This document shows, piece by piece, positions 1-64,000 of a stretch of 64,000 bases of DNA. The position numbers were made by a program, and so were the translations under genes. The stretch lies in NCBI RefSeq assembly GCF_000151315.2, contig NW_011887296.1, forward strand, positions 322,380-386,379, read 5' to 3'. The notes under the pieces are model-generated. The model saw nothing but the letters and a program-made list of their open reading frames with translations. It did not search any database and was not told where the DNA came from. Within the stretch, counting starts at the first letter, position 1. Each line of letters opens with the position of its first letter. This DNA is from Capsaspora owczarzaki ATCC 30864 (Eukaryota; Opisthokonta; Filasterea).

Positions 1-992
1 CTCCGCCATACTTGAGCACCTCAAAGTGCGAATGCAGCACTCCGATGCCCTTGGTGTATCGCGGCTCATCGACTTGAATTGACACGTTTCTGCCCTGAGG
101 CACATGTTCAGGAGCGTTCCGGAATCGGTGCAGCACATCGTCGATGAGTCTCTTGAACGGCGCGCGGATGGTCACTTCCAAATCGATGGACGAGATGCGT
201 CGCACATGACCCGAGATGGGGATGCTCTGTTCAGACGTGTCGTGCATGTTCTTCGCAAGGGACTTGGCCAGGACGCGCAAAGACTGATCTTGAGCAAGAG
301 TGCGGAACACGAACACGTACTGGTGAAAATGTGGTACGAGCACGATTTCTGCCTCGTTTTTGACCGGGTCGCCAGGATTAAGGTCGAGCACCACCTCTTC
401 ACTGATGTTTTGGGAGCCAGGCACGCTCACAATGCGCTGATGCAACACTTTCTGGATACGTGCGCCTTCGCAACGGCCTGCATTCATACTGCACAGCTCG
501 GTGAAGATCGTCTTCACATCCAGACTGTGAATAATTTTGTACGACTCGTGGGTGCCGGCCAGCTTGCCGCATACAAACGGGGCTTTGCGCCGAACGAACA
601 AAAAAAAAAAAAAAAAAAAAAACAAGCACAAGTGAGCGAGTGTCAATGCACTTCGTCGTCGCTTTTGTTCAGCAGAAGCATGCCGATAGAATGGAAGACA
701 TACCTTCACTCGAGACTTGGAGGGCTGCGGCTGGGGCTGGGTTGAGACGAGCTTCCAGACGGTTCAGACGCTCGCTCGTCGTGTTGATGATTGCCAGGAT
801 GGTGTCTGCGCGAGTCTCATACTGCTGTGCGTCTTGAAGGAGTCCTGTTGCACGAGCGGCATCAGCAAGCTGCCGAAGCCCCTGCCGTTCAGCTCGGTCA
901 GCTGCCAGAGCTTGCGTCAGTTCAGCGATTGCTTGTTCGAGTTTTGCTTGCTCGGTGCTTGCAGGAACAAGTGCGGCCTGGCTCGAACTCAT
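1..992 (-). CDS. Unidentified coiled-coil protein, 5' part only
   Basis: Two exons are readable: exon 1 is 992-704 and exon 2 is 582 down to the window edge, where the frame is still open. The donor GTATGT at 703 and the acceptor at 584-583 are in the same phase (1), so the reading frame joins cleanly. The first 96 residues are Ala/Gln/Leu/Glu-rich and predicted to be helical (heptad-like AKLEQAIAELTQAL). The second exon is a globular, mixed alpha/beta-looking stretch of about 194 residues with no motif I recognise. The intron contains a run of about 22 A on the + strand. The family is unknown; the gene is inferred from frame length, codon use and splice phase. Confidence 0.6.
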
Positions 993-1082
993 GTGTGCGG
1001 GTACTGGAGTTGATCAATAACGTAGTTGCCGAGGAAGGAAGGTTGTCGGGGGTGGGTGAACACGAGGTGAAGGAGGGGACCG

Positions 1083-1122
1083 AAAAAAAAAAAGGAAAAA
1101 AAAAAAAAAAAAAAAAAAAAAA
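1083..1122. repeat. Interrupted A homopolymer
   Basis: Two A runs (1083-1093 and 1096-1122) separated by GG. Similar homopolymers lie in many introns and gaps of this window. Confidence 0.9.
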
Positions 1123-4100
1123 GACAAACGGACTGGACTGTACTGAACAGCTCACTAGGAAAAATGACCTATACTAACAGATTTGGATAGGATTTTTCCC
1201 CAGCCTCGCCGCGTTGGAAATAGAAACTAGAATGTATGTGGAGTATTCTAAAATTGAAACGGAGGCGAACGGACGCCGGGGAGTGGAGATGGGGCGGAGG
1301 GAAGGTCAGAGACTGGAATCGCTGGCGGGCTTCGCTCGGGTGCCCTGCCCGACCTGAGCTGTTTCTGGCGGAAATTCCAAAAGGGTATCCTTATAATATC
1401 GTGTAAACTCGATTGCGCTTGAAAAAACGGCGCTCCGAGCACTTGGCGTGGCCTGAAGCTCAAACAAGCGATTTGCCCTGACGAGTCGACACGAGCCACC
1501 ACCTCGCGGATGGTATTTTCGGATTCCCCATGCAAATTTAATGTGGGTTACAATCGTTCGTCGGTCATAAAAGTCTCAAGTGGAAGTCACCAGGCTGAAA
1601 CTCGAATTTTTTCGAACTTGGAAAAATTTTCCTTCCAACCCACCCCATTTCGACAAAGCATGTACAAACCTCCACTTTCGGCTGTACTTTGTGTTTTTAC
1701 AATGTCGGCAATATACTGATAGTGGTGAAGCGGGATAAAGTCGACGGGAAGATGGTCATTTGCGACCCCTCTAAATCGGTGTTTTTGAGGGGTGGTTTGC
1801 ACTTCACCCATACAGGAGGATATAATCGACGGTCTGATGATGGCAAATCATCTAACTCATCTCCAATATGCTGGAAAGCGTGTCGGTGAAAAAATAATTA
1901 TGATTGGAGCCGAGATCGGCACAGTCGGCTTTTTGGGCCAGGTTGGCATATTTTGACCAAGACTGCTGCAAAGCTGTCCGAACACCTGGAATTTGCTATT
2001 TCCTCACTATGCAACTGTGCTCGTGTGGTGGGAGGAGGATTTTATGGTGTACATGGCGTGAACGGCGAGCTGTCAGGTTTTCGGTGTCGTTTCGGCCGGG
2101 TTGCATTTGACCTCGTATCTCCAACTCATCTTGTTGTTACATCTCCCTCTTCTGGAATACGGTTTTACACACGTAATTCCATGTCTGGAGGCTTTGGATG
2201 GTAGTAAAAACGAGCTCAATATCGCTGGGCGGGTTTGCCGCGATTTCAGGTGAACAAAAGGCGTTCCTGGGTTTCTGACCGAAAGCGAGGTCTCCCGGCC
2301 GTCCTAGAGCTTCAGCAGTATATTCATGCATACCAAACGTCGAGAACATGGTTGAAAGCGGATGGCATCGGGGCTACGGCCCCAGAAGCACATCATGGTC
2401 GTTTTGTTGAATTCTCGTCCAACCCATGAATACGCCCTTTCTGCGGCTCCTCACCTGGTTCCATCGCCGCCCGCAGGCGATTCAAGTGTGCGCTGGTTCC
2501 ATATAGCTGTGGCTTGAACAGCGCAACCTCTAGTGGACCCTGAGTACGGAAATTGGTTCACAGTCAAATCGTGGCACTTTGCCAGCAGGTAACAGAACAC
2601 AGCGTTTCGGAGCCCTGAAGGCCCTTACATCCTCTTTATCACCAGATTCCAAGTTTTAATGTTGTCTTACGCCAAAATATAGCATGCTATGACATGATCT
2701 TTGACCAGTTGGGTGATTCGGGCCTCCGAGCCCGTTTGGGCGGATAATCCACCGAATATCGGAGCGCATGGCCTCTGGGGACCTTCCATGGCGATTCCTC
2801 TGCTGGAGCAAGTAGTTCTATGTTTGTAACACCTGTGGCTAACGCGGCGCCACGATCCCGTTGGTCTAGATGGAGAAGCGCGCGTGAGACGCCGCTGGAG
2901 CACCGATTTGAGCTGGATTCCATACACTGCCCACTTTCGGGCCACCATCGTAGATTGTTCACTCTCGCTCGGGATTCCTGGTTTAATATGTGTTGTACTC
3001 TGTTTGCCAAAGTTTCAAAGGATTGACAGTCTTGTATCGTGAGATCGGTGGGTTGGGAGCACTTTGCGCCGGTTCCGGACGACGGCCTCCCACCGAGTCC
3101 CTTGACCTACCACCTGCCCTTCCTTTGCGCTTTCTAGCAGCTGACCGGGTTTTCTCTTTGATTTATGACGCTGGTAGGTAAAGTAGGCCGTGTATTACGA
3201 AATCGCCACCGGCTGGCTGATTTTCAGGGGGTGGTTGGCTCTGTGTTGGACAGTATCTATACCGCTCTTACTTTTCCAATTGTTAGTCATCTCAATGTTT
3301 TGCTCAAATCCAAAGTTTGAGCCCAAAATCTCACTCCTGCTGCTCAAGCCAGGCCTCCCAAAGACGCGGTGTCGCGAACATCACGTCCTTGAATCCCGAA
3401 AATTTTGCTTAAAATTACTTCTATTGTATATGTGTGATTGTTTTCTGCAGTTGTGGTGAATCCAAGTAGACCCCATGTCGAGAGCCGGGTCGACTTTCGG
3501 TCAATGTGAATTCAGCAAAATCAGCATAATTGGGGGAATCCGGCACTTCCATGGTTTTATTGGTCTAAACATGTTCATTAGTGTCTATAAACATAGTCAC
3601 ATCGAAAAAGCGCCGAAAAGTGGGGTGGAGGGGGGACTTGAGGTCGAGGTCGAACGTAATGCAAATGACTGGGGCAAAAATCCCCAAAAATGACCACCAT
3701 GCCCAACCTACTTTCCATCGATATTTTTACATTGTTAGATAGAACAAACTTTGGCTGATCCGAATCTTGAAAAATCGGCTCGCAAGGTCCAAACCCCGAA
3801 GTGCAGTAAAGGCGCAAAGTTCGCTTTTTGCTTCGGTTCGGTTCTGGGGAAAAAATTCTACGTCTCTCTACTCAGTCCTACCGTCCCGCCAGTTAGTACA
3901 TTCGACTCGATTTGGTACTGACTACACGTTTCTGGTGGTGCGAAGGCGCGCGGACGCAATGGACCCCAATGGCGGCATTGGGTGGTCGGGGGCCTGGCCT
4001 GGCCGTACTATTGGTGCCCCGCCCTTTCTACGTTGTATGCTACTAGTGCTAAGTATGAACTATCTATTGCTACAGTAAGAACGGTGCAGCTCGCTCGGGA

Positions 4101-4189
4101 GGCCCGCTATCGGGCTCTGAAGATTGACGCATTTGGGCTTTTGGGCCCGCCGCCTCGCCGCTGCCGGCCCGGTACCCGCGGCTCCACAC

Positions 4190-4331
4190 TACAGTGATGT
4201 TGTACAAGTGTGTTGTGCATGAAAACAGTGCCAGGCGGCCGATCGGCGGACCTTTGGAACCCAAAGTCACACCAACCAGTCGACCATGACATGTCTTCCC
4301 GCCCCAGTGACACTTGCACAACATCATTATA
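4190..4331. repeat. Short inverted-repeat element, possible Tc1-type MITE
   Basis: Arms of about 20 bp at 4192-4211 and 4310-4329 are inverted copies matching at 17 of 20 positions. Both are bounded outward by TA (4190-4191 and 4330-4331), the target duplication of Tc1/mariner elements. The left arm begins CAGTGATGTTG, similar in style to Tc1 ends. The interior (about 98 bp) has no coding capacity. Non-autonomous transposon status is inferred from the arms alone. Confidence 0.45.
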
Positions 4332-5902
4332 GCATGTTGCCACACGTACCAAGCAGGCAGTCCGCGGCAGGGCTCGAGGGGACCACGAAAGGCCGCTGGG
4401 GCACTGGAGTTCCTTGGAGTCTTGGCAGAGCCGGCTTCCCATTGACTTACCTTGGGGTGGGAACTGGTGACTTACCTGAAGGTGGCTCTGTTTCTTGATG
4501 ATAGCATCGGTGGAGGGTCGCGGACGCCTGTGGAACCATCACCAACATGTGGGGGAAGAAAGTGAGAAAAAAAGTCATTGTTTCGTTCAGCACAGCGTAC
4601 AGTCTAGGCCAGCAGGGTCGTGTGCGGCGCGGCGCGGCGCGGCGCGGGTGCAAGTCGACTACGGGGCATCATTGCAGTGTGAGTGGGGCGGCTCGTGCAG
4701 CGTGCAATCACAGGGCAGGGCACAAGTTGGGGAATGGAAAAAAAAAAAGAAAAAAAGACACGATCGCTTGTTTCAAATAGCCGGTTATTACCTTGGTCAA
4801 GTTCCTGATGCCAGTGTTCGTGCCAGGTCGTCGCCGCATTGGATTCAGATAGAGTTGACAGATGTACACACGTGGCCAAAGAGGCACGGTCGCATCTGCA
4901 AGGACGAGGCGAGTACACGCAAGTGAATGGCCGAAACAAGAAAGCCGTTGAAACACGGTTGAAACACGCGCCACATCGAGCCTCCACGACGCCCTCACGA
5001 TGCTTCTCACTGTCTGTGTGCGGTTCTACATATTCCATGCGATAAGTGGACGAGTTTCCGTCAAATACCCGGGCCGGGAGCGTCAAGGAGGAGGGGGTGG
5101 TGGTTGAAGAGTGAAGTCCCCAAATTTGGTCGCCATTCACCCCTTCCCTCCCTGGCTTCTGGTCGACTTTTCTCGGATTTTACTTTGTCCATGTGTAGAG
5201 TTTACACGCTATTGTGCACTGAATTTGGAAGCGGGGCGATGAGGCGCGGGGAAGAGCCTCAATAGCGACGCACAGGACTGGAAAATTTGAACTTGGTAAT
5301 TTTTCGCGCCATGTCGCTTTGTCGACTTTTCCCCGCCTGACAAGGTCTGTTTGCACCGGGTTTTTGGTGGTTATTGGTGACGCTAATATATGCCCATTAA
5401 TTGCCCAAAGGTTGGGCGGAGCCGGAATGAGTGACAGCCTCAAACAGAAGGCCTTGTTCAAATTATAATCGGCCAGACGACCTTGCTTCTTTGAAATGTT
5501 TTTTCTTGTTTGAGTTGCCTATCCGCCCTGCATTTTGATTCCAAATATCTTCAATGATGTCAAATATTGCAATAATACCTGAAAGGCGGCGATATTGGGT
5601 CTAGACATGTCTTGCAGCGGCCATTTCCGCCTCTTGTCGCTCGTGTCGAGGTGGCGACTGATTCTGCCTTCCTTCACCCCTTGATTTCATTAAAACCAAG
5701 CACGAAATTATTTTTCTCGTCCGAAAACAGCTCAATGAAGAGGCACGCGCATCTCAAAGACGCCGCGGGTCGTGCTTGAAGAGGGGTGCTCGCAAAATCG
5801 ACCGGTCGGCTCCAGCCAGGCCGTTTAAGGCGCTTTTACTTCTACTCTCTTCCAGTGGCACATTGCCAGATGATTACTGAACTTCTTTTGTCTTGAAAGG
5901 CC

Positions 5903-6937
5903 ATGTTGGATGCATCCAAATCCAGGTTGCGCTTACTTTGCTCCTCGACCAATTCGGGCGAGTCTGCTCTGGTCGGTCCGACAATGCCCCGGTGTTCTCC
6001 CAGCAAGTGGCATAGCTTAGAGTGTCATATGACCTCTAAGGTGATCGTGGCAGGCACGGAGTCGCGAAAAGATGGAAATCCTCGAAGTGGCTACACCTGC
6101 GGCTGCGGCAGCTGCGGACAGGACGTTTTCAATCGTTTTCTCCGGAAAGACCGGGTCGAAGGACATCTAGTGACACGCACTCACATTATAGAAACACGGT
6201 CCGTATGCTGGGCATGCTGCAGCGCGCTGGCAGCACCAAGAACCGCGCCTCGTGTCAAGATTCGCATTGACACAACAAGCTATCTCGGCAAGTTTCTGTT
6301 TGGGTACCGTCTCACGAATGCTCCTCCGGATGCCTTCACGGACTGGGCGTGCGTCGAGCTGCTGCACCGCGTTGACAGCGCTTCATTGTTTCTTGGGGGG
6401 AAGGCCGTGTCCGAGTACGCCTGTCGTGCCAAATTTCTCGTGCCGGCCACGACCCTCGTCGCCCCGCTCAGCACCACGCACGCGTGTTTCCATCACATGT
6501 GCAACCTCCCCCAGGACGACAAGAAGCAAATCAAGTTGTCCCTTGTCAAGCACAACCACGATGACCGTGTCGTGCTGATGCCCACTGCACGCAACGTGTT
6601 GCGCCCAGAACTGGAGCTTGATGCCAGGCTTGAAGACGACGTGGAGAGCGACTTTGGCTTTCAGATGCCTGGGCACCCCAGCGGCAAGAGCGTGTCTGCT
6701 GCCGAGCTCTCGTTGCTTTTCTCGCCCCTGGACCCCGTCACACGACGCAATATTGCTGCAATGAAAGTCCAGTGGACAGCACCTGCTCAAGCCCCTGCTG
6801 CTGGTGCTCCTGCTCAACATAGTCCTGCTGGTGCTCCTGCTCATGCTTCACATGCATCGGTTTCCCCATGCTGCGCATACGGCACATGCTCCAGCTCCGC
6901 ATGCAGGCAGTCGCAGCCACGATTCTGGGTCCGCTGA
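5903..6937 (+). CDS. Unidentified ORF with a Cys/His cluster, upstream part of a Ulp1-like gene
   Basis: Open frame of 344 codons from an ATG at 5903. Residues about 65-110 contain a CGCGSCG cluster followed by two spaced His and then CWACC, which could bind zinc. The central part is well-behaved globular sequence rich in charged residues. The 3' end becomes Pro/Ala-rich and loses its frame near 6,850-6,930, where a second open frame (6804-7526) continues in similar composition. This suggests either an unrecognised intron or a frameshift. It probably belongs with the protease-domain ORF just downstream. No family recognised. Confidence 0.45.
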   Translation: MLDASKSRLRLLCSSTNSGESALVGPTMPRCSPSKWHSLECHMTSKVIVAGTESRKDGNPRSGYTCGCGSCGQDVFNRFLRKDRVEGHLVTRTHIIETRSVCWACCSALAAPRTAPRVKIRIDTTSYLGKFLFGYRLTNAPPDAFTDWACVELLHRVDSASLFLGGKAVSEYACRAKFLVPATTLVAPLSTTHACFHHMCNLPQDDKKQIKLSLVKHNHDDRVVLMPTARNVLRPELELDARLEDDVESDFGFQMPGHPSGKSVSAAELSLLFSPLDPVTRRNIAAMKVQWTAPAQAPAAGAPAQHSPAGAPAHASHASVSPCCAYGTCSSSACRQSQPRFWVR

Positions 6938-7269
6938 ACCGATGCAGGTCGACCAAGCAGAACGCACGCCTCTCTCTGCTCTTTGTGACCGCCCTTCTTC
7001 TTCTGTTTCGCATGCAGGGCACGTGCAACCTCCGCATACAGTCAGGCGTGACTGCGCTACTAGGTCTGCACGAGCGCCGCAGACTCCTCCTGGCCGCCCC
7101 TCTGCTCAACAAGCAGCCTCCGCAGGCCTAACCGAACTTGTTCAACGACCGAGGCCGATCCTGATGAAGCGTCTGTGGGCAAGCATGTGGACAGATCCCC
7201 CCGAGGCAATCAAAAAAGAGCTCGCCGTGCACCCCAAGCCTAGAATTCTCGCGTACCGTTGGCTCATGA

Positions 7270-8409
7270 GTGCATGCCAGGCCTTGCAGTTCACACCCCT
7301 GCGGGTCTCACGCACAATCCCAGCCGCTACTCAACCGCCCGACAACGTGTCCGCAGAGTCGACCCAAGCGCCGACCGAACTGTCCGCCGAGCCGATGGCT
7401 TCGATCCCCGCCACTGCCCAACTCGTCTGTAGAGTCGACGGCTTCAATCTCAGCAGCTGCCCAACCGGCCGCCAAACTGTCCCCGAAGGCCTTGCAAACT
7501 GTGCAGGAGTTCCTTCAGCTCTATGACAGGAGGATCCCGATCAAGCTCAATTCGCCTGGGATAGATGCGTCCGAACATCTACCAGCGAGTCAAGTCTTGA
7601 AGCCATTCGTCGACAAGGGCTCTGAGTGGATGTCCGCTGAAGCGCTTGACTTTTGCTTCGGGCGCCTGCAACAAGCAAACATTACCTCGCAAAATGGGGT
7701 CAAAGTCACCTTTTGGGTATGATGTGTGTGTGTGTGTGTTAAGGTTGGACCGCGGTTGCTTGATTGCGGAGAGCGGTGACTCACAGCATGAGGTAATCGA
7801 TTGCCTAAGCAGCAGACCTTCAACGCCAACGGGACTGCTGACATGGACAGATCACTGCGAGGTCACTCCAACCGAGAAATCAGGTTCTCGGAGTGCAAAG
7901 ATTCATTGTCTGACACAGTCGCTGCATCGGAAGATGGCCTTGTCATCTTTCCAGCGAATCGAGAGCAGCACTGGTTCCTCGTTGTGCTGCATCGGAAAAC
8001 CTTCACCATCCGCATTTTTGAGGGACTGAAGAAACTGGCTCTCGACCTTGTCGAAATTGTTAAATCGTTCTTGCCGGACTCGACTGAATGGAGCTTTGTT
8101 CCCGAGCCGGGTTCTATCTACGGGCACCAAGGGCCTGGCCAGACGGAGGAACCTCCTTGGACTTGTGGTTGGCTCGCCTTGTGGATGGCCGAGAGGATTG
8201 CACGGCTCGGCGTGTCAGCAGAAGACTTGCAGGCATCCACGTCTAACCCGTGGCCGTGGGTCCCTACCGATCCACCTCCGCCCAACGTTGGTCAACCTTC
8301 TAGATCTCAAGCCGTACCTCCCTTGTCGCTCCTGATTGCCGAGCATGTGCGGTTCAAGTGGCTCGCTGATGCCGCCCGCTGCTGGACACCGCACGTAACG
8401 AAGGCTTGA
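7270..8409 (+). CDS. Ulp1/SENP-like (C48) cysteine protease domain
   Basis: Two exons: an open frame ending at about 7718 (donor GTATGA, intron containing a TG run) and a second exon from about 7810 to the stop at 8409. The C-terminal domain has the layout of C48 SUMO/NEDD8 proteases: SEWMSAEAL like the Ulp1 'W-L-s-d' start, a catalytic-type His-Trp in EQHWFLVV (His codon at 7969), then IRIFEG where families have Asp (here Glu, codon at 8020), and a nucleophile-type Cys in PPWTCGWL (codon at 8164). Upstream, two frames (6804-7526 and 7270-7722) overlap with matching composition, so at least one frameshift or missed intron lies near 7,440. Such domains occur in host SUMO proteases and as cargo of large DNA transposons. 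The location in a transposon-rich stretch favours the second, but this is inference. Confidence 0.55.
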
Positions 8410-10392
8410 AGGGTGTTTAGTCCGCTGCTCTTGTGTTTTATTGTTTAATTTATGTATTTAATTTTATCTATTCCATATGGGTACGGTTTTAGACGATTTA
8501 GCTAGCGTAGACAGACGGAGTTGGTTCAGCAAAACTAGCTCGCCGAAGGAACATGATTCTAGGGGTACAACATTGGTTTCATGCCTCATCCTGGATAGCC
8601 ACGTAACTAGAATTGATGATACTATCGGTTACATGTCATAGACCTGGTCTGAAGCACGATCTGTTTGAGGTAGATCAGCTTGAAGAGACAGACTCAAGCG
8701 CGAAGAGGAATTCAGCGCAGTCAAGTTTCTGCCACCAGCCAGTGCTATGGACTAGGCCCACTAATCACAGAAAACGATAAAATACTGATAAACATGGATG
8801 GGGATGGGATCTTGAGGCGTTCATGCACCCCAAAGCCGCGGTCGAGTCACGAAAAGCAAGTCTCATCCCACGACAAGAAGCGCAAGTACCAATGGCCACT
8901 AACGGCTATGATTCAAATGTAAATTATCTGACAACACTTTTAAAACCTCGAAACTTGTTGTATCACGGCAGTGGTGGTCACACGAGGAGCGTCAAGAAGA
9001 CCATTTGCACGATTCGCTAAGTCGGCTTCTATCAAGTGGAATCGGTCGGAACAAAAGCAAAGCAACTCTAACACTATTGGTAAGTATTATCACGTACCGG
9101 TGGCAGCATGGACGGCCGGTAAAACGACCGGACACTCGATCCATGGTTTTGCGAGTTGGCCGAAACTTTGGCCTCCTCCCACTCCGCATGATTTAGTACC
9201 ACATCCGCCCCTCCGCAGATGTGATGTCTAATGCACGTGAGAAGCAAGAAAAAGTTACAATATCAGAGATCGGACGATGCTGGACAAAGATCGAGCACCC
9301 GCCAAATGGGTCATTTCCGACCCTTCGTGATCCACCCTCCAGATATCACCGCAATTCCGCATCAATGATTTAGACTCTAGTACTAATTTACTGTTGTCTG
9401 GTAAAATATTTCATGGATGCGACTCGGAAATCGCAAGTTAAAGCCCGTCGAATGTTTGGTCGGGTGCATCAACTAGAAACCAACGATCACTGTCCACGCG
9501 CGATATAGAGCGGATACTATAGAGTGTATAGAGTACATTGATATATGGCTGGTCAAGCTCCTAGGTGTCTACATGGCTGGATACGAGTGCGAAGCCAAGT
9601 CGGACGCATCGTGCGGCACCTCACTCGCCATAACGGTTTTCAACTCATCAGACATTGAACAATCGGAATATGTATGGATTACACGGACAGAGCTGGTGAA
9701 AGGCATCGATCTCGGGGCTAGCAGGTTTTGGACGAAATTCGAAAGGCCGATTCAGTCTTCGTGCTATCGAGCGCTACCGCCCGACCGATCCCGGATTCAT
9801 ATACACCATGCCAAGCGCTAACTTTCTATACTAGAGGTGGCGCTAACGGGCTGTCCTAGTCGGCGCCCTGAGGGCTCGTGGACGGCTGTCCATATCCAGC
9901 AGTCGGACACTGCCCCAGGCCCGCCCGTTCAATGGAGGTACCAGACCCATCTACTAGATTTTTAGAGACCATAATATCGGCGGTGGGTGCGGTCTAGGCC
10001 GAGATCGAGCGGTCGGCTTGGCCGCGACGGACCCGAAACCTGGTGCGGCCTCCAGCGCTTCGCTCCTGGCCGTCTCGCACATGATTCTATATCTAAAAAA
10101 TCGGCTCATTCCAATGGTGTACAGTAGAAGGGGCTGCAGTGCCGTTTTGAGGGACCTCGTCACCAGCTGCGACACGCAAAAAGGGGGTATCCGTACACGA
10201 CGATGCAGGTGTCCCCCGTCCTCGCCAATGCAGCCACGGGGTGCTGTCAGGTCATGTACAAACCTGATGGGGTCAGGGCGGCGGGCGGTGGTGCACAGTG
10301 GCCTCAGTGAACTGGGGAAAAATTCCCATTGCAAAATGTATACCCGCAAGTTTCCTGGTGAGCTCATTGTTCGAGGCACCAACCGGATCATA
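8410..10392. other. Gene-less stretch between the protease gene and the Tc1-like element
   Basis: About 2 kb with only short ORFs (up to 141 codons) lacking motifs or splice signals. Locally AT-rich just after 8,410, which may be the 3' end of the preceding gene. No repeats or element ends were recognised. Confidence 0.5.
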
Positions 10393-10570
10393 CAGTATTA
10401 TGCAGTCGAGGTCGAAATCACAGCAGGCGAGGTTGGAAATTAGAGCGGACGAAGTGAGGAAAATCGGACTGGAAAAAAGTAGCTTGGTTGAAAGTGCGAG
10501 AAAAATGGTTTTTTCCGTAATTGGTTTTTGTGCGTTCGATTTGGTTTTCAACGAGTTGGTTTTTGCAAGC
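10393..10570 (+). repeat. Left terminal inverted repeat of the Tc1-like element
   Basis: Begins at the TA target and carries two spaced GGTTTT-containing motifs (GATTTGGTTTT and GAGTTGGTTTTTGC) that recur in inverted order in the right end. Spaced sub-repeats of this kind are typical transposase binding sites in IR/DR-type Tc1 elements; binding is inferred. Confidence 0.7.
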
Positions 10571-11234
10571 TTGTATTTCGAATTAACCCACTTGAGATGT
10601 TAGAATTACCAACAACTTCAGGAAGTATTTGAATTGAATCATGTATCTTGGAAGGTCATTAGATGCTGGGGTGAGTAGCGGGAAAGCTAGGGCTCGGGAA
10701 GAACTCGAACTAGAGTTTTTATGAATTACTTCCACAGCGACGTCTTTACCACCCAGGGCTCGTACTCACGAGCCATTTCGGTGTAAGCATTAGCATTCGC
10801 ATAGTTTATCATAGTGTCATTAAATTGGTGGCAATCGTATGCCGAGTGGATTGTTCCGATCATTCCTAACGACCAGCCAGTTGCAGCACCAATGACAACG
10901 CAATGTGCACTCCACAGTGGAGCGCTCCAGCTTGCATACGCTCAATACATGTACATGCATGTATAAATAGGCTTAACTATGTTTGTTTTATGAAGGTTTA
11001 CGGGTAGAGTGAAGAAAGGACGCAAGGCCGACCGGACTGTGGTGTTTTTTTTTTTTATGAAAGCCATCGACTTGTCTTTGGCAGATGCTTGTTGCAGAAT
11101 AAACATGATTTGAAATGGATGTACAATAATGCAGTATTTATACATGTAACATGACACGGACGATCACATCAAACGACCACCCAAAACAGGCGAGCGGGTG
11201 CCATTGAGGGAGCTTTCGAAGGAGAGCACGCCAA

Positions 11235-12746
11235 CTAATCTAGCACATCGTGCATCTCGTGACAAGCATTAAAGTACTTGAGCTGAACATGTGTGATAGT
11301 GTTTTGGCAATGCGTTGCCGTCACGGTACCAACAGCAGCGGTAATGCGACTTGAGATTGTTTCGTTCGGTTCCAGCCGGGAGCGCTTGAACGCAGCCTTC
11401 ACTTGGTTGAAGACATACTCGATCGGGTTCAAGAACGATGAGTACGGAGGCAGAAAGAGCATCCCATACCCGCGGCGTGCAAAAAGCTCGCGCACTTCGG
11501 GTGTCTTGTGAATGCGCGCGTTGTCGAGCACGATCCAGGCTTTGTAGCGATGATGTCCCGGAAAGCTGACACCTGGGTGCTCTTCGCTCGGTACGAAATA
11601 GGAAGTATTGTCATTGTGCTCATCAATCTCGTCTTGAATGAGTTCTTCGTGTGGTGGAACGTAGACGCCGCCATCATCGTTGTCATCATCGTCGAGAATC
11701 CTGCGACGAGAACGGCGCTTCTTTCTGGTCGTCGAAGCAGAGGTTGAAGCAGAGGTGGAAGCAGAGGTGGAAGCAGAGGTGGAAGCAGGAGCTGACCCGC
11801 CAGCTGCAGACGCAGCAGACGACACAACTGCAGCGGGAGGGGCAGGTGGTTGGGACGAGGACGCTGCACCGGACGCCAGCAGTGGCACGTGAACTGCATT
11901 ACTGGTCGACACACTGTCCTCAACCATGTTTGTAAGGGGGAGGTCGGGCTCAAGCTGTTGCACTGGGAGCTCATCCACAGCGATGCCAGACGCGGCGGTG
12001 TCGACGGCTTTTTTTGCCTCGAGCGTGTCAAACAGCTTGGTCATCGCCTCCGCAAAGACATGGCCAGTCACGCCTCCGAGCTGGATCTCATTCAACACAA
12101 CGCCGCTCATTCCGATCGCTGCAATGAGCGTGAAATTCGCTGCACGAATACTGCCAACTTGAACGATTGCGCGCGCGCCCTTGCGAGATCGACCTCGCGT
12201 TCGATGCTGATTCGCATTAAATCCACTCTCGCCCACGTAGAACAAGCGATCCACAGGTGTCTGGAAAGCCTCGAAGAGCTCAGCCCATTTCTTGCGTTGG
12301 GCTTTGATTTCAGGCGAATTTTTCACCTTGACCTGCTCGTACACGCGCTTGAACGTGAAGCCCTGTCGTAAAATGGCACGCCCGATGGTTGTTTGATGCA
12401 CTTGAATGCCAAATGTCGTCAGGAGGAGGTCCTGGAGCTCTTGATTGGTCACATTGACGTTCTTGTCGAGCTCCATCTCGAGAAAATGGAGATGCTCCGC
12501 TGTGAGCACACGGCATCCCTTGGGATTGACGTGATGTGACGTCCACTCTCCGCGCTCCTTGAAACGTTGCACTACGTTGGACACAGTGCTGATGGGGTGA
12601 TGGAGCATGCTGGCGACCGTGACGAGAGGCAAGGCGCGATCAACAGCCAAGTCGATGATCCGCTTCCGTTCGGGGTCTTCTAGATGGACACACTTCCGCG
12701 GCGCGCGTGATTCGGTGGCCTGCGCCTCGTTTTGACGTTTGGGCAT
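11235..12746 (-). CDS. Tc1/mariner-type transposase, first catalytic Asp replaced by Gly
   Basis: 503 codons from ATG at 12746. The N-terminal 130 residues carry helix-turn-helix DNA-binding segments (IIDLAVDR...VASMLHH...VSNVVQRFKERG). The DDE core is recognisable: VGESGFN in place of the usual DESGF, then IVLDNARIH (Asp408) and LNPIEYVF (Glu443), with 34 residues between Asp and Glu as in Tc1-like D34E enzymes. The first acidic residue is Gly172 (codon GGC), so as it stands the active site lacks one metal ligand. Between the first and second catalytic strands there is an insertion of about 140 residues, Ser/Ala-repeat (STSA units) then basic RKKRRSRRR and acidic DDDDNDD, which explains the unusual length. 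The ORF is otherwise uninterrupted. Confidence 0.85.
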   Translation of the reverse strand: MPKRQNEAQATESRAPRKCVHLEDPERKRIIDLAVDRALPLVTVASMLHHPISTVSNVVQRFKERGEWTSHHVNPKGCRVLTAEHLHFLEMELDKNVNVTNQELQDLLLTTFGIQVHQTTIGRAILRQGFTFKRVYEQVKVKNSPEIKAQRKKWAELFEAFQTPVDRLFYVGESGFNANQHRTRGRSRKGARAIVQVGSIRAANFTLIAAIGMSGVVLNEIQLGGVTGHVFAEAMTKLFDTLEAKKAVDTAASGIAVDELPVQQLEPDLPLTNMVEDSVSTSNAVHVPLLASGAASSSQPPAPPAAVVSSAASAAGGSAPASTSASTSASTSASTSASTTRKKRRSRRRILDDDDNDDGGVYVPPHEELIQDEIDEHNDNTSYFVPSEEHPGVSFPGHHRYKAWIVLDNARIHKTPEVRELFARRGYGMLFLPPYSSFLNPIEYVFNQVKAAFKRSRLEPNETISSRITAAVGTVTATHCQNTITHVQLKYFNACHEMHDVLD

Positions 12747-12874
12747 GGCTACAGAGCAGGTTCGTCTGGGGGTGTTTGCAAATCCCAAACATGAAGTGGC
12801 AATTTCCCAACCAAGAGTGCGAATTTTCAGTTTCAAGCTGTTATTCCAAATTGTTCGCGCCAAAAAACCAGACC

Positions 12875-13057
12875 TTATCTTGGCAAAAACCAACTCGGGC
12901 GCAGTTTGGACAGTTTCGTGTTTTTAAAAACCAAATCGATAGCATTTTGTCCAAAATCGCACTACAAATTTGTACCATTTCATATGTTTAAAAACCAAAT
13001 CGTCCGTTTCTATTTCCAAACTCATTTTGCAGTTTTCACTTCGGACGCACAATACTG
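12875..13057 (-). repeat. Right terminal inverted repeat of the Tc1-like element
   Basis: Inverted, diverged copy of the left end. It contains two copies of AAAAACCAAATCG (about 12926 and 12993) and GCAAAAACCAACTCG (about 12884). It ends with the TA target at 13058-13059. Confidence 0.7.
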
Positions 13058-13059
13058 TA

Positions 13060-13110
13060 TTGTCAATTATTCGAAACTTGTTCGACCAGTCAAATAAAGC
13101 AAGTCGGGGG
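13060..13110 (+). repeat. Copy 1 of a diverged direct repeat flanking the pogo-type element
   Basis: The core CAGTCAAATAAAGCAAGTC at about 13086-13104 resembles CAGTCAAACAGTGCAAGTC at about 15210-15228, in the same orientation. It lies directly after the Tc1-like element's right target site. Its origin is unknown. Confidence 0.4.
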
Positions 13111-13169
13111 CGAGAAGTGACGAGATTGCTGTGGGAGTAGCGTGGTGGGCGCTGACGGCCACTCCATTA

Positions 13170-13197
13170 GAGGGGGGTTGTCTGAATATGAACAAAA
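13170..13197 (-). repeat. Left terminal inverted repeat of the pogo-type element
   Basis: About 26 of 28 bases pair with the right end in inverted orientation; starts directly after the TA target. Confidence 0.85.
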
Positions 13198-13514
13198 TAA
13201 ATGTTGCTGGCTATTCGAGTGCCGCCCGAGTTTTTGACATTAAAGTACTCGACACACTCTTTTAATATATAGGTGCGACGGAGAGGTCGGCGGCGGGCGA
13301 TGGGTTGGTAGGGTATCGCGTGGCAGTTTCGCTCATTTTGCTGGACGACCATTACGCTTGTTCATATTCAGGCGGACGGCCTCTCTGGTCGCGACCATCC
13401 TCATCCAGGCGGACCATCTCTGACCGGTGCCTATGTTGTCGAGTTAGATCTTCCTATTTCTGGCAAGAAGCGGGACAGAATCGCGCAGGGGTGGCCGCAG
13501 GGCCCGATGGAGGC

Positions 13515-14795
13515 TCAACCCAGCCAATCAGCCATACGGCGGCACTTTGGATAGGCGAGTCCGAAGTCCCTTCCGTTATGCAGAAATTGATGTATGCAAC
13601 ATGTATGTTTATTGGATGAACAGGTGTTGGGACGGGAACATCGCGGGGACAAAGCCAAGGTGATTTGGCCAGTGCGACAGATCCACCAGCGCGGGAGGCG
13701 CCTGCACAGCCTGATCGGGACTATCGAGGCGCGCTCGTTGCGAAATACGACCGGGTGCATCATCATCATGATCGGGTGCCTGCTCGCGGGCTCGGCGCAT
13801 TGGACGCAGGCGAACATTTTCCGCCATATTCCGCTTTTCATGTAGCCGTTTGGCGAGACTTCAAATACAGCCTTATTGTCACCCACATCTGCTGTCGCGC
13901 TGCGTATCTTGTTGTTTTTCGAGAAGATGATCATAGGCAAGGGCGGGGATGAGCCATCAGCGCAGATGGTGAAAACGCCCGTGATGTGCGCCCCGAGTGA
14001 ATGCTGGTGCCCCCCTTGAACGACCGCAGAACGCGTGTCTGACGAGGGAGTGCAAATGACACGACCCGCAAAAAAACGGGTCGTGATTTCTGTCTCGTCC
14101 ATGTTGGAAATCCGACCGGGCTCCTCCACAAGAAGCGGATGCTCATCGAACAGCTGTTTCAAAAGTCCGGGGAGGCAATCGAGTGTTTCAGCTTGTAAAG
14201 CGGCAATCCTGGTGAGCTCCAGCGTTCGACCCTTGCGGATGGCTAGGCGCCCGCGAGCATCGCGCAGAAAGGCATTCCACCATTCATGGCTCGGCAGACT
14301 GCCGGCGAACTGGCGACGCGGGGCGCCCGACATGCGCGGGAGGCGTGAGAGTTTCACAAGATAAGCGCCCGCCTGCTTCTGGTTGAGACACTGCCCAGCC
14401 CGGGCAAACCCCTCCAGCAGCCGGATACAGTACTCCAGTTCATCTTCAGTGAAAATGCTCTGTCCTCCGCACGATGGGCTCTCCTTGACGAGCTGGAGCA
14501 CCTGATCGAGCGGGCTGGAACGAATCCACTCGGCCGAATCAGCGTGTTTCGTTTTCCAATCATGAACTGTGGTGTGACCGCACTGATAGCCCTGTTCCGC
14601 CAGCCGCGCGGCTATGGCCCGTGTTGTCCAGCCTGTAGGGCGATAGATTTCGCCCCCTTGAAGGGTCACAGAGTCTTGGTAGACAAGCTTGAGAGCGACT
14701 GCGACGGCAACATTGTGCTTTTCTCCTTCGGGCGCAGCCTTCACTGCCTGCAGCCACGCGAGACACCGAGTTGCCGCCTCGGATGCACCCGCCAT
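13515..14795 (-). pseudogene. pogo/jerky-like DDE_1 transposase with a frameshift
   Basis: The open frame starts at the ATG at 14795. It carries an N-terminal helix-turn-helix region (TTRAIAARLAEQGYQCGHTT), a CENP-B-like middle, then the DDE_1 core: ISNMDETEI (first Asp), the AHITGVFTICADG strand, NGYMKSGIW, and HPIMMMM just before the second Asp. At the ATG repeat near 13,755-13,765 the frame is lost: the expected Asp-Ala-Pro-Gly-Arg-Ile-Ser run lies in another frame (about 13,720-13,755), pointing to a one-base slip in the repeated ATGATG tract. The third acidic motif (QPLD-type) is not recognisable in either frame. The element is therefore probably inactive. Confidence 0.8.
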
Positions 14796-14926
14796 CGATA
14801 AAAAAGAATGACTTTATTATAAATTCAAACTGGGGAGCAGATCAGAGACCACGAAGTCGACTTGTGACGCAAATACCAGTGTGTTCATATTCAAACGGAA
14901 AACCCTAATGTAGTCCAGCGAACACT

Positions 14927-14954
14927 TTTTGTTCATATTCAGGCGACCCCCCTC
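14927..14954 (+). repeat. Right terminal inverted repeat of the pogo-type element
   Basis: Reads TTTTGTTCATATTCAGGCGA and then a C run to CTC, followed by the TA target. It is the inverted mate of 13170-13197. Confidence 0.85.
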
Positions 14955-15184
14955 TACTATCCATAGCATAGAAATGAGCATTCGGTGTTTCAACCAGAGT
15001 TGGCTGCGTAAAGCCTCTAAAAGCTCAAGTTTTGCGATAACTCTACCCCGACGTGGACTGCACACACAACAGCCGTCCCCTCTTCGAGGGTCCAGCAGTT
15101 TGTGTGTGCGCGGATCGCCTTTTCACTGATTTTGCACTGTTTTTGGGACCCCCCCCCCCTAGTTAAAAGGATTCGAAAAGATTT

Positions 15185-15240
15185 TTGGATTTGTTTGAAG
15201 CTCGTTGATCAGTCAAACAGTGCAAGTCGGGGTAGAATTT
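15185..15240 (+). repeat. Copy 2 of the diverged direct repeat
   Basis: Partner of 13060-13110. Its end (GTCGGGGTAGA) is also inverted at about 15043-15055 (TCTACCCCGAC). Confidence 0.4.
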
Positions 15241-15401
15241 TGAATATTCAGTCTTGTTTTTTGATTGTAAGAGGGCATTGCTGCCATTGGTTTTCTATTG
15301 CGTGTTGTTCGTTTCCATTGCTTTTGTCCATTGCTCTCCTTCGTGTCCCCTCTTTTGCCTCCCCATTTGCGTTTGCGTTTGGAGAACCAGCCGTGATCGC
15401 C

Positions 15402-15404
<3 letters not shown>

Positions 15405-15492
<88 letters not shown>
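15405..15492 (+). repeat. (CT)44 microsatellite
   Basis: Uninterrupted CT dinucleotide run, about 700 bp upstream of the transaldolase start. It generates false long Leu/Ser and Arg/Glu frames. Confidence 0.97.
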
Positions 15493-15495
<3 letters not shown>

Positions 15496-15754
15496 CTTCC
15501 CGCACAAGCACATTGTGCGCCTTTGTTGGGAAGCCGTGATCGCGCCATAGTGTTTGATAGGCCGGCGAGTTTTTTCTTTTTTTATAACTTTTCGTCTTTT
15601 TCGTTCTGCTTGGAGTGCTGCGTTCTCGTCGCAGTGTGTGTGTGTGTGTGTATCAACTGTGTGAGCATGTGTGGATGTGCTCATCAGTCGATCGATCGAC
15701 AGCAAAACAAAACGAAACGACAAACCGAAAAAATAAAAAAAAAAAAGGTCGCGC

Positions 15755-15756
<2 letters not shown>

Positions 15757-15809
<53 letters not shown>
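15757..15809 (+). repeat. T53 homopolymer
   Basis: Uninterrupted T run upstream of the transaldolase gene, close to the gene-poor/gene-rich boundary. Confidence 0.95.
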
Positions 15810-15811
<2 letters not shown>

Positions 15812-15828
15812 CTTTGTTTTCATTCACA

Positions 15829-15863
15829 GTGATTTTGTGTGATTTTGTGTGATTTTGTGTGAT
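15829..15863 (+). repeat. 10-bp tandem repeat (GATTTTGTGT)x3
   Basis: Three perfect copies plus partial flanks. A related AAAATCACTT tandem in inverse complement occurs at 35386-35420. Confidence 0.85.
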
Positions 15864-16202
15864 CACGATTCGCTTCACTTCACTTTTCATTGCGTGCATG
15901 GTTTTGCGACACTTTTTCAACATTGTTACGCTGATGATTTGATGAGATTGCGAACGAATACGCAAATTTGAGATTCGTGATCAACACTGTGCAAATCTCA
16001 GAACGAGAGAGGTGGGGGCCACATCTGAAAACCCCGTCCGTGCATGGGGTCCCAGTGTCAACGATTTTTGACATGTCAAGCAAAGACACACACACGCAAA
16101 CCGAGGTTTACCAATTTTTTTACTGCTGTTGCTCCGAGTTACTTACTTGTCTTGTCTGCTTTGGCACAGGAAACTTATACCCTTCATCTCCAAAACATAA
16201 AG

Positions 16203-17174
16203 ATGGCCGCCTCCGCTCTCGATGCACTCAAGGAACTCACCACCGTCGTCGCAGACACGGGTGTGATTGACTCGATCGCAAAGTTCAAGCCGACCGACGC
16301 AACCACCAACCCGTCGCTGCTGCTCGCGGCCGCCAAGATGCCCGAGTATGTGCACCTCGTCGACGACGCCATCGAGTATGGCCGCTCCAACGGCACCGAT
16401 GCCGACAGCCAGGTCGCCCTTGCTGCCGATCGCATGTTTGTCAACTTTGGCAAGGAGATTCTCAAGCACGTCCCCGGCCGTGTCTCGACCGAGGTGGACG
16501 CCCGCCTCTCCTTTGACCGCGAGAAGAGCATCGAGAAGGCCAAGCAGCTGATCGCCATGTACGAGGCGGTTGGCGTGCCGCGTGATCGCATCCTCATCAA
16601 GATGGCTTCCACCTGGGAGGGCATCTCGGCCGCCAAGTACCTCGAGGCGCACGAAAACATCCACTGCAACCTCACTCTGCTCTTCAGCTTTGCCCAGGCT
16701 GTCGCCTGCGCCGAGGCTGGCGTCACGCTGATCTCGCCGTTCGTCGGCCGCATTCTCGACTGGCACGTCAAGACATACGACAAGAAGTTTGCCAAGGAGG
16801 AAGACCCCGGCGTGCTCTCGGTCAAGCGCATCTTCAACTACTACAAGAAGCACGGCTACAAGACGATTGTCATGGGCGCCTCGTTCCGCAACATTGGCGA
16901 AATCACCGAGCTTGCCGGCTGCGATTTCCTCACCATCAGCCCCAACCTGCTCGACGAGCTGCGCAACGCCTCCGCTGACATTATCACCCGCAAGCTGGAC
17001 GTCGACGTGGCCCAGAACCTCGACATTCCCAAGGTGTCGCTCGACGAGAAGAGCTTCCGATGGCTCCACAACGAAGATGCCATGGCCACCGACAAGCTCG
17101 CCGAGGGTATCCGAAAGTTTGCCGCCGACGGTCTTGAGCTCGAGAAGCTGATTCGCCACAAGCTTGGTCTTTGA
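16203..17174 (+). CDS. TALDO1: Transaldolase
   Basis: Single exon, 323 residues from the ATG at 16203 ([10 protein letters not shown]), chosen because family similarity begins there; an in-frame upstream ATG at 16044 would add 53 residues of unrelated sequence. It transfers a dihydroxyacetone unit between sugar phosphates in the non-oxidative pentose phosphate pathway. Signature segments are DATTNPSLL (about 32-40), [14 protein letters not shown] (92-105), the Schiff-base lysine in [13 protein letters not shown] (Lys133), [25 protein letters not shown] and IVMGASFRN. The length matches the eukaryotic class I family. It is the first gene of the gene-dense part and lies head-to-tail with NPRL2. 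The antisense 356-codon frame is a shadow. Confidence 0.97.
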
Positions 17175-17524
17175 GTGGTAGACGGGCGATGAAAAACAAG
17201 AAAAAAAAAACAAGAAAAGTGAAAATCAAACCCCGCATGGAACTGGACTTTGTCGACTGTTTCTTGTTGCTCGTTTGTTTCTCTTTATTAAATACCCGTT
17301 GCTTGGATGTTGGCTTGCTGATCGATCGATTGGTTTCGAGTGGAACGACTGTCGAATGAAAAAAAGCCAAAAACCCGTTTGAATCGAATCCAGAAGAACG
17401 AGCTTCCCGTCTCGTGTTATTTTTAGGCCATCCATGATAGATCTACATTTCCACCAGTACTAATAGTACTTAGAACGGTGAGTGGAGGAAAGAGAGCCCA
17501 GTCTTCTCCTCACTCTCAGACGAA
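17175..17524. other. Intergenic gap transaldolase/NPRL2
   Basis: 350 bp containing the transaldolase 3' end (AT-rich, TTATTAAATA near 17285) and the NPRL2 upstream region. No gene seen. Confidence 0.6.
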
Positions 17525-19483
17525 ATGGCCGCTGTCGCTGTCGCAGGAGGGAGCCCAGCCGGCCTTCCGCTCATCCGCGCCATCTTCTTTGCCGAGTTTC
17601 ACTTCATCACTGGACCCAAGATCACCTACCAAGTGCCGGAAGGGTTTATCGGGCAGGACGTCTTTGACGCGATTCACGAGTACATTATCACCAAGCCACA
17701 GCTCTGCGACAAGCTGATCTCAATGTGCGCGACTTGCATGTTGTCGATGAGGAGCCCATTTCCTGTTCAATGGATCAAAGTGGATCCAATGGACGAGATG
17801 GAAAGGGGAGGACGGGCACCAATGCGAAATCCCACTCACTTACTTTGGCTTGTATTCACCGATCCGACCCTTGCACCTGACGTGCTGGTGACAGAAACGC
17901 TGCCGGATTTACATTCGTTGGACATCCCGTCGCCATTGAAAATAAAAAGTACGAGCGAAACGCGCTCCTGTTCAACCTGGGCTTTGTCTTTGATGCCGGC
18001 GTCGAGATCAAGGCGTTCGAGCCGACCATTCGCAAGATTGCGCACTATTTGTACTCGATGGAGGTCAGTCTGAGATTGAGATGCAACGAATTGTGGATGT
18101 GCATCGCATTTGGGGCGAGTGTGCCATGGTTGTTCACTTGTGCGGTTTGGTTTGCAAAAGATTGAAAGCGAGTTCATCTACAAGCCCGAGAGCAAGAGTC
18201 GGATTGCCACCATCATTCAGCAAATGTACATTGAGTTGAATGCCGACAGATATTCTGTCATTCCTGTTGGCAAGTAGTCGCGATGGTATGAGTTCTAACG
18301 CTGCAAGACGATGCCGTCTGACTTCCGTTCTGCTGCTATTTGCCTCTCTGCTCGCGCCCCCGCGCTCTTTTTTTGCTCCGTGTAGACGATGCCAACACAT
18401 TCCATCTGAAAGTCGTTCCACTACTTCCCGACCCAGCAGATGTGCCAGATCATAAAGTACCCATTTTCATCGCAGAACGCCGCCGCTTTGCCTCCGAGGC
18501 GTGGGACTTGACCATGCAACAAGTAATTGCTTCAGCATCTATCTCTGAGAATCGTTTCAGGTGATTTTGTTCGGGCGTGGTCGGTAATGTTTGTCGCTCA
18601 CGTTGCCTCTTTCCATGTGACCTCTCAGATCCTTCCGCACATTGACGGAATCAACCATGTTAAGCGCATCGCCGTGCTCTGTGACGTAGACATTGAGCTT
18701 GTCCGGCAGTGTCTTCAGCATTTGTTGTAAGTACCATTTTGTATATGACGGCTTTCGTCGAAGCATTCCGCCGACTCACTTGGAGTTTGCCGGCTTCTTA
18801 GATACTACGGAATTATTATCTTGATTGACATTTTTCAGTACGGAAACCGGTACTCTGTCACGTCACTCGTATCCAAGCTGGCCTCGAGTGCGCTGTTGCA
18901 GCACCAATGCGCCAGCTTTATCATGCAATGCGGAGCGGTTCCGCCAAACTTTCCAATCATCTTCTCGTTGTACTGCAAGCTATCGGCCGATTTGCAGTAC
19001 AAGGATTTCTGCATGGACTACAATCTGAATAGCTTCCATATTGACGAAAGGTGAGTGCGTCTGGGTGGTGTTTGAGTTGCGTTTGTCATGTGGGAAAAAG
19101 CGTTGCCTCACTGGTGCACTCGCTTCGCCAGGCGTTTCATCCAGTTTGGACTGATTCACCAGTTCATCCATACGCTGCACGAGTACCCAGTGCGCACTGA
19201 GCCAACGCGAGAAATGGACGAGAGCATGCCAACCGTTCCTGCATCCATTCTCAAGTGAGTTTTTTTGACTTGAGAATAGCGTTCTGATGGTCGTTTTTTT
19301 TTTTTTTTTTTTTTTTTTTCCCGTGTTGCTCACTTGGAGTGCGTCTGCTTTCATCTCGCGCGAGACAGATACCTGGACGGCAAGCGGAATATGGACGAGA
19401 TTTGCTGTGCGCTTGGGCGGAGTCGTCGTGAAGTGGAAGATGCGATTTCGGACGATCCATTTACGCTGGTCATTCCAAAGTGA
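17525..19483 (+). CDS. NPRL2: NPRL2, GATOR1 subunit homologue
   Basis: Eight exons: 17525-17724, 17895-18063, 18161-18269, 18386-18522, 18629-18726, 18802-19050, 19132-19254, 19369-19483; they sum to exactly 400 codons (399 residues). It is a subunit of GATOR1, the GTPase-activating complex for Rag GTPases that restrains TORC1 when amino acids are scarce. Family landmarks in order: [95 protein letters not shown], then the C-terminal [13 protein letters not shown] and [11 protein letters not shown]. The third intron has a GC donor (GCAAGT at 18270), required to keep frame and the [11 protein letters not shown] junction. The SNAP47-like gene follows 166 bp downstream in the same direction. Confidence 0.95.
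18270..18385 (+). other. GC-AG intron in NPRL2
   Basis: The donor reads G|GCAAGT, a full match to the GC-donor consensus, and the acceptor is CCGTGTAG. The neighbouring GT at 18274 would change phase, and continuing the frame meets a stop codon immediately, so the GC donor is the only reading that preserves the family sequence. Confidence 0.85.
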
Positions 19484-19649
19484 CCAATGGAACAACGAAA
19501 TCTTGACACAGCGAGTCCGATCTCTTTTTGTATTGCATACACACAGTTTAATCACAGTTTCAGTCTTGATTTTTGTTTTTCCCCCATTTTCCCGCGTTCT
19601 GCTCAGAATCACTACTTGATTCTTCCCAAATCTCCTCTTCTCAACTCAA

Positions 19650-21826
19650 ATGCAGCGCGAGTTAATCTCGCAGCCATCCAGCTACCGCAAGCTGTGCATC
19701 GAGTACTCTGATGCCTGCAGCCTCGTCCCGAAGGTACAACAAGACGGATGGACTGAAGGACTGACGGACTGATGGACTGAGACTGTGATTGAGATTGATG
19801 ACATCACTCCCGGTTGCTGAGCTCACCGTTCGTTCTCCTGTTGCTGCGATTTCCTGACTCTGATTGCAATTGTTTGCTGACCGTGGCTGAATGGACTGCT
19901 GGTGTTGAATGTGTGTGTTGAATGTGTGGGTTGAATGTGTGTGTGGGTGGTTGACAGGAGCGGACGGTCGAGCTCGGTGACGTGCTCTTCAGCTCGCCGT
20001 GCGAGTACCAGCTCATGACGACAAAGACGCACTCCTCCACTCCCAGCAACACAGGCTCAAGCAATGCAAGCGCAGGCACCACAACAACCACCACAACAAC
20101 CACCTCGTCGAGCTGGCTCAAGGGCGTCGTCTACGTCGCTGTCGAAGGGCTGCTGCTCGCGCCACCGCCAAACGCAGTCCTCGCCAGCCCTCAGTCGCAG
20201 ACGAGCTACGACAACCCGATAGCTGATGCCACGCAGTGCGTTCCGTTTGCAAGCGTGCTGAACGTCGAAGTCGCGCGCGCCTCAGTGTTGCCAATGTCAG
20301 CGCTTTGCTTGTGCATTGACATGCTGCTCGGCGAGCTGGGCGGCCATCGATCTGTCGTCAGGTTCCGCCTGTGCTACCTGCCGCACTTGGAGTCGCTCAG
20401 GCTCATCATCTCGATGCTTTTGCACCGCGACGGCGAGCTCGGCAACAGTGCCGTCGTGCAATTTGGCGACGTTTCCAACGCACTCCGGCAGAGAATCGCC
20501 GTCGACCTGATTGAAGCGCGCCGCCGACCTCGGCACTTTGCCAAGCGATCGCACGACGGGCGCATGCCGAAAGAGATTGCTGCGCTTGGCGGAGCCAATT
20601 CTGCAGCCAATAACTCGTCCAACGCGAGCGCGCGAAACGAACTGCTCTCTGGTGCCGTCCAGCACAACCGCTACTCGGACATGCACAGTGCGCGTGGCAA
20701 GGAGGTCGCCAGGATTCTGGACGAGGCTGACGGCGCTGCCGACGCCTCTTTGGCAGAGTTGCACCGCCAGGGACAGGTCATCAACAATGTCAATCGCAAT
20801 CTGGACAAGATTGACGGCTCGCTGCACTCGTCGCACGCCATTCTCAACTCGATGAAGTCCTGGACATGGATTCTCAATCCGCTTGCGTGGGTTGGCGCCT
20901 CGGCCTCGGCCTCCGTTCCAAAGGACGCGGCCGCTGCTGCCGTTGCCGCTCAGGCTGCCAACGACAAGGTCTTGCGAGAGGCCCTCACTCGGCAGCTGTT
21001 TGAAATCTCTGTTCTGACCTTCTCCGACTCCTCGCAGCCATACCTCCCAGTCACTCCCGCCACGCTCCGCGTGAGCCGCGACCACCTCGAGTTTTGGCGC
21101 GACAGCATGCCCAAGCTGATTCCCAACAGCTCCATTGCCGAGGTCCGTTTCACCCCGGTGCCTTACTTGATTGCGCTCGACTACCGGCAGACGCCCCAGG
21201 CTCTCCCTGTCGCCATTCACATTCTCTCGCGCGATCCGCAGGTGCTTCTCGCCATTCTTGAGCGAGTGGCTGTCATGGCGGGCGGTGCCACTGGCGCCCA
21301 GCGTCATGCATACAATGCTGCCCAAGAGGCGCAGTTCACTGCACAGTCCTCCTCCAAGCCCACCATTTTGGCAGGGCGCAGTGGCGCGAGCGCCGTTCAG
21401 CAAGAGCTGCACCAGCCCACCTCGTTCCAGCCCCACGTCGCCCATGTACACCGTGCTTCCGCGCTCGGCCAAGACACAAGCCGCGACAGCACCAAGGGCG
21501 ACTGGCCTCACACGCAATCCCCCGCCAACGGTAGCAGCAAGCAGTCCATTTCAAAGAGCAGCAGCACCGACAGCGCGAGTTCCAACCGCAGCAATGGCGA
21601 CTGGCACCGCCAGCAGCTCCAGCAGCGACAAGAGCAAATCCAGGCTTTCGAGAACGATCTCGGCGCTGTTTCTTCTCGAGTCGGTGGCCTAAAGCAAAAG
21701 GCCGCCATCATGGGCGCCGAGCTTGATATGCAGAACGCCATGCTTGATGAAACGCAGCGCAAGATGGATCGTGTCGAAGGCAAGCTCGGTTCTGCCCAGC
21801 ACAAGGTGCACAACCTCATGAAGTAG
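19650..21826 (+). CDS. SNAP47: SNAP47-like Qb+Qc SNARE
   Basis: Two exons, 19650-19733 and 19958-21826, giving 650 residues. The protein has two SNARE helices: a Qb-type one at about 275-335 (EVARILDEADGAADASLAEL...LDKIDGSLHSSHAILNSMKSW) and a Qc-type one at about 576-650 (LGAVSSRVGGLKQKAAIMG...MDRVEGKLGSAQHKV), ending at the C terminus with no membrane anchor. PH/GRAM-like segments precede the Qb helix (about 75-170) and lie between the helices (about 350-435), which is the layout of SNAP-47 rather than SNAP-25/29. A Ser/Gln-rich linker lies before Qc. Such proteins supply two helices to trans-SNARE complexes in secretory or autophagic fusion. Family is confident; the specific pathway is not shown by sequence. 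The large antisense frame at 20297-21517 is a shadow. Confidence 0.85.
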
Positions 21827-22021
21827 TGGGTGAAGTCGTGGGTGATTGTTTTTTTTTTTTTTTTTTTTCTTTTTTGAATGCATGGGTGGTTTTGTACTTT
21901 TACTGAATTTGGGGTGCACCTCCGATGAATGATTTTTGGAGGGATTCTGTATAATACATCGTTTCAAACAGCAAGACTAACGTCAATAGTCAACAAAATC
22001 CATTGAAGAAGACTAGACTTG

Positions 22022-23052
22022 TTACTGCTCTGGATTCTCGCACGAACCGTCCTTCCACCCGTCGCGCCAGCGCTCATCCACACGCGAGCAGTCAAACTCG
22101 GGCTTGCCTTGACGCCGATTGACCTCGTTGTGCAGTCGGCAAAACCATTGCGAGAGGCCGAATCGCGAGGTGACGACAGGTTTGTCGGTTACCATTTCCC
22201 CGCGCATGTGATCCGCGCAGTAGTCGCACGGGTAGACTCTGCAAGCGCGAATCATCCATTAGAGACAAACCAAAAGTCAGAGATCAGAGGACGGCGGAAA
22301 CTGTCATTCCACGCAAACAACAAACCAACACAAGAAGTTCATACCGCGAAAAGAAGGTGAGAAAGTTGGACATGTCGGACTGTTGCTTTTCGGATGGCTT
22401 GTCTGGATAGTACGCAGCCATCGTGTGCAAGAAAGTCCAAGTGGATCGGCCAAGTTCGACCGAGTCTGCAGGGCAGTCGTCGCGAATCTTTACGTTTATG
22501 GGCGGAAGGGAGGCAAGGGGGGGGGGTCAGTTGGTCATTGAGAATTCGCCATGGAGCGACGCATTTTGTTGTTCTTACTGTGGGTGGCTGGGGTTGACTT
22601 GCAGGTGCTTCTTGAGCTGCCACAGGGCTCGATGACTGTGCTCCCAATGCAGCTGCAGCCAATACCCCACCAGCAGCAGCAGCAGCAGCAGCAGCATTGT
22701 TGGCGGCCTTCCCTGCTCCAGATGCCGCGCCACTCGGCCCAGACCCAGATCCAGACTCACTTGAGCCAGACGAGTGACCTGATCCAGCAGCGGGTGCCGC
22801 GTGCTTGCTCTGCTGGGACTGGCCCGTCGTCATCACTGTCTTGGCGCCACCGCCGCTCGTTCCGCCTGCCTTGCCGTCCGATCCGGCGCCGACGCGCGTC
22901 CACGACTTGAAGTCTGTGCAGATCTTGCATGTTGCTTCACGCATCCGCATTGCCTCGGCGTTGGTCATATCGACGCCCGTGTAGTCGACGCCCGGCTTTG
23001 GCTTTGGCTTTGGCGGTTGGCTCGGCGTTGCACTGGGATCTGCTTGAACCAT
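22022..23052 (-). CDS. GFER: ALR/Erv1-type FAD-linked sulfhydryl oxidase
   Basis: Three exons, 23052-22579, 22487-22345 and 22238-22022, in total 277 residues. The C-terminal half is the Erv/ALR four-helix domain: [34 protein letters not shown], the redox-active Cys-Asp-Tyr-Cys in [11 protein letters not shown] (Cys210, Cys213), FAD-binding [12 protein letters not shown] and the closing KPEFDC...WKDGSC. It reoxidises Mia40 in the mitochondrial intermembrane space disulfide relay. The N-terminal 158 residues are Ala/Gly/Ser-rich with KICT at the ATCKICTDF site, a possible N-terminal shuttle cysteine pair. The start is ATG at 23052. Divergent from POLR3F across 280 bp. Confidence 0.93.
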
Positions 23053-23332
23053 TGGATGCCCCAAGGAAAGTGACAACAACTAGGACTGAAATGCAATGTA
23101 ATATAATGCAATTGGATGAATATCGTAGTGTGTGCAACGTGGAGCAATCCAACAGACATTGTCCAAAGCAAGATGCTCAGAACTTTGCCAGATTATGAGC
23201 AAACAGCCAGGTTTTGATGCAAGTATTACACTATTGTACAAGCATGTTGCTGATTGACCTGGATCGATGATGCATGGGATGAGGAGGTCTCAGTCTCTAT
23301 TCCTTTGCAGCCATTCATTCTTCTTCGACATC
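23053..23332. promoter_or_regulatory. Shared upstream region of ALR and POLR3F
   Basis: 280 bp separate the two divergent start codons, so the promoters must lie here or overlap the 5' exons. No specific motif recognised. Confidence 0.55.
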
Positions 23333-25228
23333 ATGGCCTCGTTGCGCGTCGAGTACGAGCTGGAAGGCCCAGCGGCGGCAGGAGGATCAGCGGCCGCAGC
23401 AGTTGTGTCGCTTGAGCAGCAAATCCTCGGCATGTTGCGCACACTCGACGGCAGCAAGGTGAGCAAAGCCAGAAGAGACAAAGACGAGGCTAGACGACGA
23501 CGGAGACGGGATCAATGACGCTGCAGTGCTCGCCCCAGCTCAACGATGATGCGGACGCTGCGTTATTCAGAAAGCGAGAAAGGCTTGTATTGAGTCGGAG
23601 TCGGAGTTGGAGTTGGAGTTGGCGTCGGAGTGGATGAGCAAACACTCGCTTGGCTGGAAGCACCATTGAGCATATGGAGCGACCTTACTGTCCCCACTGT
23701 CCCTCTCTCACACACAATGCACCTCAAGTGCACAAACTGCTGCTGTGGCTGACTGACTGACGTGTTGCCATTGCTTTGAATGATGTTGGCAGATTACAAT
23801 GACCGATCTCAATGCAAATCGATCTCCGGCAGAGAAGCAGACCATTGCTGCAGCCATCAACAAGCTGCTGAGCTCGGTAAAGGGCGACCCTGCTATGCTA
23901 TGCTATGCTATGCTGTCTGTATTAGCACGACGTTGTGTTTGCAGCAGAACCAAACAAAAAAAATTAACGGATGGTTTGCGGCAGGGTCTGGTGGAGATGA
24001 TCAACAATGGCAATGCAGTGAGGCTTATTGCGTCAGCCAGCAAGCTCGCAGGCATGGACGCAGACGAACGACTCATCTACCAGACAATCGAGTCAGTCAA
24101 GAACAGAGGTACGGCAACGCAAAAAAACAACAAACGATGATGGGCGATTCATGGTCGCTTGGGAACTGACAATCCGGCTCCTTTGATCTTTGATGCAAAT
24201 CTCTCTTTCTGTACATCGCTGCAGGTATCTGGACTCGTGATTTGCGGCACAAGACAAACATTGGCATTGGTCAACTCAACAAGACACTCAAAAAGTTCGA
24301 GACGGCCAAGCTCATCAAGGCAGTCAAATCGGTGGCGGTAAGCAATCCGTGAAACCATGTCTTCACCATTGGTTTGGAAACAAAAAACATGTCACACTGA
24401 CCCACCAGAGCACATCACATGTCGCCCACAGGCCTCCAAAAAGAAGGTGTACATGCTCTATGATTTGGAACCCGACAAGACCTTGAGCGGAGGCGCCTGG
24501 TACAGCGAACAAGAGTTTGACAGCGAGTTTGCGCAGCAAATCCAACACGCTGTGCTGCGATACCTCAAATCCCGAGTAAGTGCTGAAGTCGGCAGTGCAT
24601 TTGCATTGCACTTTTTCCACCTTGCTCACACCCTGTGCTCTGTGCACTGTCGTTCCCGCAGTACGAATCGTGTAGCGCGGAACGCAAGTACATTGACAGC
24701 TTTGTTTCCTGCGAGGAAGTCACCCAACACATTGCCGACATCAAGCTGGCGACCATCGCTCTAAGTTTTCAAGAAATTCACGAGGTGCTCATTTCGCTCG
24801 TGTACGGCGGCGCTCTAATTGTCAAGAGCCATCCGCTGCCGTTCACGCGCTATGACAATGCACCAGATCCAGATGCGCACTACCTCTCATACTTTGTCAT
24901 GCAGCAAGAAGATGTCGATCCCGGGCTCCAGCTCTTTGCGTGGAAGGAGCTTCGCTTGCCCCCAACTCCCATGGCGACAGTGCCTTGCGGTGTTTGCCCA
25001 GTAAGTGTTTGGGCGAGACGGAATTGTGCCGCGCGAGTTTTGGTATTTCTTTTCAGAAGCTGAAATTGACCTTCGTTCTCTTCTCGCTCTTCCCCCTTCA
25101 TGTCTCAGGTGTTTCAATTATGCGAAGACGGCGGTATCATCTCCCCAGAGACGTGTCAGTACATGGATGAATGGTTTGCTACGCGACGCCAAGGGCCCTC
25201 GTCCACAATGCAAGCCATGCAGTTCTAG
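23333..25228 (+). CDS. POLR3F: RNA polymerase III subunit RPC6 (RPC34)
   Basis: Seven exons: 23333-23458, 23793-23876, 23985-24108, 24225-24337, 24432-24575, 24662-25000, 25109-25228 (349 residues). RPC6 is part of the RPC3-RPC6-RPC7 heterotrimer that helps open promoters in Pol III initiation. Tandem winged-helix segments are visible (about 45-110 and 110-180; GIWTRDLRHKTNIGIGQLNKTLKKFE). The C terminus has Cys306-x2-Cys309-x5-Cys315-x10-Cys326, the spacing of the cubane iron-sulfur cluster cysteines of human RPC6. The sequence is slightly longer than the human protein (316) because of an Ala/Gly-rich N terminus. Confidence 0.95.
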
Positions 25229-25565
25229 ATGCAACGAAATACACTAGCAGCTTGGTAGTTTTTGATTCCATTCTACAAGACGGATTGCTTTCGTCAGTCA
25301 AAATTGAAAAGATTTAATCATTGTATGCTTGCAAAGGACAGGGTCGGAAAACACCATTCTAAATGCAAAACACACTTCAAAAACGCATTTTGAATCGGAA
25401 AAACTCAAAATCCACCCAATAACATCCACGCCAAACAAAAACAAACACACCAAAAAGAAAAGAAAGGAAAAAAAAGGACAACAAGCTCATTGAAAAACGC
25501 CCCAATACAGCCAGAATACTCCCAAGAGCACCGCAAGGACTCCGAACAGCAGCGCCTGACCCAAA
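25229..25565. other. Convergent intergenic gap
   Basis: 337 bp between the stops of POLR3F (+) and the PH/villin-headpiece gene (-). A-rich, no gene or repeat of note; it should hold both 3' ends. Confidence 0.6.
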
Positions 25566-28500
25566 CTAGAAGAGACGAAGGGCTTTCTTGCGCTCAAGCT
25601 GCTTCCACTTGGGCTGCTTGCTGAATTCGGACTTGGTGCACTCGAACAGCTCTTGGAACTCGGCGTCTGAGAGGTAATGCTGAGCGATGGTAATCAAAAT
25701 GAACATGAATGCAACTGACGCGACTGGTCCCACCACACCACCTCTCCTCGTTACACATAAACTCAAACGCAACCCAACATACCTCCATCATGGCCTCGTT
25801 CACGCCAAACGGCTTCTTCACCAGCTCCTGATAAGAGTAGGTCTTGTCAGGCTTGAACACGTCGCTGTCGATCTCGCTCTTGGGTCTGAATCCACCGCTG
25901 ACGCGAGCAGCACCATTGCTCGCACCGGGCACTGGACGAGGAGTAGCCTTGGCAGTGTCAGTCGTAGCAGCACCAGTGACGATGGCTGGGCTGGTCGCTG
26001 TGCGGACAAACTTGTTCGCGTCAAGCGTCGAGCCAGTAGTAGCAGTGGCGCGCGGGAGCTTGCCGGGCTCGGTTGCAGCAGGCGAAGAAGAAGAAGAAGA
26101 AGCTGCGCCAGTAGATTCGGTGCGCTTGTCAGATGAAGAAGCAGGTGCACGGGATGAGGCGTCCGACGGAGCTCGAACCAGCCCAGCTCCGGGACGACGC
26201 ACAGCGCTCGTGCTCGTCGATCCAGAAGGCGACGAAGCCGCACTAATGACCTCAGATCGCGCGTTGGCGATTCGCGAGCCGGTGAAGGTTCGCTTGCTCG
26301 ATTGCTCCACCTTGGCCTCGAGTTCGGCCACCTGAGCGAGAAGCTTGCCACGCTCCGTGGCAGTCACAGACTCCAAGTGCTTGCGCTGCTCTTCGAGCGA
26401 CTTGAGCTTGAGCTCGAGATCGGTGATTCGGGCCTTCAGCTGCACATTCTCCACCTCGTGTTGGCGTGCGTCCATCTCGATCTGGTGGGTGCGCTTGGTG
26501 GAAGCTGCGTCGCGTGCTTCTCGCGCGACATTTTCCACGGCGGAGCGCTCTGCAAATCCGCGCAAAGACAGCAGCTCCTCACGGAAGGCAAAGGTGGCAT
26601 CAACATCACGCGCCGGTCGTGCAGCCAGCTGCAGACGCAGCAACTCGTTTTCGTCCTCCAGCGCCTTCACACGGCCATTGGCAAGCTCCAAGGCCTGTCC
26701 GAGCTCGGGGTGCTCGTCGTGGCGCGGATGCTTGTTCACCTGGCTGTAGATGGGAGACTTTGAGCGCGATGACGACTCGCCGTCTGCCCCGTTCTGATTC
26801 GGGGTGGTAAGGAGCGCGGCATAGTCGGAAGCCGGCATTTCGATGGAAGCCATCGATTCGCGAGGGTCGGCGTAGCCACCGTCGTCAGAGCGCGGGTTGC
26901 GCTCGACAACCAGCGTGACGACAGGCAGCTCGGCCGGGCGCCTCGGCACCGCCACCACGGGCGCAGCGTGTGCTTCTGGCTCGGCGACCTTGCTGTCCTT
27001 TGCGTCGAGGGGTTTGGCAGCCGGCTTGGAAGCAGCTGCAACAGAGGCGGTGCGGGGTAGAACAGCCGGAGGAGTGGCTTCGACTTCAGGCTGCGGCGGC
27101 GCAACAGCCTGTCGAGCAGGTGGTGTCGGGGGCGCTTCTTCTTCTTCCTCTGCTGCTGCTGCTGCTGCTGCCTCCTCTGCCTTTGCAGAGACTGCAGCGG
27201 CAACCTCAGTTGCAGCTGGTGCAGGTGTAGATACAGCTGAGGACAGGGGCTTTCCTGAGAGTGTATCCAAAGTCTCGTAAATTCCCTCGTCGTCGTGGTA
27301 GCCTGGCGAGCTGACGGCAGGAGGCGTGGTCGGCACGGGAGCAGGCTTTTCGACATCGACACGGTTGAACGGCAGTGGCATGCGTGGGCGAACACTCATC
27401 TTGCTCGAGGGAGCAGAGCCTGGCGCTGCAGGAGCTGCCACATCGGTGGTAATATACATGTCTCCGCTTTCGGACGGCAATGGCATGCGCGGGCGGACGG
27501 TCGATGCAGGGGCTGGCTCGTCGCTCGTCACGTAAATGTCGCCATCCTCGGCGGCAGCGGCGGGCACTTGAAGCGGCGGCCGTCCACGAGTGCTTGGCAG
27601 CGGCGGAGGCTCGTCGCTCGTAACGTACATGTCTTCTTCGTGAGCGGTGGTCGTCGGAAGCGGCATTTTGGGCCGTGCGCTGCTGGGCGGGGCGACGGCT
27701 GGGGCGGGCTCGAGTTCGAGGTACTCGTCGTCGTCGCGCGCCGGCTCGTCTGCTACAATGTAAAGATCTTCCGCGGCGGCAGGAGCCGGCGTCGGCTTCT
27801 TCTGGGACCGAGCCAGAATGGCTGCGCTGGCTGCGGAGGGAGCAGCTTGTTTCGGAGCCGGCTCGTCTGTCGTGACGTACATGTCCTCATCATCCGCCGC
27901 TGCAGTAGCAGGAGGAGCCGCGGAAGCGGGCTTTGGCTTTGAGCGTGCCAAAATGGCTGCACTCGCGGCAGACACCTTCGGAGGAGGAGCGGACGTTTCG
28001 TCGGCCGTAATGTACAGGTCGTCTTGAGCTGCAGGAGCGGGCGCTGCGGGCTTGGCGTTCGGCTTTGGCTCTGGCACGTCAGTGGTCACGTACATGTCCT
28101 CGTCGGCGGCGGAGGTGGCCGGAGCAGGTGCTGCAGCGGGCGCAGCAGCAGCAGCAGCAGTAGCAGCAGCAGTGGCCGCGAACGGCAATGGCATCTTGGG
28201 CCGAGTGGCTTGCGACTGCGTGCGCGCTCGCGGCTCGTCGGTGGTCACGTACATGTCATCCGAGGCGGCGGACGTGGCCACCGTCGGGGTCTCGTAAATG
28301 TCATCGTCAGCGTTGTCGGAGGGGGCCTCGTACAGTTCCTCTGCGATCGCCGGACGGGCGGCGGGAGCCTTTGAGACGGGCTTGGCGACGGCGGCGGCGG
28401 CGGGCGTTGCGCGACTTGTTTCCATTGTTTCGTAGATTGGTTCGGCGTCCGCTTCGTTCGTGTCTTCAGAATCAGAGTCAGTTTCAATAGCTTGCAAAAT

Positions 28501-30157
28501 GATGCGGCTGGCCCGCTTTTGGAAGTGCTCGCGAGCGACTTCTTGTTCGTCCAGCCCGGCGAGATCGCGCTCTTTCTGGCTCAACTTACCCTTCACTTCG
28601 GTGAGTCTCGATTGCAGGGTGGAAATCTTTTTCTGGCGCTCGCTCTCTTCGTCCGCGTTGTCGGTCGCGTTGTCATTCGGGTTTCGCGAGATGGTTCGCG
28701 AGGGCGGAGCTGGGGCATCGGTTTCCTCGGCTGCCAGTGCTTCGATTGAAGAGGCTTTGGTGAGCTTGCCAACGTTGTCGAGGTCGCTGCCGATGGAGTC
28801 TGCCTTCTTGAGCTTTTGATGGCGCTCGGACTCGACCAATGCCTTCTTGTTCATGATCGAGACCATAACATCTGTGCGAGCCAATCAACAAACAAAAAAA
28901 TGAAGAAGAAGAGTCGATAGGGAAGAACAGACAGTGTCAACAAAAGTGAGAGACAGTTTCACGCAGCAACCGCACCAATGGCGAAAGACAAATGCCGTAC
29001 CAGATGCCTCCGAGACAATCTCGTGAAGCCGTTTCACCCAAGCAAGCATGTCATTTTGATCGAAAGCCTGAAGGAGGTAGTGCTCGCCCTGCACCGTGCT
29101 GACGCTAAACACGTTCGGTCGCTTGCGGTAGCTGTATGCGATCTCGGCGACGCATTGGCTGACATCCAAGACGCGCAACGGAGCCGCATCCTGAACATGG
29201 ATGAGCACACAAATTTTGGTCGAGTTGGAGCAGAGGTGAGGTTTCAAGCTGATATGATCATCTTTTGCGATGCTTTGCTGCTGTTACCTTTCGCTTGGTA
29301 GGGTCGAGCTTGGGCGCATAGTGGTCCTTGTAGGCCGCGAGTTCGTTGCCCTTCAATGTAAAGTAGAGCTTGTTCCACGACCGGTCCTTGCTCTTCTTGC
29401 CGCCTTCCATGACCAGCTTGCGGTGCAGGTAGCCCTCAAGCACATCGGGGTTGGACGACTTGCTGTGTGCATCGCCTCCCGCGTCTGCACCAGAGCCATC
29501 CACTGCTCCTGCTGCTGCTCCAGCTGCTGACTGGTCCTTGCTGCTGCTTGAGCGGGACGATACGTCGGAGGCAGTGCGATCGCGGATGCTGCTTCCGTCA
29601 GCCCCCGACGCCGACGCCGACGCAGCAGTGGCCGCAGCAGCCGCCGAGTTCACAGAGGCCGCCGATGCGCCACCGACAGGCGAAGCGGTCTGCACGGGCG
29701 CCGGCTTGACGACCGCGGCGGACTGTGCGGAGAGCGACGAGCGCGCAATCACGCTGTTGACGAGCTGCATGCCGCTCTGCTTGCGTGTCGGCGGGGTGCT
29801 CGTCCCACTGCCAGTTCCATTGCCATTGCCATTGCCATTGGTGGTGGTGGTGGTGGTGGTGGTAGTGTTGCCTGCAGAGGCAGATCCAATGCTGGCTGCA
29901 TCCGCGTTGGGGCCGTTGATGTTGTCGTCCGTGCTGTCGACGCTGTTGATGCTTGTTTGGCTTGCGAGCAGCGCTGCATTCGGCACGACCATGCGCTTGC
30001 CCAGCCGCGGCGACGATGCGGGCGACGACGACACGCTCGATGAGGCGAGCTTGTCGACGGCCGCGGACGCAGAAGAGCCGCTCGCTGGCCGATGCGGAGG
30101 AGGAGGAGCAGTCGTCGTGCTGCTGCTGCTGTTGTTGCTGCTGCTGCTGGCCTCCGA

Positions 30158-30193
<36 letters not shown>

Positions 30194-30271
30194 CGCTTGA
30201 GTGGACGCCGACTCGGTTGCTGCTGCTGCTGCTGCTGCTGTTGCAGATGACTCGTGCGTTGAATCACTCAT
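25566..30271 (-). CDS. PH domain / acidic tyrosine-repeat / coiled-coil / villin-headpiece protein
   Basis: Four exons, 30271-29288, 29190-29001, 28871-25783 and 25679-25566, total 1,458 residues. Order of parts: a Ser/Ala/Thr-rich disordered N terminus (1-270); a spectrin-type PH domain (about 277-391; LEGYLHRK...RSWNKLYFTLKG...AWVKRLHEIV); a long disordered acidic region with eight copies of [MLI]Y[VI][TV][TSA]D[EV] plus other tyrosine sites such as IYETP and IYETLD; a coiled coil (EDENELLRLQLA...LELKLKSLEEQRKHLE); a Ser/Ala linker; and a C-terminal villin headpiece ending KWKQLERKKALRLF, the basic actin-binding end. Lipid-binding PH, phosphorylatable tyrosines and an F-actin-binding headpiece suggest a membrane-to-actin scaffold for tyrosine kinases. 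Function is inferred; I know no named family with this order. Confidence 0.85.
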
Positions 30272-30295
30272 TCTTAAAAAAAAAAAAAAAAAAAA

Positions 30296-30348
30296 ATGAA
30301 GAATAATCAAAAAATGAAGAATAATCAAAAAATGAAGAATAATCAAAG
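30296..30348 (+). repeat. 18-bp tandem repeat, three copies
   Basis: Unit ATGAAGAATAATCAAAAA in three near-perfect copies just upstream of the PH/headpiece start codon. Confidence 0.9.
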
Positions 30349-30935
30349 TATGGAATTTGAAAAAAAAAAAAAAAAAAAAAGGCAACAACAAACAAAAACT
30401 CAAAAAAGGGTTTTGAAATGAAGAACAATGGAAAACAAAACAACAGAATGACACAAAACGCAGAAATGATCATAAGAAGGGAGAGAAGTGGAAAAAGGAG
30501 AGAGTGAGAGAGTGAGAGAGAGCGAGGGAAGGAGGGAAGGAGGGAAGGGGATGGGGAAGGGGGAGGGGAAGCGGGGAAGGGGAAAGAAGAAGGAGAGAGG
30601 CGCGGTGGTGGGAAAATAACGGATGAATGGAAAACGAGACGACGGAATCACACACGGATGGAGTGTGAGAGGGAAGGGAAGGGGAGAGAGAGGGAAACAA
30701 CAAGGGTGTATCAACGAGGAGAGTGCGTTAGGGGGGGGGGTCGGTGGTGCATCAGTCGCCGGCCGAACGAAATGCGAGAAGCACGCAACAAAAATACCAC
30801 CAAACCAAAACACGAAAACAACCCAAGATTCTAAGATTAGCGGTCAAATATCCGAGAGAGCTATACTGTACATGCACAACAAGAAACAAGCAAGAAACAA
30901 GAACAAAATCCCGAACATGGAAGACAAAAAACCAC

Positions 30936-30936
<1 letters not shown>

Positions 30937-31006
<70 letters not shown>
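30937..31006 (+). repeat. (CAA)n trinucleotide run
   Basis: About 23 CAA units. Non-coding: it lies just beyond the stop of the LRR receptor gene. Confidence 0.95.
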
Positions 31007-31067
31007 CAAAAAACACCAAAAACTGCACAAAAGTCTGGGGTCACTGTTCACTCACAACATGGCAACT

Positions 31068-34000
31068 TTAAGGGCGAGGGGGCTGGAGAGTATCGTAGCC
31101 GTTCGTGCCGGAGGGAGGCGCGGGAGAGCCGATCGTCTCGTACTGCGAGGCTGACGCCCCAACGTCGGTCACAGGCGAGCCAATCGTGTCGTACTGCGAA
31201 GTTGAAGAGCCAGCCGGGGTGACAGCTGCGTAGTTTGACGTAGAGTGTCCAACAGGAGCCTTGGAGAGGGTGGATGAGGCAACGTCCAGCTGAGCATAGT
31301 TTGGAGTGAACTGCAAGTCCGAGTACAGACCGGCGTCCTTGGTGCCAGTAGAGCCCGGTCCCCAGGCACCCACATCATCGTAGTGCGCGTGCTGAGCGGA
31401 GATCAGCTCAAACTTGGAAGGCGAGTCGGCAACCCAGGCGTTCGTCTCGGTGGGGTCAAACTTTGACTGCTTGGCACGGATGGGCTTGGCATGACGACGG
31501 CGACGAGCGACAATCACCAGTGCAACGAGCAGAAGAAGGCATAAGCCACCAAGAGCGGCTCCGAGAATAATGGGCAGCAAAGAGGAATCGTCCCCATCGC
31601 CTTGCGCAGCAGAAGAGGCAGAGACAGACGCGGCCGATTGGGCAGAAATGGCAGAAATGGATGCAACCGACTGTGCAGAAGCGGCCGACGCTGCAGAAAC
31701 AGCCGACTGGACGGAAGCAACGGACTGGGCAGAAAGCACCGACTGGGCCGATCCGGCAGACTGGGCAGATGCAGCCGACTGGGCCGAAGCAACTGACTGG
31801 GCAGATGCAGCAGATTGGGCAGAGACCGACTTGGCACTGGACGCTGATTTGGCAGACACGGACGAAGCAGAGATAGCAGATTGCGCAGAAAGAGCTGAGA
31901 CGGCAGAGCTGGTTGCCGCCGACGCAATCGACTGAGCAGTCGTCGAGAAGCAAGTGTTATCTGCCGCCATCGTGTAGCCGCTGTAACACTCCTGGCAAGT
32001 GGTGCTGTTGCAATAGAGACAGTTGGTTGGGCAGCAGTTGGTGGGCAGGCCACCGTAGCAAGTCGCGCACTCAGTAGGACAAGCTATTTGAGGGGAAAAT
32101 GCAAAGTGTGTGATCAGCGTGAGTACTGAGAACCCCCGGAAATCAAAGGTGCAAGTCGCAGCATTGACCAACGTACAAAAAACAAGCGCCAGACTGCCGT
32201 AGGTGCTGGGAGGTGTTCGCACGGCGCCGCCGAACGAAAAGTTGTGGGGATTCAATTCGGCAAATCCCGACTCCGATGAAAAAACTCCCTGGAACAGCCC
32301 AGGAGGAAGGGTAGTGGCGCGGATATTCTTCAAGCTTCTGCAAACAAGTACAAGCACGTCGATGAGAATGCAACTAGCACATGCAAAGCACTCGGCAACG
32401 GGTGACCAAAGCTACTGACATGAATGACATCTCAGCCAGACCAGCAAATGCGCCGGGAGCAACGCTAGAGATGAGAGAGGAATGAAGGCCCCTGGGAAAG
32501 ATGATAACGGAACAATGTCAGTGTTTGTGTGTCGGCAAAGAGGAAAGCTTCAAGTTGTCGCAAGATGGAAAGAAACCGTACAAAACCTGCAAGCTTGTGA
32601 GCGAAGCAAAAAGCCCAGCGGGCAGAGTGGTGAGTTTGTTTTGAGTCAAGGACCTGTGGAGGACGGAAAACCCAACCAATGTCAATGTCATGTTTTGTGG
32701 TTTGCAGCAGTCTACAAGCGAGTGGATGTTACAGGGAGGTCAGCCGAGAAAGTCCTGCAAAGGCTTGCGGTGAGATGGAGGTGATTGCCGAAGCGTCCAG
32801 TTGGCTGAGGATGCAAGCAACAAACAACCGGTCAGAAACAGCCAGGCAAAAAAAAAAAAACCAACAAGACGCAACAAGCATGAAAAGCATGACAAGGCAA
32901 AAACAACACCAACGCGCGACCTACAGAATTTTGAGATTTTCCAAGCCATTAAACTGTTCCGCGACAAGCTGAGTCAGGGGGGTCGAGTCGAGACGCCTAA
33001 AACAACAACAACAACAACAACAACAACGCCATCACCAGATTTCGTTAGCATTGCATTCCTCTTATAGCGTAGATTTTGTTCCATGAAGACGTACAGATAG
33101 GTCAGCTGAGGCAAGCTGACAGACTCTTTAAAGTACTTGGTTGGAATCGAGGTCATTTCCGACGAAGGCATCGATCTGCCAGAGCGCGCTGTGAGATGCG
33201 TCGTGTGCAATGAGCAACGAAGAAGGCTAGAAACCTTACAAGAGTTCCAGTCCTGGGAGCGCTGTGAGACCAACATTTTGAAGCGTAGTCACCGCACTGT
33301 TCAACATGAAGCTGTCGAGGCAAGCACAGGTTTTGTTGTTAGTCACCTTTCGACTCAAAACGAAAAACAGCGGCGCCATTCACAAAATCTGCCTTACAGG
33401 TTTTTCAGGTTTGGAAGCAGCTCGAGGACCTGAGACGCTGGCACGGTGGTGAAATCACCGCTCATTGTTCTGATCCAACGCACAAAAGGACAAGCAAATG
33501 AGAACAAGTTTGAAAAACAGCGAGCCCTCCATCAAGCTGAACACTGTACAGTGTATTGAGCGGCGCCAATCCATTCAGTGAGAAGGGTGCAAAACCGCCC
33601 ACGCTGCTGATTTCCCTGCAGTGCAGATTGGGAAATTCAGCCAAAGTATGAGCCAACAATCGCGACCACCTGATTGCAACATCACAAGCACCACCACTGC
33701 TCTATCTTACAGAATGGCCAACTGTTCCAAGTGATTGAAGAAATAGGCCGGAATTGTCGCGTCGTCAAAATCAACCGACCTACAAAGCGCGCGCACGCAC
33801 GATCGTGGTTGTGAGAGTGTGCATACATTACGGACTGGCAAACTGCTACAATTAAACTCAAACTTACAGCTCGGTCACGCTCGTGTCGACAATCATTGAA
33901 TTTGAGAATGCAGCAGATCCCATCAGGCTGCCATAGTCACAGCAAAAACGGAAAATGACCAAGAATGAGCTGCACATTCCCACTGTGATCGCGTTCGTCA

Positions 34001-34536
34001 ATACAAACTTACACAAAATTGAGAAGAGGCAGTTGTTGGAAGGCAGAATCCTCGACAGATCCCGGTCCGAGCGAGTAGGGAAGAGTGCTGCTCCCAAAAG
34101 ATGAGTAAGAATGAGCAATCACACAAAACCATCAGAAACAACGGAGATCATCTCTTTACATGCGAGTAAGGCCGGGAAGGGCCGCTAGGTCGGCAGCGGA
34201 AATTGCGGTCACTCCGGAGTTGAGCAAGTTGCTGTTTGATTCAATAGAAACATCACATCGTACAACGTGATACAATGTGAGCGGCCACAGAAGGAAAGCC
34301 GGCAAAATTTGGCGTCATCACGACACTCACAGATCGCCCCACGGCGGGTCGACGTCTGGAAAGTCGCCATAGTCCGCAAAGGCGGTAAAGCTCGCGGTGC
34401 AGACAATCTGCTGGTATGCGCAGTAGCACGCCGAGTCGCATGGATCCGGTGCGGCGTTGACCACCGCGGCGGCGCCGAGCACAAGAACAAACCCGACCAC
34501 CAAAAGCCGATTGGACCGTATTTCGAAACGTGTCAT
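31068..34536 (-). CDS. Leucine-rich-repeat transmembrane receptor with a tyrosine-motif tail
   Basis: Fifteen exons: 34536-34331, 34231-34160, 34087-34013, 33927-33868, 33779-33711, 33615-33550, 33460-33398, 33296-33240, 33175-33095, 32996-32925, 32804-32733, 32653-32582, 32491-32420, 32337-32177, 32083-31068; sum 738 codons. A signal peptide (LLVVGFVLVLGAAAVVNA) leads a Cys cap (CDSACYCAYQQIVC). Exons 2-13 each encode one LRR, all with phase-2 introns, five of them exactly 72 nt. A Cys-rich knot follows (about 401-444), then a Ser/Ala/Gln stalk of SAQSAAS-type repeats (about 450-560), one membrane helix (about 568-592), a RRRRHAK stop-transfer and a 140-residue tail with seven tyrosines, six in YxxL/I/V form (YSDL, YAQL, YAAV, YDTI, YETI, YDTL). 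Ligand unknown. Confidence 0.9.
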
Positions 34537-35932
34537 TTTCCCGCTTTTGCTTTGGGTGTTGGAAAGTGGATCTTGAAGCAAACAAAGCACAAGGCAGACA
34601 AACAACAAATATAGGAGGGCGATGGTGAGCATTGATGGACGAATTTGGCTCGTAGCCAATGTATGCGTCAGCCGAAAAAAGCGAGATATTGTTGAAGGGG
34701 AAAACAAAAAATGCCAAAACAAGGAAGAGAAAAAAAAAATAAACAACAACAACAAACCCACCGCAATCCTCCGCGTTGAAGCAATGACGAAGTTTTGCTG
34801 TGCTACCTCCCTCCCTCGAGATAGAAGCTTGTTCGTGAATGCAGCATTTTGTCGCGGTTGGTGCAGTCGGTGGTCAAGTGTCATGGGTGCATGTGGGTGT
34901 GTGGAATGGGGCACGACGTCGAGGCTGATGCGTGAGATGTGACAATTGGGCGTATTCAATTCGCTGTTTATTTTAATTGAAGAGAACCCCTTTTCTCTGT
35001 CTCTCGTTCTCTCTCAATCTGTATCGCTCACACACTCTATATCTCTATGTATCTCTATGCCTGTCTCATTGATTCATTTTTAATGTGAAAATGGCGGGTT
35101 GCGTGTGGCTGAGCAACTGCACTTTGAGCAAAAGAGGTGACAACGGTATGTTGTGGTGTCCAAAGCGCCTCTTCCCCCGCGTCGTCGCCTTCCCGAGCGA
35201 CACATGCAAATCGGGAACACCACTCCACGCACTGTGCGGCTTACCGTAAAAACAAATGAAAAGCAAGATCGAAAGAGTGGAAAAGCAACAAAAAGAGAGA
35301 CTGGGAAAAAAAAAAAAAAAGCAACAAGAAGAATGAGTCGTCAACCAAAACATAAATACAATTGAAAACATAACGAAAAACAATCACATAAAATCACTTA
35401 AAATCACTTAAAATCACACAAAACAACGAAAAAAAATAACAAAAAACCCGGCGTTTTCTCCAGAAATGGAAATTGGGAACGCTCCACCTTCACCACGAAA
35501 CTGAAACTGGAAAAAAAGAATCCTGCGCACGGGAAAAAGAAAAATGGCGCGCAGTAGATCAAAATGAACAAGCCATGCAGTGAGGCGTGGAACAAAGGAA
35601 AACAACAACAACAACAACAAATGGTGCGCTGGAATGCCGACGCGTCGGAGCTTTATCCCAAAGAGGCACAACATGTTGTTGTTGTCGTGACTTTTGATGC
35701 GGTGTTTGGGGCGCATTGTGACACTGGCTTTGTGACACTGTGTGTTTGTGTACGCACCTTGCTGCGACTTTCGAAAGAAAAGATAATACAAGGAGAAGAG
35801 CAGATCAGTAGAAAACCAAAATTAAATAAACAATCACAGCAGCAACAACAACACACGAACACACGCACGACTGAAAGCATAACACCGAGATAGCATTCAC
35901 AGTCATCGATCGCACTGCAAAAAGCACCGCGC
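34537..35932. other. Intergenic gap upstream of the LRR receptor
   Basis: 1.4 kb, A-rich. It should contain the receptor promoter and the 3' end of the AGC kinase gene. It carries a short tandem of AAAATCACTT-like units at about 35386-35420. ORFs here are short and unsupported. Confidence 0.6.
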
Positions 35933-38624
<2,692 letters not shown>

Positions 38625-38811
38625 TCACTCTCAGAACGCACGCGCCACGAAGATGTTGACAGGGTTTGGTGGAGATTATGAAAAGAAGAAAGAAGAAGAA
38701 AAAATGAATGATCGTGACAATTTAGAAAAAATACAGTACTGTACATGGTGAATTAACAAAAGTTGCTAACGAAACGATTGGGGTGGAGTGTTTTCGGTCG
38801 TGGGTTCTGAG

Positions 38812-41220
38812 TCACGAAAGTTCAACAACGGAGGCCTGTTGCTGGAGCAAATGCAGCAAATCGAGCAGCTCGCAGCTCTCATCCGGCTCGTCTGGGAGTG
38901 GTGAAAGGGGCCGATGGGTGGTGGTGTTGCTGTCGTTGCTGTCGTTGCTGTTGTCGTCGTCGTCGACTTCCAGCACAACGTCCTCGCAATGGGTCGAGCG
39001 TGCTAGAACCGGATAGGGATGAACATGACAAGGCCTGCTCGTCGCGCTTGCCGCAAGCGGTTTGTGGGTGCGAGAGCTGCGCGCTGTCGCAAGACAAGAA
39101 GAGTCGGCTTGGGCACGACGAGAAAATACGTTCGTGTTCTGCGATGCCAGACCAGCAAGAATAGAATGCAACTGTGCAGCTTCGGGGTCATCCAAGCGCA
39201 TCTTTGGCTTCGAGGCGACCTCAGTCACATCCCTGCCATTGTCTCTGTTGCTGTCAGTCGCTCGGTCACGTAAAACGGTGCTTGATACTTCTTCCAAACT
39301 CGCATCCACGGCAATCACATCGGCGGAGGAGGCCGGTCTTGGCGCCGGTACCCTTCGTCGTTTCAACGGAGAAACACTGCCACAAAGAGACTGCGACACG
39401 ACGTCGTCCAACAAACTAATGACTGGTGCTTCGAGCGACCGCAAAGTAGCAGTCTTGCGCGGTGATACTGGCAAGGGTCGATCGGAGAAGAGACGGCCTG
39501 GGGCAAATCCTCGACGATGGAGCCGACGCCCAGGAATCCGCGGAATGGCGGGTACAGCACTGGAATTCTCTTCTCCCGATTGTACAGCAGATACACCAGA
39601 GCTCAATCCAGCCATCGCCAGTGCTTGCGCAGGTAAATCGAACAGGAGAGACGTGGGGTGTCGATCGCCGGGCAGAATCTCTTGTTGGCGACCGCGATGA
39701 CCGATGCACACGCTCGACATGAATGCAACAACCGAGGCAGGCACAACAGTCCGCGGTTGCGCGCCGACCGCGGGGTCAATACGCCGAAGCAACCCTCCAA
39801 AGTGCTGCCGCAAATCCGCATACAGCTCGGGGACGATGGGCAGAATATCCCGCGGTTTGACAGCCCGGACGAACGCGGCCATTTCAGCAAAGGACGAGTG
39901 CAGTGAATAGGCCACGGTGAACAGGTGCGACTGGACAAACTCTTGCCGCTGGTAGTCGCGCAGGCGGCGTTCGCTATCGTGCTCCGCGCCTGCTTCCGCG
40001 CCGCTGCCGCCGCCTGTGCTGTCGACAGCAGCGCCCGGCACCCTCCAGTGCATACGCTCTTCAAAGTTGGCATCAGAAGCACGTACCGGCAATTGCGCAG
40101 ATGGGGTTTGGACAGCGCCACCACTGCCACGATCGAGATTCTGGCCAGCAGCTCCGAGGCGACCCGTGCCGTTGTACAGCGGGTTTTGGCACTGGCCAGA
40201 AGGCAGAATGGCAATCGTCGGGTATTCACGGTTCCATGCAAACAACCGCTCCGCGGTAACCTCGCGCTTGCCAACCACCCAGATGCGGCTGTCTGTCGGG
40301 TTGCTCGTAAACACGTCGCGCGCACCGATGAGCTGCAGCGCGTTCAGCCGGCTCTGCGAGACGACAATCCAGGTCTGGAGGCGCAGTGCCACCGCCTCGA
40401 GCAGCTCCTCCTTGCCAAGTGTGTCAATGCCAATCATGACGCGGTGGTCGGGATGCTGCTCAATGATGTCAACGACGGCGTCGACGCCGGCCTCGCGCGT
40501 CGGAAAGGCGAACTTCGGGTCGCAGTACGTGTTGTCCAGATACAAGACATCGACATTGAGGCGGCGTCCGCCGTGCGCACCGCCAGCGAGCCTTGCGCCC
40601 AGCAGCGAGTCTTCCGGGTGGATGAGCGCCGGGCAGAAGCGAAAGTCGCCAGTGTACAGGACGTTGCCAAAGTAGCCCTCCAGCAAGAACATGACTGCGC
40701 CTGGGCAGTGGTTTGCATCGAACGCAGTCACCGTCATTGTCTCGGCGCCCTCCGGGTCGAGCGGGACCACCGTGGGCTCGTCCAGCTCGAGCGTCTCGAC
40801 CAGCGACGCGTCGACGCCAAACTTGTGCAGCAGCAGCAGCCTTGTCACTGGCGAGCAGTAGATGGTCCCTTGCCGCCACGACGGCGAGAGGCCCTGCGTG
40901 TGGTCTATTTGGAAGAAGTCAAGTCACACAGGGGGAAAGGGGTGAGAAGACAGCAGCAGCAGCAGCAGCAGCAAACAAAGGCTGAGAGACACTGCAAACC
41001 ATTGCAAGAAAGAAACGAATCAAAAAGTTTTGGCGCCAAAAAGCAAAGAAACGGCAATGCAAACTCCATACAAAACGCCAGTTCATGGGAATCCAAAAAT
41101 TTTGCTCGTGCTATTTTATGTACCTGCATGGAGATGTGACAGGAAGAAGATCTTGATGGCTGGTGGAGGTCGCCAGCAGTCGAGGGCGATCGGCGTATTG
41201 GGAATGACCACCCCGACCAT
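38812..41220 (-). CDS. DCLRE1B: SNM1B/Apollo-like metallo-beta-lactamase/beta-CASP 5' exonuclease
   Basis: Two exons, 41220-41124 and 40904-38812 (729 residues). The start MVGVVIPNTPIALD matches the Apollo N terminus closely. Metal-binding motifs: HLHADH (29-34), DANHCPG, LYTGDFRF; then LDNTYCDP and the beta-CASP segments IGIDTLGKEELLE and VAYSLHSSFAEM. Family members digest 5' ends in interstrand crosslink repair and at telomeres. The C-terminal third (about 430-729) is low-complexity and not conserved. An intron interrupts the codon just before the Asp of the HxHxDH motif. The + strand 404-codon frame opposite is a shadow. Divergent from the ARB2A homologue. Confidence 0.94.
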
Positions 41221-41454
41221 CAGCAAGGAGGATGAACGACTGAGCCAAGCCAAGTTAAGTTATCTCAGACTGAATGGCTTGGTGATTTGTGTTGATGACT
41301 TGTCCCAGTCCTTAACTTTTCAGTGTCGAGACTGGGTAAGATTGAGATCTCAGAGTTTTCAACATTTTGTATTGAACTGAATCGGTTGAATGGTGCATGA
41401 CCTCAACTTACCCCCCCCCGCCTGACCCGATCGCCCCTCACCAGGTAGCAAACT
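41221..41454. promoter_or_regulatory. Shared upstream region of SNM1B and the ARB2A homologue
   Basis: 234 bp between divergent start codons; must hold the start of transcription for at least one of the genes. It contains a C run (41411-41419). No motif recognised. Confidence 0.5.
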
Positions 41455-42870
41455 ATGGCACAGAGGCGATTCCCAACCACCCTCGCTGACTTTGGCTACG
41501 ACTTCAACCGCCGAGGCGAGCTGCGCAACGTTGAAACGCGTCGGCCGTAAGTTCGCTCCGCTCTGCTCTCTCGCTCTCTGCCCTCGCTCGCGGCTCCTCG
41601 CGTCGCTCTCGCCGGCGCATTCAGTCGTTAAGATTGCTGTGGATCGTGCTTCTCTGTTGCTTGAGTGATGCGTTGGCGGCGATCGCCCGCCTTGTTGCTG
41701 GAGTTGCATTATTGCTGGGATTGCTGGGATTGCTTAGATTGCACGAGGAGCGAAACGCTCGTCAAGCTCATCATCAAACCTGACCTGACCCTGACAGATT
41801 CGAATTTGTGGATCAAAATCACTACGATGCCCTGGGCGAGGCAATTGCCGAGCGCGTCTACGAGCTCATGGAGACAGACACCCACTTGACGCGAGTCCAA
41901 GTCCCTGTGGACGGAGACACGGCCAATGCGAGCAGCCGGATTCCTGCGGCGCTTGGAGGCGATGACGACGACGACGACGAAGCACTGCCGACTACATCTG
42001 GGCCAAAGGGATTCTTCTTCATGTCACGCGATGCGCTGGAGGCAGACAAGCTCATGGTGCTGATTCACGGTGCTGGCTATGTGCGTGCGGGCCAGTGGGC
42101 TCGCAGGCTCATCATCAACGAGTCGCTCGACTCTGGGTCGATGCTCCCCTTCATTAAGCGGGCGCAGGCCGAGGGCTACGGTGTCATGGTGCTCAACGGC
42201 AACCTCAACGCGGCTATCGACCCTGCGACCAACCGACGCGGCTATATTCCAGGCAACAGCTCTCCCGAGGACCACGCCGTGTACGTGTGGGATCGCTTCA
42301 TTGCAAGCGCCGCCGCCCGGCACATTGCGATCGTTGCCCATTCCTACGGAGGCATTGTCACAAGCAACCTCCTGGCCGTCCGCCCAGACGCCTTGCAGCG
42401 CGTCGCTGGCATTGCCCTGACAGACTCGGTGCATCGCCTCAACTCGAGCTTCCCGGCACCCGTGCGCAAGTTCTTTGAAGAGGTAGGCGGTTGTGTGTGT
42501 GTGTGCGATTTCGGTAGGGTTTGAATGCTGTTCAGCATGGAAAGGATGGCATCGGCATTCACGTTCGAGGGTGTTTTCTTGTGTTTGACATGTCAGCACT
42601 GCATCAACTGGGTTGCTTCTCTAGCACCTCTTGACACTCCCGAACGATCACCTAAAGGCGACTGCGCCCGAGTTTCGTCCGGTAAAGTGTCGTGTTCTCG
42701 TTCTTACTCTTGCAATTTGAGACCCCCATCGCTCATCGCTCATCTTTTTTGTTCAATCGTACCGTCCATCACACAACACAGGCGCGGGCAAGCATGAAGA
42801 GACATCCTGGGCAGCGTACGAGTCCATCTTCCCGTACTTGGCAGACCAGATTGCGAATCATTACTTTTAA
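41455..42870 (+). CDS. ARB2A: ARB2A/FAM172A homologue (Arb2 domain)
   Basis: Four exons, 41455-41546, 41798-42482, 42597-42681 and 42782-42870 (316 residues). The whole protein follows the FAM172A pattern: FGYDFNRRGELRN, HYDALGEAIAERVYELME, KLMVLIHGAGYVRAGQWARRLIINE, PFIKRAQAEGYGVMVLN, SPEDHAVYVWDRF, IVAHSYGG (alpha/beta-hydrolase nucleophile elbow, Ser about residue 213), ALTDSVH and the C-terminal GKHEETSWAAYESIFPY. In animals the family links Ago2/splicing and chromatin; in fission yeast Arb2 acts in RNAi-dependent silencing. It lacks the long lysine-rich insert of the human protein but has an Asp-run insert (DDDDDE). The catalytic role of the Ser is unproven. Confidence 0.92.
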
Positions 42871-43306
42871 GTCCCCCCATTCGTAGTTCGAATCAAGTAT
42901 ATGTTGTTGTTGTTGCTCGCTTTCAGAATGCCTTTTTTTGCGCAAGTACACATCATCCTCCATTGGGATTGTGATCACTCTTTCATTCTGACCCAGCAAA
43001 ATGCTTCGGTAACGACCCGGCTTTGTGCTTCCCTTTTGTTTTTTTGTACTCTTCATGACGATTCGCTTTGAGAAGTTGCATCGTTTGATAGTTTGATGGA
43101 GTCGAGTGGACGAAGAGCGGAAGGGAGAGGGAAGAGGGGAGTAGCTGCTGGAGAGGTCCATGTGTGTGTGGCAAATGCATTGACCTCATGGGTCCCATCG
43201 CAGCCCCATCACTCCGTTTCTCAACCCTTTGGGGGGAGGAGGAACCCTCACTTAAAGTCCCATCTCCAATCACTGAGTCCTCTGGTGATTGTTGCACAAA
43301 GGGGCG
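42871..43306. other. Intergenic gap ARB2A/Notchless
   Basis: 436 bp between two + strand genes; no supported gene. Minus-strand frames here lack family features. Confidence 0.55.
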
Positions 43307-46021
43307 ATGATGTTCGTTGCTCACTCGTGGTCCCCTCTCGGTTCCGTTGTATGTCAACCCCCCAGTCGCAAGCCATCGTCCGCGGCAGGTGCCAATGCAG
43401 ACAACTCTGCTGCTACTGCTGATGCTGCCAACAAGCGCGTTCGTGTGGATGGCGATGCCGACGTCGCAAGTGCAATCGTGCCCGCTGCCGAGTCCGCACA
43501 TGTCGTCGCTCAGTTCGTGTAAGGCCACGAATCTGAGAAAACAAAAAACCGAAACAAGAAAGCGTCTGAGAACGCCGAGATAATCGAGAATCAAGCATCG
43601 GTGTCGATCTACATTGACAAACTCTGCTTGCTATTGTGCACTGTCGACACAAACAGGGCCGAAGACGGATCCACAACCGGTCCGCCGCTTGACTTGCCAC
43701 TGAATGTTACGCCGGATCAACTTCGCATTCTGCTCAACTCGTTGCTGAAGGCTGTATGTGCATTTTGTTGGGAGGGGGGATTACAGCTCAATCAACCGCT
43801 ATGTGAGAACTCGCGCTCACGACTGGTTGCTCGATTCATTTTGGCAAGGAGGAGGACGACACTCCGTACTCGTTCTTTGTTAACGAAGAGGAAGTCACTG
43901 AAACGGTGCACAGTGCTTTCGCCAAGCAAGGACTCTCGTCGGAAGTTGCTCTGCAGATTCTCTACGTGCCCCAGGCAGTCTTCCGAGTACGAGCTGTGAC
44001 GCGCTGCACCAGCTCAATGCCAGGTCAGTTGAATGCTTCTGTGTCAGCAAGTGGTTGGATTGTGCTCTGACGACGATCATCACTTATCGCGTGTTGCTTT
44101 GGAACAGGTCATTCGGATTCTGTAACGACGGTTGCTTTCAGTCCCGACGGCACGTAAGTCAAAAGCTGTCAAGCTGTCCCGTTCTGTGTGTATGTGTGTT
44201 TTTATTTCCTCGATCAGTCTCGCCAACGTCTGGTGTTTGGATTTTTGGGTGGTTTCAATCATTCAGTCGGCTTGCAAGTGGCTCGGGCGATACGACCGTT
44301 CGATTCTGGGATGTGCGCACACAAACACCAGAACATACTTGCACAGGTTTGTCTTGTTGTTTATTGTTCTTGTGTCGGTTTTTGTATTGGATTTGCGACT
44401 CATGTGCCTTTGCTCTCGACTCAACCTCGCCAGGACATAAACACTGGGTTTTGGCAATCGCGTGGTCGCCCGACGGCAAGCATGTCGCCACTGCTGATAA
44501 GAACAGCCAAGTGAGAAGCATTTTTGCTGCAGATCTTGTCGATGTCAAAAGTTTCAAAATCTCACACCCCTCTGTATTGCTTGATCGAATTATTGCCCCT
44601 TCAACTAGATTTATGTGTGGGATGCCGAGAATGGAAAGGCCAAGTGCGGTCCAATGACTGGCCATTCGAGCTGGGTGAATTGGATTTCTTGGGAGCCTGT
44701 GCATCTCAACCCCGAATGTCGCCGCTTTGCGACTGCTTCCAAGGACGGCACTGTCAAGATTTGGGATATTTTGCAAAAGCGATGCCTCATGACCTTTGCC
44801 CAGCACACAAATTCCGTCACATGTGTCAAGTGGGGAGGCGAAGGCTTGATTTACACTGCATCTCAGGATCGCACCATCAAAGTGTGGCGCGTTGCGGATG
44901 TAAGTTTGTTTTTTTTTTCTTTTTTGGTCGAGTTCACCATGTCTGTTCGCTTGGTTTTGTCTTGCTTGCGCCTGGCACTCACAATAACAACAACAACCTT
45001 GCAGGGCGTCATGTGTCGCTCGTTGACAGGCCACGCTCACTGGGTGAACGTCATGGCACTGAGTACAGACTACGTCTTGCGTACTGGTGCTTTCGATCAC
45101 ACCGGCCGTGCCCCAGCCACGCCTGAAGAAGGTGCAGACCATTGCTGCTCGTTGGTTTCACTCTGCCGAAATTTCAACTGACTTCTTGCCTGCGCTGTTT
45201 TTGTTTCTTTTCGCTCTTCTCCACATTGCCATACCCTTGAACTTGTAGCCAAGACTCGAGCCCTTGAGCGCTATAATGCTGCCTTGGCTGGCGGACGAGA
45301 GCGCCTCGTGTCAGGCTCGGACGACTTCACAATGTTCCTGTGGGATCCCTCCGAAAGCAAGCAGCCAATCACCCGCATGACTGGCCACCAGCAAGTTGTC
45401 AACCATCTGTCATTCTCGCCCGACGGTCGTTACATTACCAGTGCTTCGTTTGACAAGAGCGTCAAGCTTTGGGACGGTCGCACTGGAAAGTACGTGATGT
45501 TTGAAATGTCTTGTTGCTGACCGAGCCAGCAAGCTGGACACCTTTGCTCATCTAGCCCCGCTCGGTCGTCTTTGGCAGATTCATTTGCACCTTCCGAGGG
45601 CATGTCGGTCCAGTTTACCAAGTGGCTTGGTCGGCAGACTCTCGCTTGTGTGTGTCTGCCTCGAAGGACAGTACGATGAAGGTCTGGGATATGGCGAGCA
45701 AGCACCTCAAGTTTGATCTTCCCGGGCACGCGGATGAGGTTTGAGCGCAACAATCTTTGGCGTTTGAGTTGATTTGGTACCGCCTCCCTCGCAACACTAA
45801 CACGCATGCGTTTGGTTTTTGTCCTGGTTGTTGTTCACTCGTAGGTATTTGCTGTCGATTGGTCCCCCGACGGTGAAAGCGTGGCAAGTGGCAGTCGAGA
45901 CACGATGGTCAAGATGTAAGTGATGTTTGTCTACGAGTTCTGAATACTGCGAGTGCGACACCATGTGTCTGACTGCCGGTAAACTTGTGATTGTTTGTCT
46001 CTTCAAAGCTGGCGATCATAA
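43307..46021 (+). CDS. NLE1: Notchless/Rsa4 WD-repeat ribosome assembly factor
   Basis: Twelve exons: 43307-43518, 43657-43753, 43849-44023, 44108-44153, 44267-44346, 44434-44510, 44609-44899, 45005-45131, 45249-45489, 45579-45738, 45845-45915, 46009-46021 (529 residues; 1,590 nt). The N-terminal NLE/ubiquitin-like domain (VAQFVAEDGSTTGPPLDLPLNVTPDQLRILLNSLL is its signature in outline) is followed by eight WD40 repeats (GHSDSVTTVAFSPDG ... DEVFAVDWSPDGESVASGSRD). In yeast Rsa4 the domain binds the AAA+ motor Mdn1/Rea1 through its MIDAS contact during 60S maturation. The last exon is only 13 nt and completes the conserved ending IWRS. The exact start is uncertain; two adjacent ATGs at 43307 and 43310 are possible. 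Confidence 0.93.
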
Positions 46022-46204
46022 GGCGCGCGCTCTGGCCCCTCTGTGCGACAAGCCTCAATCCGCCGACACCATCGTTGCTGATTAACACGATTCGAGTTGT
46101 TTCATTCTCTGCTTTGATTTGTTGTTGGAATACACAAACACGCGACAGTCAAAAACCACCACTTTCACTTCCATTAGGATAACACTTGAATCAACGACAT
46201 GGAA

Positions 46205-47152
46205 TTATGGTTGTGCGGCAGGACTCTTTGTCGTCGTGGGGGCCTTTTTGGGAGCAGCCGACTTGGCAGCAGCAGACGCGGGTGCCTTGGTTGCAGCAGA
46301 CGGCTTTTTGGCCTTTGTGGTAGCAGCAGCAGCGCCCTTAGTCTTGCTTGCTGCTGGCGACGACTCTGCGGCTGGCTTGGCGGAAGTAGAGCCAGCAAGC
46401 TCGTTCAAGTTGATTCCTGAATGTCGGAGGCCCAAAACGCACGCGAGCAGCCTGCCGTGGAGCTTGTGGCCTTGCAGATCGAGCTCGGCGTGTACGACGC
46501 CAGCCTCGAGCATGCGCTTGGCGAGCAGACGGCCCGTGTTGTACGCGGCAGACGTGTTGCCTGTCGAGTACAATGCCGTCCGCAGAATGGGCTCGCGTGT
46601 CGACGCCGAGATGAGGAGGTGGTTGTTGGCGTGCTGCAGCGAGGCCGTGAAAGCGCGGCTCTGCTTGACCATAAAGACGCGGTGGTAGAAGCCCTTCTCG
46701 CGGATGGCGCTACCGAGGAGCTCTTCATTGCGAGGGTTGAGATTGGTGTACGGGAAGAAGGCAGGCGGTGATGCAGCAGCAGCGCCAGCAGGAGCGTGTG
46801 CACCCTCCTTGGCTGGCTTGGCGTCTGGCTTGGTCTGCTTGGCGTCTGGCTTGGTCTGCTTGGTCTGCTTGGTCTGCTTGGTCTGCTTGGTCTGCTTGGT
46901 TGGATCAGCAGCAGTAGCAGCAGCTGGCTTGCTTGGCTTGGCAGCAGTGGCAGCAGTGGCAGAAGCGGCTTCAGCTTTGGCGGCTGGCGTGCTCGGCTTG
47001 CTTGGCTTGGCTGCAGCAGCCGTCGAAGCCAGTCGCAATCCGGATGCAGTGTGTGGATTGGAGATCGCAGAGGTGGGCGCTGTGGCGTGGGCGCGAGCAG
47101 CAGCAGCCAGCGCAGTGGTGCACGCACGAGTGAGCGCGTGTATGAAGACCAT
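46205..47152 (-). CDS. MRPL18: Mitochondrial large-subunit ribosomal protein uL18m
   Basis: Single exon, 315 residues. The N-terminal ~45 residues are Ala/Arg-rich without acidic residues, as in mitochondrial presequences. An Ala/Lys/Thr/Pro linker with five TKQ repeats precedes the uL18 core (about 135-240): NPRNEELLGSAIREKGFYHRV, LLISASTREPILRTALYST, and AAYNTGRLLAKRMLEAGV, which match MRPL18. The C-terminal 75 residues are a basic Ala/Lys tail not seen in the human protein. Convergent with NLE1 (183 bp). Confidence 0.85.
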   Translation of the reverse strand: MVFIHALTRACTTALAAAARAHATAPTSAISNPHTASGLRLASTAAAAKPSKPSTPAAKAEAASATAATAAKPSKPAAATAADPTKQTKQTKQTKQTKQTKPDAKQTKPDAKPAKEGAHAPAGAAAASPPAFFPYTNLNPRNEELLGSAIREKGFYHRVFMVKQSRAFTASLQHANNHLLISASTREPILRTALYSTGNTSAAYNTGRLLAKRMLEAGVVHAELDLQGHKLHGRLLACVLGLRHSGINLNELAGSTSAKPAAESSPAASKTKGAAAATTKAKKPSAATKAPASAAAKSAAPKKAPTTTKSPAAQP

Positions 47153-47842
47153 TGGGAAAAAACGACTGAAAACGGATGTCTGAACTGGAACGAGAATCTC
47201 AGACTGAGGAAGATATCAACGATGGAGAGAATGTGCAACAATGTCAAAATCAAAACTCGGAAGTCTGGTGACGGGAGTCAAACTGTCAAATGAAACTGTA
47301 GAAACACGCTGAAAGAGCTCGAACAGCAACAGTTCGGATCCAGTGTCTGATCCACAGGTCGACTCGGTTTGAAAAGTGGTGGTGCTCGTGGTGAAGATTG
47401 CTGTGAACGCCCAAAGCGCACCGAATTTGACTGCAGAGAATTGAAAAGACTTCTATCAGACAGTGCTTTTGTGCGTCGATTCGTGCGTTGGCGTTGTCTG
47501 AACAGTCTCGTCAGTCGGACACCTTTCGCTTTGCCCTGCAATGATTCACGATGAGCAAGTTCCCCGAGTTTAATGACGTTTTGCTGCTTAGCACCTCCTT
47601 CGTTGCGATGCATTTCCTGGTCGAACGCGCTTTTCTCTCTCAACGTTTGTCATTCCCTCATTGCCACTCCGTCTCTGCTGTTCACAAAGCGCATCATTGA
47701 GCAAAACCAAGCCCCTTTTGTAAACGTCATCACCTTGAAATTTCGATCAACAACAACAACAACCAAATGTAAATAAACAAAAACAAAAAAGAAGCACCGC
47801 GACCAGTTTTTTTTATTTCAAAAAGATTCGATACGCTTTGGG
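47153..47842. other. Divergent gap between uL18m and the TKL kinase gene
   Basis: 690 bp separating divergent starts; short ORFs only. It contains a CAA stretch near 47748-47762. Promoters of both genes are expected here. Confidence 0.55.
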
Positions 47843-50776
47843 ATGGCGTTGGACGCTATCGCACTTGCGTTAGAGGCAGCGAGAGCCATTGCATACGTGG
47901 TAGAGCTGGTGCAGTGCAACAAGCAGCAATGCATGCGCCTCGCGAATCGCGTCAGGACGATCGTTCCGGCGGTTGAAAGTCTGAAAATGACACACGCAAG
48001 CACCCAACCCGAGACGGTCTCGGCGCTCGTTGCACTCACCATGACCCTCAACGACTGCTATGAGCATTTGGAGGCATACACGCGGGCGACCTGGGCAAGA
48101 CGCGTTCTGTCGTGCGGCAGTGACCACGAGAAATTCGAGGACTTGAATGAACGTTTGAGCCAATGCATTCCGGCATTGCACCTCTCGCTCCACGTCGCGC
48201 AGCTGTTCGACCGCGAAGACGACCAGCGGGATGTTGCTGCGGACTTTGCGTACATCGAGGCGCATCAGCGAGAGGTACTCGACGCCGTCGCGCGACTCTG
48301 CGAGGGTGTCGACCAGGTCGGCGTTCATGTTGACTTGGTCCGACACAGTGTTGAACGCATTGGCGATCGCAACGATGCCGCGGTCGCCCAGGTCCTGGAC
48401 AGGCTTAGGTCACTGGACAATCGCGTCAACAAAAGGCTCGATCATGCACTCTTGCCGCCGCAGCCGTCGGGTGGCAGCCCTGGCCCAATGCGGCAGGCGT
48501 CCCCCGATCTGCCCGGAAGTTTGGTAATTCCGGCGTCCGAGCTTGTCGATATTCGGCTGTTGGGAGCTGGCGGCTTTGGTCAGGTTTGGCTTGCAAAGTA
48601 CCATCAAGACACTGTTGCAGTGAAGCGACTGCTGGTCAAGACGCTCGATTCGGCCGCCATGGACGACTTTCGCAAGGAAATGGCCGTCCACGCTGGTCTT
48701 CGCCACCAGAACATTGCCATGGTTATGGGCGCCTGTGTGGAGCCAGGACACTTGGCGATTGTGCTCGAGTATGCGACCAATGGCACCCTGTTCCACGTGC
48801 TGCAGGATGTGGCTGCCTTCCCGCAGTTGCCACAACACTTGCGGGATCGCATTCTGCTGGAAATTGCCCGCGGCATGGCATTCTTGACGCATAAGAGCAT
48901 TCTCCACCGAGACTTGAAGTCGCCAAACGTCCTGATTGATGGGGACATGCACGCCAAAGTCACCGACTTTGGGCTGGCTCGCGTCCGATCGGACGTCTCC
49001 ACCAAGACCGCTTCCCAGCAGAAAAATACGGGCACCCTGCAGTGGGCCGCACCAGAATTGCTTGTACTTGAGCCTGCGACGCCAACAGAGAAGGCCGATG
49101 TATACTCCTTCGGTGTGATTGCCTGGGAAGTGTTGACGCGAAAGCTGCCATACGAAGGGGTACCAGACTGTGTTATTCGAGACGCCGTCTCCCGCGGTGA
49201 TCGTCTTGTCGTCCCCGACCAGGCCAATCCCATATTACGTGCCATCATTACTCAATGCTGGACGCACGATCCCGTTGGGCGGCCAACGTTTGAGCAGTTG
49301 GTAGCGATTCTCGCTCCTGTCGCCCGCTCTGAGGCAAGTCTCGTGGCGGAGTCCAGTAAAAGTGTGACTCACACCAAGCCGCCTACAAACCACGAGGAAG
49401 CAACGCCACCGGCTACCACTCTTGTCAGACGCCGGGCTGCTCCTAGGCCACCGCCACCAATTCCACCCCGACCTGCCATACTGACTCCACCGCAAACCCC
49501 GACGCGCGTCGATTCATCAAACACTGCAAAGCCCATCAACAAGCCCTCCTTGCCTCCCAAAGTACCCCCGCGGCCCTCTCAACTCGGACACTCCATCGAC
49601 GCGACCTCAAAATCGATGCCCAGCCAGCCACAAATCACAGCGCCAGGCCAGGCTTCCTGCGATATTGCCCAAGGACCGCGATCTGCGCCGCTTTTGGCCA
49701 CCTCCACGACAGCATTCTTTGCGCGCAACAGCGTGGAGGCATCGCGTCGTCCTTCGGCGCCTGCTTCATTGCTGCTTCCCGCGACGTCAAGTACGAGCTT
49801 TGGTGCGCCCAAGTTGGAGGTCGTGTCCGATGTCCCAGCGCTGGACGGCGCGCCAGTGGTGCGTCAGATCGATGCTCTTCGCGAGCGTGCCTTGCAAATG
49901 CAGCGACAGGGCGAGCTTGTACCTGCGAAACAGCTGTTTGAGCATTGCATGGGTTTGCAGGAGAGAAACTTTGGCAAGTCCCACCTCCAGGTCGCTTGTG
50001 CGGCGACCGACCTCGGTCGCGTGTGCTTTGCCTTGAGTGAGTACGCAATGGCCAGAGCCATGTTTGAGCGAGCACTGGCGATATCCGAGCGCGATTTGGG
50101 GCAAAACCATGTGCGAGTGGGGATTATCGCGCATGAGCTTGGCCGGACGTACTTTGAACTTGGCCAGTACTTGGCTGCGAAAAAGCTCCTCTCGCGGGCG
50201 CGTGCCATTGCCATACACAAGAATGGGGAGACGAGCATTCAAGTTGCCATCGTCCAGGTCGATATTGCGCGCGCCTACATGGGTCTGCAGGAAGTCGAAA
50301 AGGCCAAGACACTGCTGAAACAAGTGCTGCCCGTGTACGAAGGCCATTTCGGCGAACACCATCTCTGCGTGGCCAACGTGCTGCGAGAGCTGGATCGGGC
50401 ATATACGACGCTGGGCAACACGAAAAAGGCCGAGCAGACGCGATCCCGTCTGAGTCTGCTCCTTGCACAGCGAGTGTCTACAACGGATCGCAATGTCCAG
50501 CTCTTGTGCAGCTCGGCGCCAAGCACTGCGCCTCTGTGCACCAAGTACCAGACCCCTACCGTTCATACAGAGACGTCAAACCCCATCGACACGAACTTTG
50601 TGTATGCTCTGTGGGATTATGCAGGGCGGGTGCCGCAAGAGCTGAGTTTCAAGTCCGGTGAGACGTTCACCTTGCTTGACTCGCCTCGTCCTGGCGGCAG
50701 CTGGTGGCGAGCGCAGTCGAATGTCTCGCACCAGATTGGCTACATTCCGTCCAACTTTGTCGCCCGAATGTCGTGA
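47843..50776 (+). CDS. TKL kinase with MLKL-like N-terminal bundle, TPR repeats and SH3 domain
   Basis: Single exon, 977 residues, no introns in the coding part. Residues 1-150 are all-helical with the pattern of the MLKL/HeLo-like four-helix bundle (ALEAARAIAYVVELV...LVALTMTLNDCYEHLEAY...LNERLSQCIPALHLSLHV), then a brace-like helix (about 150-200). The kinase domain (about 235-490) has all catalytic residues: GAGGFGQVW, VAVK (Lys261), HRDLKSPN (Asp357), DFG (375-377), LQWAAPE. A proline-rich stretch (about 530-580) has several PPxPP SH3 ligands. Residues about 676-875 hold four to five TPR units of the long 42-residue kinesin-light-chain type. Residues 915-977 are an SH3 domain (YALWDYAGRVPQELSFKSGE...WWRAQ...GYIPSNFV). 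Family parts are clear; the combined role is inferred. Confidence 0.9.
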   Translation: MALDAIALALEAARAIAYVVELVQCNKQQCMRLANRVRTIVPAVESLKMTHASTQPETVSALVALTMTLNDCYEHLEAYTRATWARRVLSCGSDHEKFEDLNERLSQCIPALHLSLHVAQLFDREDDQRDVAADFAYIEAHQREVLDAVARLCEGVDQVGVHVDLVRHSVERIGDRNDAAVAQVLDRLRSLDNRVNKRLDHALLPPQPSGGSPGPMRQASPDLPGSLVIPASELVDIRLLGAGGFGQVWLAKYHQDTVAVKRLLVKTLDSAAMDDFRKEMAVHAGLRHQNIAMVMGACVEPGHLAIVLEYATNGTLFHVLQDVAAFPQLPQHLRDRILLEIARGMAFLTHKSILHRDLKSPNVLIDGDMHAKVTDFGLARVRSDVSTKTASQQKNTGTLQWAAPELLVLEPATPTEKADVYSFGVIAWEVLTRKLPYEGVPDCVIRDAVSRGDRLVVPDQANPILRAIITQCWTHDPVGRPTFEQLVAILAPVARSEASLVAESSKSVTHTKPPTNHEEATPPATTLVRRRAAPRPPPPIPPRPAILTPPQTPTRVDSSNTAKPINKPSLPPKVPPRPSQLGHSIDATSKSMPSQPQITAPGQASCDIAQGPRSAPLLATSTTAFFARNSVEASRRPSAPASLLLPATSSTSFGAPKLEVVSDVPALDGAPVVRQIDALRERALQMQRQGELVPAKQLFEHCMGLQERNFGKSHLQVACAATDLGRVCFALSEYAMARAMFERALAISERDLGQNHVRVGIIAHELGRTYFELGQYLAAKKLLSRARAIAIHKNGETSIQVAIVQVDIARAYMGLQEVEKAKTLLKQVLPVYEGHFGEHHLCVANVLRELDRAYTTLGNTKKAEQTRSRLSLLLAQRVSTTDRNVQLLCSSAPSTAPLCTKYQTPTVHTETSNPIDTNFVYALWDYAGRVPQELSFKSGETFTLLDSPRPGGSWWRAQSNVSHQIGYIPSNFVARMS

Positions 50777-50961
50777 ATGCAGGAAAGCGTTGTTTTGTTT
50801 TTGTTTGCTTTTGTTTGTTCTTTGTTTGTTTCTGAGATTTCAATTCTGTTGTTCGTTGTTTGTTCGTTGATTGCTGCTCAGGCGTCCCATTATTTGTTAC
50901 TATCATCTTCTTGACTATTGTTATTCCAACCGCATTCAGTCTTTAGTTTTGAGTGATTGGA

Positions 50962-52526
50962 ATGGCTGGGTATCGCGGAGGAGGCAACGCGTATTACAGC
51001 GATCGCCCAGCGCCGCCGCCATACTACAACAACAACAACAATGGCCGGGACCGAGACCGCGACCGCGACCGAGATCGAGATCGAGATCGAGATGTGCGCG
51101 ACCATCGAGACCACCGCGACCACCGAGACGGCCGAGACCACCGAGACAACCGAGACCGAGACCGAGAGCGCGACGGCTACTATGAGCGCGACGGACTGCG
51201 CGGCGGCGACCGACCGAGCTACCGAGACCGCATGGACTATGGCGGTGGCTATGCTCCACAAGGACCGCCACCAGGAGGACCACCGCCAGGGCCACCGGGA
51301 CGCGGCGGTCCTCAATCAGGCGGCAGCGAGCCCAGCAATAGCAGAGATCGCGGGTATTACCAGCAAGCAGGGCAGCATCCGCATCCGCCACAGCCACCAC
51401 TGCCGCCGCATGGATACGCAAGCCCAATGCAGATGAACAGAGGGTACCCGCCGCCGCCGCAGCCGCAGCAGGCGTACGCGGGAATGGGTAGCGACCAGCG
51501 GCCAGCTGCTGCCACCCAGGGCGATCTCCCCCCATGGCTCAGGTCGCAGCCAATGCAGTCACACCATATGCAAGGGCATGGATTGCAAGCACAACAGCCG
51601 CCGCATCCAATGTACGGAGGCCTGGCAGGGTACAGCGGCTTTGGCTTGTTGCCTGCGCACTATTCACAATCTGGCAAGCCACTGTCAGACCCCACTCATC
51701 CACAACAGCAACAGCAACAAGCACAAGCGCCTCCACCGCCGCCGCCGCCAATAGGTGCATCGTCAGGACTTGCTGCGGGCAACGGAAATTCGTCGCAACA
51801 GCCGCCACCGCCGCCTCCAGAACCCGCTCAACCTCCGCCTCCTCCTCCACCAGCGGTGTCGTCACAGGCATCGGGCGGTGCTGCAGCAACGTTGGGAGTG
51901 GCACCGCCACCTCCGCCGCCTGCCTCGCCTCCTCGAACGGGCGGCAATCCTGCCGCGGATCTGCCGTCGACCAGCGGTGGTGAAGCCTCTTCCTCGCAGC
52001 TCGCACCACCGCCGCCCAGCCAGCCAGCCACCGCTGCGCAAATACTCTCAGCCATGGGAATTGTACCTCCTTCGACTGAACAACTGGTCCACTTTCCCCC
52101 AGGACTTGTTGGACCTGGGTTGGGGCCAGCATTCCTCGCGCCCTTGGCCTCCATGCCTCCATCCATTCGGTTACCGTCGCGAGATGCCGTTGCTCACTTG
52201 ACAAACTGGCCGACTGATGCTCAAGACAAGCAGGTGAGCTCACAGCGCTGAAAAACGTGGCCGAAGTTGTGTTGTGGTTGTCGTTTGATTCATTGAAGAT
52301 GTCATTCTTTGCTTGGTCATCTTTCTTTCCTTTGCTGTAGCAATGGCACAATCTCGCCGATGGCCGCCGTGTCAAGACTGACATTGACACACCTTCGGTA
52401 GTAGCTCTCAAGAAGGCGCAACAACGGGTTGAAGCAGCCAAGCTGAATACGCGGTTTTACGACACACAACTCAAAGTCCTCAAAACCCAGTCTTCCTATT
52501 TGGAGCAATTTGGCAACTATCCATGA
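50962..52526 (+). CDS. RD-repeat, proline-rich protein of unknown function
   Basis: Two exons, 50962-52233 and 52341-52526 (485 residues). Near the N terminus (about 30-75) is an Arg-Asp dipeptide tract (RDRDRDRD... then RDHRDHRDG) of the kind found in nuclear RNA-processing proteins. The middle is rich in Pro, Gly and Gln with poly-Pro blocks that could bind SH3, WW or profilin. The C terminus (exon 2) is a short helical segment (VVALKKAQQRVEAAKLNTRF...LKTQSSYLEQFG). A nuclear RNA-related role is a guess from composition. The start is the ATG at 50962 (MAGYRGG). Confidence 0.75.
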
Positions 52527-52676
52527 GTGCTTCCAATTGAATTGCAAATCCTCCCCCCCCCCCTTTGTTGTTTGAAAACAGATTGTTAAAGCATTAACCA
52601 AACCAATTACAAGTTGTTGTCAAACGCAACATCACTTTTCCAACACTGCCTTCGCTTGAAGAATTTGGCATTGATA

Positions 52677-54297
<1,621 letters not shown>

Positions 54298-54575
54298 TTT
54301 CTGAGAAAAAACAAATGTGAAACGAGGAATGACGAGTGAGATGTATTGCAGTGGGACTGTCATAACTGAATGGCTGAGAGTCGATACAGTCGAGGCGACT
54401 GTTTGAGATGTGTTGCAGTTTCAATCCAACGAAATTCCACAAAAGTCCAACGAAACACACTCACCTCACTCAATGACACGCAATCAAACTTTGATATTAT
54501 CATACTGTGTTTACCAAGTCTGACATTTTGAGCTTGTTGTTTGTTTGTCAGCCAGCCAGTCTTTCTTCTTTCATT
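54298..54575. promoter_or_regulatory. Shared upstream region of PDXK and the carboxypeptidase
   Basis: 278 bp between divergent start codons. No specific motif recognised. Confidence 0.5.
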
Positions 54576-57253
54576 ATGTTCAAGCTTGCCATTGCCGCGC
54601 TCGCGGTGGTCGCAGTGGTCGCCTCCGCTGTCGCCAACCCCGACGCCGAGTTTGTCTCCCACTTTACCGAAAAGTCCCTCCGCGACGTCGGCACCAACGA
54701 GTCCATCTGCGCCTCCAACGTCAACTCGTACGCAGGCGTAAGTTTTTTTGTGAATGGTCTGCTCGCTCCTTTTTTGCTGCAGCCCCCAATTGTGCTGACT
54801 CGCTCGCTCAGCAGTCGCGTCCCAAATCTTCCCATTGACCCATTGCCATCCCTCCTTCCCCCTTGTGAGGGGTCGAAGGCGGGGGGGGGGGTTGCATGCG
54901 GTCTGGAAGATGCGAGCATGTGTTTTTCTTCTTTTTTTTTTTTCTTCTTTTTTTTCCGTTTGACATGTGCTGCCTGCTGCCTGCTGCTGTTGCCTCGCTC
55001 GACCGTGCCCCTCACCTACTGTGCCTCTGATTTTTGCCCACTCGTGTTTGTCAACTTGTCGCTTGTAGTACTATGCGTTGACTGCCACCAAGCACTACTT
55101 TTACTGGTTCTTTGAGTCGCAGCAAAACCCGAGCACTGACCCCGTGATCCTCTGGCTGACTGTGAGTTGGTTGGTTTTTTTGATTGCCTTGCCTTGTGGT
55201 TGACTGGTTTTTCGTTCTCAACTCACCGTTCGCTGTGGCGTGTTTTTCGTTTGATCTTGTGTGTGTGTCGTGTTGTGTGTTTTGACAGGGCGGGTGAGTT
55301 TGACCTGGCTGTGTGTTGAGCTTGCTTGGCTGTGAAGGACAAATGCGGTTTATTTTGATGAGTCCCCCGCCTCGCTTATCACGACGATTGAGTTCGAACC
55401 GTGACCTCGACACAATAACACCACGGAGAAAAATGCATGATGATCATGATGATGATGATCATGGTGATGATCAACGCAAAGGAGAAGAAGAAGCAGAAGA
55501 AGAAGAGGCAAGAGGAACATCCGTGAAACAAAAGAAACAAAAGAAAGGGTGTCAACTCCGACCACCAGGCGGGTTAAACGGAGAAACGCATGGCTCACCC
55601 GAAAAAACATCAAAACCAACTCTGATGAAATGCTGAAAACAAAAACGTTCAAGTTGGGGAATCCGATTGCAAAAAAGGAGAAAAAGATTGCGGATAAACA
55701 ACAATCGAAAAAGTCTCAATGCTGATTTTTGTGTGTGATCGGTCCAATGTAACAGCCCTGGCTGCGCTTCTGAGCTCGCCCTCTTCTACGTAAGTTCACC
55801 TCCGTTGTGGGTAATGGCAAAACTGTGGTGAACATGGAATTGACTCGCTTTGGTTTTTCTGCTTTGTGTTGTTTTGTTTTGTTTTTCCGTTGTTGGTTTT
55901 GTAGGAAAACGGCCCTTGCACCATCAACGACGACCTCAGCACCAAGGCCAACCCTTACTCGTGGAACACTTTTGCCAACTTGGTATGTTGAGAAATGCGT
56001 ACAAACATCAACTTTTTGGCTTGAAAATCACCAACCATCCTCTGCACCATAGCTCTACGTCGACAACCCAGTCGGTGCTGGCTTCTCGTACGGCCTCTTC
56101 CCCGTCGACTACGACCGCAACGAGGACCAGATCGCCAACGACCTGTACAAGTTCATCCAGGATTTCATCACTGCCCACCCCGAGTTTGCCAAGAACGAGT
56201 TCTTTGTCTTTGGCGAGTCGTACGCCGGTGAGTGCAGATTGTGTGCCCACGTTCGTTGTCATACCTGGCCACGCTCAGTGTCGTCCCAAGATTTCATGCT
56301 CATCATCACAACCTTTTGGTTGCTTCTGCTGTAGGACACTACGTTCCCGCTCTCGGCTACAAGATTTACACTGCCAACCAAGGCTCCGAGGGCAAGTACA
56401 AGATCAACCTCAAGGGCATTGCCATCGGCAACGGTCTGACTGGTAATGGCTCCTGAACAAGCCCAAAAAAAAAACGCGCAGTGTTGTTCTCTTTGTGTTT
56501 ATTTTTATACTAACCTGGTCGTCGTCGTCGTCGTCGTCGTCATGCGCAGACCCCGAGGTCCAGTACCGCTACTACCCCGAGTACGCTTTCAACAACCCCG
56601 TCAAGCCCCTCATCACCCAGGCTCAGTACAACACTGCTCTCGCCGAGGTCCCCGGATGCATTGCTCTGATTGCCAAGTGCCAGAACGGCACCATCGCCTG
56701 CTTTGAGGCTGAGACCCTTTGCAACAGCGAGCTCCTCTCGCCCCCGCTGTCCACTGGCGTCAACCAGTATGACATTAGCAAGAACTGCACCTACCCCCCG
56801 CTCTGCTACGATTTCGACAACCTCAACCGCTTCCTCGCCCAGACCACCGTCCGCGACACGCTTGGCGTTGGCAAGCACACTTGGTCGCAGTGCAACAACC
56901 TTGCGCACGAGTTCCTCACCTTCGACTGGATGAAGAACTACCAGGACAAGGTTCCCCCGCTTCTTGCCAGCAACATCACCGTCCTCGTCTACAACGGTGA
57001 GAACGACTTTGTTTGCAACTACAAGGGCAGCAAGGCCTGGACTCTTGCCCTCGACTGGGCCGGCAACTCTGGCTTCAACGCTGCTGGTGACCACACTTGG
57101 AACGGTGCTGGTGGTGTCGCTGCTGGCCTCGCTCGCTCGTACGGCGGCCTCACCTTCCTCCAGGTCTTCAAGGCCGGCCACATGGTCCCCCTCGACCAGC
57201 CCGCCAACGCTCTTGCCATGGTTGCCTCCGTGGTTTCGCACACTCCGTTCTAA
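54576..57253 (+). CDS. Secreted or vacuolar serine carboxypeptidase (S10 family)
   Basis: Eight exons: 54576-54737, 55069-55161, 55289-55293, 55756-55789, 55905-55982, 56053-56227, 56335-56442, 56550-57253 (452 residues, 1,359 nt). A signal peptide ([17 protein letters not shown]) is followed by the S10 fold: [58 protein letters not shown] (Ser180), [19 protein letters not shown] (Asp371) and [11 protein letters not shown] (His429). Several N-x-T/S glycosylation sites. Third exon is 5 nt (see separate entry). The mature enzyme would act in the lysosome/vacuole or outside the cell. Confidence 0.96.
55289..55293 (+). other. 5-nt microexon of the carboxypeptidase gene
   Basis: GGCGG lies between a consensus acceptor (TTTTGACAG) and a consensus donor (GTGAGT). 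It supplies Gly-Gly of the invariant LTGGPGC oxyanion motif and restores phase (exon 2 ends in phase 0, exon 4 needs phase 2). Omitting it deletes the motif and shifts the frame. Confidence 0.85.
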
Positions 57254-57532
57254 ACCAATCAGGTGTCTCAACAGATGGTTGTTGGTTTTTTTTTTCATCA
57301 AAATAAAGTAATCAAACAGTATTTTTTCTTGTCTTTTGACTGCTGTGCAGATTCCGCCATCATCACCATCATCGTCATCAACAACAACAACATCGGCTTG
57401 ATGACTTGATGAAGCACCGTCGTTGTTTGGAGAGTTGCTCCCGATCACAAACGAAGCACAATGAAAACAAAACAAAAAAAACACACACACTTTCTGCAAA
57501 TAATAAGTTCAGCATCTCGAGCCGTCCATCCG

Positions 57533-59629
57533 TTATTTGGAGCCTTGCGGAGGGAAGGATGGTGACGGTGCACGACGCGCAGGGGCCTCAGGCATTGTCA
57601 GAATAGAGCCGCGCGGAGCGGAAGGCGCCACTCGCACACTGCTTGCCCCAGATGCAACAAACACTGGCGGAACGCTCGCCGATGCGGCATTTGGATCGGT
57701 CTCGGTGTATGCGGGAGGGGCGTCTATGGCCTCTTCTAGAGCGGCTGTAGTTGTTTACAATGAAGAGACGAGGAGTTGTTAGTTTGCTCACAAGCCCAGG
57801 ATGTGAAACGAAAAGGATTGAAATTCAACCAAGTCGAACGAAAGCAGCTCACCTGCTGGAACGTAATGGGGAACAGACGGACGAGGCACGACAGCTGCGG
57901 GGCGGTTGGCGGGCTCAATGTAGCTGGGAATGAGGGAGGGAGTGCACGACACGGCATGCGCTATACGGATGGGCAGAGAGACCGTTAACGGCCGACTCAT
58001 AAACGAACCACCGTCCAGGGTGAGTTGCACTGAGTACTTGACTTGGAACAATGTCGTTTGTGAGATGCTCGTCAGCAGCGGTGGAATGCTGTCCATGTGG
58101 AGAATCAAACTTCGCGACTCGCCTGATTCGACTGTCCGTTGAAGGAGAGGAAGGAATAAAATCGTGAGACTGCAGTTCAACATGTGGCTGTTCACTTGGG
58201 GCACTTGCCTTTCACAGTGCGGTCATTGAATGACACGGACTCGACCACTTTCTCGAGATCCGGCGCAGAGCCAATGCTCATCAAGCGGACGAGCTGCATT
58301 TTGATGAAAGGCATCTTGAAAAAACGAAACAGAAAGCCCCGTGTCGAAATGTCGATGAGTCTGACGTCGGCGCTTCACAAAACCAGACACGAGTTGCCAA
58401 TCACAGCAAAGAAAACATACCCTCTTTTTGGTGTGGTTCTCGACTAGAATGCTCACGATAATCGGACTGCCGCTCGAGTAGAGGGATCGACTGAGAGTCG
58501 CGGTAGCATTCACGGTGCCACTGCCCGCCAAAAAGAACGACTTGCTGCCACTGGCTGTGACAGATCGGGGAGACACGGTTGCGTTCTGGAACTCGGACGC
58601 TGCAACGGAATCATTTTGTAAAGTGTGAGCAACCAAAAAAAAAAAAAAAAAAAAGGCAATGCTCATGCTGTGCTATTGCTTGTCAAGTGAGGAGAACATA
58701 CCAATGTTTTCATAGATGGTAATTTCTTTGGTCGAAGTGAGACGGGCCGTTGAAAACTTTGCGGCACTGCAACCACACCACCCAACGAAATGAGCCAACC
58801 CGCCCAAACAACACCGACAATTTCAACAGCTAAAATTCCAGCACAATAAAGCTCTTACACTTCAATCGAGTAAGTGACGTCACCGTGCGAGGATCGGAAC
58901 GACGACGGAATGTTGTCTGGCAGAGTGAAGGCAAAGTTAAAAGTCGTCTTCCCGGGAAGAACGGGTGTGAGTCGCGAAAGCACATCGCGGAGGGCAATGA
59001 TTTGCGTTTCGCGTCGCTCTTTGCCAGACAGCGCTTCGGTGCCAATCAAGGCGATGAGCAGCTCGCGGAGTTCGCAAGTGCTCTCGGCCTTGATTTCAAC
59101 AAGGCCAGTGACAAATCCACCCGCGACAGCAATCGTCTGGTCGCAGATAATGTCAATCTTTGCGGCCACCGCGCCATCCGACTGTGGCAGTCAAAATAAA
59201 AAGCAGCCCAATCGGAGCATTGTGAATGGCAACTTTGAAACAAACTTGGACAAACAAACAAACAAACCAAAAAAATAATAACGTGCAACATACAGAAGAC
59301 TTTGCAGCAGAGCTCGAGTAAACTGGCTGATGCATTTGCTGCACTGTGTTTTGCCTCGCAGGTGCGCCACGGTGCATGTGGACGGACGCTGTTGCTCGTG
59401 CGCCCGGTCCGGAGGCATGAGCCGTCGCCTCGATTGTGGTCGTTGTGACTGCCGTCAGCGGCCCACCAATGTATCCAGCAGGTGCCACCAAGTTGCTTGG
59501 AAGGTTCTGAGGGGCTGGGTAAGCCTCCTCAAAGTCCTCGTGCCAATCCTCCTGGTACGACTCGCCCTCCCTGCCAACCAAGCCAGAAATTTGTACGCCG
59601 GGTAAGTTCCATGAGCGAGGCAAATTGTT
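57533..59629 (-). CDS. Alpha-arrestin (ARRDC-like) adaptor, first exon unresolved
   Basis: Readable exons: 59629-59294, 59181-58859, 58766-58702, 58599-58421, 58314-58209, 58131-57853, 57744-57533. The arrestin-N domain begins AKIDIICDQTIAVAGGFVTGLVEI and includes NFAFTLPDNIPSSF and VTYSIEV; the arrestin-C domain begins about GSGTVNATATLSRSLYSSG with FQVKYSVQLTL near its end. The tail has PPAY, a PPxY motif that binds WW domains of NEDD4-type ubiquitin ligases, as expected for alpha-arrestins that mark membrane proteins for endocytosis. An N-terminal extension of at least 115 residues, acidic then Thr/Ala-rich, is unusual. The intron at 58208-58132 has a GC donor. The start codon is upstream of 59629; a candidate ATG is at 60039. 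Confidence 0.82.
58132..58208 (-). other. GC-AG intron in the alpha-arrestin gene
   Basis: The donor on the minus strand is AAAG|GCAAGT and the acceptor is CGGACAG. Phase 1 on both sides rebuilds TVKVESGESR; using the nearby GT would put the next exon out of frame. Confidence 0.8.
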
Positions 59630-60685
59630 CTGCGTGGTGTATCATCCTTTATGGTTTTGTGTTGTTTTTTTCAAAGTGTCAACCCTGTCCTTTTGCGCAT
59701 TCATCGTGTTTGTATGTGTGTGGAGGGGTGTGTGTGTGTCTTTGTGATGGAGAACTGGGGTTTTGATTTGGGTTGACGATGACGTCGCTCCCGCTTCCAA
59801 CCTCACCACACCGCGAGACCGCAGACGCAGTTCCCTCAGACACACACACAGACACACTCACTCACTCGAACACAGACATTGCTTGGAAACACGCATGGTG
59901 AGCGAGTACAAGTCACATTGAGCGCTTGTGTGCCGAAGTTGGTCCCAGCGAACACAGTGAATCAGGCAACGGGCGGCGCTTCGTCCTCCCCGCCATCACA
60001 CACACTTGCTTGGCCAACTGGTGCATCAAGTTCGGTCATGACTGTTGGTATTGGTTGTGGAGAGAGAGAGAGAGCGAGTTGAGGAAGGCAACTCTTGATC
60101 TCCTCAATCTCAATCACCTTTCGCTCACTCAAGCTCTCCCAAATCACAACAACGGGGGGACCGAGACCTGGCTGTGCGACCCTCGAGCAGTGTTTATTGC
60201 TGCCTTTCGTTCGATTTGGTTTGCAGAAAAGAGCAGCGTTCCTCTTACTCGTAAAAGTCGGTTGGTCGCAGAATCTGCTTGTGGCTCATCATTTTGCTTT
60301 GCGTGAGAGTGAGTGTCGCTTTGGCTTGTGCAGATGGTCAAATACAGTACTAGTAGAAGTCGACTGGACTGGACTGAAAACAAACTCAATTTGGGTTTTG
60401 GGAGGTTGTCTGTTTCGACCTTGGTGGAGCAACCCAGTTTGAACTGGATCTTTGCGAAATCTCAAATCACGGAGGCGTAATCGAAGTGCATACAGCAAAA
60501 TCCCAATAACAGCAAACAAGATGGTTGTCGAAGGTGCTTTTTGTTCTTGATTTGTCGTAGTGTCAGTCTCAGTCTCAGTCTCACTCTCAGTCTTAGTCTC
60601 AGCTTCAGCGCGCGCTTATTTTCGTTTTGTAACTCGCATTGCAGCAAGCGCGCGCGCTCGAATTGGACGTGACTGTGAACGACAG
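59630..60685. other. Divergent gap between the alpha-arrestin and the USP1-like gene
   Basis: About 1.05 kb that should contain the missing arrestin 5' exon, both promoters and the USP1 5' leader. It carries TG/CA-rich stretches (59714-59740, 59839-59860) and a short CAGTCT tandem (about 60560-60600). No independent gene seen. Confidence 0.5.
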
Positions 60686-63600
60686 ATGACTCTGCCTGAG
60701 ACCAGCATGATGCGTGACGAGCCTGGCTTGGTCGAATGCGGCGAGTACAGCGCTTGGAGCAAGCAGCAGCAGGAGCAGCAGCAGGAGCAGCGGGACGAGC
60801 TGCCGCCGCCCGCGTTTGAAGAGGCGTCGCCTGTCGTCGTGGGCATCTCCGAGTGGAGTGCGCAGCCGTCCGTGTCCGTGTCGGTCTCCTCGAACGAGAC
60901 GACGAGCGAGCTCGAGCGAAACCCGTCACCTTGGCCGGCGTCGTCCTCCTCGCCAATCACAGCGGCGGCACTCGTGCTCCCTGGAATACCTGGAATACCT
61001 GGATTACCTGGAATGGCGAAGCAAGCAGAGGCCAGTCCAATGTCGATGGTCCTGGCGGACAGTGCGACTGCACCGACGTCTGCTTTCACCCGCGAAGCTT
61101 CAACGCGCGCAAGCAACGCAAGCAAGCCAAGCTACTCCTGCCTCCGTCCCGAAGACGACGATGCTACTCATGCAGATGGTGCAGATGGTATTCACAAGGC
61201 CGCTGGACCGTCCAGAATGCTCGAAGGCGACGAAGAAGACGAAAACCTGCTCCATTCGTCCAACTTTCGTTCAGCTGCTGTGCCCAAAACTCAGTTCTGG
61301 AGTGCAAGTGACTATCGCGCGCAGAGACCTCGACAATTCGACGTCATTGGTGACACTCCAAGAAAGTCGCTCAAGTTGAGGCGACCGAACTCCCCGGCTT
61401 CGCAGGGCACACCCAGGCCCAAATCAAAGGCCCGCCCCGGAAGAATCGATGCACGACACGGACAAAGTCGACGCGCTTCATCGCAAACATCATCCCAAGG
61501 CTCGACTTCCCGTAAAGTGCTCTCGCCCAAGCAACGGCACTGGCGAGAGATTGCTCACAGACCAAACAACGATAACTCGAACTCCGACAGCGATGGCCAC
61601 GACTCAATCCGCCTCGATCGGTTTGACCAACGTTTGCTCGCGGACGACTCGGGCGATGATGCCTTGTCCCGTCCGGGATCGGATATCTCTGAGGAAGTGC
61701 GTCGCGAGAGACGGCGCGCTGCGTTAGATCGTGGCTTCGACGACAACCGACTGACGTCTTCGCTGCAGCGACTCAAACGCCCTCGGCTCTCGGATGACAC
61801 GGCCAGCTGGGTTAAGACTATACCCGACACTTTTGGCGAGGACGACGAAGAAGCAGCGCTTCCCAGTTTCTTGAGCAAAATCGAATTCAAGCCTCAGCGG
61901 ACGCTTGCAAGCTATTTCAAACCAAACCCAATAGACCGCCTCTCCCAGTTCGCTCCACCCTCTCGTGCCACTGCGCCTTTTCCGGGACTGGTAAGTGCGC
62001 TTGGTACCTTTGTTGTTGGTTGACCTTGACACGTGAACGTGACTTTGACTGTTCAAATGTTTTAATGCGCGGGTTTGGGGTTTATTTTTGTTTTTGGTTG
62101 TTTTTTTTTTCAGTGCAACATTGGCAATACGTGCTATGTCAATTCGGTGCTGCAACCTTTATTCTACACTCGGGGATTCTCGGCGTCGGTGGCCACGAGC
62201 TTGCAGCAGTTTCAGTTGCTTGAACGATTCACCCTAAGCCTGTACAAAGACGACGCGCTTGCTTCTGTAATCATTGTTGTTTTGGTTTACCTTGGGTTGC
62301 TTGTTTTTCTATGAAGTTTGGTTGCTCACAACGTTGCACCTTGCGCTGCTAGGAGATCAAACAACAGCTCTGCTGTTTGTGGGAGGATACGCTCGCTCCT
62401 GGCAGCCCCATTTCGCCCTACCCGGTCGCTAGAGCGCTGTCTGTCCTGTTGATTGAAATGCAAGACTGCCTTGCCAAGCTTAATCCTTCCTTTGCCGCCG
62501 AAACGCTCGGTCAAAGTGCATCAGTGTCCGCCACTTCATCAGAGCCCTTTTTCGGAGGCATAGACAAGTGGCTTCGACCGTCCGAGTTTGTCATGTGTCT
62601 GCGCGACCACCATGCTCAATTTTCGGGCTACACGCAGCAAGATGCGCAAGAGTTTCTTCGCTACATTCTGACGTGCATGCAGGACTTTCTGGACAAAATG
62701 GTTGCCTATGTGACCACCGTCGCCAATCTCATTGCTCCTGAGCTGCTGCTTCACCTGCGTGGTGATGGTGGTGGTGGTGGTGGTGGTGCAACTAGCGACA
62801 GTGTGGCATCAGCGGCCTCGCTGAACAACATTCAGTCTTCAGCGGTCCAGACTTCCCCGCTTCTCGCTTCGCTGCTGAAGCAAGCAGTGTCGGTCTTCCT
62901 GCCATCAACGGGTGGCAACGTGCCATTACCAGCCATGTCGAGCTTATTTCAAGGCAAGCTCACCACATCGACATGTTGTTTTGAATGCGACACGCGCACT
63001 TGTCAGTCGGAAACATTCTGGGACGTGAGCGTGCCGATTCATGATCGCGAAAACGTCCTTCCGCTTTCCGAAACCCTGGATGCGTTCACAACCCCCGAGC
63101 GGCTTCAAGGCAGCAACAAGTACCAGTGCGATACCTGCCGGTCGTTCACTGAGGCCGAGCGGCGAATCTTGATTGGTGCGCTCCCCAACGTCATGACTGT
63201 GCACTTTAAGCGATTTGCATTTGACGAGTTTAATTCCAAGCTCAGCACGGTTGCCGCGCTTCCTTGGTCGATGACATTTGCCGAGTGGTGTGTTGACGAC
63301 TGTCAAGGCCGCGATGCGCTCTATGGTAAGGACGACGGACGGAGTAGTTGGGGGGCCAGTTTGCTGTTGGCGGCTCAATCTCAATCTCAATCTCTCACTC
63401 ACACACACACTCACACACGCACTTGATCGAACGCGGCGTGACAAAAACACCACTCGAACATGACAAACGTTCCACCCCAGATCTTGCCGCAATCGTTTTC
63501 CACTCTGGCTCGGGGTCTTCCAGCGGCCACTATACCGCCGTTGTCAATCTCTCGACGTGCAAACGAGCTTCAATAGACCAGTCGTCCTTCCCTGGAAACA

Positions 63601-63902
63601 TCCCCGCTGCCTTGGGCCAACACCTTGCCTCAAGCCAGTCGGCTGTGCCAATGGCGTTGGATTCCGTCAACAGCACAAGTGCTGTCGGCCAGTCCGGCAT
63701 CACCGAACTCGATTCGGGCTCTTCTTCTGCCGCTCCAGTGGTGCAGGCTGACGACCCCGCCAAGCAGCAATGGGCCCTGTTCGACGATTCCGATGTCACC
63801 GCACTCAGTCCCGAGCAAGTCACCGAGCTTGTCAACCCGACGTCCGTTTCCGTCAGCACCTACCGCCCATCTGCCTACATTGTCATGTATGTCCGCCGAT
63901 GA
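60686..63902 (+). CDS. USP1: USP1-like ubiquitin-specific protease
   Basis: Four exons, 60686-61990, 62114-62266, 62353-63325 and 63481-63902 (950 residues). The first 430 residues are disordered, with a Gln/Glu repeat and basic/Ser-rich patches. The USP domain begins at CNIGNTCYVNSVLQPL (nucleophile Cys442), continues with FSGYTQQDAQEFLRYIL, a zinc ribbon of two CxxC pairs (CFEC and CDTC), VHFKRFAFDEF, the catalytic His in SSSGHYTAVVN (His827) and WALFDDSDV. The cysteine box and TQQDAQEFL resemble USP1, which with UAF1/WDR48 deubiquitinates FANCD2 and PCNA. The co-occurrence with SNM1B in the window is of interest but they are 20 kb apart. A Gly run (DGGGGGG) lies in the insert after KMVAYVTTV. 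Confidence 0.92.
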
Positions 63903-64000
63903 CCCCCCCAAGCACCAAGAACAGTGTTGCACCATGTACATGTACTGCAGCTTTTGTCACCCAGCTTTTCGTTTTCCAATCCAGTTTTCGTTTTCCAATC

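Follow-up and report, generated by a model that had tools for sequence, protein, structure and literature searches.

The gene at 47843..50776 (+ strand) of the 64,000 nt of Capsaspora owczarzaki ATCC 30864 DNA analysed here (the window) encodes a protein whose N terminus, judged by sequence, belongs to the MLKL_N family and is followed in the same chain by a kinase that looks active, with every catalytic motif kept. Two further MLKL_N genes are present in the genome, and both of their kinases are predicted pseudokinases. We give a probability of about 0.4 to the reading that the MLKL_N-type four-helix bundle would be controlled by the kinase in its own chain and, once released, would attack the membrane and end or alarm the cell. 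The gene is a single exon, as had been claimed in the first-pass annotation, and runs from ATG to stop for 977 aa within a 999-aa open frame. Pfam and motif reading give the order MLKL_N bundle, TKL kinase, Pro-rich segment, TPRs and SH3. The 929-aa database gene model (P0002) starts at Met49 (47987..47989, +) and leaves out the first helix, residues 1-48 of the bundle being missing. Ten ORFs around the gene were scanned, of which four had a Pfam match and none was a cell-death gene.

With residues 1-235 as the query, Pfam PF22215 (MLKL_N) was matched at residues 10-120 (E 2.2e-20, 73.1 bits, curated cut-off 27), and the full-length protein was matched above cut-off at residues 11-120 (47873..48202, +; E 2.7e-19). 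At E<=1 the N terminus drew seven PDB matches by sequence and seven by profile, MLKL in every case. The second-best Pfam family was weaker by 18 orders of magnitude in E; PUB10_N and MCAfunc were matched below cut-off (E 0.073 and 0.08, respectively). An "MLKL/HeLo-like" bundle had previously been proposed from pattern alone, and the MLKL part of that proposal is now borne out by a curated profile and by PDB sequence matches to MLKL specifically. The HeLo part was not; the HeLo profile PF14479 gave no match at E<=0.1 in a six-frame scan of the Capsaspora genome, and with residues 1-235 it was absent from a list extended to E<=10, a range in which HMMER filters drop most matches above 0.1.

The N-terminal helix (residues 2-24; 47846..47914, +) is strongly hydrophobic, and the 23-residue windows starting at residues 1-3 are the three most hydrophobic of the entire protein. 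For 14 MLKL_N kinases the median hydrophobicity of the first helix was 0.71, and for the 108 others retrieved in one search with them it was -0.65, near-copies being present in both sets; the lowest value among the 14 was also reached by 17 of the 108. The membrane-binding surface of mammalian MLKL is basic, whereas residues 1-24 of the window protein have a net charge of -2.

Comparison of predicted structures gave no decisive match. The AlphaFold2 model of residues 1-235 (model 1, 29 rows) had a mean pLDDT of 66.5 and a pTM of 0.56, with helices predicted at residues 2-51, 56-81, 84-89, 91-122, 125-174 and 178-202. With this low-confidence model, Foldseek returned 848 matches, none of them at E<=0.001, and MLKL (6zvo_A) appeared at rank 16 (E 0.096, probability 0.92, TM 0.42 by target), below designed bundles and BAR-type domains. 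VIA-align placed designed bundles at the top, followed by a CdvB and by pectin methylesterase inhibitors; its best 50 rows held no MLKL chain, which does not exclude an MLKL fold. The structural comparison suggested in the first-pass annotation therefore yielded a model and a low-ranking MLKL match, and with this pLDDT and this Foldseek result it was dropped as proof of the MLKL fold. The brace helix claimed there has its only basis in helices predicted, for the most part with low confidence, within residues 124-202; the segment linking bundle to kinase (residues 123-202; 48209..48448, +) is thus a candidate brace. A second model of residues 1-495 (27 rows, pLDDT 73.0) gave kinases in all of the best 50 Foldseek rows, RIPK2 and CTR1 first.

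The TKL kinase domain (residues 232-495; 48536..49327, +) was matched by Pfam at residues 238-489 (E 2.3e-56, above cut-off), and the best PDB sequence matches were a duplicated EGFR construct followed by CTR1, MAP3K12 and RIPK1. Its catalytic set is complete, comprising the VAVK lysine (Lys261; 48623..48625, +), Glu279, the HRD motif at residues 355-357 (48905..48913, +) with Asp357, Asn362, and the DFG motif at residues 375-377 (48965..48973, +). Downstream lie a Pro-rich segment (residues 530-590; 49430..49612, +) with four SH3-ligand-type PxxPx[KR] motifs, a count reached in only two of 2000 shuffled versions of the protein; a TPR array of TPR_12/NPHP3 type (about residues 684-871; 49892..50455, +), matched by TPR_12 in three stretches (E 2.5e-28, above cut-off); and an SH3 domain (residues 922-974; 50606..50764, +), found by PF00018, PF14604 and PF07653, with SH3_1 at residues 922-970 (E 1.7e-10, above cut-off). 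The active-looking kinase and the modules behind it are therefore as first described.

The six-frame scan of the Capsaspora genome returned three MLKL_N matches, the window gene and two paralogues (Pfam E 3.7e-14 and 1.7e-13), which the first-pass annotation did not include. All three are single-exon, full-length open frames with conserved bundle positions. In both paralogues the catalytic Asp is replaced by Asn (HRN and HLN), and K, E and DFG are retained. The window protein has the highest MLKL_N score and first-helix hydrophobicity of the three, and is the only one with an SH3 domain. Paralogue B has a PxxPx[KR] count attained by 24 of 2000 shuffles; paralogue C was dropped as an SH3-ligand-rich candidate, its count being attained by 250 of 2000. 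Paralogue B also carries 11 YxN motifs (10 YQN and one YVN), a number attained by 0/2000 shuffles; pYxN is the Grb2-type form. Two genome kinases close to that of the window gene, L006 (which we take to be a DLK-like kinase) and L007, had no MLKL_N at E<=0.01. No RHIM was found above cut-off in the genome scan, two weaker matches (E 0.25 and 0.30) being taken as chance, and gasdermin had no match. Two NB-ARC matches about at cut-off lie on contigs other than that of the window gene.

When residues 1-235 were used as a single-sequence query, only the window gene itself was matched among 7998 candidates scored. A bundle-only profile gave 39 matches among 7998 candidates, 38 of them with MLKL_N, and a bundle-plus-kinase profile gave 1062 among 7997, with MLKL_N in 3 of the best 120. 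As candidates were preselected by shared words and limited in number, absence from fungi, plants, animals and other holozoans is uninformative; the bundle-profile matches listed are spread patchily over a filasterean, brown algae and metagenomes. They include eight MLKL_N-kinase-TPR proteins from several strains of the brown alga Ectocarpus and a metagenome protein, P0006, with MLKL_N, kinase and Sel1. The Ectocarpus proteins share with the window gene the bundle, an intact-motif TKL kinase and NPHP3/TPR_12-type TPRs in that order, and differ in having two to seven TPR_12 stretches and SH3 listed in 0/8.

In the kinase tree, Capsaspora grouped with the Ectocarpus bundle-kinases (support 97/83); the other kinases were represented by 48, selected by word similarity out of 107 whose domains were nearly complete. 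This grouping persisted (98/86) in a robustness tree from which 9 of 62 rows had been removed, namely the long branches C_C1, P0006 and P0004 and six Ectocarpus near-copies. In its deep part the first tree has long branches and is weakly resolved; the three Capsaspora rows join at 84/49 only, and the P0006 kinase falls among other TKLs. A single clade of all 14 MLKL_N kinases was neither shown nor rejected (p-AU 0.427), and it was not kept. Both trees were built without a metazoan MLKL kinase row.

The window protein resembles metazoan MLKL in carrying an N-terminal MLKL_N bundle and then a kinase fold in one chain, and differs by its additional Pro-rich segment, TPRs and SH3 and by a genome without RHIM above cut-off, which is a hint as regards MLKL-type activation by RIPK3 phosphorylation. 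Mammalian MLKL is described as a pseudokinase in the available text of PMC10951266 and PMC12881547, whereas the window kinase keeps Lys261, Glu279, Asp357 and DFG. It is near RIPK1 by sequence and RIPK2 by predicted fold; however, the protein does not class with the RIP kinases, having no RHIM, death domain or CARD in Pfam at E<=1. The unique architecture first implied has to be given up. Fusions of the bundle with a kinase that looks active are already known from plant MLKL_NTD-kinase proteins such as wheat Pm13, in which an MLKL_NTD accompanies a kinase with all key residues and on which mildew resistance depends; TPR and SH3 are not mentioned in the available text (PMC10951266). According to the same text, the Pm13 kinase is of the LRR_8B receptor-kinase subfamily, and the fusion is therefore probably independent. 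P0006 likewise joins bundle and kinase, with Sel1 in place of TPR_12 and no SH3, and the Ectocarpus proteins add TPRs. MLKL-type bundles with kinase and/or repeats are also described, in the available text, for Glomeromycotina MLKL-Sel1 and fungal HELL-kinase proteins (PMC8778642, PMC12881547).

In the reading we tentatively prefer, the resting bundle would be kept in check by the brace helices together with binding of the SH3 to a PxxP motif. Clustering driven by the TPRs would let the kinase phosphorylate itself and, in trans, the two pseudokinase paralogues; once freed, the bundle, whose first helix is very hydrophobic, would oligomerise, insert in the membrane and permeabilise it or carry ions, so that the cell is ended or alarmed. 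The intact-kinase protein would then stand to its dead-kinase paralogues as RIPK3 to MLKL, yet with a bundle on all members. We count in favour of this reading the MLKL_N and PDB MLKL matches, the intact versus Asn motifs, the first helix, the PxxPx[KR] excess of this protein and paralogue B, the sharing of the design with Ectocarpus and the Pm13 precedent (PMC10951266, available text); against it, the low-confidence fold, the lack of RHIM matches above cut-off and of HeLo and gasdermin matches, the charge of -2, the 17/108 overlap and the unenriched motifs of paralogue C. A realistic alternative makes the bundle an adaptor, or a module for membrane docking, without lytic activity, in a MAP3K-like signalling scaffold in which SH3 and TPRs pick partners, the kinase signals and the Asp-to-Asn paralogues are tyrosine-phosphorylated scaffolds. 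The weak PUB10_N and MCAfunc matches are compatible with such a role, and CTR1, MAP3K12 and RIPK1 among the kinase matches, the YxN excess of paralogue B and the pairing of SH3 with a Pro-rich segment, as in MLK-type MAP3Ks, also speak for it; the lead of MLKL_N over every other family and the hydrophobic first helix speak against it.

It is unlikely that the window protein acts solely as the upstream kinase, in the manner of RIPK3, and uses its bundle to enter the oligomer, with the pseudokinase paralogues as the executioners. The restriction of the intact kinase and the SH3 to the window gene, and the PxxPx[KR] motifs of paralogue B, fit this division, but the window protein exceeds both paralogues in MLKL_N score and first-helix hydrophobicity. 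An origin by domain shuffling within the lineage or by horizontal transfer, without any part in cell death, is very improbable: the patchy spread among the matches listed, the single-exon frames and the poorly resolved deep tree would suit it, whereas the retention of three full-length paralogues with conserved bundle positions and the grouping with Ectocarpus in the robustness tree would not. Extending the preferred reading of a kinase-controlled, membrane-attacking bundle, one may speculate, at rather long odds, on a necroptosis circuit older than the animals, all of whose members would have a killer bundle; in it the live kinase would trans-phosphorylate its two pseudokinase sisters, and SH3 and TPRs would assemble the complex as RHIM amyloids do in vertebrates. 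The kinase/pseudokinase-executioner split would resemble RIPK3-MLKL, arising independently or in a common ancestor with animals. In brown algae, this bundle-kinase unit would have expanded into a family with variable TPRs, a candidate for a combined receptor and executioner.

A 2020 survey of 67 protists did not find homologues of the mammalian necroptosis regulators and considered necroptosis likely to be exclusive to vertebrates; Capsaspora is not mentioned in the available main text (PMC7539657). Three genes joining an MLKL-family bundle to a kinase are present in this single-celled holozoan, and others in Ectocarpus. An MLKL_N bundle with an active-looking kinase, beside two dead-looking sisters, suggests that necroptosis-like switching under the control of a kinase may have existed before animals. 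Were the bundle non-lytic, it would matter as well, because other roles of the MLKL_N domain would be revealed. Were it lytic, kinase-controlled membrane attack would predate animals and would be open to test in a single-celled relative that grows in culture, with the intact and dead kinases of one genome as a natural test of the change from kinase to pseudokinase executioner. The gene is thus relevant to the pre-animal origin of necroptosis-type machinery.

The window gene, here called A, runs from 47843 to 50776 of the window on the plus strand and encodes 977 aa, in a single uninterrupted frame 999 aa long. Its Pfam domains, from the N terminus on, are MLKL_N (PF22215, an N-terminal four-helix bundle family) at residues 11-120, a protein kinase at 238-489, TPR_12 in three stretches together with NPHP3-type TPRs at about 684-871, and an SH3 domain (SH3_1) at 922-970; the MLKL_N, kinase, TPR_12 and SH3_1 matches are all above cut-off. 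The database model of A, P0002 (929 aa), starts at Met49 (codon at window 47987) and is without the first 48 residues. The upstream start at 47843 is the better one, because the MLKL_N match takes in residues 10-48, the paralogues begin at the same position in the alignment, and both candidate ATGs have a purine at -3. P0002 already bears the automatic tag PF22215, so the domain is machine-annotated; as far as searched, no discussion of it in the literature was found.

According to Pfam the neighbours of A look like housekeeping genes: a ribosomal L18p-like gene (window 46205-47152, minus), a sub-threshold eIF3 subunit (52702-53511, plus), a serine carboxypeptidase S10 (56495-57253, plus) and a DRMBL DNA-repair domain (38812-40848, minus). 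The ORF directly downstream (50953-52251, plus) has many Arg-Asp/Arg-Glu repeats and no Pfam match.

The first-pass annotation had guessed an MLKL-type bundle from pattern only, and this was borne out, as the bundle segment alone scored 73.1 bits against MLKL_N (cut-off 27, E 2.2e-20), and residues 1-236 searched against all PDB sequences gave seven distinct matches at E<=1, every one of them MLKL (best 4btf_A, 4.4e-5). A six-row profile also returned seven PDB matches, again 7/7 MLKL (best E 0.0017). The next Pfam families for the segment, SPO22 (0.051), PUB10_N (0.073) and MCAfunc (0.08), were all far under their cut-offs. AlphaFold2 predicted helices at residues 2-51, 56-81, 84-89, 91-122, 125-174 and 178-202 of the modelled residues 1-235, and the short helix between the third and fourth in this model fits helix hM, described as common to human MLKL, basidiomycete MLKL and HeLo-likes (PMC9815663). 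Fold comparison of this low-confidence model (pLDDT 66.5) gave no decision, so the assignment of A to MLKL_N rests on sequence. The feature in the window is real, well above chance and wider than the first-pass annotation saw.

Judged by its motifs, the kinase of A is of the TKL type and shows all the sequence marks expected of an active enzyme, having the VAVK Lys261, alpha-C Glu279, HRD Asp357, Asn362, DFG and APE. A duplicated EGFR construct leads its PDB sequence matches, ahead of CTR1, MAP3K12 and RIPK1, with Src and RIPK2 next, and the predicted kinase structure is nearest RIPK2 and CTR1. A six-frame genome scan with PF22215, which could miss a copy split by introns, gave three matches, all above cut-off. 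Paralogue B (G000:C6, L005, minus strand; 1205 aa) comprises MLKL_N, a long linker rich in Tyr, a kinase, a Pro-rich segment and TPRs; paralogue C (G000:C1, L004:2273-4435; 720 aa), which agrees with CAOG_01057 of Capsaspora owczarzaki ATCC 30864 at all 720 aa, has MLKL_N, a linker and a kinase only, with no TPR or SH3. The catalytic loop reads HRN in B and HLN in C, with Lys, Glu and DFG kept in both. Among 26 rows listed, 14 for MLKL_N kinases and 12 from the top of a set of 48 others, the catalytic Asp is present in 24, and Asn replaces it only in B and C. PDB entries for the nearest kinases include engineered changes of this kind, CTR1 D676N and RIPK2 D146N, which we take to be kinase-dead HRD mutants. 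As A keeps the Asp and B and C carry Asn, one Capsaspora genome holds one intact-kinase member and two predicted pseudokinases. B pairs with A (branch supports 99/84 in a 62-row kinase tree, 100/99 in a 53-row tree from which long rows and near-copies were taken out), and C branches outside A+B, the three together having only 84/49 (62-row tree); the place of C is unsure because its branch is very long (2.34). This allows either two separate losses of the Asp or one loss and a regain.

B carries 11 YxN motifs (10 YQN, in its Tyr-rich linker, and one YVN), a count reached by 0/2000 shuffles, C has three (51/2000) and A none; YxN is the ligand form of Grb2-type SH2 domains. PxxPx[KR] occurs four times in A (2/2000 shuffles), three times in B (24/2000) and twice in C, which is not notable (250/2000). 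Pfam found SH3 only in A among the three paralogues, and we infer that an SH3-PxxP contact may form inside A or between A and B.

Pm13 is described as an MLKL_NTD joined to a kinase with all key residues (PMC10951266). At the level of sequence A has MLKL_N membership, the kinase motifs and paralogues; by analogy with MLKL and Pm13, its bundle would be held inactive by the brace, perhaps also by the SH3, and switched on by TPR-driven clustering and phosphorylation, upon which the hydrophobic first helix would insert into the membrane. The median first-helix hydrophobicity is 0.71 in the 14 MLKL_N kinases versus -0.65 in 108 other kinases, near-copies being present in both sets, and 0.4, about the lowest value among the 14, is reached by 17 of the 108. 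An executioner role for A is given a probability of about 0.42. That A serves as a non-lytic signalling module is a tentative but serious possibility, and that it acts strictly as an upstream kinase is unlikely. Genome scans found no RHIM above cut-off, no HeLo and no gasdermin.

Capsaspora owczarzaki is a filasterean, and Filasterea stand close to animals. A survey of 67 protists reported no necroptosis regulators, Capsaspora being absent from its main text (PMC7539657), and "unicellular", "protist" and "Filasterea" are absent from the main text of a metazoan MLKL paper (PMC11476962). A canonical Z-alpha fold has been placed in Capsaspora (PMC11293857). Fungal HELL domains are described joined to kinase or pseudokinase domains (PMC12881547), and Glomeromycotina are described as having MLKL homologues with Sel1 (PMC8778642). 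In the portions covered of the open-licence PMC literature on MLKL and necroptosis in Capsaspora, protists and brown algae, no description of these proteins was found.

A bundle-only profile search gave 39 proteins, 38 of them with MLKL_N: 20 from Ectocarpus (several species and strains, hence not copies per genome), 16 from metagenomes and two from Capsaspora. By Pfam, the 20 Ectocarpus proteins, several of which are partial models, comprise eight with bundle, kinase and TPRs (P0010, P0123, P0127, P0129, P0131, P0133, P0135 and P0138), four with bundle and kinase, two with bundle and TPRs and six with bundle only. The metagenome proteins (160 to 259 aa, among P0125-P0157) have MLKL_N as the sole Pfam domain listed, and are either stand-alone bundles or pieces of larger genes.

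Three Capsaspora and ten Ectocarpus kinases lie on the same side of a branch in the 62-row tree (97/83), and a branch unites two Capsaspora and four Ectocarpus rows in the 53-row tree (98/86). This grouping may reflect attraction or sampling, because path lengths in the 53-row tree put other TKLs, not Ectocarpus, next closest to A behind B, the Ectocarpus kinases' own branch is long, and the outgroup rows all came from one word-based search. P0006 comes from a metagenome and combines MLKL_N with a kinase and Sel1; its kinase is placed apart from this group, but a single clade for all 14 MLKL_N kinases is not rejected (p-AU 0.427). In brown algae, NB-ARC-TPR genes have been described as undergoing exon shuffling (PMC10197012). 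The eight Ectocarpus MLKL_N-kinase-TPR proteins have two to seven TPR_12 stretches, partial models counted, and are candidate variable receptor-executioners. The simplest reading is that bundle and kinase passed together, by inheritance or by transfer, between eukaryotes that are only distantly related.
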